Assembly (NCBI GenBank): GCA_024281675.1
Contig: JAMXAG010000020.1
Coordinates: 1 to 44,781 of the forward strand
Reading direction: 5' to 3'
DNA: 44,781 nucleotides
Source: Nitrosomonas sp.
GTDB lineage: Bacteria > Pseudomonadota > Gammaproteobacteria > Burkholderiales > Nitrosomonadaceae
Made by a program: the position numbers and the translations under genes. Shown here piece after piece: positions 1-44,781 of the stretch. Under the pieces are notes generated by a model. That model was given only the letters and a program-made list of their open reading frames with translations, was not told where the DNA came from and ran no database searches. Within the stretch, counting starts at the first letter, position 1, and every line of letters starts with the position of its first letter.

Positions 1-2301
1 AATTCCATTTTCATCCTCCATTTCATGTCTTCATTTTATGAAACTTCGGACTCCTTGAAAATCAGCATACCTCAGATTGCCAGTGATGGTACGCAAAAAC
101 CGCTTTGGGCCAATCCAAACCCAGGAGCAGTTGAAAACGATATCGTCCGTTTTCATGTCTTGTCTGTTGGCCCAGGTCATACTTTCCATTTACATGCGCA
201 CCGCTGGTTGAAAACAGGCACCGATGAAGTCATTGACACCAAGTTATTGAAAAGCGGCTCCGATACTCACTCATTTACGATCAAAGCGGGTACGGGTGTT
301 GGTGCTGGAGAGTGGCAATATCATTGCCACTTGATTGCGCATATGGAAGCAGGTATGCATGGTAACTTCAAGGTTGGTGGCGATGGTGCTAGTGTCGTTG
401 GTGCATCGCCTTATGGCAGGATTTTATTGGGTACTAAAGATGAACCAGGTTTAGTAACATTTGAAATAAGCGATGAAGGTGCGAGTTGGTTTAGGAGTGC
501 ACGGGGAGATGCCATCGTTACACTGAGTGCACCTGGTGCTGTCAATAGCCCTCTTGCAGGCGCCGAAATTAGAACGAAATCGCTAGAAGTCATGTCGCCT
601 GGCAGTAGTGTGAATTTCATCATGTCGGATACGAATGGCGTGCATACGATCAGCAGTTTGTTATGGCCAACGGGTGCGCACCATATGCCTTTTGATCAAT
701 CCAGCGCGTATCGCGGCGGCGGAATGGTTAGACTCGATACACCGGGATTATATGTGTTTACTTGTAAAGTACATCCTTATATGTTTGGTGCGGTCATCGT
801 GGATGATCCAAATACCGCAGGGCTCGATTTAGGAAATCCTGATAAAAACTTTACCATTGATTTGGTGACCGGTATAACAAATTTGCCTACCAGCAGTGAT
901 CTGGCAATTCGTTTATTGAAGACATTCTTCATAGCAACTGCACCTGCCAATTGGCAAGATTATTCTTCCGGTGAATGGAATCTAAGATTTCCTACGCTTC
1001 CTGTTAGAATCTCAGGAGCACCATTCGATCCTAATTTGACCAATGGCGGTGTTGCTGCGCCTCTCAGTATTCTCAATGTTAAACAACCGCTGGCAGTCGG
1101 TGATGTGCCATCAACACCTGGTGTCGGTGAGGTGTGGGTTAATACGCAATTCGAAAAAACGGCTGGCAAGTATAAACCGGGTACTACCACTGTGGTTGAT
1201 GCAACCAACTGGACAGTTAAACGTAAGGTTGCGTTACCGCAGATCAACAATAATAATCCGCATAATATGTGGTCTAATCGGGATCAGTCGGTTATTTATC
1301 AAACACAGTGGTTTGATAATAAATTTTCGATGATTAATCGTGAAACCGGTGAATTGATCAAAAACATACAGGTGGGATACTCACCTTCTCACGTGGTGAC
1401 GTTACCGACTACCGATGATATTACGATTGCAATCAACGGTGAAAATGGCATCTCTGTGATTCGGGCCGGAACAACAAATGTAACCAAAACGATGCCAACG
1501 CAGGCTCATGGGCATATTTCTGCAAATCCGCATGGTCATTGGATCAGTGCAGATGGTTCCAAAATTGTGACGCCTAATATCAATACCAATGATATCGGTA
1601 TTTATGGTGCTCAAGGGGGGATACAAGCCCGCACACCCACAGGGCAAAATTTACCGGGTGCTCATCCCATTGCAATTGGTATGATGCCAGATTCCAGCAA
1701 AATCTATGCGGCCAATTTGTTGCACCATACATTGACGGTGTTGAATGGCGAGACGGGTGCGTTGATTAAAACCATCAATTTGATTGCTGACTATAATCCA
1801 ATTACTGGAGCGTTTGCAGATGGTGATGGAAATAACGATTCGGAAGCTTATGGCATACTGCCTATTCAATCGCCTGTTTCTCCAGATGGTAAAGCATTTG
1901 TGATTGCAGCGACGGGTGGGCAGATTGTCATTGTTGACACAGCAACAGACACTATCGTCAAGAAATTTGATTGTGACCCTGGTTGCCACGGCGCTAACTT
2001 TGGTGCGAAACAAGGTGGAGGCTACTATGCCTATGTCACAACCAAATTTGGTAACAGGCTGACTGTTGTCGATATCGATCCGGAAGGCAATGGCGATATT
2101 AGCAAAGCGAAAATTGCCGGCTATGTGTCATTGGTGGATACTGTCAATACTGCTAAGGATGATAGTATAAGCGGCTTGCCAGGATTCGGCGGTCAAGGTG
2201 TTTTGGCTGTACCTAATGTTTACAATGGTTGGGTACAAAAACTTCCAGATGTTTGGAAAGCTGATTTGACACTTGGGCAGCAAAATCCGATTGGCCAGTA
2301 G
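1..2301 (+). CDS. Multicopper oxidase-beta-propeller fusion, 5' end outside window
   Basis: This is the 3' part of a large periplasmic copper oxidase; the frame is open from base 1, so the true start lies upstream. Counting from the Met at base 25, the first cupredoxin domain has copper-ligand motifs HTFHLHAHRW (52-61) and YHCHLIAHMEAGM (99-111), the usual type 1/2/3 copper ligands of a last multicopper-oxidase domain. A plastocyanin-like domain follows with FTCKVHPYM near residue 247. The remaining ~450 residues show repeated strand patterns of a YVTN/N2OR-type beta-propeller (for example NRETGELIKNIQVG and NGETGALIKTINL). The substrate is unknown; oxidation of a metal or a small nitrogen compound is possible for this fold. 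A strong terminator follows at 2344, so the gene ends its transcript. The domain calls are firm; the function is inferred. Confidence 0.85.
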   Translation, partial: NSIFILHFMSSFYETSDSLKISIPQIASDGTQKPLWANPNPGAVENDIVRFHVLSVGPGHTFHLHAHRWLKTGTDEVIDTKLLKSGSDTHSFTIKAGTGVGAGEWQYHCHLIAHMEAGMHGNFKVGGDGASVVGASPYGRILLGTKDEPGLVTFEISDEGASWFRSARGDAIVTLSAPGAVNSPLAGAEIRTKSLEVMSPGSSVNFIMSDTNGVHTISSLLWPTGAHHMPFDQSSAYRGGGMVRLDTPGLYVFTCKVHPYMFGAVIVDDPNTAGLDLGNPDKNFTIDLVTGITNLPTSSDLAIRLLKTFFIATAPANWQDYSSGEWNLRFPTLPVRISGAPFDPNLTNGGVAAPLSILNVKQPLAVGDVPSTPGVGEVWVNTQFEKTAGKYKPGTTTVVDATNWTVKRKVALPQINNNNPHNMWSNRDQSVIYQTQWFDNKFSMINRETGELIKNIQVGYSPSHVVTLPTTDDITIAINGENGISVIRAGTTNVTKTMPTQAHGHISANPHGHWISADGSKIVTPNINTNDIGIYGAQGGIQARTPTGQNLPGAHPIAIGMMPDSSKIYAANLLHHTLTVLNGETGALIKTINLIADYNPITGAFADGDGNNDSEAYGILPIQSPVSPDGKAFVIAATGGQIVIVDTATDTIVKKFDCDPGCHGANFGAKQGGGYYAYVTTKFGNRLTVVDIDPEGNGDISKAKIAGYVSLVDTVNTAKDDSISGLPGFGGQGVLAVPNVYNGWVQKLPDVWKADLTLGQQNPIGQ

Positions 2302-2343
2302 TTGATTTAATTTATAATAGGGAATAATTATTTTCCTAATTGT

Positions 2344-2378
2344 GGCTACCAGGAAACTTTACTGGTAGCCGCTTTTGT
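2344..2378 (+). terminator. Rho-independent terminator after the copper oxidase
   Basis: Perfect 9-bp stem GGCTACCAG (2344-2352) and CTGGTAGCC (2362-2370) with a 9-base loop, followed by GCTTTTGTT. It lies 43 bases after the stop codon at 2301 and separates the oxidase from the tRNA gene. Confidence 0.85.
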
Positions 2379-2488
2379 TCTGATTTAAATGTTATTGTGA
2401 AGAATCACCAATATGCTTTGTTATTTGAAGATTATTTTTGCATAACCGATTTCTTTAACTTTAATTAATATCTAGTTTGCGACGCTAC

Positions 2489-2517
2489 TTCATATCGCTT
2501 ATTAGATCAGGTATAAT
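2489..2517 (+). promoter_or_regulatory. Probable sigma70 promoter of tRNA-Lys
   Basis: A perfect -10 hexamer TATAAT lies at 2512-2517, 15 bases before the mature tRNA. A weak -35 candidate, TTCATA, lies at 2489-2494 with 17-base spacing. The -10 is clear; the -35 is only the best fit. Confidence 0.6.
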
Positions 2518-2532
2518 CTCGCACTTTGATTT

Positions 2533-2608
2533 GGGTCGTTAGCTCAGTCGGTAGAGCAGCGGACTTTTAATCCGTTGGTCGCCAGTTCGAATCTGGCACG
2601 ACCTACCA
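2533..2608 (+). tRNA. tRNA-Lys(TTT)
   Basis: A 76-base cloverleaf. The acceptor stem is GGGTCGT with ACGACCT (2598-2604). The D arm is GCTC/GAGC. The anticodon stem GCGGA/TCCGT holds loop CTTTTAA, so the anticodon is TTT (lysine). The T arm is GCCAG/CTGGC with TTCGAAT. A discriminator A at 2605 is followed by an encoded CCA. Confidence 0.98.
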
Positions 2609-2618
2609 AATAAAACAA

Positions 2619-2655
2619 GGGGTTAGCTTGAATGGCTAACCCCTTTTTCTTTTTT
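2619..2655 (+). terminator. Rho-independent terminator of tRNA-Lys
   Basis: Perfect 9-bp stem GGGGTTAGC (2619-2627) and GCTAACCCC (2635-2643), loop TTGAATG, then a T-rich tail (2644-2655). It starts 10 bases after the tRNA CCA. Confidence 0.95.
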
Positions 2656-2677
2656 GGTGCCACGCTGGTGCCACGCC
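2656..2677. repeat. Short tandem direct repeat beside tRNA-Lys
   Basis: GGTGCCACGC is repeated immediately (GGTGCCACGCT, then GGTGCCACGCC) just past the tRNA terminator, at the edge of an accessory patch. It could be a scar of integration at the tRNA, but no integrase gene and no second copy of the tRNA 3' end is visible in this window. Confidence 0.4.
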
Positions 2678-2694
2678 ACAAAAAATAACAAGTA

Positions 2695-2725
2695 ATAAAA
2701 AACCCCCGCCACTCGGGCGAGTTCG
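2695..2725 (-). terminator. Terminator of the DUF6683-like gene
   Basis: On the minus strand a GC-rich hairpin around CGCCCGAGTGGCG is followed by a G run and TTTTTT. It lies just beyond the distal stop at 2738, which supports 2738-3574 as one original gene. Confidence 0.6.
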
Positions 2726-2737
2726 TTTAAATCAATT

Positions 2738-3574
2738 TCATTGCTTTACCAAAATATCATTATTGCCAAAATAAATATTTTCCGGATTAAGTCCTAAATA
2801 CTCTTGTATTTTATTTCCTGCAATCTCCCGTACAGCTTGGTGTTGTTTAATTTGATTACTGTGTTTTGCTTCTAATTCCATTCTTCCTAATACGCCTGCA
2901 TTGCCAATAAGGATATAGTATAAAGTTTGCTTATCCCTATCCGAAGTGACATTTGGTTATTGATTTAATCTATTATTTATAATATTAAAATATTCTTCTT
3001 TACGGAAACCTGGTGGTATCTCAATATTGTGATAAATTTTAGTGGCAATTTGTGCGAAAACTGCGATTGCGCCTGCAACGTTATTTTTCCAAGCTGAGTT
3101 TAAGGTCAAATTTTCATACTCTTCAATAGCGGCTATGAAATATGGTTTCCATCCAGCATTTGAGGGAGTTCTGAAGAGTTCATCAGCTATGTTACTTGCA
3201 TTAATAGAATTATCAAATTTGAATATTCCATAATTATTTACGGCGTTGGAGTTTTCTGGTTTACCGAGGCTAAAATCAACAAAATCTGACCATGGCGCTT
3301 TTTTCTCTCGTTCTAATTTTTCAACCGCTGCAAGGCCATATTGCTGAATCATAGAATCTCGTAATTTTAAAGCTTCCAGATATTGTTGAGAGTAGTTTAA
3401 CTGATTTTGTGAAGCCATCGCCTGCCCGTATGATGGGAATGGAAGACCGTATGTTGTAGTATAATTCCCTGTATATGGATTGAATGTTTGGGCACTTGAA
3501 ATATTATTTTTTAGAATAAACAAGCTAGTAAAAAATATTAATATTCCGTAATATTTAAATAATTTTTTGTTCAT
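2738..3574 (-). pseudogene. DUF6683-like secreted protein interrupted by an in-frame stop
   Basis: Translation from 3574 gives 205 residues with a signal peptide (MNKKLFKYYGILIFF..., cleavage probably after NNISSAQ) and stops at TAA 2957-2959. The same frame then stays open for 72 codons to TGA 2738-2740, reading NVTSDRDKQTLYYILIGNAG and ending LGLNPENIYFGNNDILVKQ. From memory, DUF6683 proteins end in this way: an SDxxKQ segment, then an A-rich helix, then a GLDPxxLxLTxxG-type tail. The stop codon therefore appears to cut off the C-terminal quarter of a family member of about 278 residues. A good Shine-Dalgarno (GAGGTGAG) precedes the start. The gene may be recently inactivated, or the stop may be a sequencing error. 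Function unknown; probably periplasmic. The family call is from memory and moderate. Confidence 0.65.
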
Positions 3575-4028
3575 ATCTCACCTCTTTTTAGAAAAAATAT
3601 CGGCAGATCTTAATATCCCATCCCCATCTGAACTTGACTAGGGACAAGTTTCAATACTTCTCACTGTAAGCTTCTTTCATTTTTAATTTGTTGAAACCGT
3701 TTTACAGATAACAACTGTTTATTAATATATAGGTACTTTTTTAATAAAAATGTGCTAAAAAACACTAGCTTTAGTTTTTTATCATTAACGCTCATTTCCA
3801 TTTTATTCCTATCTGTGGCAATGAAATTTTATTATCATCGCTGGGGTTACTATTGGAACTATTTTTATCTTTTGTCTTTACGTTTATGAATGAAAGATCT
3901 GAGCGTGGCATCTAAAACTATAAGCCGTAGAGATTAGGCGGCGCCTATACCATACAAACGTATTTGTAATTCTTGGAAGTCTATTACTTCAGCTTGTAAA
4001 TGCTCTATTTCACAGATTAGATACTTAA
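3575..4028. other. Gene-poor AT-rich stretch between the broken gene and IS5
   Basis: I see no complete gene here. The only coding-like piece is the short minus-strand tail at 3934-4026. The first ~80 bases must hold the promoter of the DUF6683-like gene, but no convincing pair of hexamers stands out. Confidence 0.5.
3934..4026 (-). pseudogene. Unrecognised C-terminal gene fragment cut by IS5
   Basis: On the minus strand a frame runs out of the IS5 left end and reads YLICEIEHLQAEVIDFQELQ and a few more residues before TAA at 3934-3936. The heptad-like, charged pattern looks coding (a coiled-coil end). No start lies before the IS boundary, so it looks like the tail of a gene whose front was lost. 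I do not recognise the family. Confidence 0.3.
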
Positions 4029-5300
4029 GACCTCTGCACAACCGCGAGAATTTAGCTGTAGTGACAGAGAAAAATATCCAACTGAGAGTTATTGCACGTC
4101 ATTTTGGTAGAAAGTGAAGTTTTTTCCTTTTTTTAGGGGAATTTTCCCCCTTATGCAACATTTGGACGGATTGCTCTCCTTAATGGTTGGTCTACGAAGA
4201 TTTTGTTGGCTGCTTTTTTCAGGTTCATGCAGATACTTTTCAGTATGACTTGGGCGTTGACTTTTACCGTACCGAAGTAGCTGGCGCGCCCCATTCTGAA
4301 TAAGCGTTTGATTGTGCCAAAACACTGTTCGACAATATAACGTTTTTTGCTGATCAATTGATTCGCCAGCTTCTGGCGTGCCGAGAGTGGTTTGTTCTTG
4401 TACGCGCGATGCATGATTGCGCTCTTGATCTTTTGCTTTCTTAGAAACTGCCGATTGGCGTTGCTGGCGGATCCCTTGTCAGCATACACCCGATTCGCCT
4501 CGATATGCGCAACATCGATAGCTGCTTCGAAATGCATCATTTCACTCTGGTTGGCAGGAGTAGTGTGAACCCCGCGCACATAGCCGTCTTGTGCGTCCAC
4601 CACCAGGTAACTGCGGTAGCCAAACTGCGACTTCTTGCCTTTCTTTAGCCAAGTCGCATCCGGATCCGCACTTTGTTCTTCGGTACAGCTGATTCCAGGC
4701 TGACTGCCATCTTCAAACTGAACAGCCTTACCTTCGGTATCTACCTCAAGTAGGATGGTCTTTCTAGGGCGTGCCGCTGACTCAATCAGCGTGGCATCAA
4801 TGACCGCTCCTGTCGCACCCTTGATCATCAATCCGTGTGATTGAAGCTGCTCATTAATAGAACCTAGCAAACCATCTAGTCGGTCGTTGATTACCAGACG
4901 GTTACGGAACCGGCACAAAGTGGTTTCGTCCGGTATCGCATCCGACAAGGACAATCCACAAAATTGTAGAAAATCAATCCGTACACACAGCGCTTGCTCC
5001 AACGCAGCATCCGATAAACTATGCCACTGACCCAGCAGGATCGCTTTGAACATCAACAACACATCAAACGGTTCCTGTCCTCCACCATGCGATAACTCGC
5101 GCTTGTATAAACCCGTAAGCTTCGGACGTAACTCCTCCCACTCAATCAGCGCATCAATCTTCATCAGAACATTATCTCGCTTCAATCGCTCTGCCAATTC
5201 CAGTGCTCCAAAACTCATCTGCATCTTTTGCTCCAACTCTCTTTTAACTACCTCTATTTTAGTGGGTTATTGCAAGGGCAGGCGAGGTTGTGCAGGAGTC
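4029..5300. mobile_element. IS5-family insertion sequence, apparently complete
   Basis: The element is bounded by inverted repeats GACCTCTGCACAACC (4029-4043) and, at the other end, the complement of GACTCCTGCACAACC (5286-5300). They match in 13 of 15 positions. It carries one intact transposase on the minus strand. The flanking bases (TTAA left, TTTT right) do not form a target duplication, which suggests that one side was rearranged after insertion. Confidence 0.85.
4151..5236 (-). CDS. IS5-family DDE transposase
   Basis: Catalyses cut-and-paste movement of its own element. At 361 residues it has the usual length for the IS5 group. The N-terminal region has the typical LSHGGGQEPFDVLLMFKAI and IPDETTLCRFRNRL segments. 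The DDE residues are visible as the D of AVIDATLIES, the D of RVYADKG and the E of KRYIVEQCFGTIKR. The tail is basic. No frameshift or stop is seen, so the element may still be active. Confidence 0.93.
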   Translation of the reverse strand: MEQKMQMSFGALELAERLKRDNVLMKIDALIEWEELRPKLTGLYKRELSHGGGQEPFDVLLMFKAILLGQWHSLSDAALEQALCVRIDFLQFCGLSLSDAIPDETTLCRFRNRLVINDRLDGLLGSINEQLQSHGLMIKGATGAVIDATLIESAARPRKTILLEVDTEGKAVQFEDGSQPGISCTEEQSADPDATWLKKGKKSQFGYRSYLVVDAQDGYVRGVHTTPANQSEMMHFEAAIDVAHIEANRVYADKGSASNANRQFLRKQKIKSAIMHRAYKNKPLSARQKLANQLISKKRYIVEQCFGTIKRLFRMGRASYFGTVKVNAQVILKSICMNLKKAANKIFVDQPLRRAIRPNVA

Positions 5301-5303
5301 TTT

Positions 5304-5663
5304 TTGATTCAGTGCCGCCCTTGTCAGTCTATAGAACAAATCATTATTTGTAATGTTGAAAGCCGTTATTTGCAGCAATTTGATACTCTGACTGAGCTGG
5401 CACGTAAAACTTTAACGACAATTCCTGGTGTGCGCCAAGTTTTCTCAGGTTGGGCATTATCGGAGGCGGAGCAGTATCACTTTTGTTGGCATATCCAACT
5501 AGCACATGCAGATGTTATCAGCAGCTACCAATCTCATCCGCACTATAATGCTTTCTATAGTCAGATATCCCACTCAACCGACCCTAAAAAGATCAATATT
5601 ACTTTTGTCTCGACTTTATCCAGTATAAACCACCAACTGAAGGAATCTCAAATGTATAACTGA
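5304..5663 (+). pseudogene. Dabb-domain (stress-responsive A/B barrel) protein clipped by two IS elements
   Basis: The frame reads SIEQIIICNVESRYLQQF, then LTTIPGVRQVFSGWALSE and SSYQSHPHYNAF. This fits the Dabb ferredoxin-like fold: a first strand, a helix, IPGV plus G, then a strand and the YxxHPxH motif. The domain core looks complete. No ATG precedes it: the frame continues straight out of the IS5 right end at 5300, and the only start-like codon outside the IS is TTG 5304. The stop codon TGA (5661-5663) is the first triplet of the IS3 inverted repeat, so the original C-terminus is also lost. The gene has lost its promoter and probably its natural ends. Dabb proteins are small and often dimeric, with varied roles. 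Confidence 0.6.
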
Positions 5664-5710
5664 ATCGCCCCGGTATTTCCGGAGATAAAATGACTTGAGA
5701 GGAGGAAGAG

Positions 5711-6028
5711 ATGAAAAACCAAATCAGTTATTCACCGGAAGTACGAGAACGAGCGGTAAGACTGGTATTTGAGCAGCAAAAGGAGCATGAATCGGAATGG
5801 TCGGCGATCAAGTCGATCGCATCAAGATTGGTTGTACGGCGGAGACGTTGCGAACGTGGGTAAGACGAACAAATTGATCAGGGAATTCGAGGCGGCATGT
5901 CGACTACGGATCGTGAGAGACTCAAGGAATTGGAACAGGAGAATCGGGAATTAAAGCGAGCCAACGAGATATTGCGTAAGGCATCGGCCTATTTTGCGCA
6001 GACGGAGCTCGACCGCCGACCGAAATAA
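5711..6028 (+). pseudogene. IS3-family orfA, two frameshifts
   Basis: Starts ATG 5711 after GGAGGAAGAG. It reads as a helix-turn-helix OrfA (SPEVRERAVRLVFEQQ). Near 5830 the frame shifts, and [12 protein letters not shown] is found in another frame. It shifts again near 5872, after which [20 protein letters not shown] and [18 protein letters not shown] continue to TAA 6026-6028. Two small indels thus break the leucine-zipper region from the DNA-binding part. OrfA cannot be made as one chain. Confidence 0.85.
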
Positions 6029-6808
6029 TGGTGACATTTGTCGATAGTAACAAAGCAGAATACTGGGTCGAGTCAATCTGCAATGAAATCTGGATTGCTC
6101 CGTCGAGCTACTACGAACACAAAGCGCGCGAGCGAGATCCCGATCAATTGCCTGAGCATCAAGCGGGATACAAAGCTGGAAGTCGATATACAACGAGTTT
6201 GGGAAGGCAACTTCCGGGTTTATGGTGTTGCAAAGTATGGCGGCAGTTGTTGCGAGAAGGTATTGGTGTTGCTCGTTGTACGGTCGAACGGTTGATGAAG
6301 AAGCTTGGGATACAAGGTATCAGGCGTGGTAAGAAGTGTTGGACAACCATTTCGGACGATTTGCTTGACCGACCAACGAACAAGGTTAATCGGCAATTTG
6401 TAGCTGCCCGTCCCAATCAACTGTGGGTGGCGGATATTACATTTGTAGCGACGTGGATTGGATTTGTTTATGTGGCTTTTATCACCGATGTTTTTGCCCG
6501 GTATATTGTTGGTTGGCGAGTGAGTCGTTCATTGCGAACGGATCTGGTACTGGATGCATTGGAACAGGCGCTATGGACACGGCGGGAAACCTCAGGATTG
6601 ATACATCACAGCGATCGAGGCAGCCAATATTTATCGATTCGCTATACTGAACGTTTGGCGCAGTATCGACGAAGTAGAATTTGCTACATTGGAGTGGTTG
6701 GACTGGTTCAACAATCGAAGATTACTGGATGCAATCGGATATGTCCCACCAGCAGAATTTGAAAAGGCGTATTATCGCCAAAAGGAAGACTCAGCTGATG
6801 CAGCTTGA
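6028..6808 (+). pseudogene. IS3-family orfB transposase, frameshifted, catalytic Glu deleted
   Basis: Overlaps orfA at TAATG. The rve integrase core is visible with the first Asp in LWVADITFVATWIGFVYVAF and the second in LIHHSDRGSQY. Near 6160 and 6230 two compensating frameshifts put the segment RDTKLEVDIQRVWEGNFRVY out of frame. After TERLAQ (6663) the sequence jumps straight to DEVEFATLEWLDWFNNRRLL in another frame. The roughly 45 residues that normally lie between, including the third catalytic acid, are missing. The tail VPPAEFEKAYYRQKED ends at TGA 6808. The element cannot move by itself. Confidence 0.88.
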
Positions 6809-6939
6809 CTCAAAACAAATAGTCTCCGGAAAACCCGAGACGATTCACTTTTCCTCTGCTGAGTATTGGCGTCGGGTTGCTCGGCGTATATCACGTACGG
6901 TTTTCTCGACACTACGGTTTTGTTGATTTTTCTCTGTCA

Positions 6940-6967
6940 TTCATCGTTCTTTTTTAGGAACGATGAA
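6940..6967. repeat. Perfect 10-bp inverted repeat (hairpin)
   Basis: TTCATCGTTC (6940-6949) and GAACGATGAA (6958-6967) with an 8-base loop TTTTTTAG. It sits between the IS3 end and the 3' end of the minus-strand tonB-like gene. There is no T tract beyond the stem, so it is a weak terminator at best; it may be the transcript end of the exb operon. Confidence 0.5.
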
Positions 6968-7087
6968 CCAAAACACTCTCTTACGCAATCACACTATTTT
7001 GTCCAACTTGCGCTGACGGTGTATACAATTAAGTTTTGCAAAGGTTTCTGTCTATATGAGATGCAGATGTTGTATAGCCAATCACTG

Positions 7088-7951
7088 TTAATTTACAAAA
7101 AACTCCCGCATCAAAAAATCTTCGAGCCCTTTGGTATCTTTTTCACGCGCAGACAAAACTACCACACGGTGCAAACGATGAGATTCCCAATTAAAATCCT
7201 CTTTATAATATTCCCGGATCAATTGAATCATGCGTCGAATAATGGCGCGTTCGACGCTACCGTCGGGACCGGCATCTACTTGAATGTATTGTAAACGAGG
7301 ATTACTTTGTCCCGTTGTCCATGCGCGAAATGAGAATTCAGCCGTGCGGGGTCCTATCCGGAGAATCTGAAATATGCCACTCGTGCCGGATGTTTGCAGA
7401 TTTCGCCTGACATTGGCCATACGTGCTTCGCTCGGAGAAGATAATGGAATCGCATTATTCGGCGGCATATCATTAAGATGATCAAAAATCCCAGGCTCAC
7501 CGCGTTTGGCCCGATTTTTATTAATAAAATCGGATAAATCAACTGATTGGTCTGGGGTAGTTTTTTCAGGTTTTTTAGTGGCGGTTTTTTCTTGTGAAGG
7601 TTTGGGTTTAACGGTTTTATCGGCGATTTTCGGTTTCGGTAGGCGCGCTGTTGGTGGACTTTGAGCGGATGGAGCTGGCATTTTTTGCGCCGGTTTAGGT
7701 GCTACTTCCATTGGTACAGGTTTTTCTTGAGGTGGTGTTGGAGCACTGGGTGCGGAAGCGGGCAGAGAGTTTGTCGCGCCTTCCGTTTCATTTAGATCAA
7801 TAAAACTGGCAGCGATGGGTGGAGGTGTTTCTATTTCGACTTCCGGCATTGATAATAAAAAACCTACTGCCCAAATTATCAGCAACCATATCAGAGCCGC
7901 TAGTGGTAATGGCCACCACAGACGAATCTCTTGAGATCTGGAGCTCGCCAT
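7088..7951 (-). CDS. TonB-like energy transducer
   Basis: A 287-residue inner-membrane protein. It has an N-terminal membrane anchor (PLPLAALIWLLIIWAVGFLL), a long proline/lysine/alanine-rich spacer (about 45-135) and a folded C-terminal domain (about 185-287). It sits last in an exbB-exbD-tonB order, starting 10 bases after exbD. The expected role is to pass proton-motive energy from ExbB/ExbD across the periplasm to an outer-membrane receptor. The C-terminal domain (GIFQILRIGPRTAEFSFRAW...) lacks a YP motif and is not a textbook TonB C-domain, so the partner may be unusual. The call rests on layout and context. Confidence 0.72.
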   Translation of the reverse strand: MASSRSQEIRLWWPLPLAALIWLLIIWAVGFLLSMPEVEIETPPPIAASFIDLNETEGATNSLPASAPSAPTPPQEKPVPMEVAPKPAQKMPAPSAQSPPTARLPKPKIADKTVKPKPSQEKTATKKPEKTTPDQSVDLSDFINKNRAKRGEPGIFDHLNDMPPNNAIPLSSPSEARMANVRRNLQTSGTSGIFQILRIGPRTAEFSFRAWTTGQSNPRLQYIQVDAGPDGSVERAIIRRMIQLIREYYKEDFNWESHRLHRVVVLSAREKDTKGLEDFLMREFFVN

Positions 7952-7961
7952 ATGACCGATA

Positions 7962-8363
7962 TTATTTATGTTTTACAGCAATAAGAAAATGCTGTACACC
8001 AGCTTGCCTGGCCCGAAGCATTGCCTGTACCACAACACCTTGTGGTGCTTCGTTATCAGCCGAAACTATCAGCTTTTGTTTGGAATCCGCAAGCAGCGGT
8101 TTGAGTGTTTCGGCTAATGTATCCAGCGTAACCGTTTTCTGATTGATATAAATTTTGCTATCTTTGGTCAGTGAAAGTGTCACAGGTTTCTCGGCACTCA
8201 ATTTTTCCGCTTCACCTTCAGGCAAATTGACTTGCAGAGAATCCAGATTCTGCATCGATAACGATGCCAACATGAATGTGGCAAGCAAAAAAAACATAAC
8301 ATCAATCATCGGGATGATTTCGATTTTACCCTTTGAAACAGTGCGTGATTTACGAAGCCTCAT
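7962..8363 (-). CDS. exbD: ExbD/TolR-family proton channel subunit
   Basis: A 133-residue protein with a basic N-terminus (MRLRKSRTVSKGKIEIIP), a single membrane helix carrying the key Asp (MIDVMFFLLATFML) and a periplasmic ExbD domain ending VQHFLIAVKHK. It forms the proton-driven motor with ExbB. I chose the ATG at 8363 (MRLRKS); a longer reading from an upstream TTG has no support in the family. Its 5' end overlaps the 3' end of exbB by 14 bases, which indicates translational coupling. Confidence 0.92.
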   Translation of the reverse strand: MRLRKSRTVSKGKIEIIPMIDVMFFLLATFMLASLSMQNLDSLQVNLPEGEAEKLSAEKPVTLSLTKDSKIYINQKTVTLDTLAETLKPLLADSKQKLIVSADNEAPQGVVVQAMLRARQAGVQHFLIAVKHK

Positions 8364-8997
8364 GAGAATCTCTCTGCTGATCAAGTCGAATATTGTCGAT
8401 TAATCGTGTACCCAAGCGCTCCATTTCATCCATTGTCAATGACTGCAAGCGGGAAAAATAATTGAAGCCGAACAAAGCCACTAGCGCAATGGCCAATCCC
8501 ACCACGGTTGCAATCAAAGCTTCAGCAACGCCACCCGTCACTGCGGTAGGATTAACAACGCCTTCACTTCCGATTACTTGGAAAGCCCGCATCATACCAA
8601 CCACAGTTCCTACCAACCCTAGTAATGGCGCTGCGGTAACGATCGTTTCCAGCGCCCAAAGCCGGCGTGCCAGAGATTCTTCAATAATTTGTGCTTCATC
8701 GGCGGCGCGTGATTCAGTCCACCAAGCGGGTTTATGCCGATTGGAAATGACCACTTCGAAGAAGCGTTTGTAATAATGCCGTTTATCCAATCCTGAAAGA
8801 ATTTTTTCCAAATCATTCCATTTAAATCCATAAGTTTCCACTAGATTTAACAAATCGTTAGACAACCGCGCATAACGCCAATAAATAAAAGCCTTTTCAA
8901 GCATAATTGCTACTGCAATTATGGCTAACGCCACCAGCGGTACGATAATAACGCCACCGAGCTTCAACATCACCCAGGCCTGATTTAGTTCTTCCAT
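8350..8997 (-). CDS. exbB: ExbB/MotA/TolQ-family proton channel subunit
   Basis: A 215-residue inner-membrane protein. It has one N-terminal helix (GVIIVPLVALAIIAVAIMLE) and, after a cytoplasmic loop, two helices in the conserved MotA/TolQ/ExbB region (TIVTAAPLLGLVGTVVGMMR and GGVAEALIATVVGLAIALVA). It is the first gene of the exbB-exbD-tonB-like operon. The start is ATG 8997 (MEELNQ), six bases after a GGAG Shine-Dalgarno on the minus strand; an in-frame TTG at 9009 is less likely. Confidence 0.93.
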   Translation of the reverse strand: MEELNQAWVMLKLGGVIIVPLVALAIIAVAIMLEKAFIYWRYARLSNDLLNLVETYGFKWNDLEKILSGLDKRHYYKRFFEVVISNRHKPAWWTESRAADEAQIIEESLARRLWALETIVTAAPLLGLVGTVVGMMRAFQVIGSEGVVNPTAVTGGVAEALIATVVGLAIALVALFGFNYFSRLQSLTMDEMERLGTRLIDNIRLDQQRDSHEAS

Positions 8998-9120
8998 AGT
9001 TAACTCCAAGTTGAAGATATATAACGTTGTTAGCGGTTTGTATCAGTTCTGAAGATTTCCAAAATAAGAAACTTTGTAATATGTCTAACTGTAACTGTAA
9101 AAAAACACAGCTATTCCAGA

Positions 9121-9240
9121 TATAATAAAACGTGCACGAAGCACGCCGATATGTAATTTCACATTGGTTGAAGAAAAACTTGGCACTGAACAGACCCGTC
9201 GCTAAGAATAGACCAAAGTTTCCACAGTGGAAACTTTTTT
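9121..9240 (+). ncRNA. Candidate small RNA with its own -10 box and terminator
   Basis: In the spacer between exbB and the adhesin-E-like gene there is a perfect TATAAT at 9121-9126, then a short hairpin CGTGC/GCACG (9131-9145). A terminator follows: AAAGTTTCCAC (9215-9225) pairs with GTGGAAACTTT (9227-9237) and ends in a six-T run to 9240. No protein gene ends before this terminator, so it would serve a transcript of about 105-110 bases starting near 9132. No good -35 box is seen and no RNA family is recognised. Confidence 0.45.
9215..9240 (+). terminator. Rho-independent terminator (orphan)
   Basis: An 11-bp stem AAAGTTTCCAC/GTGGAAACTTT ends in TTTTTT. It lies upstream of the plus-strand gene at 9373 and is not downstream of any plus-strand protein gene, so it marks the end of a short non-coding transcript. 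Confidence 0.75.
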
Positions 9241-9372
9241 ATTGCAAAATAATACACTTTTACAACATCCTGCATGTATATTGCATTTTCGTCGCAAAAC
9301 CTAATGTACCCATAACCTAAGCTGCTTGAGATAACGCGCTAAGAAATCCATTTTTCATCGGAATTGTTAAAA

Positions 9373-9768
9373 ATGCCAAATCTATTACTGATACTATTTT
9401 TTCTAATCTTCTTTGCTTTACCTTTACAAGCAAAATGGACTGCAATTGATCAGGGAACAAAACATGGGGAAAAGCATTTTGTTGATTGGGAAACTATCGA
9501 CAAGAATGAACATTTCAGAAAAGTTTGGGTATTATCAAGTTATGAGAAACAACAGCCCGGCCAGTTTCACTCATTAAAAACGCACTATGAATTCAATTGC
9601 ACCGATCATAAAACCAGGATTATCACGTTGTTGTTTTATCCTGATGAAAACGCTGCAACTACACCCAACGGTGCCCGTCATGCGGAATCTGAGGAGTGGT
9701 TCGATTTTTCTAAACAATCTATTTTGCACTATATTGCAGCAAGAATCTGTGACGAATCACTTGATTAA
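9373..9768 (+). CDS. Small secreted protein, surface-adhesin E-like
   Basis: A 131-residue protein with a signal peptide (MPNLLLILFFLIFFALPLQA, cleavage before KWTAI). The mature part has the pattern of the adhesin-E domain: WTAIDQ, a YVD-like FVDWETIDK, KVWVLSSYE, SLKTHYEFNCTDHKTR, a Cys pair, and a final ARICDE. In Haemophilus protein E this fold binds host proteins; in environmental bacteria such proteins are common and uncharacterised. I start at ATG 9373 rather than an in-frame TTG at 9364. It stands alone between the candidate RNA and trxB. Confidence 0.65.
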   Translation: MPNLLLILFFLIFFALPLQAKWTAIDQGTKHGEKHFVDWETIDKNEHFRKVWVLSSYEKQQPGQFHSLKTHYEFNCTDHKTRIITLLFYPDENAATTPNGARHAESEEWFDFSKQSILHYIAARICDESLD

Positions 9769-9901
9769 GCCATATAGATAGCACAGACATACTTCGCTTT
9801 AGAAAGTGACATGAAATGACTCGGCAAAACGATAAATCACAAAAAAACATCCTTTTTGCCCGTACAATATCGTTTCAGCTTAATTAAATCTACAACAATA
9901 A

Positions 9902-10861
<960 letters not shown>

Positions 10862-10891
10862 CTGTAATAGCAACAAGTTGCAAAGTGGCAA

Positions 10892-11464
10892 ATGAATGAT
10901 TTTGACGGTGATGCAAAAAAAACTGCAGCGCAAAATAGCACTAGCGATAATACTTTGTTTCGCAATGCTATGCGGGATGTAGTGCCGCTATCCGCTTCCA
11001 ATCGGATAGCTTCGGATAATCGTCCGATTACACCAATCCCCAGGAAGCGAAGGCCCGATTCGGTAAATATTTCTGTAGATTTATCTTCTGAGCACTCTTT
11101 CATTTCATCTATTGAGTCGGGTGATGATTGGTCTTTTGCTCGACCTGGTGTATCACATCAAACTCTTCGTCGCCTACGTCGAGGTTATTGGCCAATTCAA
11201 GATAATTTAGATTTACATGGTTATACGCGCGATGCAGCTCATCAGGAATTAATTGCATTTTTGGAGAATTGTACCGAAAACCAATTTCGGTGTGTTCGTG
11301 TTATCCATGGCAAAGGACTCAGCTCACCCAATCGTGATCCGATATTGAAAAAACAAGTCGGTCATTGGCTAGTGCAGTACCCTAGGGTACTGGCTTTCTA
11401 TCAAGCAAAACCATCGGATGGCGGTGGTGGTGCTATTTTGGTTTTATTACAGACCAAGAAATAA
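10892..11464 (+). CDS. Smr-domain protein (possible nucleic-acid nuclease)
   Basis: A 190-residue protein. The first ~105 residues are charged and low in structure. The C-terminal Smr domain contains the conserved LDLHGYTRDAAHQEL, the strand-turn VRVIHGKGLSS and the end YQAKPSDGGGGAILVLL. The LDLHG and HGKG motifs are the family hallmarks. Stand-alone Smr proteins are DNA- or RNA-cleaving enzymes, and some act in ribosome rescue. It probably shares a transcript with trxB and converges on ybdD 21 bases further. Confidence 0.9.
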   Translation: MNDFDGDAKKTAAQNSTSDNTLFRNAMRDVVPLSASNRIASDNRPITPIPRKRRPDSVNISVDLSSEHSFISSIESGDDWSFARPGVSHQTLRRLRRGYWPIQDNLDLHGYTRDAAHQELIAFLENCTENQFRCVRVIHGKGLSSPNRDPILKKQVGHWLVQYPRVLAFYQAKPSDGGGGAILVLLQTKK

Positions 11465-11485
11465 CACCATCAATCCCAGAATGCT

Positions 11486-11689
11486 TTAACAACAACGATT
11501 TAATCTTCCCTTGGCACCATAACGTGCTTCCTGGCGCTCACGAAAGAACTCCGGGTACGACATGACTGGTCGCTCTGGGTGAGCTGCTTTCATATGATTC
11601 ACATAGGCTTCATAATCCGGCACACCCACCATCAGTCGCATGCTTTGCTTCGTTCGCGTTATTGCAGTATTGAACACTTCAAATATCAT
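11486..11689 (-). CDS. ybdD: YbdD/DUF466-type CstA partner protein
   Basis: A 67-residue protein (MRLMVGVPDYEAYVNHMKAA, then HPERPVMSYPEFFRERQEAR and a basic CC end). The VGVPDYxxYVxHM and HPxxPxxxxxEFFRERQ motifs mark the small YbdD family, which is nearly always encoded directly after cstA and is needed for CstA-type pyruvate or peptide uptake. It starts 12 bases after the cstA stop, in the same operon. Confidence 0.92.
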   Translation of the reverse strand: MIFEVFNTAITRTKQSMRLMVGVPDYEAYVNHMKAAHPERPVMSYPEFFRERQEARYGAKGRLNRCC

Positions 11690-11701
11690 CTGCTTCTCCT
11701 G

Positions 11702-13774
11702 TTATTTTTGCGGCATCACATGGGATGGTAGCAACTCAAAAGGCGCTTCCTGCACCGTTGGCTGGTTCATTACACGTGCCTGCAATACGGTTCTCACGCC
11801 AAATATCAACATGCTGATTAGCACCAACATAAATAAAATTGCTAATGATGTATTCACGTAATCGTTTAAAACAACTTGCTGCATTTGTTCAATCGATTTA
11901 GCAGGCGCCAGTACCATCCCTTGCGCAATGGCTTCTTGGTATTGTTGAGCGTGTGCCAGAAAACCGATACGCGGATTATCATGGAAAATTTTCTGCCACG
12001 CTGCAGTCAAAGTGCACACACTGACCCACATCAATGGAATTACCGTAACCCAAGCATAGCGATCTTGTTTCATTTTAAACAACACACTCGTACATAAAAT
12101 CAGTGCGATACCCGCTAACATTTGGTTGGAAATGCCAAACAATGGCCATAAGGTATTAATGCCGCCTAATGGATCCACGACACCTTGATATAAAAAATAA
12201 CCCCAGCCCGAGACACAAAGTGCAGTGGCAATCAAACTGGCTACGAGCGAATCAGTACGTTTCATCGCTGGAATAAACGATCCGAGCAAGTCTTGTAACA
12301 TAAATCGACCGGCGCGAGTACCCGCGTCGACCGCAGTCAAAATAAATAGGGCTTCAAACAAAATGGCAAAATGATACCAAAAGGCCATCATTGCAGTGCC
12401 ACCAATCACTTCCGACAAAATTTGTGCCATACCAACCGCCAATGTCGGCGCACCACCTGTACGGGAAATAATGCTGTGTTCACCGACATTCTGCGCTGTT
12501 TGGTTAATCATCTCCGGCGTGACATAAAATCCCCATTGTGAAATGGTTTGCGCTGCTGATTCCGCTGTTGTGCCGATAATTGCACCCGGGCTGTTCATTG
12601 CAAAATAAATCCCCGGTTCCAATGCCGCTGCCGCAACCAATGCCATAATGGCCACGAACGACTCCATCAGCATGGCACCATAGCCAATGAAGCGCGCATC
12701 AGTTTCATTTTGAATCATTTTTGGCGTCGTACCAGAAGCAATTAATGAATGAAAACCGGAAATCGCACCACATGCAATGGTAACAAACAAGAAAGGAAAT
12801 AAATCACCCGACCAAACCGGACCCGAACCGTCGATAAATTGTGTCAATGCCGGCATTTTGAGTTCCGGCGAAACAATCACTACACCAATCGCCAATCCAA
12901 CGATCGTACCAATTTTCAAAAATGTCGACAAATAATCACGTGGTGCCAATAACAGCCAAACTGGTAGCACGGATGCGATAAAGCCGTAGCCGATCAGCAA
13001 CCAAGTCAATTGCTCGCCGGTCAAAGTAAAAAACTCACCCCACACAGGATGTTCCTGTACATATTGTCCCGCAATGATGGATAGCATCAACAATACAAAA
13101 CCAATCAACGAAACTTCACCGATCGCGCAAGGACGTATAAATCGCGAATAAATACCCATGAATAGCGCGATAGGGATTGTTGCTGCAACGGTAAATAAAC
13201 CCCAGGGTGATTCAGCCAACGCTTTGACCACGATCAAAGACAATACCGCTAATAGAATCAGCATAATAAAAAACGCACCAAATAATGCGATCATGCCTGG
13301 TATTTGCCCTAACTCTGATTTGATCAAGTCACCCAACGAGCGCGCATTACGTCGTGTCGAGACAAATAACACAATGAAATCTTGCACTGCTCCTGCGAAC
13401 ACAACACCAGCCAGCAACCACAGCATGCCGGGCAAATACCCCATCTGCGCCGCTAAAATCGGTCCAACTAACGGTCCTGCCCCGGCAATTGCAGCGAAAT
13501 GGTGCCCAAATAGTACATATTTATTCGTAGGTACATGATCCAAACCATCGTTATGCTTGTAGGCGGGCGTCATGCGTGTTGCATCCAGCCCCAACACACG
13601 ACTCGCAATGAATAGACTGTAGAAACGATAAGCAATCAAATATATGCACACCGCTGCTATGACAATCCAAATCGCACCAATCGATTCACCACGATTTAAC
13701 GCTACGACACCAAAAGCAAATGCACCAGCAAGAGAAAGTGACAACCAACCCAGTTTTGAGATTAAATTATTCAT
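11702..13774 (-). CDS. cstA: Carbon starvation protein CstA (pyruvate/peptide transporter)
   Basis: A 690-residue inner-membrane protein with about 16-18 hydrophobic helices. Family signatures include GLDHVPTNKYVLFGHHFAAI, AGAGPLVGPILAAQMGYLPG, and SGFHSLIASGTTPKMIQNET. CstA proteins import pyruvate and, in some species, peptides. In a bacterium that probably lives as a chemolithoautotroph this is a route for organic carbon use. It is first in a cstA-ybdD operon. The 388 bases upstream hold its promoter, but I could not fix it. Confidence 0.96.
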   Translation of the reverse strand: MNNLISKLGWLSLSLAGAFAFGVVALNRGESIGAIWIVIAAVCIYLIAYRFYSLFIASRVLGLDATRMTPAYKHNDGLDHVPTNKYVLFGHHFAAIAGAGPLVGPILAAQMGYLPGMLWLLAGVVFAGAVQDFIVLFVSTRRNARSLGDLIKSELGQIPGMIALFGAFFIMLILLAVLSLIVVKALAESPWGLFTVAATIPIALFMGIYSRFIRPCAIGEVSLIGFVLLMLSIIAGQYVQEHPVWGEFFTLTGEQLTWLLIGYGFIASVLPVWLLLAPRDYLSTFLKIGTIVGLAIGVVIVSPELKMPALTQFIDGSGPVWSGDLFPFLFVTIACGAISGFHSLIASGTTPKMIQNETDARFIGYGAMLMESFVAIMALVAAAALEPGIYFAMNSPGAIIGTTAESAAQTISQWGFYVTPEMINQTAQNVGEHSIISRTGGAPTLAVGMAQILSEVIGGTAMMAFWYHFAILFEALFILTAVDAGTRAGRFMLQDLLGSFIPAMKRTDSLVASLIATALCVSGWGYFLYQGVVDPLGGINTLWPLFGISNQMLAGIALILCTSVLFKMKQDRYAWVTVIPLMWVSVCTLTAAWQKIFHDNPRIGFLAHAQQYQEAIAQGMVLAPAKSIEQMQQVVLNDYVNTSLAILFMLVLISMLIFGVRTVLQARVMNQPTVQEAPFELLPSHVMPQK

Positions 13775-14119
13775 ATACCACCTAGGAAAAGATATAGGAT
13801 TTTAGATTAGAAAAACCAGATTAACATACCGGAAAAATTTTAAAGAGTAGAAGATTCAGCGACCATGCTTTCAAGAAATAATTGAATACTTGTACACTAA
13901 CATTCCTACCGACAAAATAGTCCTACCCTTATTTGATAGAAATCGTAACACGATTAATTGCTGGCACGACATAAACTGTAATTTGTCAGCATACACAAAT
14001 ATGATTATGGCGGCACTCGATTGTCAGTAGGTGATCTTATCGTCTGAGCATTCTACAATGGAAAGGAAATACCGAAGATCAACTCAAAGTTACTATTACA
14101 AAGATGTTTGTTTTTAGGC
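13775..14119. other. Intergenic stretch between cstA and tRNA-Ser
   Basis: No gene-like frame is seen. It must contain the minus-strand cstA promoter and leader, but no clear hexamer pair or operator stands out to me. Confidence 0.5.
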
Positions 14120-14148
14120 TGGTCAATTGCATGACATAAAGGTATGAT
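14120..14148 (+). promoter_or_regulatory. Probable sigma70 promoter of tRNA-Ser
   Basis: A -35-like TGGTCA (14120-14125) and a -10-like TATGAT (14143-14148) are spaced 17 bases apart, with the -10 ending 14 bases before the mature tRNA. Confidence 0.6.
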
Positions 14149-14162
14149 ACAGGCCTCAATTC

Positions 14163-14252
14163 GGAGGTGTGGCCGAGCGGTTTAAGGCAGCAGTCTTGAA
14201 AACTGCCGTAGGGGTGACTCTACCGTGAGTTCGAATCTCACCGCCTCCGCCA
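14163..14252 (+). tRNA. tRNA-Ser(TGA)
   Basis: A 90-base class II tRNA with long variable arm. The acceptor stem is GGAGGTG with CGCCTCC (14242-14248). The anticodon stem is GCAGT/ACTGC with loop CTTGAAA, so the anticodon is TGA (serine). The T arm is GTGAG/CTCAC with TTCGAAT. A discriminator G and an encoded CCA follow. Confidence 0.98.
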
Positions 14253-14907
14253 CAAATGCAATATAATCAACGAGTTATAATGTATTTAATTATTTAACCT
14301 TCAAAACACCCAACATCTTTTAAATACTACTATTCTGGGTGATATTGCCCATCGTGGCACGTTGCTGTACCTGATTACTAGAAAAGTGGAGTTCCACGAT
14401 GTCATTCCACTTTCTAATGGTAACCGTTAATACTTCTTTGCCCATTCCCTCGAGCGCGTGCACGATCATTTTGTGTGTTAGCGTTAACGTGAAGTTAAAG
14501 ATCGGTACTTTTTATTAAAAGCTCTAAAGAATGAAGCCCCGCCGAGTTGTATAATTTATGCAATAAAAAGTCCAGGGAATAACGCTTAGGCTATTGAATA
14601 TAATTGTTTAAACGCATCCACCTGGCGTGTGTTTAGCTCACATTTGCCACGGTTTTAGGCCGTTTCGGTAATTTAATGATTCATCTAGAACGGTTTTAGG
14701 ATGATCTGGTGCCTGCCATATAATTCTCTATTTTGTCTTCAAAGAAGAAGCCACCCTGCTTTCGGCTCTGATATTGCAAGCAGTCGATCATATCTTTTTA
14801 ATCCGTCATCATCACCAATGATGTTATTTACTGCAAAATGAAGTTTGGTTTGTTTTCAGAACATAACGTAGAATCTGCTTCGTCAAAACTGACACGACCC
14901 ACAATTC
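14253..14907. other. Non-coding stretch between tRNA-Ser and the MmeI-like gene
   Basis: About 650 bases without a convincing gene. Both strands give only short frames broken by stops. The 11-mer ACGGTTTTAGG occurs twice (near 14651 and 14691). The position directly after a tRNA and before a restriction-modification gene suggests debris from an integrated island, but no integrase piece is recognised. Confidence 0.5.
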
Positions 14908-14917
14908 AAGGAATTAA

Positions 14918-17785
14918 ATGGCACTGGCCTGGAATGAAATCAGAGATCGCGCGCTGGCGTTTTCCAGAGAATGGGCCAATGCAGAATCGGAAGATTCGGA
15001 AGCCAAGCACTTCTGGATCGAGTTTTTTCATGTGTTTGGCATCAGTCCCCGGCGCATCGGCGGTTTTGAACAAAAAGTCAAAAAACTGGGCGACAGAGAT
15101 GGCTATATTGATTGGTTATGGAAAGGCAACCTGCTGATCGAGCATAAATCGCGCGGCAAGGATTTGGATCGCGCCTATCAGCAAGCCATCGATTATTTCC
15201 CCGGCCTGAAAGAACACGAACTGCCGCGTTTTATTTTGGTCAGCGATTTTGCGCGCTTTCGTCTGTATGACACAATTGAAAGCACGCAAACCGAATTCCT
15301 GCTGAAAGATTTTCATAAATTTGTCAAACTGTTCTGGTTCGTTGCCGGTTATCAACCGCAAAAAATTTCTCCGCAAAGCCCGGTCAATGCCAAAGCGGTG
15401 CAACGCATGGCCAAACTGCACGACCGCTTGAAACAGATTGGCTATGGAAACAATAAACCTCGTGATCTGGAAGTTTATCTGGTGCGCCTGCTGTTCTGTC
15501 TGTTCGCCGAGGACACCGGTATTTTCGAGCGCACGCAGTTTACCGAATTCATCGTACAGAAAACGTGCGAAGACGGCAGCGATCTGGCGTCGCAGCTCTC
15601 GCAATTGTTTGAAATCCTGAATACGCCGGAAACTGCGCGGCTAAGAAACCTGGATGATACCCTGGCGCATTTTCCGTATATCAACGGAAAATTATTTGAA
15701 GAACACCTGCCGTTCGCCAGCTTCGACAGCGACATGCGTGCCGCACTGTTGTATTGCTGTGCACTGGATTGGAGCGGTATTTCTCCGGCGATTTTCGGTT
15801 CCTTATTCCAGAACATCATGGATGAAACTCCAAACGCCCGACGCAATCTCGGCGCGCACTACACCACCGAGGAAAACATCCTCAAGCTGATCCGCCCGCT
15901 GTTTCTCGACGAACTGCACGCTGAGTTCGACAAAATCAAAAACAACACCAAGCGCCTGCAAGGCTTTCATAGCAAGCTGGCCAATCTGAAATTTCTCGAT
16001 CCGGCGTGCGGCTGCGGCAATTTCCTCGTCATCGCCTATCGCGAACTGCGTCAGCTTGAACTCAAAGTGCTGCGCACACTGCACGACAGCGGCCAGCAAA
16101 TGCTGGATATCACCAGTATTATTCAGGTCGATGTCGATCAGTTCCACGGCATCGAAATCGAAGAATTCCCGGTACAAATCGCACAAGTCGCTTTGTGGCT
16201 CACCGACCACCAGATGAACGCGCAAGTCTCGGAAGAATTCGGCCAATACTTCGTCCGCCTGCCGCTGGCCAAATCCGCGCACATCGTGCATGGCAATGCA
16301 TTACGGCTGGATTGGAATGCGGTTATTCCGGCGGCGCAATGCAGTTTTGTGATGGGGAATCCGCCGTTTATTGGAAAAACTTATTTAAACGATGCACAAC
16401 GCGCTGACGTAGCTACCATTTTCCACGATACCAGGAGTTCCGGATTGTTGGATTATGTGGCTTGCTGGTATCGCAAGGCCACAGATTACATGACGCAAAT
16501 CCCCCTCGATCCCCCTTTTACAAAGGGGGAAGTTGAGAGTAGCAACTTGAACGCACACACCTCGATTCCCCTCTTTGAAAAAGGGGGGCCAGGGGGGATT
16601 TCAGCAGCCTTCGTCTCGACCAATTCCATCATCCAGGGCGAGCAAGTCGGCGTGCTGTGGCCGGACTTGCTCCGGCGCGGCGTACAACTTCATTTTGCCC
16701 ACCGCACGTTTCAATGGATGAGCGAAGCGAAAGGCAAAGCCGCCGTGCATTGCGTCATTATTGGATTTTCTTTGCAAAAAGCTGCAAAGAAAATAATCTT
16801 TGAATACGCTGATATTCAAGGCGAACCACACGCAATCCCAGCAAATAATATCAATCCCTATTTGGTGGATGCCCCAAACGTAGCTCTTGAGAACCGCACC
16901 TATTCAATTTGCGATGTGCCGAAAATGATCAACGGTAGCAAACCCGCTGACGGCGGCAACTTGCTATTGAGTGACGAAGAAAAGCATGAATTATTAATAG
17001 TCGAGCCTCAAGCTGAAAAGTGGATTCGTCCATTCATCGGAGCTGATGAATTTATCAATAATATTCCCCGCTGGTGCTTGTGGCTGGTTGATATCTCACC
17101 TGCGGAGCTACGTACCATGCCACAAGTAATGCAGCGCGTAGAAGCCGTAAGAACTATGCGTCTTGCCAGCAAGGATGCGCAAACAAAAAAAGATGCAGTC
17201 ACACCCACACTATTTCAGAAAATTCGCCAACCGACAGAACCCTATTTACTTGTTCCCAGTGTTTCTTCCGAGAATAGACTGTATGTGCCAATTGGATATT
17301 TGCTGCCAGAAGTCATTGTCAGTAATTTAGTATATTCCATTCCCAACGCTACCCTCTATCACTTCGGCATCATCACTTCTACCATGCACAACGCCTGGAT
17401 GCGTACCGTATGCGGGCGATTGAAAAGCGATTACCGTTATTCCGTTGGCATCGTCTACAACAACTTCCCCTGGCCGGAGCCAACCGATACACAACGAAAA
17501 ACCATCGAAACCACCGCGCAGGCGGTGCTGGATGCCCGCGCCCAGTTTCCTGATTCGACCCTGGCCGATTTGTACGACCCGTTGGCTATGCCGCCGGAAT
17601 TGGTTCGCGCGCATCAGGCTCTAGATCGTGCCGTGGATGCAGCGTATGGCAAGAAAAACTTTGCTTCCGAAGCTGAACGCGTGGCTTTTCTGTTCGAGCG
17701 TTATCAAGCCATTATTAGTCTGTTGCCCACTATTTCAGTTAAAAAAATAAAAAGTGCATACTTGATGTACCAAACTCTGGTGTAA
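14918..17785 (+). CDS. MmeI-like type IIL/IIG restriction-modification enzyme
   Basis: A single 955-residue chain combining endonuclease, adenine methyltransferase and DNA recognition. The N-terminal PD-(D/E)xK nuclease shows D65-x9-E75-x-K77 (DGYIDWLWKGNLLIEHK), the same spacing as in MmeI. A helical spacer follows. The methyltransferase has SAM-binding LDPACGCGNFLVIAYREL (about 359-376), IEIEEFPVQIAQVALWL, and catalytic NPPF at 481-484. The target-recognition region is about 620-815. The C-terminal region ends with AFLFERYQAI. Residues about 527-561 are an inserted palindromic repeat; without it the length is 920, normal for the family. The start ATG 14918 follows AAGGA by five bases. It methylates the host at its recognition site and cuts unmodified DNA; the site cannot be read from the sequence. 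Confidence 0.93.
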   Translation: MALAWNEIRDRALAFSREWANAESEDSEAKHFWIEFFHVFGISPRRIGGFEQKVKKLGDRDGYIDWLWKGNLLIEHKSRGKDLDRAYQQAIDYFPGLKEHELPRFILVSDFARFRLYDTIESTQTEFLLKDFHKFVKLFWFVAGYQPQKISPQSPVNAKAVQRMAKLHDRLKQIGYGNNKPRDLEVYLVRLLFCLFAEDTGIFERTQFTEFIVQKTCEDGSDLASQLSQLFEILNTPETARLRNLDDTLAHFPYINGKLFEEHLPFASFDSDMRAALLYCCALDWSGISPAIFGSLFQNIMDETPNARRNLGAHYTTEENILKLIRPLFLDELHAEFDKIKNNTKRLQGFHSKLANLKFLDPACGCGNFLVIAYRELRQLELKVLRTLHDSGQQMLDITSIIQVDVDQFHGIEIEEFPVQIAQVALWLTDHQMNAQVSEEFGQYFVRLPLAKSAHIVHGNALRLDWNAVIPAAQCSFVMGNPPFIGKTYLNDAQRADVATIFHDTRSSGLLDYVACWYRKATDYMTQIPLDPPFTKGEVESSNLNAHTSIPLFEKGGPGGISAAFVSTNSIIQGEQVGVLWPDLLRRGVQLHFAHRTFQWMSEAKGKAAVHCVIIGFSLQKAAKKIIFEYADIQGEPHAIPANNINPYLVDAPNVALENRTYSICDVPKMINGSKPADGGNLLLSDEEKHELLIVEPQAEKWIRPFIGADEFINNIPRWCLWLVDISPAELRTMPQVMQRVEAVRTMRLASKDAQTKKDAVTPTLFQKIRQPTEPYLLVPSVSSENRLYVPIGYLLPEVIVSNLVYSIPNATLYHFGIITSTMHNAWMRTVCGRLKSDYRYSVGIVYNNFPWPEPTDTQRKTIETTAQAVLDARAQFPDSTLADLYDPLAMPPELVRAHQALDRAVDAAYGKKNFASEAERVAFLFERYQAIISLLPTISVKKIKSAYLMYQTLV
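16497..16601. repeat. 105-bp palindromic repeat inserted in frame in the MmeI-like gene
   Basis: The ends are inverted (AAATCCCCC at 16497, GGGGGATTT ending 16601). Inside are three small hairpins: CCCCCTTT/AAAGGGGG (16511-16528), AAGTTG/CAACTT (16530-16548) and CCCCTCTTT/AAAGGGG-type (16568-16587). The length is exactly 35 codons, so the reading frame passes through and gives IPLDPPFTKGE and SIPLFEKGGPGGI. Peptides like PLxPPFxKG...KGGxGGI occur, from memory, as translations of dispersed bacterial repeats. It lies between the conserved KATDYM and AAFVSTNS segments. Confidence 0.85.
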
Positions 17786-17990
17786 ATCATTAATGCAAGT
17801 AATTAATCATTAAGCGTTTTTATTCACTGGCTTCCAATTCTATCCCTCGATAGACAAACAAATTTAGTACAAAATTTATTTTAAAAAATTAGCCAACTTG
17901 GCCGCGACCATTATCTGGCTGTCAATCAACATGCAAAAATTACCAGGGAAAGGGTGAAATCAATATTGAAAAGTTTCCACCCTATGGATG
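17786..17990. other. Short spacer after the MmeI-like gene
   Basis: AT-rich and without a gene. No terminator for the plus-strand MmeI-like gene is evident. Confidence 0.4.
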
Positions 17991-18013
17991 AGAAAATCCG
18001 ACATTTAGTCGGA
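17991..18013 (-). terminator. Terminator enclosing the stop codon of the Mrr-like gene
   Basis: On the minus strand TCCGAC-TAAAT-GTCGGA is followed by TTTTCT. The TAA stop of the Mrr-like gene (18005-18007) lies in the loop, so translation end and transcription end coincide. Confidence 0.65.
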
Positions 18014-18373
18014 GAACCCCGGAGTGATATCAATGGAGCATATAGCCGAAATCAGACGCCGACATTTCGTTAGCAAAGAAAGCATCAGTGCGCTCTCACC
18101 CTCTGGAGTTAGATACCAAGTCCCCTTTTTCTTTACCAGATACCCCGCTTTAATACAGTCAATGCTAAAGAAGTGAAGCATAGACTGCCAGCGAATATAT
18201 CCTAATTTTTCATAGGTTGCTTTAGCCCAGTCGTCAAGTATTACACGCTTCTCAACCTGAGAAATCACTTCTCTGCCAGGAGCTTGCCCACCCATTTCAC
18301 TCAGAATTTGTAAAGCAGCAAAAATTACTTTAGATGCTAGTTCACGGGAGCGAGATAGTTTTTCTTTTGCCAT
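18005..18373 (-). CDS. Truncated Mrr-type restriction protein, N-terminal winged-helix domain only
   Basis: A 122-residue product. Residues 1-95 match the Mrr N-terminal domain: SRSRELASKVIFAALQIL, EVISQVEKRVILDDWAK, GYIRWQSMLHFFSIDCIKAG and YLVKKKGTWYLTPEGESAL. In full-length proteins a linker and a PD-(D/E)xK nuclease domain with QxK normally follow. Here an unrelated ~25-residue tail ends the chain, and no nuclease part is seen downstream. It may be a remnant of a type IV restriction enzyme or a stand-alone DNA-binding protein. It converges on the MmeI-like gene, so both belong to one defence patch. Confidence 0.75.
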   Translation of the reverse strand: MAKEKLSRSRELASKVIFAALQILSEMGGQAPGREVISQVEKRVILDDWAKATYEKLGYIRWQSMLHFFSIDCIKAGYLVKKKGTWYLTPEGESALMLSLLTKCRRLISAICSIDITPGFSD

Positions 18374-18412
18374 GTTTGGTTTAATCTTTTTCGGATTTAA
18401 TTACTTGCCGAT

Positions 18413-18535
18413 TTGCGCGCGGAGCATTATGTAGTCTGGCAGATTCAAAAGCCTGCTGCAACGGATTTAGCATTGGCTCTAGCGAGAAACACCCAAGCAC
18501 ATAAAAAACGACCATTAGTATTTGATCAGGACTAA
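18413..18535 (+). pseudogene. Short coding-like fragment, family unknown
   Basis: A plus-strand frame reads LRAEHYVVWQIQKPAATDLA, continues LALARNTQAHKKRPLVFDQD and stops at TAA 18533-18535. The amino-acid pattern looks coding. It has only a TTG start at 18413 and a stop just upstream, so it is either a tiny gene of 40 codons or the tail of a lost gene. I do not recognise it. Confidence 0.3.
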
Positions 18536-18700
18536 ATTTATTAGATAATCCTTTGGACCGACGGGCTCTAACTCGACTAGTGAGGCACGCTGATTTTTAT
18601 GGAGCCCGAAAGTATAAATAACGGGTAAATTTATATGATGAAATTGGGATGTATGAGGCTCTTTTGCATTTTCCAAAACTTTCTGCTTTAACCGTGCAAA

Positions 18701-19450
18701 TTACAAAAACAAAAAAATACCAATTAGTGAAATACCACCTACGGCGTATATGAATGGGCTATCCCAAGTATGCGGAGAAAAGGCTTCTGCCAAAGTCATT
18801 AGAATGGGGATTGTGAGTAGCGCGACTATCAATTGAATTGCGTTGAAATAGGGATGAAATGCTAAGATTGTGATAAAAGCGGTTACAAATACACAAGCGC
18901 TGCCCGCATAACTCCGAACATATTTTTCCTTAGTAAAAAGCGCATAAGTTGTATATTTTCGTTTTCCAAATCTTATGCCAATTGGTTCTGCGAGGCCATC
19001 GCCTATCCCGTTGACTATAATAATAATCATCAGGAGTGGTAGCATACCGTGATTCTCGAAGTAGATCAGTAATGGAATGAGTACTAAATAGCTAGCAATA
19101 AATTGTGTGTACAGCCATACCAGTGTAAACGGCCTATCCTCGGGTCTATCAAACGAACAAAACATCACCTGAAGTAGCCTAAATCTATTTCGCAATGGCG
19201 CTATGAAAAATGTCAGAAATATAAATGCGCATACCATATCCATAATAAATGTGACTGCACTGTATGGATATTCAACGACTAATAATGATAGTAGTGTCGG
19301 GAGAAAGAAAAATGCGAAGTGATTGATTTTTCGAGTGTAGTTGACCTTGAAGTTTCGATCGATGACTAATATTCCATTGATATAGTGGATTGTAAATAAC
19401 AATACATAAAAGTACATGTGATGCAACCAGTATTCTGAGGGAATGCTCAT
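18701..19450 (-). CDS. Dolichol/phytol-kinase-like CTP-dependent membrane kinase
   Basis: A 249-residue protein with about seven to eight membrane helices. The key segment NGIGDGLAEPIGIRFGKRKY, followed by RSYAGSACVFVTAF, fits the CTP-dependent lipid kinase/cytidylyltransferase-like family (dolichol kinase, phytol kinase VTE5, yeast Dgk1), where GDxxA, G+xxGK and KSxxGS form the nucleotide site. It would phosphorylate a lipid alcohol such as a polyprenol, phytol or diacylglycerol in the inner membrane; the substrate is unknown. It is transcribed away from the Fur-box operon, with 215 bases between the start codons. Confidence 0.72.
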   Translation of the reverse strand: MSIPSEYWLHHMYFYVLLFTIHYINGILVIDRNFKVNYTRKINHFAFFFLPTLLSLLVVEYPYSAVTFIMDMVCAFIFLTFFIAPLRNRFRLLQVMFCSFDRPEDRPFTLVWLYTQFIASYLVLIPLLIYFENHGMLPLLMIIIIVNGIGDGLAEPIGIRFGKRKYTTYALFTKEKYVRSYAGSACVFVTAFITILAFHPYFNAIQLIVALLTIPILMTLAEAFSPHTWDSPFIYAVGGISLIGIFLFL

Positions 19451-19598
19451 TCGCTTTTGGGTAACTTAGATCATTTGCTAAAATCTATCATATAACTAGC
19501 TGTTTAATGCCATGATGTTTTGAAATGGATCAAAGATAAAACACTTGGCTCCATTTCCATTTCATATATCCAGATTATTTTTTCTTTTACTACAATCC

Positions 19599-19627
19599 TT
19601 GAAAAACTAAACAATAATGATTATCAT
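19599..19627 (+). promoter_or_regulatory. Sigma70 promoter of the iron-regulated oxidase operon
   Basis: A -35 box TTGAAA (19599-19604) and a -10 box TATCAT (19622-19627) are separated by exactly 17 bases. The -10 lies inside the Fur box, so bound Fur would block RNA polymerase directly. The transcript would start about 30 bases before the ATG at 19666. Confidence 0.7.
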
Positions 19628-19631
19628 TAGC
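19613..19631 (+). promoter_or_regulatory. Fur box (iron-dependent repressor site)
   Basis: AATAATGATTATCATTAGC matches the 19-bp Fur consensus GATAATGATAATCATTATC at 16 of 19 positions, with the inner ATAATGAT/ATCATTA palindrome intact. It overlaps the -10 box of the promoter for the gene at 19666. This is the main evidence that the downstream genes respond to iron. Confidence 0.85.
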
Positions 19632-19665
19632 TTTCTTATCTATTATTTTAAGGAGATTAAGGAGA

Positions 19666-21918
19666 ATGTATTTATTCAATCAACTCGTAGTCAAGATGAA
19701 GAATATAGCGATTATGGGTTTTATGATGTTTTTTGCTTGCAGTGGTAGCGGTGTTTTAGCAGCAACTGCAAGTGTTACAGAGATCCAAGCCGCTGTTGTT
19801 GCTTTCCAAACCATAGGAAATTTACGTCAAGAATCTCCGATCAATGGTGGGGCGATTGCAAATGCGTATACAGGCGCATTACAAAACTTGGCAATGGAGA
19901 TTGACGAAGCGAATAATCTTGAATTAGACAAAGACATTCAAGTGGCGATTGAAGATATTAAGAATAGTAAAGATCCAGCATTAGCAGCGCAAGTTGTCGA
20001 TAAAACTCTGCAGCGTGTTTTTTATCAATCGATATGGAATCGCATTACGGCTATCCGCGATGAATTCAATACGAGCAGCTCGGATACTTTGATGCAGCTA
20101 CTTTTACAAGCGGAAGCAGCTTTTGTGGCAATCGAAAAAACTGTTGCAAGAGAGAATCAAGTGCTCACTGCTGATAAAAAAGCACTTGAAGCGGGTACTA
20201 ATCCAGGCTTGGATGTGGCGATTAAAAACTCATTTGCCAGAGTCAAAGCAGCTTTGAATAAAAGTAATCCAAATGAAGATTTTGCCACTTTGCAAGTGGA
20301 ACGGTATGGCATTCGTATGTCATTAGCACGTGCATATTATATCGGTGTATTACGTGAAGTATCCGGAGTTATAAGTAATCGCGATGCTGATGCCGATGAA
20401 GCGCGCGAAGCATTAAAAGAGGGGGAAATTTTTTATCGCATCATCGAATCGCTCATTGCACGTGATAACCCGGCAGGAAGTGCATTTTTGAAATCTCGTT
20501 TGACTGGTAGATTATCGGAAATTGATGCAGATACTTTTGTGAGTGAATTAAGTAAGGGATTGATCGGTCGGGTTAAAGCAGAAATGACAGGGCAAGCGAG
20601 TGCTGTTGGCAGTGATCGTCCGCAAGCCATGGCTGAAGCCGCTGGTGCAGTTTATTTCGCCAAGATGATGTTTCCAGACATTGAATTACGTTTAGGTGCT
20701 GCGGTACGAACGGATCTTGAAACAGAACTTAATAACTTGCAAGTAGCCAGTAGTGAAAACAGCGTTGAGAAATCTACGCAAGCACGTGACGCAATTACCG
20801 CCATTCTGACTAATTATGAAGGTATGTTGAAAGTTGCAAAATACGAAACTTCAACGACTACGACTATCATCGATGAGGCTGTTAAAAGCTTTCAAACGAT
20901 CGGTGAATTACGCAGACAAGCGACCGTTGATGGGGGGGCTATTGAAGCCGCTTATCAAGGTAATTTACAAGAATTGACAAAAATTGTCGACCAAATATAT
21001 GGTTTATCGGTTGATAGCGATGTATTGTCCGCCATCAATTCAATCAAAAATCAGATTGATGTGCCATTAGCCGCGCAAATCATCGATAAGTCATTGCAGC
21101 GCGTTTTTGCTATTGCGGTCTATGATAGAACGACGTTAGTAGTCAATCAGTTTGATAATCTTTCTGCGGATCAATTGATTCTGGAGTGGGATAGGGCTTA
21201 TTCAGCTTTTCAGGCTATTAGTGGTACAGCTTCACGTTTAAACAAAGTGCTCACGAGTGATAAAAAATCGTTACAAGATGGCCGGGATCCTGATTTGGAT
21301 TACCAAATTCTGCAGGCTTTTGAATATGGTAAGCAAGCGCTCGCAAAAACAAGTGAAGAGAATCATTTGGATGTATCGATCGCGCGCGAAGGCATTGTTG
21401 TTCCATTAGTCAGAACTTATCTGATTGGCGTTTTACGTGAAGTTGAAGGAATCATTGGCAATCGTGATGCCGATGTTGCTGATGCACGAGAAGCTCAAGT
21501 TGAAGGCGAATATTTCTATCGCATTATTGAAGGATTTATCGCGCAAGACAATCCGTCCGGTAGTAATCGTATTAAGGCACAACTAATTGGCGATCTAGCT
21601 ACTGTTTCGGCAGATGAAATCGTCAGTGATATCAGCAAGGGCATGATTGGGCAAATAAACCGCAGTATTAATCAGATTGCAGCAACATTCTCAACGGATA
21701 AAAGTCAAGCGCTGATAGCAGTGGAAGCCATCGACTTGTATGCCAGTAGCTTTCTACCTGATTTGGAATTGCGCTTAGATACATTGCGCCGTGTGAAAAT
21801 AGAAAATGCCATTCGTAATTTGAAGCATGCCATTCAAACAACGGATTCGGAGCGAGCAGTTGCTGCTAAAGCAGTGATTGATGATGTTCTTTCACAATAC
21901 CAAGGGCAATTGATCTAA
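19666..21918 (+). CDS. Secreted protein with two tandem copies of an unrecognised helical domain
   Basis: A 750-residue exported protein. The signal peptide is MKNIAIMGFMMFFACSGSGV and a few more residues, ending LAA, with a Met 10 residues upstream as the chosen start (AGGAG ten bases before it). The mature chain is two copies of a ~350-residue all-helical domain, about 36-385 and 396-750. The copies share AFQTIG(N/E)LR, GGAI.(A/N).AY, AAQ(V/I)(V/I)DK(T/S)LQRVF, VLT(A/S)DKK, and (I/L)GVLREV(S/E)G(V/I)I(S/G)NRDAD. They also share AREA...EGE.FYRIIE and DNP(A/S)GS. The conserved acidic Glu/Asp clusters in the last three segments are possible metal ligands. I know no named family. It is the first gene behind the Fur box and is followed by a ceruloplasmin-like oxidase, so a periplasmic iron-binding or iron-donor role is plausible but not shown. 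Confidence 0.8.
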   Translation: MYLFNQLVVKMKNIAIMGFMMFFACSGSGVLAATASVTEIQAAVVAFQTIGNLRQESPINGGAIANAYTGALQNLAMEIDEANNLELDKDIQVAIEDIKNSKDPALAAQVVDKTLQRVFYQSIWNRITAIRDEFNTSSSDTLMQLLLQAEAAFVAIEKTVARENQVLTADKKALEAGTNPGLDVAIKNSFARVKAALNKSNPNEDFATLQVERYGIRMSLARAYYIGVLREVSGVISNRDADADEAREALKEGEIFYRIIESLIARDNPAGSAFLKSRLTGRLSEIDADTFVSELSKGLIGRVKAEMTGQASAVGSDRPQAMAEAAGAVYFAKMMFPDIELRLGAAVRTDLETELNNLQVASSENSVEKSTQARDAITAILTNYEGMLKVAKYETSTTTTIIDEAVKSFQTIGELRRQATVDGGAIEAAYQGNLQELTKIVDQIYGLSVDSDVLSAINSIKNQIDVPLAAQIIDKSLQRVFAIAVYDRTTLVVNQFDNLSADQLILEWDRAYSAFQAISGTASRLNKVLTSDKKSLQDGRDPDLDYQILQAFEYGKQALAKTSEENHLDVSIAREGIVVPLVRTYLIGVLREVEGIIGNRDADVADAREAQVEGEYFYRIIEGFIAQDNPSGSNRIKAQLIGDLATVSADEIVSDISKGMIGQINRSINQIAATFSTDKSQALIAVEAIDLYASSFLPDLELRLDTLRRVKIENAIRNLKHAIQTTDSERAVAAKAVIDDVLSQYQGQLI

Positions 21919-21924
21919 AAATCC

Positions 21925-21960
21925 AAGGTAATTTGTCCGGAAATTACGGCAAATTACCTT
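21925..21960 (+). terminator. Hairpin after the two-repeat gene, possible partial terminator
   Basis: Perfect 11-bp inverted repeat AAGGTAATTTG (21925-21935) and CAAATTACCTT (21950-21960), 14-base loop. There is no long T tract after it, so it may attenuate or stabilise the mRNA 3' end rather than fully stop transcription into the oxidase gene. Confidence 0.5.
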
Positions 21961-22124
21961 CTGGAATGATTCAGTAAGCGAGCTCTACTAGCTTAAATCA
22001 CACACCACCAGTTACCACCATTCTTTGGCTATCAATTAACGCCGAATAGAAAAACTTCATAGAATAGTGAAATGATCTTCAAAGGTGATTGGAATTTCGT
22101 TTGTCAGTATGAGGAGGGCATTGG

Positions 22125-23180
22125 ATGTCTTGGAGGAAAGTAGGTTGTTCGTTCATTATCACTGTGTTGGTCGGATTGATTCATACATCCATATTGGCTA
22201 ATGTGGATCGAGTTTATTGGATCGCGGCGGATGAAGTGCATTGGGATTATGCACCGTCCTTCCCAATCAATCCGATGACTAATACCGAATTTACTGCGGA
22301 GCAACGCGTTTTTGTCGAGCAGGGAATTGGAAGGCGTTACTTAAAAGCAATTTATCGTGAATACAATGAAGGCTTTGCAGGATTTAAACAACGTGGTTCT
22401 GAAGAAGCACATATGGGCATTCTCGGCCCGGTCATTCGGGCCGCAGTCGGTGATAAAATTACCGTACATTTCAAAAACAACACACGCTTTCCGACTAGTA
22501 TACATCCACATGGAGTGTTGTATACCAAAGCGCATGAAGGTGTGCCACATACCGAAGGGTTGGTGGCGCCGGGCGGTCAGTACACTTATCAATGGGAAGT
22601 GCCGGAACGTGCAGGGCCAGGGCCTAATGATCCGTCTTCCATTGTTTGGATTTATCACAGCCACAACAATGAACCTGCCGATACCAATGCCGGATTGATT
22701 GGGCCTATCGTCATCACAAAAAAGGGCTTTGAGACTGCTACTAGAAAACCCAGTGATGTGGATCGTGAATTTTTTTCGCTATTTTCAGTGTTTGATGAAA
22801 ATGCCAGTCTCTATCTTGAAGCTAATTTACCTTCTTGCAGTGGTATCTGTGATCCATCGGATGAGGATTTTCAGGAAAGCAATCTTATGCATGGCATCAA
22901 TGGTTACGTCTACGACAATAACATCGGTTACATCATGAGGAAGGGGGAACGCGTGCGTTGGTATATCCTGGGATTAGGAACAGAGGTCGATCTTCACTCA
23001 CCGCATTGGCATGGTGCAACGCTGCTACACAATGGCAATCGGGTGGATGTTACTGAAGTATTGCCCGCGGCGACTAAAACACTCGATATGCGTCCCGATG
23101 TATCCGGGAGTTGGATGTATCACTGTCACGTAAACGATCACATTACTGCCGGTATGATGACCTCATTTAAAGTTGAGTAG
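22125..23180 (+). CDS. Two-domain ceruloplasmin-like multicopper oxidase (probable ferroxidase)
   Basis: A 351-residue exported enzyme (signal peptide MSWRKVGCSFIITVLVGLIH..., mature start near NVDRVYW). The sequence resembles vertebrate ceruloplasmin domain pairs: YWIAADEVHWDYAPS, YREYN, EEAHMGILGPVI, DVDREFFSLFSVFDEN, and DEDFQESNLMHGINGYVY. Copper ligands are visible: HPHG (127-130), YHSH (H178, H180), HSPHWHG (H291, H294, H296), and HCH 333-335 with H339 and M344. The type 1 copper set (H291, C334, H339, M344) occurs only in domain 2, since domain 1 has Ser where Cys would be; this is the type B two-domain layout. It would oxidise Fe(II), or possibly Mn(II) or phenols, with O2 in the periplasm. 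A strong GAGGAGGG Shine-Dalgarno precedes the start. Copper oxidase is firm; ferroxidase is inferred from similarity and the Fur box. Confidence 0.88.
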   Translation: MSWRKVGCSFIITVLVGLIHTSILANVDRVYWIAADEVHWDYAPSFPINPMTNTEFTAEQRVFVEQGIGRRYLKAIYREYNEGFAGFKQRGSEEAHMGILGPVIRAAVGDKITVHFKNNTRFPTSIHPHGVLYTKAHEGVPHTEGLVAPGGQYTYQWEVPERAGPGPNDPSSIVWIYHSHNNEPADTNAGLIGPIVITKKGFETATRKPSDVDREFFSLFSVFDENASLYLEANLPSCSGICDPSDEDFQESNLMHGINGYVYDNNIGYIMRKGERVRWYILGLGTEVDLHSPHWHGATLLHNGNRVDVTEVLPAATKTLDMRPDVSGSWMYHCHVNDHITAGMMTSFKVE

Positions 23181-23281
23181 CACATTTTTCTATTTGAAAA
23201 ACACCCGTCCGTTTATCGTAATTGATTGGGAAGGTAACGGTTGCTATATTTTTTAATAATTAATTAGATAAGAAATAAAAT

Positions 23282-24691
23282 ATGAATCAATATTTTCGTA
23301 AATTGCTTGTAATCATCGTATTATTGATTACACTCCCCATCCTGTCTATTGCTGCTGAAAACGCATCTAGTGTTTCAGCAATCAATCGTCATGGTATTGA
23401 TAAAACTATTAGCGCTCATGGGTTTATTGATTTTAACAATGCCTTTTTTAAAAAAATGGGTACTAACGACAGAACATGCGCTACTTGCCATGTTCCTACG
23501 GAAGGCTGGGCGATTACACCGAAAGGAACCCAAAAACGTTTTGACCAAACAGCCGGTCTAGATCCGCTATTTCGCTTGGTAGACGGGGCCAATTCTCCGA
23601 ATGCTGATGTCTCGACTATTGAGAAACGCCGCCAGGCTTATAGCATGCTGTTGAACAAAGCCAATATACGTGTTGGTATAGGTATACCAGCGAATGCTGA
23701 GTTTGAATTGATTGCAATCGATGATCCGTATGGTTTTGCCCATGCAAATGAATTATCGTTGTTTCGAAGACCCATGCCAACTACGAATCTAAAGTTTCTT
23801 AGTGCGGTGATGTGGGATGGACGTGAAACAACTCGGAGCGATACTTCTACGGATTGTATTTTTGGTACAACGACTTGCTTTTCACCGGTAGCTTTTGATT
23901 TATCGACACAAGCCAATCATGCAACACGAGGTCATGCTGAAGCTTTAGCCGATCTTACCGAGGCAGAGCGAATCGAAATCGTAAATTTTGAAATGGGGTT
24001 ATTTACAGCACAAATAATCGATAATAACGCAGGAAGTTTGACGAGAAATAGAGTGAATGGTGGGCCTGGTTTTTTGATGACCCAAGATTATTATTTTGGT
24101 ATTAATGATACTTTGGTTGGGGATTATCGGACTCGTGAATCCTTCGATTCCAACGTTATGTCTTTATACAATACTTGGGAACGTTATTCTAGCCGTGCAA
24201 CTAATCAAACAGAAAGAGCACGCGGTGCAATTGCACGTGGCCAAGCTTTATTTAATAATAAGGTGATTCAAATTAGTGGCGTTGCCGGTATCAATGATGA
24301 TCTGAATATCGCTGTATTGAAAGGTACTTGCACTACATGCCATAACACACCGAACTCGGGTAATCACTCAACTCCCATGCCGCTGAATATCGGTATTGCG
24401 GATGCATCGCGTCGCACACCTGATATGCCTTTGTATACATTAAGAAAAAAAATAACTGGAGAAATTATGCAAACTACTGATCCGGGTCGTGCATTACTAA
24501 CAGGCAAATGGAAGGATATTGGTCGTTTCAAAGGGCCAATATTGCGTTCTGTTGCATCACGTCCACCGTATTTTCATGATGGTTCAGCAAAAGATCTGAA
24601 AGCAGTTATTGATTTCTATGATCAACGTTTCAAAATACGCTTGACTGAAAAAGAAAAAGCAGATCTCGTGGTTTTTTTAGCTACTTTGTAA
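23282..24691 (+). CDS. Di-heme cytochrome c peroxidase/MauG-like protein
   Basis: A 469-residue periplasmic protein with a signal peptide (KLLVIIVLLITLPILSIAA). Two c-type heme sites are visible: CATCH at 66-70 and CTTCH at 350-354. MWDGRETT and GPILRSVASRPPYFHDGSAK are typical of the CcpA/MauG/MbnH superfamily. Such enzymes reduce H2O2 with electrons from small cytochromes, or make oxidative protein modifications. It is the third gene of the Fur-box group, 101 bases after the copper oxidase. It could protect against peroxide made during iron oxidation, or modify a partner protein. The substrate is unknown. Confidence 0.9.
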   Translation: MNQYFRKLLVIIVLLITLPILSIAAENASSVSAINRHGIDKTISAHGFIDFNNAFFKKMGTNDRTCATCHVPTEGWAITPKGTQKRFDQTAGLDPLFRLVDGANSPNADVSTIEKRRQAYSMLLNKANIRVGIGIPANAEFELIAIDDPYGFAHANELSLFRRPMPTTNLKFLSAVMWDGRETTRSDTSTDCIFGTTTCFSPVAFDLSTQANHATRGHAEALADLTEAERIEIVNFEMGLFTAQIIDNNAGSLTRNRVNGGPGFLMTQDYYFGINDTLVGDYRTRESFDSNVMSLYNTWERYSSRATNQTERARGAIARGQALFNNKVIQISGVAGINDDLNIAVLKGTCTTCHNTPNSGNHSTPMPLNIGIADASRRTPDMPLYTLRKKITGEIMQTTDPGRALLTGKWKDIGRFKGPILRSVASRPPYFHDGSAKDLKAVIDFYDQRFKIRLTEKEKADLVVFLATL

Positions 24692-24709
24692 GTTTGCCAT
24701 CGCTAGATG

Positions 24710-24752
24710 CTAGGAATTCCAGCATAGTGGACCACTATGCTGGAATTCCTAG
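24710..24752. repeat. Perfect 43-bp palindrome
   Basis: Arms of 21 bases (24710-24730 and 24732-24752) match perfectly around one central A. Each arm reads CTAGGAATTCCAGCATAGTG plus G from its outer end. It starts 18 bases after the peroxidase stop. The TA GGAATTCC...GGAATTCC TA outline resembles two facing IS ends (IS630/mariner elements duplicate TA), but no transposase is present. It could also act as a strong 3' hairpin for the peroxidase mRNA. Confidence 0.8.
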
Positions 24753-24847
24753 TGGTGATGTTGATATTTACGCTGCTTGAATGCACATGATGATCATCAA
24801 AATCTAAAGAAAACGCTCTATTTAGAAAATCTCTCTTCAGATTGCCC

Positions 24848-25348
24848 CTAATTTTTTTTAAGATAACTGTCAAAATAAATAGAGTGACATGTATATCCAC
24901 CAGGATTTCGTTCTAGGTAATCTTGATGATAGTCCTCTGCAGACCAGAAAGGTGTATACGGTTCAAGTGTCGTGACAACAGGATCCGGCCATCGTGCCGA
25001 TTTGTTTACAATATTAATTATTTCTTCGGCAACAGCTTTTTCTTCATCATTTGCATAGAATATCGCAGAACGGTAGGAAGTTCCTCGGTCGTTGCCTTGG
25101 CGGTTAAGTGTCGTTGGGTTATGGATTTGAAAGAAAAAATCCAAAATATTTTTATAGCTGGTTTTTTCTGGATCGTATGTAATTTCAACAGCTTCTGCAT
25201 GCCCAGGATGATTGTGGTAAGTAGGATTATCGTTTTGTCCACCGGTATACCCAACTTCCGTATTCATTACTCCGGGTTGCCTACGAAGCAAATCTTCTAA
25301 GCCCCAGAAACACCCACCTGCTAAAACTACTTTTTTATAAATTGACAT
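24848..25348 (-). CDS. msrA: Peptide methionine-S-sulfoxide reductase MsrA
   Basis: Repairs the S form of methionine sulfoxide with thioredoxin as reductant. At 166 residues it has family length. The catalytic motif GCFWG (C13) is near the N-terminus, with [25 protein letters not shown], and [16 protein letters not shown] further on. It starts 8 bases after msrB ends, so the two share an operon and repair both sulfoxide forms. The oxidative-stress theme fits the neighbouring peroxidase and oxidase. Confidence 0.97.
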
Positions 25349-25356
25349 TTTATGGT

Positions 25357-25779
25357 TTAGTTATTTTGCAAATCGAGGCAAATGCCATTGATGCAGTATC
25401 GATCGTGTCGTTCCAAAGCTCCAGAATCTTTCTCTTTTCTTTTAGGGCCATCTGGGAAAACATGACCTAAATGCGCATCACAGTTTGCGCAACGCACTTC
25501 CGTGCGATGCATACCGTGACTGTGGTCTGCAGTAAGTTTTACGGATTCTTGGTTGATTGGATCTGTAAATGAAGGCCAACCTGATCCTGAGTCAAATTGA
25601 GTATCTGAACTAAATAAACTTGCATCGCATATTGCACAGTGAAATACACCCTTTTTGTCGATATGTAATAAATCACTCGAATGAGGCCTTTCAGTTCCAC
25701 CTTGGCGCGCTACTTTATACAACTCTGGATTGTTTTCTTTTAGCTCTTTATCGGTTTTCATTGAGATATTTATGCTCAT
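25357..25779 (-). CDS. msrB: Peptide methionine-R-sulfoxide reductase MsrB
   Basis: Reduces the R form of methionine sulfoxide. It has 140 residues. The zinc-binding CxxC pairs are CAIC and CANC. The core is [32 protein letters not shown], and the catalytic Cys lies in RYCINGICL. Two starts are possible, ATG 25779 or ATG 25761 (MKTDKELK); neither has a clear Shine-Dalgarno. A -10-like TATAAT lies 14 bases before the first ATG. First gene of the msrB-msrA pair. Confidence 0.96.
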
Positions 25780-25792
25780 TACTATTTGTGAA

Positions 25793-25798
25793 ATTATA
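25793..25798 (-). promoter_or_regulatory. Possible -10 box of the msrBA operon
   Basis: TATAAT on the minus strand, 14 bases upstream of ATG 25779. No -35 box is visible at 17-base spacing. If used, the leader would be very short, or translation would begin at the internal ATG 25761. Confidence 0.4.
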
Positions 25799-26231
25799 TC
25801 AAAAGCGCTAAGTGAAGCGTTCTAAATTTCCGGAAGCGCATTTATTGTTTTGGATTCGAGCTGATGTCCTCAGAAATTAATCGGAGCGATTAGGAAATCA
25901 TAGAACTTAGCTTTTTTTTCAGGTATGCAACCATAAAGAGAACCATTGCATCGAAAATATGGTGAAATTACACGATCTCTGTAGCAAGAAATCCTTAAGA
26001 AATAAAACTCTTAAAAGGACTATCTAAAATTATTATTTTCTTCTTGACAATTTAAATAATCCACAGTGTCAGTATGATTTATGAATAATTTAAAATTTAT
26101 TCATAAAAATCATCCATTAAAAATAAGTCATTGATATATAAGAGCTAATAATGACGGGTAATTAATCAGGTTTAGAAAAAACCCTAAAAATACAGATATT
26201 AAGCTGCTTGATTTACAAATTACTAACAAAG

Positions 26232-26254
26232 TTATCCACAGATTTTGTGGATAA
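26232..26254. promoter_or_regulatory. Inverted pair of perfect DnaA boxes
   Basis: TTATCCACA (26232-26240) and its complement TGTGGATAA (26246-26254) face each other with five bases between. A one-mismatch box TAATCCACA lies at 26057-26065. Both perfect boxes match the strong R1-type consensus. The surroundings are AT-rich. This may titrate DnaA or be part of an old replication origin; the same bases can also fold as a plain hairpin. Confidence 0.5.
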
Positions 26255-26313
26255 AAATTATTTTAAGGTCTTTTGCTTGGTTCTAAGTGATTGTGGTGTA
26301 TAAGACGGCCAAA

Positions 26314-26333
26314 TCCAGCATACTGGAGTTTTC
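26314..26333 (+). repeat. Small hairpin sharing a core with the 43-bp palindrome
   Basis: TCCAGCATACTGGA (26314-26327) followed by GTTTTC. It differs by one base from TCCAGCATAGTGGA inside the palindrome at 24718. It may be a copy of the same IS end, or a weak terminator. Confidence 0.4.
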
Positions 26334-26439
26334 TTGAAAATCTGATTATGCCAATTTAGATTTTTTACTACTGTTTTGTTAGTTTAAGATGGTTTGCTCA
26401 ATGAGCAAAAAGGAAATTTTTTTTATCACACATAGGAGC

Positions 26440-26487
26440 ATTAATTCCTTGATTGAGCGTTTCTTTAGTAGCTTGAAGCGTGAATGA
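26440..26487 (+). pseudogene. Fossil of an IS3-family orfB
   Basis: The frame reads INSLIERFFSSLKRE and then a stop. This matches the conserved DNAxxESFFxSLKxE segment around the catalytic Glu of IS3-type transposases. Nothing else of the element is recognisable, so it is an old remnant. Confidence 0.45.
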
Positions 26488-26741
26488 CTGACAAGGTCAT
26501 GTTTATCAAATCAGAGAGTCTGTCATGGATGGTACTCGCGTATGGTTGATATATCTAGAAGATCCAGAAATATATTCATAAGATATATAATATGGTAATG
26601 TTAATCTTGGTGTATGAATAAAAAATAAATGGCTAAGAAAGAAGGAAGAATGTTTTTTCCTATCAGAAAAAATTCTTTATAGAGTTGCAATGGATTGTAC
26701 TCAGAGTTTATTTGAATACTATTACTAAATTAGGAGATAAG

Positions 26742-27095
26742 ATGCATTACGTTATTTCTACGACGTGGGGTCCAACCGATGTTACACGAGCTGCGTTACC
26801 GTTCGTTTTTGCTGCTTCTGCCTTACAAGCAGGAGATACAGTCATGATGATGTTATTTCATGATGCAGTCACTATCGCTGTTGATGGAACTCATCAGAAA
26901 ATGATTCCTTTTGGCCCACCGGCGAAGTTTGCTGAAGTGTTTTCCAATGTGAATGCTAAGGTGCTCGTATGTAAACCATGTGCTGAAGTACGCTCCATCA
27001 GTGAAGATATGCTGATAAATAGCGCTTCCTTTGGAGGAATGAGCGATCTGCATCAAAATATTTCTCGAGCGGATGCTAAATTCATCAATTTTTAA
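26742..27095 (+). CDS. DsrE/DsrF-like small sulfur-relay protein
   Basis: A 117-residue cytoplasmic protein of the DsrE-like fold (HYVISTTWGPTDVTRAALPF, AASALQAGDTVMMMLFHDAV). A CxxC pair (C77, C80, in KVLVCKPCAEVR) lies where the family carries its sulfur-accepting Cys. I start at ATG 26742, 8 bases after TTAGGAG; a longer reading from 26685 adds residues unlike the family. The next gene, 165 bases on, is a sulfide:quinone oxidoreductase, so a role in carrying or sensing sulfane sulfur is likely. The partner is not known. Confidence 0.82.
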   Translation: MHYVISTTWGPTDVTRAALPFVFAASALQAGDTVMMMLFHDAVTIAVDGTHQKMIPFGPPAKFAEVFSNVNAKVLVCKPCAEVRSISEDMLINSASFGGMSDLHQNISRADAKFINF

Positions 27096-27260
27096 TCTAC
27101 AAATTTCAAAAGAGCAAAAGAGGATAAAGAGCTGTAAAGCTAACTAACTAGCGTGTAATCGGTGTATGGTATATATAAAATTAAATATGCTTATTCACCT
27201 TTGTAGTTAGTTGTGTGAGGTAAAACCGACAATAATAGCTATTCAAATGAGGAGAGTATC

Positions 27261-28547
27261 ATGGCTCGTATCGTAATTTTAGGTGCAGGCATTGGTGGTG
27301 TACCAATGGCTTTCGAAATGAAAGAAATGGTTGGTAAAAAACATGATGTCACCGTCGTTTCCGATACGCCTACCTTTCATTTTGTCCCATCAAATCCTTG
27401 GATTCCACCCAAATGGCGCAAACCGGAGGATCTGAAGATTGAATTAGCGCCAATAATGGAAAAGAAGGGTATTGAATTCATTCAAAAACCAGCAAAAAAA
27501 GTTGATCCGGTTAATAATCAAATTCAATTAGATGACCACTCGATTATAAGCTACGATTTCCTGATTATTGCCACTGGACCGCGCTTGGCATTTGATGAAA
27601 TTCCCGGTCTAGGTCCAGATGGTTATACTTCATCAGTTTGTCATGTCGATCATGCAGCTATTGCGGCAGAAGATCTCGATCAATTTATGGAAAACCCCGG
27701 TCCGGTTGTTGTCGGTGCGGTTCAAGGAGCATCGTGCTTTGGGCCAGCCTATGAATACCTGATGGTTCTTGAAACGGAATTACGTAAAAGAAAAATCCGA
27801 AATAAAGTGCCGATGACTTTTATTACCTCTGAGCCTTATATTGGTCATTTGGGATTGGGGGGAGTCGGCGATACCAAAGGAATACTGGAAAGCGCTTTAC
27901 GCGATAAAACAATTAAATGGATAACAAATGCCAAGATCGACAAAATAGAACCAGGCTTGATTTTCGCCACTGAGGTCGATGAAGAGGGTAAAGATAAGAA
28001 GAAGCATGAACTACCTTTTATACATTCAATGATGCTGCCTGCATTTACAGGTGTTGATGCAGTACGGCATGTCAATGCAGAAGGCTTGGTTAATGCACGT
28101 GGCTTTGTTTTAGTGGATGAATATCAACGTAACACGACATTCAAAAATATCTATTCTGTCGGTGTCTGTATTGCTATTCCACCTGTTGAAAAGACACCAT
28201 TGCCGGTTGGTGCGCCGAAAACTGGCTTTATGATTGAATCAATGGTAACGGCCACTGCGCACAATATTGCTGAAGAATTAGCTGGTCAGGAACCAACACA
28301 CAAAGCAACATGGAATGCTTTGTGTTTGGCTGATTTTGGTGATTCTGGGGTGGCTTTCCTTGCTATGCCGCAAATTCCACCTCGTAACACTACCTGGTCA
28401 TCAGAAGGTAAATGGGTACATCTGGCCAAAGTTGGTTTTGAGAAATATTTCATGCACAAAATACGTAAAGGCGTAAGCGAACCTTATTATGAAAAGTTAG
28501 CGCTCAAACTATTGGGCGTCACTCGATTAAAAGAAAAAGGAGAATAA
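27261..28547 (+). CDS. sqr: Sulfide:quinone oxidoreductase
   Basis: FAD enzyme that oxidises sulfide to sulfane sulfur and passes electrons to quinone at the inner membrane. It has 428 residues. FAD-binding [13 protein letters not shown] lies at 8-20 and [18 protein letters not shown] at 101-118. Cysteines at 127 (SSVCHVDHA), 159 ([12 protein letters not shown]) and 355 ([10 protein letters not shown]) fit the three-Cys redox set of well-studied SQRs. The C-terminal amphipathic region ([20 protein letters not shown]) suits membrane binding. Good Shine-Dalgarno (GAGGAGAG). It is followed one base later by the DUF2892 gene. It may detoxify sulfide or feed extra electrons to the respiratory chain. 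Confidence 0.94.
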
Positions 28548-28548
28548 A

Positions 28549-28749
28549 ATGACTATTGATAAAGCAGTATTGGCGATTGCCGGTAGTTTTATCCTGATTA
28601 GTTTATTGTTGGCGCATTTTCATTCCGTGAACTGGCTGTGGTTTACTGCTTTTGTGGGTACTAATTTGTTGCAGTCGGCATTTACCGGATTTTGTCCAAT
28701 GGCCATGATTCTTAAAAAAATCGGCATTAAGCCAGGAAGCGCTTTCTAA
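28549..28749 (+). CDS. DUF2892 (YgaP-type) inner-membrane protein
   Basis: A 66-residue protein with two membrane helices ([19 protein letters not shown] and [18 protein letters not shown]). It ends in [19 protein letters not shown]; the GFCPMAxIxKKxG end is the family mark. Such domains often sit beside rhodanese or SQR genes in sulfur metabolism. Its Shine-Dalgarno (AAAGGAG) lies within the last codons of sqr, so it is translationally linked. Confidence 0.92.
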
Positions 28750-28882
28750 TGAGGATAAGCAGTTGAAACACTTTATCTTGGCCAATTAAAGGCGCCATTT
28801 ATTGTTCCATCTCTTACTGCAAAGCATATGAGGGCCACGAAAGCATATTCTTTTAATCATTATCTCTGCCATTATTTATGGG

Positions 28883-30322
28883 ATGACCGAGAATTTTTTA
28901 AGCCTGCTAAGCATGCGTGAAGATATGCGGGAAATAACTAGAACCAGATTGGCGTTTAGTCTGCTACTGATACTTTTGTTATCGAATTTGTCGTTAGGCG
29001 CCGATCGCGCTCCTAACAATGTCATGACACAATTAACGCAGGAAAAGTTAGCTACGCAGACGTTTACTCTGAAACAGGCTGTCGATCATGCATTGACTAA
29101 CAATCCAGATTTGCAAATCGCGATAGAACGCATCAGCCATGCTGAAGCTCAGCTCGGCATTGTTTTGTCTGCGTTTTATCCACAAGTAACCGCTAGAGCC
29201 AGTTATGAGGATTCAAACAATCCCGCACAAGTTTTTTCTATGGTGGTGTCGCAACGAGAATTTAGTGCGGATTCAATTCTAGATATTAATAACCCCGGGC
29301 ATCGACAAAATTTTCGCCCTGAAATCATTGGAAAGTTATCGCTCTTTCGCGGTGGACAAGATTATCACCAAAGTAAAGCCGCTGAATTGGGGATAAGTGC
29401 GGCCGAGTTTGAGCGTTCAGCAGTACATAATGCCTTAATAGAAGCTGTGACAACTTCTTATTATGCTTATCTTGCTGCACTAGAAGCACAGAAAATTGCG
29501 CGAGATTCCATGATCGCCATTACCAGTGAGTTAAATCAGACAAAACTCAGATATGAAGCGGGGACTACCTTAAAATCGGACGTGTTATCGCTGGAAGTGA
29601 AATTGGCAGAAACGCAAGATGCTGAAATCAGAGCGACCAATGGTATTGAGCTATCTAAAACCAGCATTGCTAATTTATTAGGGATTCCAAGTAATCACAC
29701 ATTTGCAATTTCAGCGCCTTCTTCAATACTCACCAAACCTAGACTGACGGCCTCATTTAACGACTTGCTTGATCTCGCTATGACGGCGCGTCCAGAAATC
29801 AAAGCGGTTGCCAAACAACTAAAAATCAAAGAGCACCAATTAAAAGTCGAGCAGGGCGCTCATCTACCCAAAGTGGATGCTTTTGTCAGCTATGGTCAAA
29901 ATAGTCAACATCCGGGATTTTCCGGTCAAAAGGATAATGTTACCGTCGGTGTTGCTGTCGAAATGAATCTGTTTTCGGGATTTAACATTAAACAACGCAT
30001 CAATGCTGCTGAGCGAAAATTGGCAGAAGTACGCGAAACGGAACGAAAAACCAAATTGGCTGTTGAGCAAGAAGTAAAAATTGCATTTTTAAAACTTGAA
30101 GAGGCTTTAGCGCGATTACGTGTCACCGAAGCATCGGTACGCGCAGCCAGTGAAGCTTTTAGGCTGGTTAATGAAGAAAGGCGGGCAGGTGTGGCCACAA
30201 TCACTCGTTATATAGAATCTGAGGTTGCCAGAAAAAAAGCCCAATCGAATTCCATTGCAGCTCATTACGATGCTCTGAATGCTGAAGCTGCATTAAAAAA
30301 AGCAATCGGCGACTGGAAATAA
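28883..30322 (+). CDS. TolC-family outer-membrane efflux protein
   Basis: A 479-residue outer-membrane channel. Two OEP repeats are visible: FTLKQAVDHALTNNPDLQIA onward, and FNDLLDLAMTARPEIKAVAK onward. The RYEAGTTLKSDVLSLEVKLA motif is typical. The signal peptide LAFSLLLILLLSNLSLGAD suggests a start at ATG 28925 or 28913 rather than 28883; none has an ideal Shine-Dalgarno. It is the first of three genes that form a tripartite RND pump, and follows the sulfide genes by 133 bases. Confidence 0.93.
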   Translation: MTENFLSLLSMREDMREITRTRLAFSLLLILLLSNLSLGADRAPNNVMTQLTQEKLATQTFTLKQAVDHALTNNPDLQIAIERISHAEAQLGIVLSAFYPQVTARASYEDSNNPAQVFSMVVSQREFSADSILDINNPGHRQNFRPEIIGKLSLFRGGQDYHQSKAAELGISAAEFERSAVHNALIEAVTTSYYAYLAALEAQKIARDSMIAITSELNQTKLRYEAGTTLKSDVLSLEVKLAETQDAEIRATNGIELSKTSIANLLGIPSNHTFAISAPSSILTKPRLTASFNDLLDLAMTARPEIKAVAKQLKIKEHQLKVEQGAHLPKVDAFVSYGQNSQHPGFSGQKDNVTVGVAVEMNLFSGFNIKQRINAAERKLAEVRETERKTKLAVEQEVKIAFLKLEEALARLRVTEASVRAASEAFRLVNEERRAGVATITRYIESEVARKKAQSNSIAAHYDALNAEAALKKAIGDWK

Positions 30323-30332
30323 AGGGATTGAT

Positions 30333-31418
30333 ATGCCACCAACTGGGCGCACAAATACGAAAAAAATGATCACTATCCTTGCGGTGATTATCGTCTTGAT
30401 TATTTTGTTGCTTTACATGCAGGGTGCTTTTGTCAGTAAAGTATCGCCCGGATTGAGCTCTCAAAATCAACAGCCAAATCCAGCCTTTAGCAACAAGGCT
30501 ATTGTAATAAAACAGCAGGTTGGCAATATCTTGACTTGGCCTGGTACAGTGAAATCCAGAACCGTTGCCAACATTGCACCTAGAATGACTGCGCGAATTA
30601 TCGAGATCAAGGTAAATGCGGGCAGTGCAGTTAAAAAGGGTGATCTCATCGCGCGTTTGGATGAGCGTGAGATTAAAGCTCAGGAACAAATAGCGCTTGC
30701 CGCGCTATCGGGTGCAACTGCCGAAGCGAATCGTGCAAAAGCGGATGAACAAAGGATTCGTAGCTTGTATAGCAAAGAAGCAGCGACACGTGAAAATTTT
30801 GATGCTGTGACCGCGCGAGTAAAAGAAACGCAAGCTCGTGTCAACCAGGCAACCAATGCTGTTCGTGAAGTTAGAACTCATCTTGAGGACACTTTATTAT
30901 TAGCCCCTTTTGACGGTATCGTGGTTAAACGCCTGAAACAACCCGGTGATATGGGATTGCCTGGTGTGCCCATAGTGACTATGCAACTACCCCAAGGATT
31001 GCGGCTTGAAGTGGACGTGCCTAGTAATTGTGCGAGCCGTTACCATATTGGCATGAACGTTACCGTACATATTGATGTTTTGGAGCAAAGAATCAGTGGT
31101 CAGATTAATGAAATCAGCCCGGAAATTGACTCACAAACTCATACTCAGTTGATAAAAATCGCATTACCTGCCATTAAAGACTTGAAGCCGGGGTATTTTG
31201 GTTGGTTGGAACAAGCCTGTGAACAGCATGAAACACTATTGATACCTGTTAGCGCGGTTCAACATATCGGTCAACTAGAAGTTGTTCAGGTATTGTCAGA
31301 AGGTCAGCTACAGATACGACATATCAGAACCGCTAAAATTTTTGGTGACCTGATTGAAGTGATTTCTGGTTTACGCGCTGGTGAAACGATCATCACCCAT
31401 CCACAGCAGGCGCAATAA
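30333..31418 (+). CDS. RND efflux membrane-fusion (adaptor) protein
   Basis: A 361-residue periplasmic adaptor anchored by one N-terminal helix (MITILAVIIVLIILLLYMQG). The lipoyl-like hairpin halves are NIAPRMTARIIEIKVNAGSA VKKGDLIARLDEREIK and LLAPFDGIVVKRLKQPGDMG, on either side of a coiled-coil hairpin (EANRAKADEQRIRSLYSKEA). It links the RND pump to the TolC channel. AAAGGGA lies before the start, 10 bases after the TolC gene. Its stop overlaps the next start (TAATG). Confidence 0.93.
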   Translation: MPPTGRTNTKKMITILAVIIVLIILLLYMQGAFVSKVSPGLSSQNQQPNPAFSNKAIVIKQQVGNILTWPGTVKSRTVANIAPRMTARIIEIKVNAGSAVKKGDLIARLDEREIKAQEQIALAALSGATAEANRAKADEQRIRSLYSKEAATRENFDAVTARVKETQARVNQATNAVREVRTHLEDTLLLAPFDGIVVKRLKQPGDMGLPGVPIVTMQLPQGLRLEVDVPSNCASRYHIGMNVTVHIDVLEQRISGQINEISPEIDSQTHTQLIKIALPAIKDLKPGYFGWLEQACEQHETLLIPVSAVQHIGQLEVVQVLSEGQLQIRHIRTAKIFGDLIEVISGLRAGETIITHPQQAQ

Positions 31419-34400
31419 TGAGCTCCCCTCAAGAGCATAGCTCTCACCATAGTTTGACGACAAAGATTGTCAGGGTTTTCACCACTTCACAGCTCTCCAT
31501 TCTGTTTTTAGTTATTTCGCTACTGGCTGGTGCCGTAGCGCTCATCCTGACTCCACGGGAAGAAGATCCACAGATCGTGGTGCCGGTTATGGATGTACTG
31601 ATTGAATATCCGGGCGCTTCAAGTGAAGAAGTTGAGAAACTTGCGGTTACGCCATTGGAAGTTTTACTCAAGCAAATCCAAGGGGTGGAATATGTGTATT
31701 CCGTCTCTAAACCCGGTACAGCGGTTGTTACCGTACGTTATTTCGTTGGTGAAGACTCCAACAATAGCTTAATCAAAACCTGGGATAAAATCTTGGCTAA
31801 CCAGGATATTATTCCACCCGGCGTTAGTCATTGGAAAGTTATGCCTGTTGAAATCGATAATGTTCCTATCGTTTTGATGACTTTGTCAGCGCAAAATAAC
31901 GATTATGATTCCATGGCACTACGGCGTGTTGCCGACGAGCTGATTGTTTCCCTGAGAAGTGTTCGCGATGTCGGCAAGAGTTGGGTGGTTGGTGGTGAAC
32001 AGCGTCGGGTTTCGGTTTATGTCGATCCGTCACGACTGACCACACAGGGAATCACTTTGGCTGAAATCACTCAGGCACTCACACATGCCAATGTCAATCT
32101 GCAAGTGGGCAGCTTTAAACGTGACAATCGCGAAATCTTTCTGGAAGCAGGCCCGCATTTCAGCTCTACGGCAGAAGTGGGGGCCGCCATCATTAAAAGT
32201 GTTGCTGGTCGCCCAGTTTACCTACGTGACGTAGCACATATTACAGATGGCCCCGCAGATGTGAATCATTATACCCGCATTGGTTTTGGCCCGGCGGTTG
32301 AACACATGCCCACGATTGGTAATGCTACAGGTATCAAACCGCACGCCGGGCAAGAACGTCAGATGGTGACCATTGCTGTTTCCAAACGAAAAGGCAGTAA
32401 TGCTGTTAATGTCGCCGAGGCCGTGATTACGAACGCAGAAAAAATGCATGGCACGCTCATTCCCAAGGATATTCTGCTGAGCATCACGCGCGATTACGGT
32501 GAAACTGCCAATCACAAAGTCAACGAACTGGTTAAGCACTTATGTTTTGCTATCGTGATTATTGTTGCGCTACTGGCTTTCTCGTTGGGTTTGAAAGAAG
32601 CTTTTATTGTTTCCATTGCTGTGCCAATGACGTTGGCACTTACTTTATTATTGGATTACATCACTGGTTACACCATTAACCGTGTTACGTTGTTCGCTTT
32701 GATTCTATCGTTGGGTTTGTTGGTCGATGATCCCATCGTAGATGTCGAGAATATTCACAGGCATTATAAATTGGGTAAAGAATCGCCGCTAGACGCGTTA
32801 TTGACAGCTATCGATGAAGTCAGGCCGCCAACTATACTGGCGACATTTACCGTGATCGTGTCTTTTCTGCCCATGTTTTTTATCACGGGCATGATGGGAC
32901 CCTATATGGCACCAATGGCATTTAATGTTCCAATAGCCATGATTGTTTCGCTCATCGTTGCCTTTACCATTACACCCTGGGCAAGTTATAAATTACTGCG
33001 GAGCGACTATCATCAGCAACAAAGTCATGAAACATCTTTGGAGTTCAAACAAACTTTTATCTATCGAGCTTATTGTGCCGCACTGTCGCCATTGCTGGAG
33101 ACTTCTGCACGTGCAAAATTATTTTTGCTGATTGTATTGCTTGCTTTTATCGGCTCCGTGATGTTGGCCGTTACCCGCGCGGTTCCACTCAAGTTATTGC
33201 CATTTGACAATAAAAATGAATTACAAATCATGATCGATATGCCCCGCGGCTCGGCACTGGAACAAACGGATGAAGTCGCGCGCGCGCTGGGAAGTTATCT
33301 TGCCACCGTCAATGAAGTCACTGATTATCAGATCTATACCGGTTTGGCCTCTCCCATGGATTTTAACGGCATGGTGCGCCAATATTATTTGCGCAACGGA
33401 GGGCATCTGGGTGAAGTAAGAATCAATTTATTACCTAAAGATAGCCGTGAACAACAATCGCACGAAATTGCCTTGCGTATTCGACCCGATATAGAACGAT
33501 TGGGTAAGCAATACGGCGCCAACCTCAAGATCGTAGAAATTCCGCCCGGGCCGCCCGTGCTTTCGAGTTTGGTTGCTGAGATCTATGGTCCACCTGAAGC
33601 TGATATTGATCGTTTAGTGGCTATTTCTAAACGCATCCGGGCCGATATGGAAAACACGGAAGGTGTGGTTGATGTGGATGATTTTTCTGAGGCACCACAT
33701 GACAAGGTACATTTTCAATTAAATCGGGAGAAAGCCGCCCTGTCCGGTGTTAGCGTTGCACAAGTTGCAGAAACGCTGCGTACTGCTGTTGCGGGACAAA
33801 GCGTTGGTATTGTTCATATCGACAGTGAGCGTCAACCACTGGAGATTATGCTGCAATTACCTCGTGCACTGCGATCATCAATACCCGATTTATTGGTATT
33901 GCGGGTAAAAACCGAGCGTGGAGAACTGATTCCATTAAGTGAAATAGGAACCGCCACTACCCTTAAAGCTGACCAGCCCATTTACCACAAGAATCTGCAG
34001 AGAGTGAATTATGTCGTTGCCGAAATGGCCGGACGTAGCCCGGTAGAAGCAGTGTTTGATCTCAATGACACTTTGTCTGAACGCCCCCTGCCAGAAGGTT
34101 TTGTCGCTGAGTTTGCCGGTGAAGGCGAATGGAAAATTACTGTCGACGTATTTCGTGATCTGGGACTCGCTTTTGCGGCCGCATTGGTGATGATTTATGT
34201 CTTGCTAGTCGGCCAAACAGGATCACTCACCTTACCTTTGGTTATGATGATCGCGATTCCGCTAACCGTCATCGGTATCATGCCCGGCTTTTGGCTGCTT
34301 AATCAATTTATGGCAACACCCATTGCGGGTTATCCTAACCCAATTTATTTCACAGCCACTGCCATGATCGGCATGATTGCGCTGGCAGGTATTGTCGTGC

Positions 34401-34669
34401 GAAATTCCATTATCCTCGTCGATTTTATTGAGCGTATTCGTGCCCGAGCCAATGTCACATTAGCAGAAGCTCTGATCGAAGCCGGTGCAATTCGTTTACG
34501 GCCCATTTTCTTAACCGCAGGTGCGGCTATGTTTGGCGCATTTGTCATTATCCTGGATCCGATCTTCTCAGGACTGGCATGGAGCTTTATCTTTGGTATT
34601 TTTGCTTCTACCTTATTCTCATTACTAGTCATTCCAATAGTTTATTTTTTAATCAACCAAGAAGCATGA
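31418..34669 (+). CDS. RND-family efflux pump, inner-membrane permease
   Basis: A 1083-residue proton-driven exporter, full length for the family. It has 12 membrane helices in two halves, each half with a large periplasmic loop. Helix 4 carries the proton-relay pair in LSLGLLVDDPIVDVENIHRH; the extra Asp (IVDVEN instead of the IVVVEN of AcrB) is unusual. IPMTLALTLLLDYI-type and GIVVRNSIILVDFIERIRA segments are typical. It lacks the Met/Glu metal motifs I would expect of heavy-metal pumps, so it is closer to drug- or solute-type pumps. The substrate may relate to the sulfide genes upstream. Confidence 0.94.
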   Translation: MSSPQEHSSHHSLTTKIVRVFTTSQLSILFLVISLLAGAVALILTPREEDPQIVVPVMDVLIEYPGASSEEVEKLAVTPLEVLLKQIQGVEYVYSVSKPGTAVVTVRYFVGEDSNNSLIKTWDKILANQDIIPPGVSHWKVMPVEIDNVPIVLMTLSAQNNDYDSMALRRVADELIVSLRSVRDVGKSWVVGGEQRRVSVYVDPSRLTTQGITLAEITQALTHANVNLQVGSFKRDNREIFLEAGPHFSSTAEVGAAIIKSVAGRPVYLRDVAHITDGPADVNHYTRIGFGPAVEHMPTIGNATGIKPHAGQERQMVTIAVSKRKGSNAVNVAEAVITNAEKMHGTLIPKDILLSITRDYGETANHKVNELVKHLCFAIVIIVALLAFSLGLKEAFIVSIAVPMTLALTLLLDYITGYTINRVTLFALILSLGLLVDDPIVDVENIHRHYKLGKESPLDALLTAIDEVRPPTILATFTVIVSFLPMFFITGMMGPYMAPMAFNVPIAMIVSLIVAFTITPWASYKLLRSDYHQQQSHETSLEFKQTFIYRAYCAALSPLLETSARAKLFLLIVLLAFIGSVMLAVTRAVPLKLLPFDNKNELQIMIDMPRGSALEQTDEVARALGSYLATVNEVTDYQIYTGLASPMDFNGMVRQYYLRNGGHLGEVRINLLPKDSREQQSHEIALRIRPDIERLGKQYGANLKIVEIPPGPPVLSSLVAEIYGPPEADIDRLVAISKRIRADMENTEGVVDVDDFSEAPHDKVHFQLNREKAALSGVSVAQVAETLRTAVAGQSVGIVHIDSERQPLEIMLQLPRALRSSIPDLLVLRVKTERGELIPLSEIGTATTLKADQPIYHKNLQRVNYVVAEMAGRSPVEAVFDLNDTLSERPLPEGFVAEFAGEGEWKITVDVFRDLGLAFAAALVMIYVLLVGQTGSLTLPLVMMIAIPLTVIGIMPGFWLLNQFMATPIAGYPNPIYFTATAMIGMIALAGIVVRNSIILVDFIERIRARANVTLAEALIEAGAIRLRPIFLTAGAAMFGAFVIILDPIFSGLAWSFIFGIFASTLFSLLVIPIVYFLINQEA

Positions 34670-34785
34670 TTAAAAATACGAGTAGGCTTAATACAATATA
34701 GATAGGGTATTTTTCTTGTGACAGATTTCTGCTTTGAGATTTTTATGTAATTGAAGTTAAAACTTATTCGTTACACTCACAGCAA

Positions 34786-37293
34786 TTAATCCCTTGTTTC
34801 TACTTGCATGAGTGGACCGGTCTCAGTAGTTTCCACATTTCTAGTCCTTCTTCTTGTTCTTCTTGGGGTTGTGGCTTCTTCATAAACAGTTTCTTGAATT
34901 TTGTCGGACGGTGTTTCAATCATAACAAGTCCGCTTTTTTCAATATTTAATTGTAATTCTTTGGTAACGTCAAATGTACTTAATGTGTTTGTTGATGACG
35001 TTTCAGTTAATAATTGAGTGTCGATAGGAAAATTTTCTTTTCTTTCATGCGTCGTATTAATGTAAGAGGCATCGTTATTTGCGGTGTTTAGATTGCTTAC
35101 ATATTCGGCAAGTGTGCCAGATGTTTTTTCTTCAAGAGGTTCGTGATTTAAGGAATCATTGATGGAATCAGAAGTATTCGATAAATTCTCAGAAACAATA
35201 ATCACATTTTCATTTTCTGAAGAGTTTCGCGTCCGGTTAGATATATTACGAGTTTTGCCACCACGAAATCGACGTGAACGTCTTCTACTATCGGATTTTG
35301 GAGCAGTGTCTGCGTCTACTAAGGGTTCTTTTTCAATTAATATAGAATTGTCATTGGATTTTGAATCAGCTTCGTGGAAAAATTCAATAGTACTCTCATC
35401 AGATTCAAATTTTATTTCTTTCTGAACAATCGCTTCCTCATTAATATTTACATCAGCTGTGCCATTTGGTGGATTTTTCTGTCGAGATTGTTTTGTTTGA
35501 TTGGCGTCACCTTTGTTTCTTCCACGACGAGATCTGGATCCTCTTGGTTTGTCAGATGGTTTTGCTCTTTCTGTGGGCTGATTAGTTTCTTCATCTACTT
35601 TGTTATTTGCAGGTTTAAACCAACCGAAGAATTTATCAATGAGTGAAGATTCTTTTTGCCTCTCTTCACGAATAGGTGCGGGTTGAGTAGGTGTAACACC
35701 TTGAACGGCTGCTTGAGGCTTAATAGGTTGAGATTTTTTATCAAATGTTGTTTGATAAGCGTTTTCTTCACTGTTTTTTTCAACCATTTTGTAGCTTGGC
35801 GTCGGCATCTCACTAGATTTGATGTCTTCATGACGTAAGCGTGTTATGGTGTAATTCGGTGTTTCGATATAGATATTAGGGATTAATACGATACTAATTT
35901 TTTGCTTGGTTTCGATATCGTAGATTTCAGAGCGCTTTTCATTCAACAAATACGTTGCGACATCGACGGGTAGCTGGATATGGAGTGTATTGGTGTTTTC
36001 CTTCAAAGCTTCTTCTTGAAGAATACGCAGTATATGCAGAGCAGATGAGTCGGTGCCACGTATAAAGCCTGTACCGTTACAACGAATACACGATATGTAA
36101 TTACCTTCGCCCAGGGAAGGTCTTAAACGCTGGCGGGATAACTCCAATAAGCCAAAACGAGAAATTTTCCCAACCTGGATGCGGGCACGATCTTGCCTAA
36201 GTGCTTCGTGTAGTTTTGCTTCAACGTCGCGTTGATTACGCTGAACGTCCATATCGATAAAATCAATTACGATCAATCCACCTAAGTCTCGTAATCTCAG
36301 TTGGCGCGCAATTTCTTCTGCTGCTTCGAGATTGGTGTTCAAAGCAGTATGTTCAATATCCAGTCCACGAATAGCGCGAGCAGAGTTGACGTCTACGGAT
36401 ACCAAAGCTTCAGTGTGATCAATGACAATGGAACCGCCGGAGGGTAAGGAAACTTGTCTTGAATATGCCGTTTCAATTTGATGTTCGATCTGGAAACGTG
36501 AAAACAGAGGAATGTCATCTTGATAATATTTTAATCGGTCTACATTCGCAGGCATGACATGCGACATGAATTGACTGGCTTGTTCGTAAATTTCTCGACT
36601 ATCGATCAAAATTTCGCCGATCTCATGATTAAAATAATCGCGAATCGCTCGAATAACTAGGCTACTTTCCTGATAGATAAGAAAGACACCGTCTTGATTA
36701 TTCGCAGCCGATTCGATCGCAGACCAGAGTTGTGTTAAATAATTCAGATCCCATTGTAGTTCTTCTACACTCCGGCCAATACCTGCAGTTCTGGCAATAA
36801 TACTCATGCCTTCAGGTACTTGTAATTGCGCTAAAACATCACGCAAGTCATTGCGCTCTTCCCCTGTTATCCGACGAGATACACCGCCACTATTGGGATT
36901 ATTAGGGATTAAAACTAAATATCGTCCTGCAAGGGAAATATAAGTAGTAAGGGCCGCTCCTTTATTTCCTCGTTCATCCTTGTCCACTTGAACAATAATC
37001 TCTTGTCCTTCGTACAAAAGATCTTGAATGCGGGAATTGCTTAGATCAATGCCATCTTCAAAGCAAGATTGGGAAATTTCTTTGAAGGGTAGAAAACCAT
37101 GACGCTCGCAACCGTAGTCAACAAAAACAGCTTCTAAACCGGGTTCGACACGTGTGATGGCCGCTTTGTAGATATTGCTTTTTCTTTGTTCTTTGCCAAT
37201 AGATTCAATATCTAAGTCAATAAGTGTTTGACCATTTACGATAGCAACCCGCAGCTCTTCTGGCTGTGTCGCATTAAATAACATTCGTTTCAT
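34786..37293 (-). CDS. rne: Ribonuclease E
   Basis: Essential endoribonuclease for mRNA decay and rRNA/tRNA processing. It has 835 residues. The N-terminal catalytic half starts MKRMLFNATQPEELRVAIVN, with an S1 domain (SNIYKAAITRVEPGLEAVFV, FVDYGCERHGFLPFKEIS), a 5'-sensor region, and the DNase-like site with GGLIVIDFIDMD. The zinc link is CIRCNGTG. The C-terminal half (about 500-835) is charged and repetitive, with Arg-rich patches (RGSRSRRGRNKG, RRRSRRFRGGK) for RNA and a degradosome scaffold. It is divergent from rluC with a long leader, as in E. coli. Confidence 0.97.
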   Translation of the reverse strand: MKRMLFNATQPEELRVAIVNGQTLIDLDIESIGKEQRKSNIYKAAITRVEPGLEAVFVDYGCERHGFLPFKEISQSCFEDGIDLSNSRIQDLLYEGQEIIVQVDKDERGNKGAALTTYISLAGRYLVLIPNNPNSGGVSRRITGEERNDLRDVLAQLQVPEGMSIIARTAGIGRSVEELQWDLNYLTQLWSAIESAANNQDGVFLIYQESSLVIRAIRDYFNHEIGEILIDSREIYEQASQFMSHVMPANVDRLKYYQDDIPLFSRFQIEHQIETAYSRQVSLPSGGSIVIDHTEALVSVDVNSARAIRGLDIEHTALNTNLEAAEEIARQLRLRDLGGLIVIDFIDMDVQRNQRDVEAKLHEALRQDRARIQVGKISRFGLLELSRQRLRPSLGEGNYISCIRCNGTGFIRGTDSSALHILRILQEEALKENTNTLHIQLPVDVATYLLNEKRSEIYDIETKQKISIVLIPNIYIETPNYTITRLRHEDIKSSEMPTPSYKMVEKNSEENAYQTTFDKKSQPIKPQAAVQGVTPTQPAPIREERQKESSLIDKFFGWFKPANNKVDEETNQPTERAKPSDKPRGSRSRRGRNKGDANQTKQSRQKNPPNGTADVNINEEAIVQKEIKFESDESTIEFFHEADSKSNDNSILIEKEPLVDADTAPKSDSRRRSRRFRGGKTRNISNRTRNSSENENVIIVSENLSNTSDSINDSLNHEPLEEKTSGTLAEYVSNLNTANNDASYINTTHERKENFPIDTQLLTETSSTNTLSTFDVTKELQLNIEKSGLVMIETPSDKIQETVYEEATTPRRTRRRTRNVETTETGPLMQVETRD

Positions 37294-37781
37294 TTACAAC
37301 AAACCTTGAGTGTCTTAATTGTTAGTATGCTGGTATTAGAAGCACCAGATTGTTTCATTCTTTCTATGCAGTTGTAATAACGAAGATATTGTAATAATTT
37401 TTTATAAAAATTTCTGTCAATTATATGTTTTTCTTGATAAACGATCCATTTTCTGCCGACATGCGTTACGGATAGAAAGGGCATAAATAGTGATTGTGTA
37501 TCACTTAATTTGTCATTGTATAAGAACAATATTTCTTACTTTGCCGAGCTTGATTAAATCTTTTCAACCTAAAAGATTATAAGTCAAATTTCAAAAAAGA
37601 ACCTTTGCAATTCAAGTAATCTCTGTAAATATTTTAATTGACTGTATCAATTACATCATAAAATATGAAGATAATATAATTAAAAGTACTATATACCTAA
37701 CATAACAAAATAAACAATTGCATGGATCCTTAGGAATTATAACTAAGGATTTATAAAAATAAAGTAAATATCAAATAAATT
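37294..37781. promoter_or_regulatory. Shared rne-rluC leader region
   Basis: A 488-base AT-rich region between divergent rne and rluC. The same arrangement in enterobacteria carries a long rne leader through which RNase E limits its own mRNA. No gene is visible. A clear stem ATCCTTAG/CTAAGGAT (37726-37750) lies 31 bases before the rluC start. Regulation here is inferred from gene order, not from a matched RNA motif. Confidence 0.5.
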
Positions 37782-38789
37782 ATGAATAGCCAACAAAAAA
37801 AAAGTTCTATTCATACGGTACAGAAAATTCAAATTACCGACGAAGAATACGATCAGCGAATCGATAATTTTTTATTCAGACGATTTAAGAATGTACCAAA
37901 AAGTCATATATATCAATTGCTGAGAAGTGGACAGGTGCGCGTGGATGGAAAAAGAATCCGCGCAGATTATCGTTTACAATTTGGCAATATTTTAAGAATT
38001 CCACCGATTCGTTTGTCTGAAAAAGATTGTACACAAGCGACTCTTATCCCGGCGAAATTTTTTACCTTTCACGTACTTTTTGAGGATGAAGCATTATTAG
38101 TGATTGATAAACCTGGAGGAATTGCTGTTCATGGCGGGAGTGGCATCAATTTTGGCGTAATTGAGCAATTGCGTGCACAAAACCCCTCTTGGAAATTTCT
38201 TGAACTAGTACATCGACTTGATCGAGAAACCTCAGGTTTATTGATGTTGGCCAAAAAACGTAATGCGTTAGTAGAATTGCATCGGCAGATTCGCGATGGG
38301 CTTACGCGCAAACACTACCTGACTATGGTTTGTGGAAATTGGCTTAATTCGGTGCAGCACGTTAAGCTGGCATTGAATAAGTACACAACTGCTTATGGTG
38401 AGCGGCGCGTAGCCGTGGTTAAAGACGTAATTAAAACCGAAACGATCAAACCGATGTCAGCTTATACCATCTTTAGATTACAGAAAACCTGGAATAACTT
38501 TAGCTTGCTGGATGCTGAATTGAAAACCGGTCGCACACATCAAATTCGCGTTCATCTTGCCTATCATGGATTTCCTATTGCTGGTGATGATAAATATGGA
38601 AATTTTGAAATCAATAAGCGACTCGCTCGATCAGATCGTACACTTCACTTGTCACGTATGTTTTTGCATGCCCATACCTTGCAGTTCACTCATCCTATTT
38701 CCAAGCAGTCTATGGAACTATATGCGCCTCTGGCTAATGACTTGCAAAGCTTCATCAATCAACTGGATACCAAATTTAGTGTTTTTTAA
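37782..38789 (+). CDS. rluC: 23S rRNA pseudouridine synthase, RluC type
   Basis: Converts uridines of 23S rRNA to pseudouridine (RluC targets 955, 2504 and 2580 in E. coli numbering). It has 335 residues. The N-terminal S4 RNA-binding domain (RIDNFLFRRFKNVPKSHIYQ, then GQVRVDGKRI) is followed by the catalytic domain with HRLDRETSG at 144-152 (Asp147) and the end motif KTGRTHQIRVHLAYHGFPIA. The neighbourhood with divergent rne supports rluC over rluD. Its 3' end overlaps convergent tesA by 14 bases. Confidence 0.94.
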   Translation: MNSQQKKSSIHTVQKIQITDEEYDQRIDNFLFRRFKNVPKSHIYQLLRSGQVRVDGKRIRADYRLQFGNILRIPPIRLSEKDCTQATLIPAKFFTFHVLFEDEALLVIDKPGGIAVHGGSGINFGVIEQLRAQNPSWKFLELVHRLDRETSGLLMLAKKRNALVELHRQIRDGLTRKHYLTMVCGNWLNSVQHVKLALNKYTTAYGERRVAVVKDVIKTETIKPMSAYTIFRLQKTWNNFSLLDAELKTGRTHQIRVHLAYHGFPIAGDDKYGNFEINKRLARSDRTLHLSRMFLHAHTLQFTHPISKQSMELYAPLANDLQSFINQLDTKFSVF

Positions 38790-39399
38790 ATATCGGCTCC
38801 AAGGTTTGCCAAATAATTTCAAGAATCTTAGGTTGTGCTATTTCATTGGGGTGTAAACGATCAGTCAGGAAAAAATCAGGATTGTCAGCAAATCCTTCAA
38901 ATAAAAAGGGTACTAAAGGGATTTGATAATCATTCGCCAAGCGTGTAAAAATTTCTTTGAATTTTTGCGTATAGCTCATGCCATAATTGGGGGGGAGCTG
39001 CATGCCTATTAGTAAAACGCTGATGTTATTTTCTTGTGATTTTTTAATGATGGTTGCCAGGTTTTCGTGTATGGCTTGAATGGCTGTTCCGCGCAAACCG
39101 TCATTTGCGCCGAGTTCGATAATGATAATGCCAGGATTGTGAGCGGCGAGGGTCTGGTCGATTCGATTGCGTCCTCCAAGCGTGGTTTCTCCGCTAATAC
39201 TGGCATTAACAACCTGGTAATGGGTATACTGATCCTTTAAGCGTCGCGCCAATAATGTCACCCAGCCTGTCTCGATCGGTATGCCGAAATTTGCGGAAAG
39301 GCTATCGCCATAAACTAAAATCGTTGTGGGTGCTGCTTTTGCAATCGGTATCGTAAAAACAATCAGTAATAATAAAGGAATCAGAGTATTTTTTTTCAT
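38776..39399 (-). CDS. tesA: GDSL-type acyl-CoA thioesterase/lysophospholipase TesA
   Basis: A 207-residue secreted SGNH hydrolase that cleaves acyl esters and thioesters in the periplasm. The signal peptide is MKKNTLIPLLLLIVFTIPIA. Catalytic blocks are VYGDSLSANFG (Ser), SGETT (Gly), ELGANDG (Asn) and TDRLHPNE (Asp/His). I start at ATG 39399; an in-frame TTG nine bases upstream is unlikely. The start codon overlaps the start codon of the divergent ABC gene. The tesA-ybbA-ybbP order is conserved in many proteobacteria. Confidence 0.94.
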   Translation of the reverse strand: MKKNTLIPLLLLIVFTIPIAKAAPTTILVYGDSLSANFGIPIETGWVTLLARRLKDQYTHYQVVNASISGETTLGGRNRIDQTLAAHNPGIIIIELGANDGLRGTAIQAIHENLATIIKKSQENNISVLLIGMQLPPNYGMSYTQKFKEIFTRLANDYQIPLVPFLFEGFADNPDFFLTDRLHPNEIAQPKILEIIWQTLEPIFKKH

Positions 39400-40081
39400 G
39401 ATTAACAAGGGCGATCAGGAATCTATTCTTTCGGTGCATGCACTGACCAAGCAAGTTGGCGCGGGCGATACACACCTTACCATACTACAAGATATCCACT
39501 TACAGATAAATTCGGGAGAAACGGTGGCCATCATCGGTGCATCCGGTTCTGGAAAGTCGACGTTGCTGGCGTTGCTTGCCGGTTTGGATTTGCCAACTTC
39601 GGGAAAAGTCTATTTGGATCAAGTGGATATTTTCTTGTTGGATGAGGATCAACGTGCAGCTTTAAGAAGTAAAGTGTTGGGGTTTGTTTTTCAATCATTT
39701 CAATTGTTGCCCGCGTTAACTGCCCTGGAAAATGTCATGTTGCCACTAGAGTTAGCGAATACTGATCAAGCATCCGAAAAGGCACGTCAATTACTGACGC
39801 GCGTCGGACTCACGCAACGTTTGCATCATTACCCCAAACAATTGTCAGGAGGAGAGCAACAACGTGTTGCAATTGCCCGTGCTTTTGTCACCATGCCAAA
39901 ATTGCTATTAGCGGATGAGCCAACGGGTAATCTGGACGCAGAAACGGGTGAGCAGATTATCGACTTGATGTTTGAACTCAACCGCGAGCAAGGTACCACG
40001 CTAGTTTTGGTAACACATGATGAAACCTTGTCACAGCGCTGTTCACGTCAAATTCGCTTGTCTCATGGCAAAATAGTTTAA
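39398..40081 (+). CDS. ybbA: LolD/YbbA-type ABC transporter ATPase
   Basis: A 227-residue ATPase of the MacB/LolD/YbbA group. Walker A is GASGSGKST, the Q-loop FVFQSFQLLPALTALEN, the signature LSGGEQQR, Walker B LLLADEPTGNLD and the H-loop VTHDE. The start MINKGDQESILSVHALTKQV matches the usual YbbA N-terminus; a longer frame back to 39326 would run into tesA. It works with the permease encoded five bases downstream. The substrate is not established; involvement in lipid or envelope handling fits tesA next door. Confidence 0.93.
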   Translation: MINKGDQESILSVHALTKQVGAGDTHLTILQDIHLQINSGETVAIIGASGSGKSTLLALLAGLDLPTSGKVYLDQVDIFLLDEDQRAALRSKVLGFVFQSFQLLPALTALENVMLPLELANTDQASEKARQLLTRVGLTQRLHHYPKQLSGGEQQRVAIARAFVTMPKLLLADEPTGNLDAETGEQIIDLMFELNREQGTTLVLVTHDETLSQRCSRQIRLSHGKIV

Positions 40082-40086
40082 CTATC

Positions 40087-42612
40087 ATGAAATCCATTTG
40101 TAGATTGTCTTTTAATATGTTACGCCGAGATTGGCGCGCGGGTGAATTGAATGTCTTAATCGTTGCGTTGATGATTGCGATCACCGGAATGACTACCGTA
40201 GAGTTTTTTATCGATCGGGTAAAAACTGCCCTGGTTCGTGAAAGTAATCAATTACTGGGTGCCGATTTGCTCATTATTTCCAGTGAGCCGATAGCGGATA
40301 CTTTTCAAAGGGAAGCAGAAAGCTTGGGATTGAAGACTGCTGAGATAGTTAAATTTCCTAGCATGATTTCTAATGGGGAGCACAGTCTATTAATTGAAAT
40401 ACGTGCGGTCACAGCGGGATATCCGTTGCGGGGCAGTGTGCAGTTATACCCTGATGCGCCGATTGGTTTATCTTCGATAGCAGCGCGATCAATGTGGCAG
40501 ATTGCAAGCGGTATCCCGCAATCAGGCACGATTTGGGTAGATGAAAAAGTGTTGCATCAGCTTATGCTGAAAAAAGGCGATAGTGTCGATGTTGGGGCGA
40601 CTCAGTTGCGAGTGAGTGAATTTATCGCGCGTGAGCCAGACCATTCAGTGGGTTTTATCAGCATGGGTTCACGTATCCTGATGAATGCTGCTGATCTCGA
40701 GAAAACTGAGTTAATTCAGCTTGGCAGCCGTGTTTCCTATAATCTTCAGGTTGCTGGAGATGAAGAAATGGTGCATCGCTTTCGTCATTGGGCTCAAATG
40801 CGTTTGAGCAAAGCGCAACGTATCGAAGGTATTCGCGATGCACGGCCAGAAATCAAAGTGGCATTGGAGCGGTCAGAAAAGTTTTTAAACTTGGCTGCAT
40901 TGGCGGGTGTTGTCATGGCGGCTGCAGCGATTGCTTTAGCGGTACGTCAGTTTACGCAACGGCACTTGGATGGATGCGCTATTATGCGCAGTTTAGGGGC
41001 AAGCCAAAACCAATTGTTGGCTTTGTATGTTGTTTATTTTCTGAATCTTGGTTTAATGACCAGTGGTATAGGATGCTTGATTGGATTCGCCACGCAGGAA
41101 ATCTTATCGACCTGGTTAACAGGGCTCACTGAAACAGTTTTGCCGTTGCCAAGTTTTTGGCCAGTGATCCATGGCTTTGCGGTTGGATTGGTATTATTGC
41201 TGGGGTTTGCGTTACCGCCGATACTGAATCTGCGAAGCGTTTCAACCATGCGAGTATTACGCAGAGATATCGGATTATCCAATAAACATGGCTTAATAGG
41301 CTATCTACTGGGTTTGTTGGTATTAGCAGCGCTTTTTATTTGGAAAGCGCAAAATTTAAGCATGGGCTTGTATATCGTCATGGGTTTCATTTTGGCCATA
41401 CTGCTATTTGGTGGTTTTGGCTGGTTATTGATCAAAATGCTTGCGAGTTTTAGACAGCATGCAAACAACACTTGGCGGTATGGTCTGGCAAGCATCCACC
41501 GCCGTTCAATGTCGAGTATCTTGCAGATCGTGGCGTTGGGTTTGGGCCTGATGGCCTTGCTTGTGATGACGCTGATTCAAGATGATTTGATTGAAGATTG
41601 GCATACCAGCTTGCCACCCGATGCACCTAACTATTTTCTGGTTAACATACAAGCTGATCAATTGGATTCATTGAAAGATTTTTTTCAACAGCAGGGTGCT
41701 GAGTATCCCGAAGTTTTTCCGATGGTGAGAGGGCGGTTGATTAAAATTAACGGTAAAGTGATTGCTCCGGAAGATTTTGCTCATGATCTGCATGCAGAAA
41801 GGCATATACGGCGCGAGTTTAATTTATCGTGGGCGAGTCAGCTCAATCCGGATAATCAAGTGACTCAAGGTGTTTGGTGGGGTGATGCTGCGCAACCTAA
41901 GCCTGAGCTATCGATTGAGCAGGGTATTGCCAAAATTATTGGTATCAAACTCGGTGATGAATTAACGTATGACATTGCAGGCAGTCATTTTTCCGCACCA
42001 GTAACGAGTATTCGGAAAGTGAATTGGGATAGTTTTCGTGTTAATTTCTTTGTCGTTACGCCACCTGGTTTACTAGAGCAGTATCCGTTCAGTTATATCA
42101 CCAGTTTCTATGTTCCGACTACAGAATCAAATAGAATGCATGAATTGGTGCGTGCTTTCCCCAATATTCTGGTGGTGGATATGGCGACGGTTATCAATCA
42201 AGTACAAGGAATGATCGAGAAAGTATCGCAGGCGGTTCGGTTCGTGTTCATATTCACTGTGCTGGCAGGATTCTCGGTGTTATACGCCGCCATCACGGCG
42301 ACGCAAGATGAACGCATTTATGAAGCGGCCATTTTTCGTACGCTGGGCGCTCATCGGCAACAACTACAACGTGCCTGGGCGGTGGAATTTGCGTTGCTGG
42401 GTGGATTGGCAGGTTTATTGGCGACCGCAGGAGCGAGTATGTTGGGTTATGTGATCGCTGAGCATATCTTGCACTTTGAATATCGTTTTAATCCTTGGAT
42501 TGGATTGATTGCAACACCATTAGGCGCCCTCGTCGTGTTAGTGGCAGGTTTGCTCGGGACGCGTGCCGCATTATCAACTCCGCCTATATCCACATTACGT
42601 AAGTTGGCATAA
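40087..42612 (+). CDS. ybbP: FtsX-family ABC permease, YbbP type
   Basis: An 841-residue inner-membrane protein. An N-terminal helix (LNVLIVALMIAITGMTTVEF) precedes a periplasmic domain. Two FtsX-like helix groups follow (about 270-450 and 700-841: VMAAAAIALAVRQFTQRHLD, and FIFTVLAGFSVLYAAITATQ). The EAAIFRTLGAHRQQLQ segment is typical of YbbP/LolC relatives. It pairs with the ATPase just upstream to form a mechanotransmission-type or lipoprotein-type transporter. Confidence 0.92.
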   Translation: MKSICRLSFNMLRRDWRAGELNVLIVALMIAITGMTTVEFFIDRVKTALVRESNQLLGADLLIISSEPIADTFQREAESLGLKTAEIVKFPSMISNGEHSLLIEIRAVTAGYPLRGSVQLYPDAPIGLSSIAARSMWQIASGIPQSGTIWVDEKVLHQLMLKKGDSVDVGATQLRVSEFIAREPDHSVGFISMGSRILMNAADLEKTELIQLGSRVSYNLQVAGDEEMVHRFRHWAQMRLSKAQRIEGIRDARPEIKVALERSEKFLNLAALAGVVMAAAAIALAVRQFTQRHLDGCAIMRSLGASQNQLLALYVVYFLNLGLMTSGIGCLIGFATQEILSTWLTGLTETVLPLPSFWPVIHGFAVGLVLLLGFALPPILNLRSVSTMRVLRRDIGLSNKHGLIGYLLGLLVLAALFIWKAQNLSMGLYIVMGFILAILLFGGFGWLLIKMLASFRQHANNTWRYGLASIHRRSMSSILQIVALGLGLMALLVMTLIQDDLIEDWHTSLPPDAPNYFLVNIQADQLDSLKDFFQQQGAEYPEVFPMVRGRLIKINGKVIAPEDFAHDLHAERHIRREFNLSWASQLNPDNQVTQGVWWGDAAQPKPELSIEQGIAKIIGIKLGDELTYDIAGSHFSAPVTSIRKVNWDSFRVNFFVVTPPGLLEQYPFSYITSFYVPTTESNRMHELVRAFPNILVVDMATVINQVQGMIEKVSQAVRFVFIFTVLAGFSVLYAAITATQDERIYEAAIFRTLGAHRQQLQRAWAVEFALLGGLAGLLATAGASMLGYVIAEHILHFEYRFNPWIGLIATPLGALVVLVAGLLGTRAALSTPPISTLRKLA

Positions 42613-42635
42613 CTTATTATTCAAGCAAAATCGTA

Positions 42636-43853
42636 ATGAGTGAGGCGACTCCTAAATTAACTGCATTACCGCCATTGAGTTTGTATATACATATTCCGTG
42701 GTGTCTGAAAAAATGCCCTTACTGTGACTTTAATTCGCATGCAATTCATCCAGTCAGCGATGAACAATCATCGTTGGAAGAGGGCTATGTTGCGGCGTTG
42801 ATACGCGATCTGGAAATGGCATTATCAGATGTATGGGGCAGGCGGCTCAATAGTGTATTTTTTGGCGGCGGCACGCCAAGTTTGTTTAGTGCATCTTCGA
42901 TTGATCGAATCTTAACGGCAGTGCGCACTTTGATGCCATTGGAACATTTTGCCGAAGTCACGCTGGAAGCGAATCCTGGTACCTTTGAAGCACAAAAATT
43001 TGTAGATTATCGATTAGCCGGAATTAATCGGTTATCCATTGGTATTCAAAGTTTTGATCCAAATAGGCTGAAAGCAATCGGTCGTGTACACGATGATCAG
43101 GAAGCATTACGTGCCGTGGAGATTGCTCAAAGCAATTTTGACGCGATTAATCTGGATTTGATGTATGCCCTGCCTGGGCAAACGCTAGCCGAAGCTCAGC
43201 ACGATATCGATACGGCCTGCGCATTCGGTGTTTCGCATCTTTCCGCCTATCATCTGACATTGGAACCGAATACGCTGTTTCATCGTTATCCACCATCATT
43301 GCCTGATGATGAGCAAACCGCTGCGATGCAAGATATCATCGAGCAAACCTTGCAGCAGAAAGGCTATAGCCATTATGAAACTTCGGCGTTTGCACAACCG
43401 GGAAAAGAGTCGCGGCATAATTTGAATTATTGGTTGTTCGGTGACTATCTTGGTATCGGTGCGGGTGCGCATAGTAAAATCAGCTTTGCCGATAAAATCA
43501 TCCGGCAAATGCGTTACAAACAGCCGAAGGAATATCTGACACAAAGTCGCAATGCGGCATCGTTCATTCAAACGCAACAGGTTCTTTCAAATGCTGATCG
43601 CAGTTTTGAATTCATGATGAATGCCTTGAGGCTTCATAGCGGATTTGAAACGAAGCTGTTTCAGGAGCGCACCGGATTGCCACTGAGCGTTATTCAATCA
43701 CAACTACAAGAAGCCGAACAGCGCGGTTTAATCGTAAGCAATGCTTTTCATATCAAACCTACCATTTTGGGCAAGCGTTTCTTGAACGATTTGCTGCAGA
43801 TTTTTTTGCCGGAAGTCGATGCGATTTCATCGCAGTCCATTAATACGCAGTAA
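42636..43853 (+). CDS. hemW: HemW, radical-SAM heme chaperone
   Basis: A 405-residue cytoplasmic protein. The radical-SAM cluster site is CLKKCPYC (C23, C27, C30) in YIHIPWCLKKCPYCDFNSH, with FFGGGTPSLFS, EANPGTF, RLSIGIQSFD and the HemN C-terminal domain. Earlier annotations call it an oxygen-independent coproporphyrinogen oxidase, but proteins with only this first set of Cys and the shorter N-terminus act as HemW, which inserts heme into respiratory enzymes. That suits a cytochrome-rich organism. Confidence 0.93.
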   Translation: MSEATPKLTALPPLSLYIHIPWCLKKCPYCDFNSHAIHPVSDEQSSLEEGYVAALIRDLEMALSDVWGRRLNSVFFGGGTPSLFSASSIDRILTAVRTLMPLEHFAEVTLEANPGTFEAQKFVDYRLAGINRLSIGIQSFDPNRLKAIGRVHDDQEALRAVEIAQSNFDAINLDLMYALPGQTLAEAQHDIDTACAFGVSHLSAYHLTLEPNTLFHRYPPSLPDDEQTAAMQDIIEQTLQQKGYSHYETSAFAQPGKESRHNLNYWLFGDYLGIGAGAHSKISFADKIIRQMRYKQPKEYLTQSRNAASFIQTQQVLSNADRSFEFMMNALRLHSGFETKLFQERTGLPLSVIQSQLQEAEQRGLIVSNAFHIKPTILGKRFLNDLLQIFLPEVDAISSQSINTQ

Positions 43854-43885
43854 AATTGCTGATTTGACTGGAAGGGAGTACCGGC

Positions 43886-44709
43886 GTGAGTTACGTAAAA
43901 CCACAAGACATCGTTGAAAACATGTTGCAGGCGGGTGCTAAAAAAGCCGCCTTGCCAGTCAAGCATTTATTGATTCGCGGTTTTCTGGCGGGTGCCTTTT
44001 TGGGATATGCCACCACGTTGGCCATACTGGCTGCAACGCAAACCGGATGGGGAATCGTGGGTGCGATAGTATTTCCGATTGGTTTTGTCATGATCGTACT
44101 ACTTGGATTGGAATTGGCTACTGGTAATTTTGCATTAATACCGATTGCAGTCAAAGATCGCAGAGTTTCATGCCAGTTGTTATTGAAGAATTGGTTTTGG
44201 GTTTTGCTGGGGAATCTTTTAGGTAGCGTAACATATGCTTATCTGTACTGTATCGTGGCCACAAAAATGGGCACGGTCGATCCGGAAACCCTACCCGCAT
44301 TGCAACGCACGATGATGATCGCAGAAACCAAAACGCTCGAATACGCAAAGTTGGGTTGGGATGGAATGGTGACCGCTTTTACCAGTGCGATCCTGTGTAA
44401 CTGGATGGTGACCTTAGGCGCCGTGATGGCTTTTACTTCGACCGCTACGATTGGAAAAATTGCCGCCATGTGGTTGCCCATCATGACATTCTTTGGTTTG
44501 GGTTATGAGCATGCCATTGTGAATATGTTTGTCATTCCTGCGGGGATCTTGCTAGGTGTGCTCCTATTACCTGGATGGATTGGTGGTTATGGAACGGTTT
44601 TCCGGTGATTGCTGGTAATTTATTCGGCGGTATGCTGTTTACCGGTTTTATGCTGTATTGGACCCATGCAATGCAATCAACGCAATCAAATCGAGAAGAT
44701 GAACTTTAA
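43886..44709 (+). pseudogene. Formate/nitrite transporter (FNT family) with a 3' frameshift
   Basis: Starts GTG 43886 after GGAAGGGAG. Up to about 44555 it reads as a FocA/NirC channel: VKHLLIRGFLAGAFLGYATT, GLELATGNFALIPIAVKDRR, LLKNWFWVLLGNLLGSVTYA and CNWMVTLGAVMAFTS. The zero frame then stops early at 44608 after GIGGYGTVFR-like residues. A second frame (from GCT 44560) reads APITWMDWWLWNGFPVIAGN and LFGGMLFTGFMLYW up to TAA 44707-44709, the expected last helix. A GT doubling at GGTGTGCT (about 44555-44560) would explain it. Nitrite transport fits an ammonia oxidiser; whether the gene is dead or the read is wrong is open. Confidence 0.82.
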
Positions 44710-44730
44710 TCTCTAGCGGGTTTAATTCCT

Positions 44731-44770
44731 CGCCCCTTGGGGCGTAAAATATTCGCGTGAGCGAATATTT
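44731..44770 (+). terminator. Two adjacent hairpins after the transporter
   Basis: CGCCCC-TT-GGGGCG (44731-44744) is followed by AAATATTCGC-GTGA-GCGAATATTT (44747-44770). They begin 22 bases after the transporter stop. There is no long T tract, so they may be an mRNA end or the hairpin end of a transposon that continues outside the window. Confidence 0.5.
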
Positions 44771-44781
44771 ACATAAGCGTC

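Follow-up and report, generated by a model that had tools for sequence, protein, structure and literature searches.

The iron uptake system of Chlamydomonas includes the permease FTR1. FEA1 of this alga is described as a periplasmic iron-deficiency protein that is expressed together with FRE1 and FOX1 (PMC8098128), and FOX1 is listed among the six-domain relatives of ceruloplasmin (PMC3600357). The mode of action of FEA1 and its relatives is described as debated (PMC4855317), and crystals of FEA1 are reported in the iron-free form only (PMC8098128). In Ostreococcus, the doubled protein Ot-Fea1 is described as iron-loaded (PMC4855317). In human ceruloplasmin, iron-site roles are assigned to E272, E935, H940, and D1025, and domain 2, which has a Tyr replacement, is non-binding (PMC3738974).

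We analyzed a window, a 44.8-kb stretch of Nitrosomonas DNA, in which a sequence-only reading had proposed a Fur-controlled three-gene system consisting of a secreted two-repeat protein (here FEA), a ceruloplasmin-like multicopper oxidase, and a di-heme peroxidase. Like the Chlamydomonas system, this locus combines a match to the profile NF038033 with a ceruloplasmin-type oxidase partner, and it carries a Fur box. It differs in being bacterial, in its TonB-dependent receptor partner, in the lack of an FTR1 match in the genome, and in the lack of detected direct similarity to FEA1. In addition, FEA1 has a single unit (344 aa), whereas FEA consists of two repeats of approximately 355 aa, and the oxidase has two domains instead of six. 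The duplication is shared with Ot-Fea1, which has duplicated Fea1-type domains (PMC4855317), and probable control by iron deprivation, as described for Ot-Fea1 and the diatom phytotransferrin ISIP2a, is a further likeness (PMC4855317, PMC7676907). However, FEA has no C-terminal membrane helix as judged by eye, and few of the iron-transport motifs described for Ot-Fea1 occur in FEA (none in two and one in three of the five proteins inspected). Of the overall interpretation, Fur control, the kinship with ceruloplasmin, and the iron role were supported, and the conserved three-gene system was not.

Organization of the locus and probable Fur control

The features of the locus are listed in Table 1. 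All three proteins begin with a hydrophobic signal-like stretch (judged by eye), in agreement with the signal peptides noted earlier, and the gaps between the genes measured 206 bases (FEA to oxidase) and 101 bases (oxidase to di-heme gene), as reported. The observation of a Fur box on a promoter followed by three genes for exported proteins was confirmed.

Table 1. Positions of the features of the FEA locus in the window
Feature	Position	Strand	Description
Sigma70-like promoter TTGAAA-17-TATCAT	19599..19627	+	Fur box sits on its -10 region
Fur box GCTAATGATAATCATTATT	19613..19631	-	17/19, top site of the window
FEA ORF (gene 1)	19666..21918	+	750 aa, exported, all-helical, two repeats
FEA repeat 1	19765..20832	+	residues ~34-389
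FEA repeat 2	20845..21915	+	residues 394-750; matches NF038033 as an isolated repeat here
RNA hairpin in the FEA-oxidase gap	21922..21965	+	strong, without a U run
Multicopper oxidase ORF (gene 2)	22125..23180	+	351 aa, two-domain, ceruloplasmin type
Oxidase iron-site motif E251-S-N-L-M-H256	22875..22892	+	human ceruloplasmin E935, H940
Oxidase E287	22983..22985	+	human ceruloplasmin E272/E971 position
Oxidase type 1 copper loop C334...M344 with iron-site D338	23124..23156	+	human ceruloplasmin D1025
Di-heme enzyme ORF (gene 3)	23282..24691	+	469 aa, CCP/MauG superfamily, MauG/MbnH-like
Heme motif CATCH	23477..23491	+	residues 66-70
Heme motif CTTCH	24329..24343	+	residues 350-354
Y446	24617..24619	+	ungapped alignment to MauG chain position 294

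The Fur box had been scored 16/19, which is its score on the plus strand; on the minus strand, it reached 17/19 against the E. coli consensus. No higher-scoring site was present in the window, and a score of 17 was reached by none and a score of 16 by one of 100 first-order Markov shuffles. The promoter proposed earlier is present, and it is one of five sites with 10 of 12 matching positions in a scan that gave 17 sites in total against a shuffle mean of 15.2. Because this total is no higher than expected by chance, the hexamers prove nothing by themselves and were dropped as decisive evidence; the promoter was retained because the Fur box covers its -10 region.

In a survey of 59 FEA loci, a Fur box of at least 14/19 preceded FEA in 51, including 41 of the 47 loci in which a receptor gene adjoins upstream. 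The background was 150 of 2993 random 300-mers, which contain real sites too, and the gene starts of the surveyed loci were estimated from tblastn. No box of at least 14/19 was found ahead of the oxidase (0/17) or di-heme genes (0/8), as expected if both genes ride on the FEA transcript. The conserved Fur box at the promoter indicates that FEA probably belongs to a Fur regulon, as had been proposed.

Gene neighbors and distribution of FEA

FEA was present in 28 of the 37 genomes of the same genus. In 47 of 59 loci, FEA is preceded within 400 bases by a gene for a TonB-dependent receptor, and bfd, bfr, or tonB-like genes are found upstream in 39. In the genome under study, the receptor orthologue is encoded elsewhere and not beside FEA. 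Only 15 of 59 loci have a full oxidase gene after FEA, among them those of the cultured N. oligotropha Nm75, N. aestuarii Nm36, and N. mobilis (L075, L107, and L079), and the oxidase is broken or fragmentary in three others (L069, L072, and L088); FEA therefore manages without the oxidase in many species. The di-heme gene follows FEA in 8 of 55 loci, and all three genes occur in order in only 2 of 55, namely, this genome and one 95%-identical sister. The co-occurrence check proposed with the sequence-only reading thus ruled out a conserved trio. What recurs is FEA paired with the receptor, with the oxidase, or with the di-heme enzyme, and the genus keeps a smaller unit than the trio.

The 55 loci remained after the removal of four with a FEA reading shorter than 650 aa, three of them cut by contig ends and one (L084) lost through a misplaced start, although FEA and a full oxidase are present there. 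L072 was labeled "none" in the gene-order count despite its oxidase fragment. Two doubtful loci stayed in the counts: the contig of L113 probably belongs to Nitrosomonas and was mis-binned, and L112, from an Anammoxibacter metagenome-assembled genome, may result from transfer or mis-binning. A FEA profile search of 398 genomes of the phylum found only two, both of the same genus, and a search of 294 genomes of the Anammoxibacter phylum with NF038033 at E ≤ 1e-7 found just the Anammoxibacter genome. No relatives were found in viral contigs (FEA1 and FEA searches) or plasmids (FEA1 and Anammoxibacter FEA searches). One genome scan used two short peptide patterns, so that the absence of FEA outside Nitrosomonas was weakly tested there.

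The hairpin noted downstream of FEA is real (-20.9 kcal/mol, z -4.1). A scan for terminator patterns found none, and the hairpin is possibly a transcript-end or processing element. Since it lies in the 206-base gap, the co-transcription of FEA and the oxidase gene is uncertain. In 45 of 56 loci, FEA is followed by a fold with a z-score of -2.5 or lower (40 mononucleotide shuffles each). Together with the two gaps and the restriction of the three-gene order to two loci, these folds would suit three separate transcripts that are neighbors here by chance, with FEA alone in the Fur regulon. Nevertheless, the FEA-oxidase pair recurs on deep branches of the FEA tree, and the oxidase and di-heme genes have no Fur box of 14/19 or better of their own; we consider separate transcripts somewhat unlikely.

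FEA and its possible relationship to FEA1

The two repeats of FEA are 42% identical, in line with the two-repeat protein described earlier, and the predicted structure was all-helical (pLDDT 91.3). Pfam gave nothing above its cut-offs, and Foldseek with the FEA model gave no match at E ≤ 0.001 in PDB (best 0.064) or BFVD (best 0.082). On these grounds, an imelysin/EfeO-like protein and a transferrin fold were both rejected. The sole profile match was to NCBIfam NF038033, "FEA1-related lipoprotein" (33.6 bits, E 1.7e-8), below the curated cut-off of 250 bits; because of this match, the designation "no known family" was not fully right. NF038033 was matched by 22 of 25 FEA members (E ≤ 1e-3) and by six of eight single halves (E 1.6e-6 to 5.7e-3) at profile positions 228-386, over approximately 150 residues per repeat. 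The Anammoxibacter FEA scored 51.8 bits (5.2e-14). Chlamydomonas FEA1 itself scored 45.1 bits (5.4e-12), likewise under the cut-off.

The low-complexity N-terminus of NF038033 yields chance matches of similar E elsewhere. Among the 398 genomes of the phylum, 16 had matches, and those of all 14 genomes outside the genus were confined to profile positions 11-127 and were judged to be due to chance. Wherever positions were listed, the FEA matches fell within profile positions 228-389, away from this region. Direct comparisons of FEA with FEA1 failed: hhalign gave a probability of 0.1%, and an HMM of the FEA repeat scored 0.2 bits on FEA1, inside the range of 500 shuffles. These failures, the sub-threshold and partial profile matches, and the two of eight halves without a match would be expected if FEA were unrelated to FEA1 and served as a helical scaffold or a receptor-associated protein of the iron regulon. 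This appears rather doubtful, since nearly all members match the profile, the scores of the window and Anammoxibacter proteins are of the same order as that of FEA1, and the iron context comes from independent evidence. The Fur box, the TonB receptor, the frequent Bfd, Bfr, or TonB-ExbBD genes upstream, and the profile match all agree with the iron role proposed earlier. FEA is thus probably a distant relative of algal FEA1 by profile and may bind iron.

Ceruloplasmin-type oxidase

The closest solved relative of the oxidase is ceruloplasmin, which it matches over residues 29-350 (7.2e-73 with the best single unit and 4.6e-215 with the whole chain). Two-domain laccases follow at 6.3e-16, and factors V and VIII rank between the two. 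Instead of six cupredoxin domains, the oxidase has a single two-domain unit with the type 1 copper in domain 2. All 12 ligands of the type 1 and trinuclear copper sites are present, and eight of eight aligned orthologues keep them without change, as they do the four iron-site residues. Human residue numbers (Table 1) were mapped from the human sequence and were checked on the aligned units except the third. In the alignment, the place of His256 is taken by Tyr in unit 1 of human ceruloplasmin. In a wider set of 26 rows, both sites are kept in all 25 two-domain proteins; the copper ligands count less here because the rows were chosen by copper motifs, which was not the case for the iron-site residues. 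The one row that lacks the iron site, a protein of 572 aa, shares only 26% identity and may be wrongly aligned in this region. The resemblance to ceruloplasmin or hephaestin noted before thus extends to the sequence, the type 1 copper in the even domain, and the full four-residue iron site, and the differences are the single two-domain unit, presumably a homotrimer, and the bacterial periplasm. With yeast Fet3-Ftr1, the likeness is the idea of an iron-controlled copper ferroxidase; Fet3 is described as having three domains (PMC3600357), and FTR1 is missing here. These features suggest that the oxidase, which is of the ceruloplasmin type, may act as a ferroxidase.

Intact orthologues (E < 1e-200) were found in 10 of 61 genomes, all of which also have FEA, and the two genes are adjacent in eight. 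A more distant two-domain oxidase occurs in six of nine Nitrosomonas genomes without FEA. Because distant relatives share the iron site, this site alone does not tie the oxidase to FEA.

Multicopper oxidases such as CueO often detoxify Cu(I), and copper enzymes are abundant in ammonia oxidizers. Moreover, msrA- and msrB-like genes lie directly downstream of the three genes on the opposite strand. The enzyme could accordingly serve in copper or oxidative stress, its pairing with an iron-controlled gene being secondary. This role seems very improbable, given the ceruloplasmin kinship, the complete iron site, scores far under the NCBIfam cut-offs for CopA (75.1 of 478.95 bits) and CueO (50.5 of 525 bits), the adjacency to FEA, and the Fur box ahead of FEA in most loci.

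Di-heme enzyme

The product of gene 3 scored 32.2 bits against Pfam PF03150 (CCP/MauG superfamily; gathering score 25.6). Its best NCBIfam matches were MbnH and MauG, far below the family cut-offs (TIGR03791, 41.8 of 443.85 bits; TIGR04039, 49.3 of 362.85 bits). It shares with these enzymes two CxxCH motifs and a Tyr residue, Tyr446, at the position of the axial Tyr294 of MauG; Tyr446 is invariant in five of five aligned di-heme proteins. On the other hand, its length is 469 aa, and none of its neighbors with a name encodes a substrate of MauG or MbnH. The predicted structure (pLDDT 34) was not used. The two heme motifs bear out the earlier description as a di-heme protein, and the reading as a plain peroxidase is weakened by the Tyr residue.

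Iron entry

The sequence-only reading had pointed to a missing permease. FTR1 had no match in the genome under study (4 of 14 control genomes were positive), so that a permease of the Fet3-Ftr1 kind was not found, and FeoB_C likewise had no match there. Part of the answer is the neighboring transport gene, which in most of the genus encodes a TonB-dependent outer-membrane receptor; one representative that was checked has STN, plug, and barrel domains. The FecCD permease family had one partial match in the genome. An Fe(III) ABC transporter of the Fbp type is reported for other Nitrosomonas (PMC4786657, PMC4714114), and N. europaea is described as making no siderophore and using ferrioxamine (PMC3050691).

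The adjacent receptor gene, the STN type of the one receptor checked, and the use of ferrioxamine by N. europaea would be compatible with siderophore processing. In this view, a xenosiderophore would enter through the receptor and meet FEA as the periplasmic partner, and one of the two enzymes, the oxidase or the di-heme enzyme, would oxidize the siderophore (e.g., a catecholate) or return released Fe(II) to Fe(III). We regard this as unlikely: nothing in the Pfam or PDB fold searches of FEA points to siderophore binding, the oxidase retains an iron site that is unneeded for organic substrates, and FecCD is represented by one partial match.

Discussion

With reasonable though not high confidence, we favor the explanation that FEA captures Fe(III) in the periplasm under the control of Fur and serves iron uptake coupled to TonB, with a ferroxidase and an enzyme that oxidizes proteins as optional additions. 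The module would be Fur-repressed and would act in the periplasm in iron acquisition. Fe(II) would arrive via porins or by release from carriers, and the oxidase would convert it to Fe(III) with O2, keeping the iron loadable and free of Fenton chemistry. FEA would capture the Fe(III), and the TonB receptor would carry ferric complexes over the outer membrane. The iron might then be handed over to an Fe(III) ABC transporter in the inner membrane, such as those described in other Nitrosomonas. In the minority of loci that have it, the MauG-like enzyme would most likely oxidize residues of a partner, for which FEA is the obvious candidate, and not merely remove H2O2.

A bolder proposal, which we offer tentatively and with considerable doubt, is that bacteria have their own version of the ceruloplasmin-transferrin pair. 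A ceruloplasmin reduced to two domains would oxidize Fe(II) and load the product into a two-lobed Fe(III) carrier of the FEA1/phytotransferrin kind with a non-transferrin fold. In other species, the MauG-like di-heme enzyme in the same gene slot would act instead, driven by H2O2, to load or mature the carrier.

If the preferred explanation, that of a Fur-controlled capture protein with optional oxidizing enzymes, is true, a genus-wide bacterial relative of FEA1 with a ceruloplasmin-type oxidase beside it would allow the capture and oxidation of iron to be studied with soluble proteins produced in E. coli, and the iron site of ceruloplasmin could be modeled on a single unit. Ammonia oxidizers depend on many heme enzymes, and part of their iron supply would be explained. 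The Fur-linked gene pair of these bacteria looks like a pared-down form of the proteins with which algae and animals oxidize and carry iron, and it may explain how they gather iron under scarcity.

Fur box and probable transcript of FEA

The source genome is 2.81 Mb in size, and the window is one contig of it (C25). Here, FEA denotes the exported two-repeat protein encoded by the first of the three genes. A Fur box had been proposed to overlap the promoter of the three-gene unit, and this proposal held: the box was the top-scoring site of the 44.8-kb window, and its score of 17 was reached in none of 100 Markov shuffles of the window (a score of 16, in one). The promoter hexamers by themselves were at chance level in a scan of the window.

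Features of the window and of one related locus
Feature	Position	Strand	Remark
Membrane-protein gene	18701-19450	-	divergent
Fur box	19613-19631	-	17/19
FEA	19666-21918	+	downstream of promoter carrying Fur box
Multicopper oxidase gene	22125-23180	+	second gene after Fur-box promoter
Di-heme enzyme gene	23282-24691	+	third gene after Fur-box promoter
Inverted repeat	24710-24752		perfect, 21 bases, just 3' of gene 3
msrA- and msrB-like genes	24848-25779	-	convergent to the three genes; by-eye reading
Candidatus Anammoxibacter FEA	L112:9662-12190		843 aa, both repeats, N-terminal CarboxypepD_reg domain

In 51 of 59 loci, the 300 bases preceding FEA contain a Fur box scoring 14/19 or better; these include 41 of the 47 with a receptor gene just upstream. 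The same test was positive upstream of the oxidase in 0/17, of the di-heme gene in 0/8, of the TonB-dependent receptor gene in 4/46 and of bfd in 19/40 cases, against a background of 150 positives among 2993 random 300-mers. Because the boxes precede FEA and neither the oxidase nor the di-heme gene, FEA most likely heads its own Fur-controlled transcript. Directly 3' of FEA, the window has a strong hairpin that lacks a U run, and folds with z of -2.5 or lower follow FEA in 45 of 56 loci; such folds would fit either much FEA and less oxidase, or a transcript end.

The inverted repeat beyond gene 3 folds as RNA at -43.4 kcal/mol (z -8.5); it has no second copy in the window, and none of the 163 loci retrieved contains its 16-base core exactly. 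The divergent membrane protein matched no Pfam family over the cut-off, and its only homologue among the loci searched was in the near-identical sister (L033/L061); its motifs look dolichol/phytol-kinase-like. The msr-like genes would encode methionine sulfoxide reductases.

Conservation of gene order

The sequence-only reading proposed a search for the three genes, in the same order, in other Nitrosomonadaceae. Among the 55 loci with an FEA reading of at least 650 aa, FEA was followed by a full oxidase in 14, by the di-heme gene in 8 and by both in only 2, namely the window and its 95% sister (a full oxidase in 15/59 when all loci were counted). The trio is therefore not the unit under conservation. 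Of 61 genomes, 10 had an intact oxidase orthologue (E<1e-200); each of these carries FEA, and in 8 of them the two genes are adjacent. No intact orthologue occurred in the nine FEA-less genomes of the genus, six of which carry a more distant two-domain relative. On the FEA tree, the oxidase-only label showed a scattered distribution (10 changes versus a shuffled mean of 11.0; 140/500 shuffles as low), and oxidase remnants persist in three loci (L069, L072 and L088). The simplest history would be an ancient pairing of FEA and oxidase that was lost repeatedly, the di-heme gene arriving later in two lineages. In L037, a 1075-aa ORF occupying the slot between FEA and the di-heme gene looks by eye like a fusion of a transposase with duplicated PAS/GGDEF and EAL parts.

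Distribution of FEA and its upstream neighbors

FEA homologues were found in 28 of 61 genomes (the source genome and 27 of 36 others of the genus); the order's other families, represented by 24 genomes, had none. Furthermore, when 398 genomes of the phylum were searched with the FEA family profile, every match lay within the genus. Two short peptide patterns, run against the species genome collection, yielded 58 FEA loci, which together with the window make up the 59 loci counted here. Of the 58, 50 are titled Nitrosomonas and six Nitrosomonadaceae, beta- or Proteobacteria. The remaining two are a Gammaproteobacteria MAG with the Nitrosomonas gene order and a Candidatus Anammoxibacter MAG contig (L112) whose FEA is 44% identical, which may reflect either transfer or mis-binning. 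A superoxide-dismutase-like gene was read by eye near the latter.

In 47 of 59 loci, FEA is preceded at a distance of at most 400 bases by a TonB-dependent receptor gene. In 39 of the 59, bfd-, bfr- or tonB-like genes lie upstream, these names being assigned by reading the sequences, with a Pfam check covering one receptor. In the source genome, a receptor orthologue (77% identical) adjoins a bfd-like gene on a different contig. In N. oligotropha Nm75 (L044/L075), a frameshift has apparently broken the receptor gene preceding FEA into two ORFs. As to iron entry, the source genome had no FTR1 or FeoB_C match; a ferric ABC transporter and TonB siderophore receptors are reported from other Nitrosomonas (PMC4786657, PMC4714114).

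Likely kinship of FEA to FEA1

The AlphaFold2 model of FEA was confident (pLDDT 91.3), all-helical and two-part, and neither PDB (best E 0.064) nor BFVD (best 0.082) yielded a match for it. Gene 1 had been assigned to no known family. This stands for Pfam and is qualified by the NCBIfam profile NF038033 (FEA1-related lipoprotein), which matched 22 of 25 FEA members, below its curated cut-off, and 6 of 8 half-proteins tried (E 1.6e-6 to 5.7e-3). The FEA matches with positions given all fall on profile 228-389; the profile's N-terminus yields chance matches elsewhere. Chlamydomonas FEA1 itself scored 45.1 bits, the Anammoxibacter protein 51.8 and the window FEA 33.6, and direct comparison of FEA with FEA1 failed. 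Kinship to FEA1 thus seems likely but unproven. Ten residues are near-invariant in both repeats (49-51 of 52 rows): Tyr68, Asp80, Asp112, Asp170, Asp183, Glu231, Glu252, Tyr257, Asp338 and Tyr384. They form a plausible, putative Fe(III) ligand pool.

In a literature search whose scope included few subscription papers, no paper combining FEA1 and Nitrosomonas was found. Among the matches listed, titles and abstract openings gave no account of the module for Nitrosomonas multicopper oxidase, ferroxidase or Fur, for ceruloplasmin-like oxidases and ammonia oxidizers, or for phytotransferrin and bacteria.

Di-heme enzyme

The Pfam CCP_MauG match exceeded its cut-off, and the best NCBIfam names were MbnH and MauG, with scores far below theirs. 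In an ungapped alignment of the C-terminal stretch, Tyr446 fell on MauG chain position 294, whose tyrosine is the axial ligand of MauG. Because of this placement, of the two roles first suggested, oxidation of a partner would be favored over plain H2O2 removal.

Ceruloplasmin-like oxidase and its iron site

The resemblance of the oxidase to ceruloplasmin was confirmed. Each two-domain unit of ceruloplasmin 5n0k matched (7.2e-73 for the best unit, 4.6e-215 for the entire chain); coagulation factors V and VIII came next, whereas two-domain laccases reached 6.3e-16. The type 1 site (H291, C334, H339 and M344) lies within domain 2, as in ceruloplasmin. The domain 6 iron ligands of human ceruloplasmin, given as E272, E935, H940 and D1025 (PMC3738974), correspond to E287, E251, H256 and D338 of the oxidase. 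PMC3600357 discusses the idea that six-domain oxidases had an ancestor with two domains, a hypothetical protein.

These four residues and the 12 copper ligands were unchanged in 8/8 orthologues and in each of 25 two-domain proteins from a broader set selected by copper motifs; in a 572-aa oxidase of that set, the iron site did not show up in the alignment. Since the 25 include relatives of about 45% identity, the predicted iron site is a trait of a wider bacterial group, beyond the FEA pair. The Fur box, neighbors and sites are observed, and we infer Fe(III) binding, ferroxidation, hand-over and transcription of the genes together.

On a Methylocystis heyeri plasmid (L162), a two-domain relative adjoins a ferritin-family gene within an FMN_bind gene run that also holds ApbE (flavin transferase) and a b561-like protein. 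In another genome of the class (L152), the relative adjoins PepSY-TM and FMN-binding genes, in a run also holding a porin and OmpW. These runs possibly represent a further periplasmic iron-redox module built with a ceruloplasmin-like oxidase.
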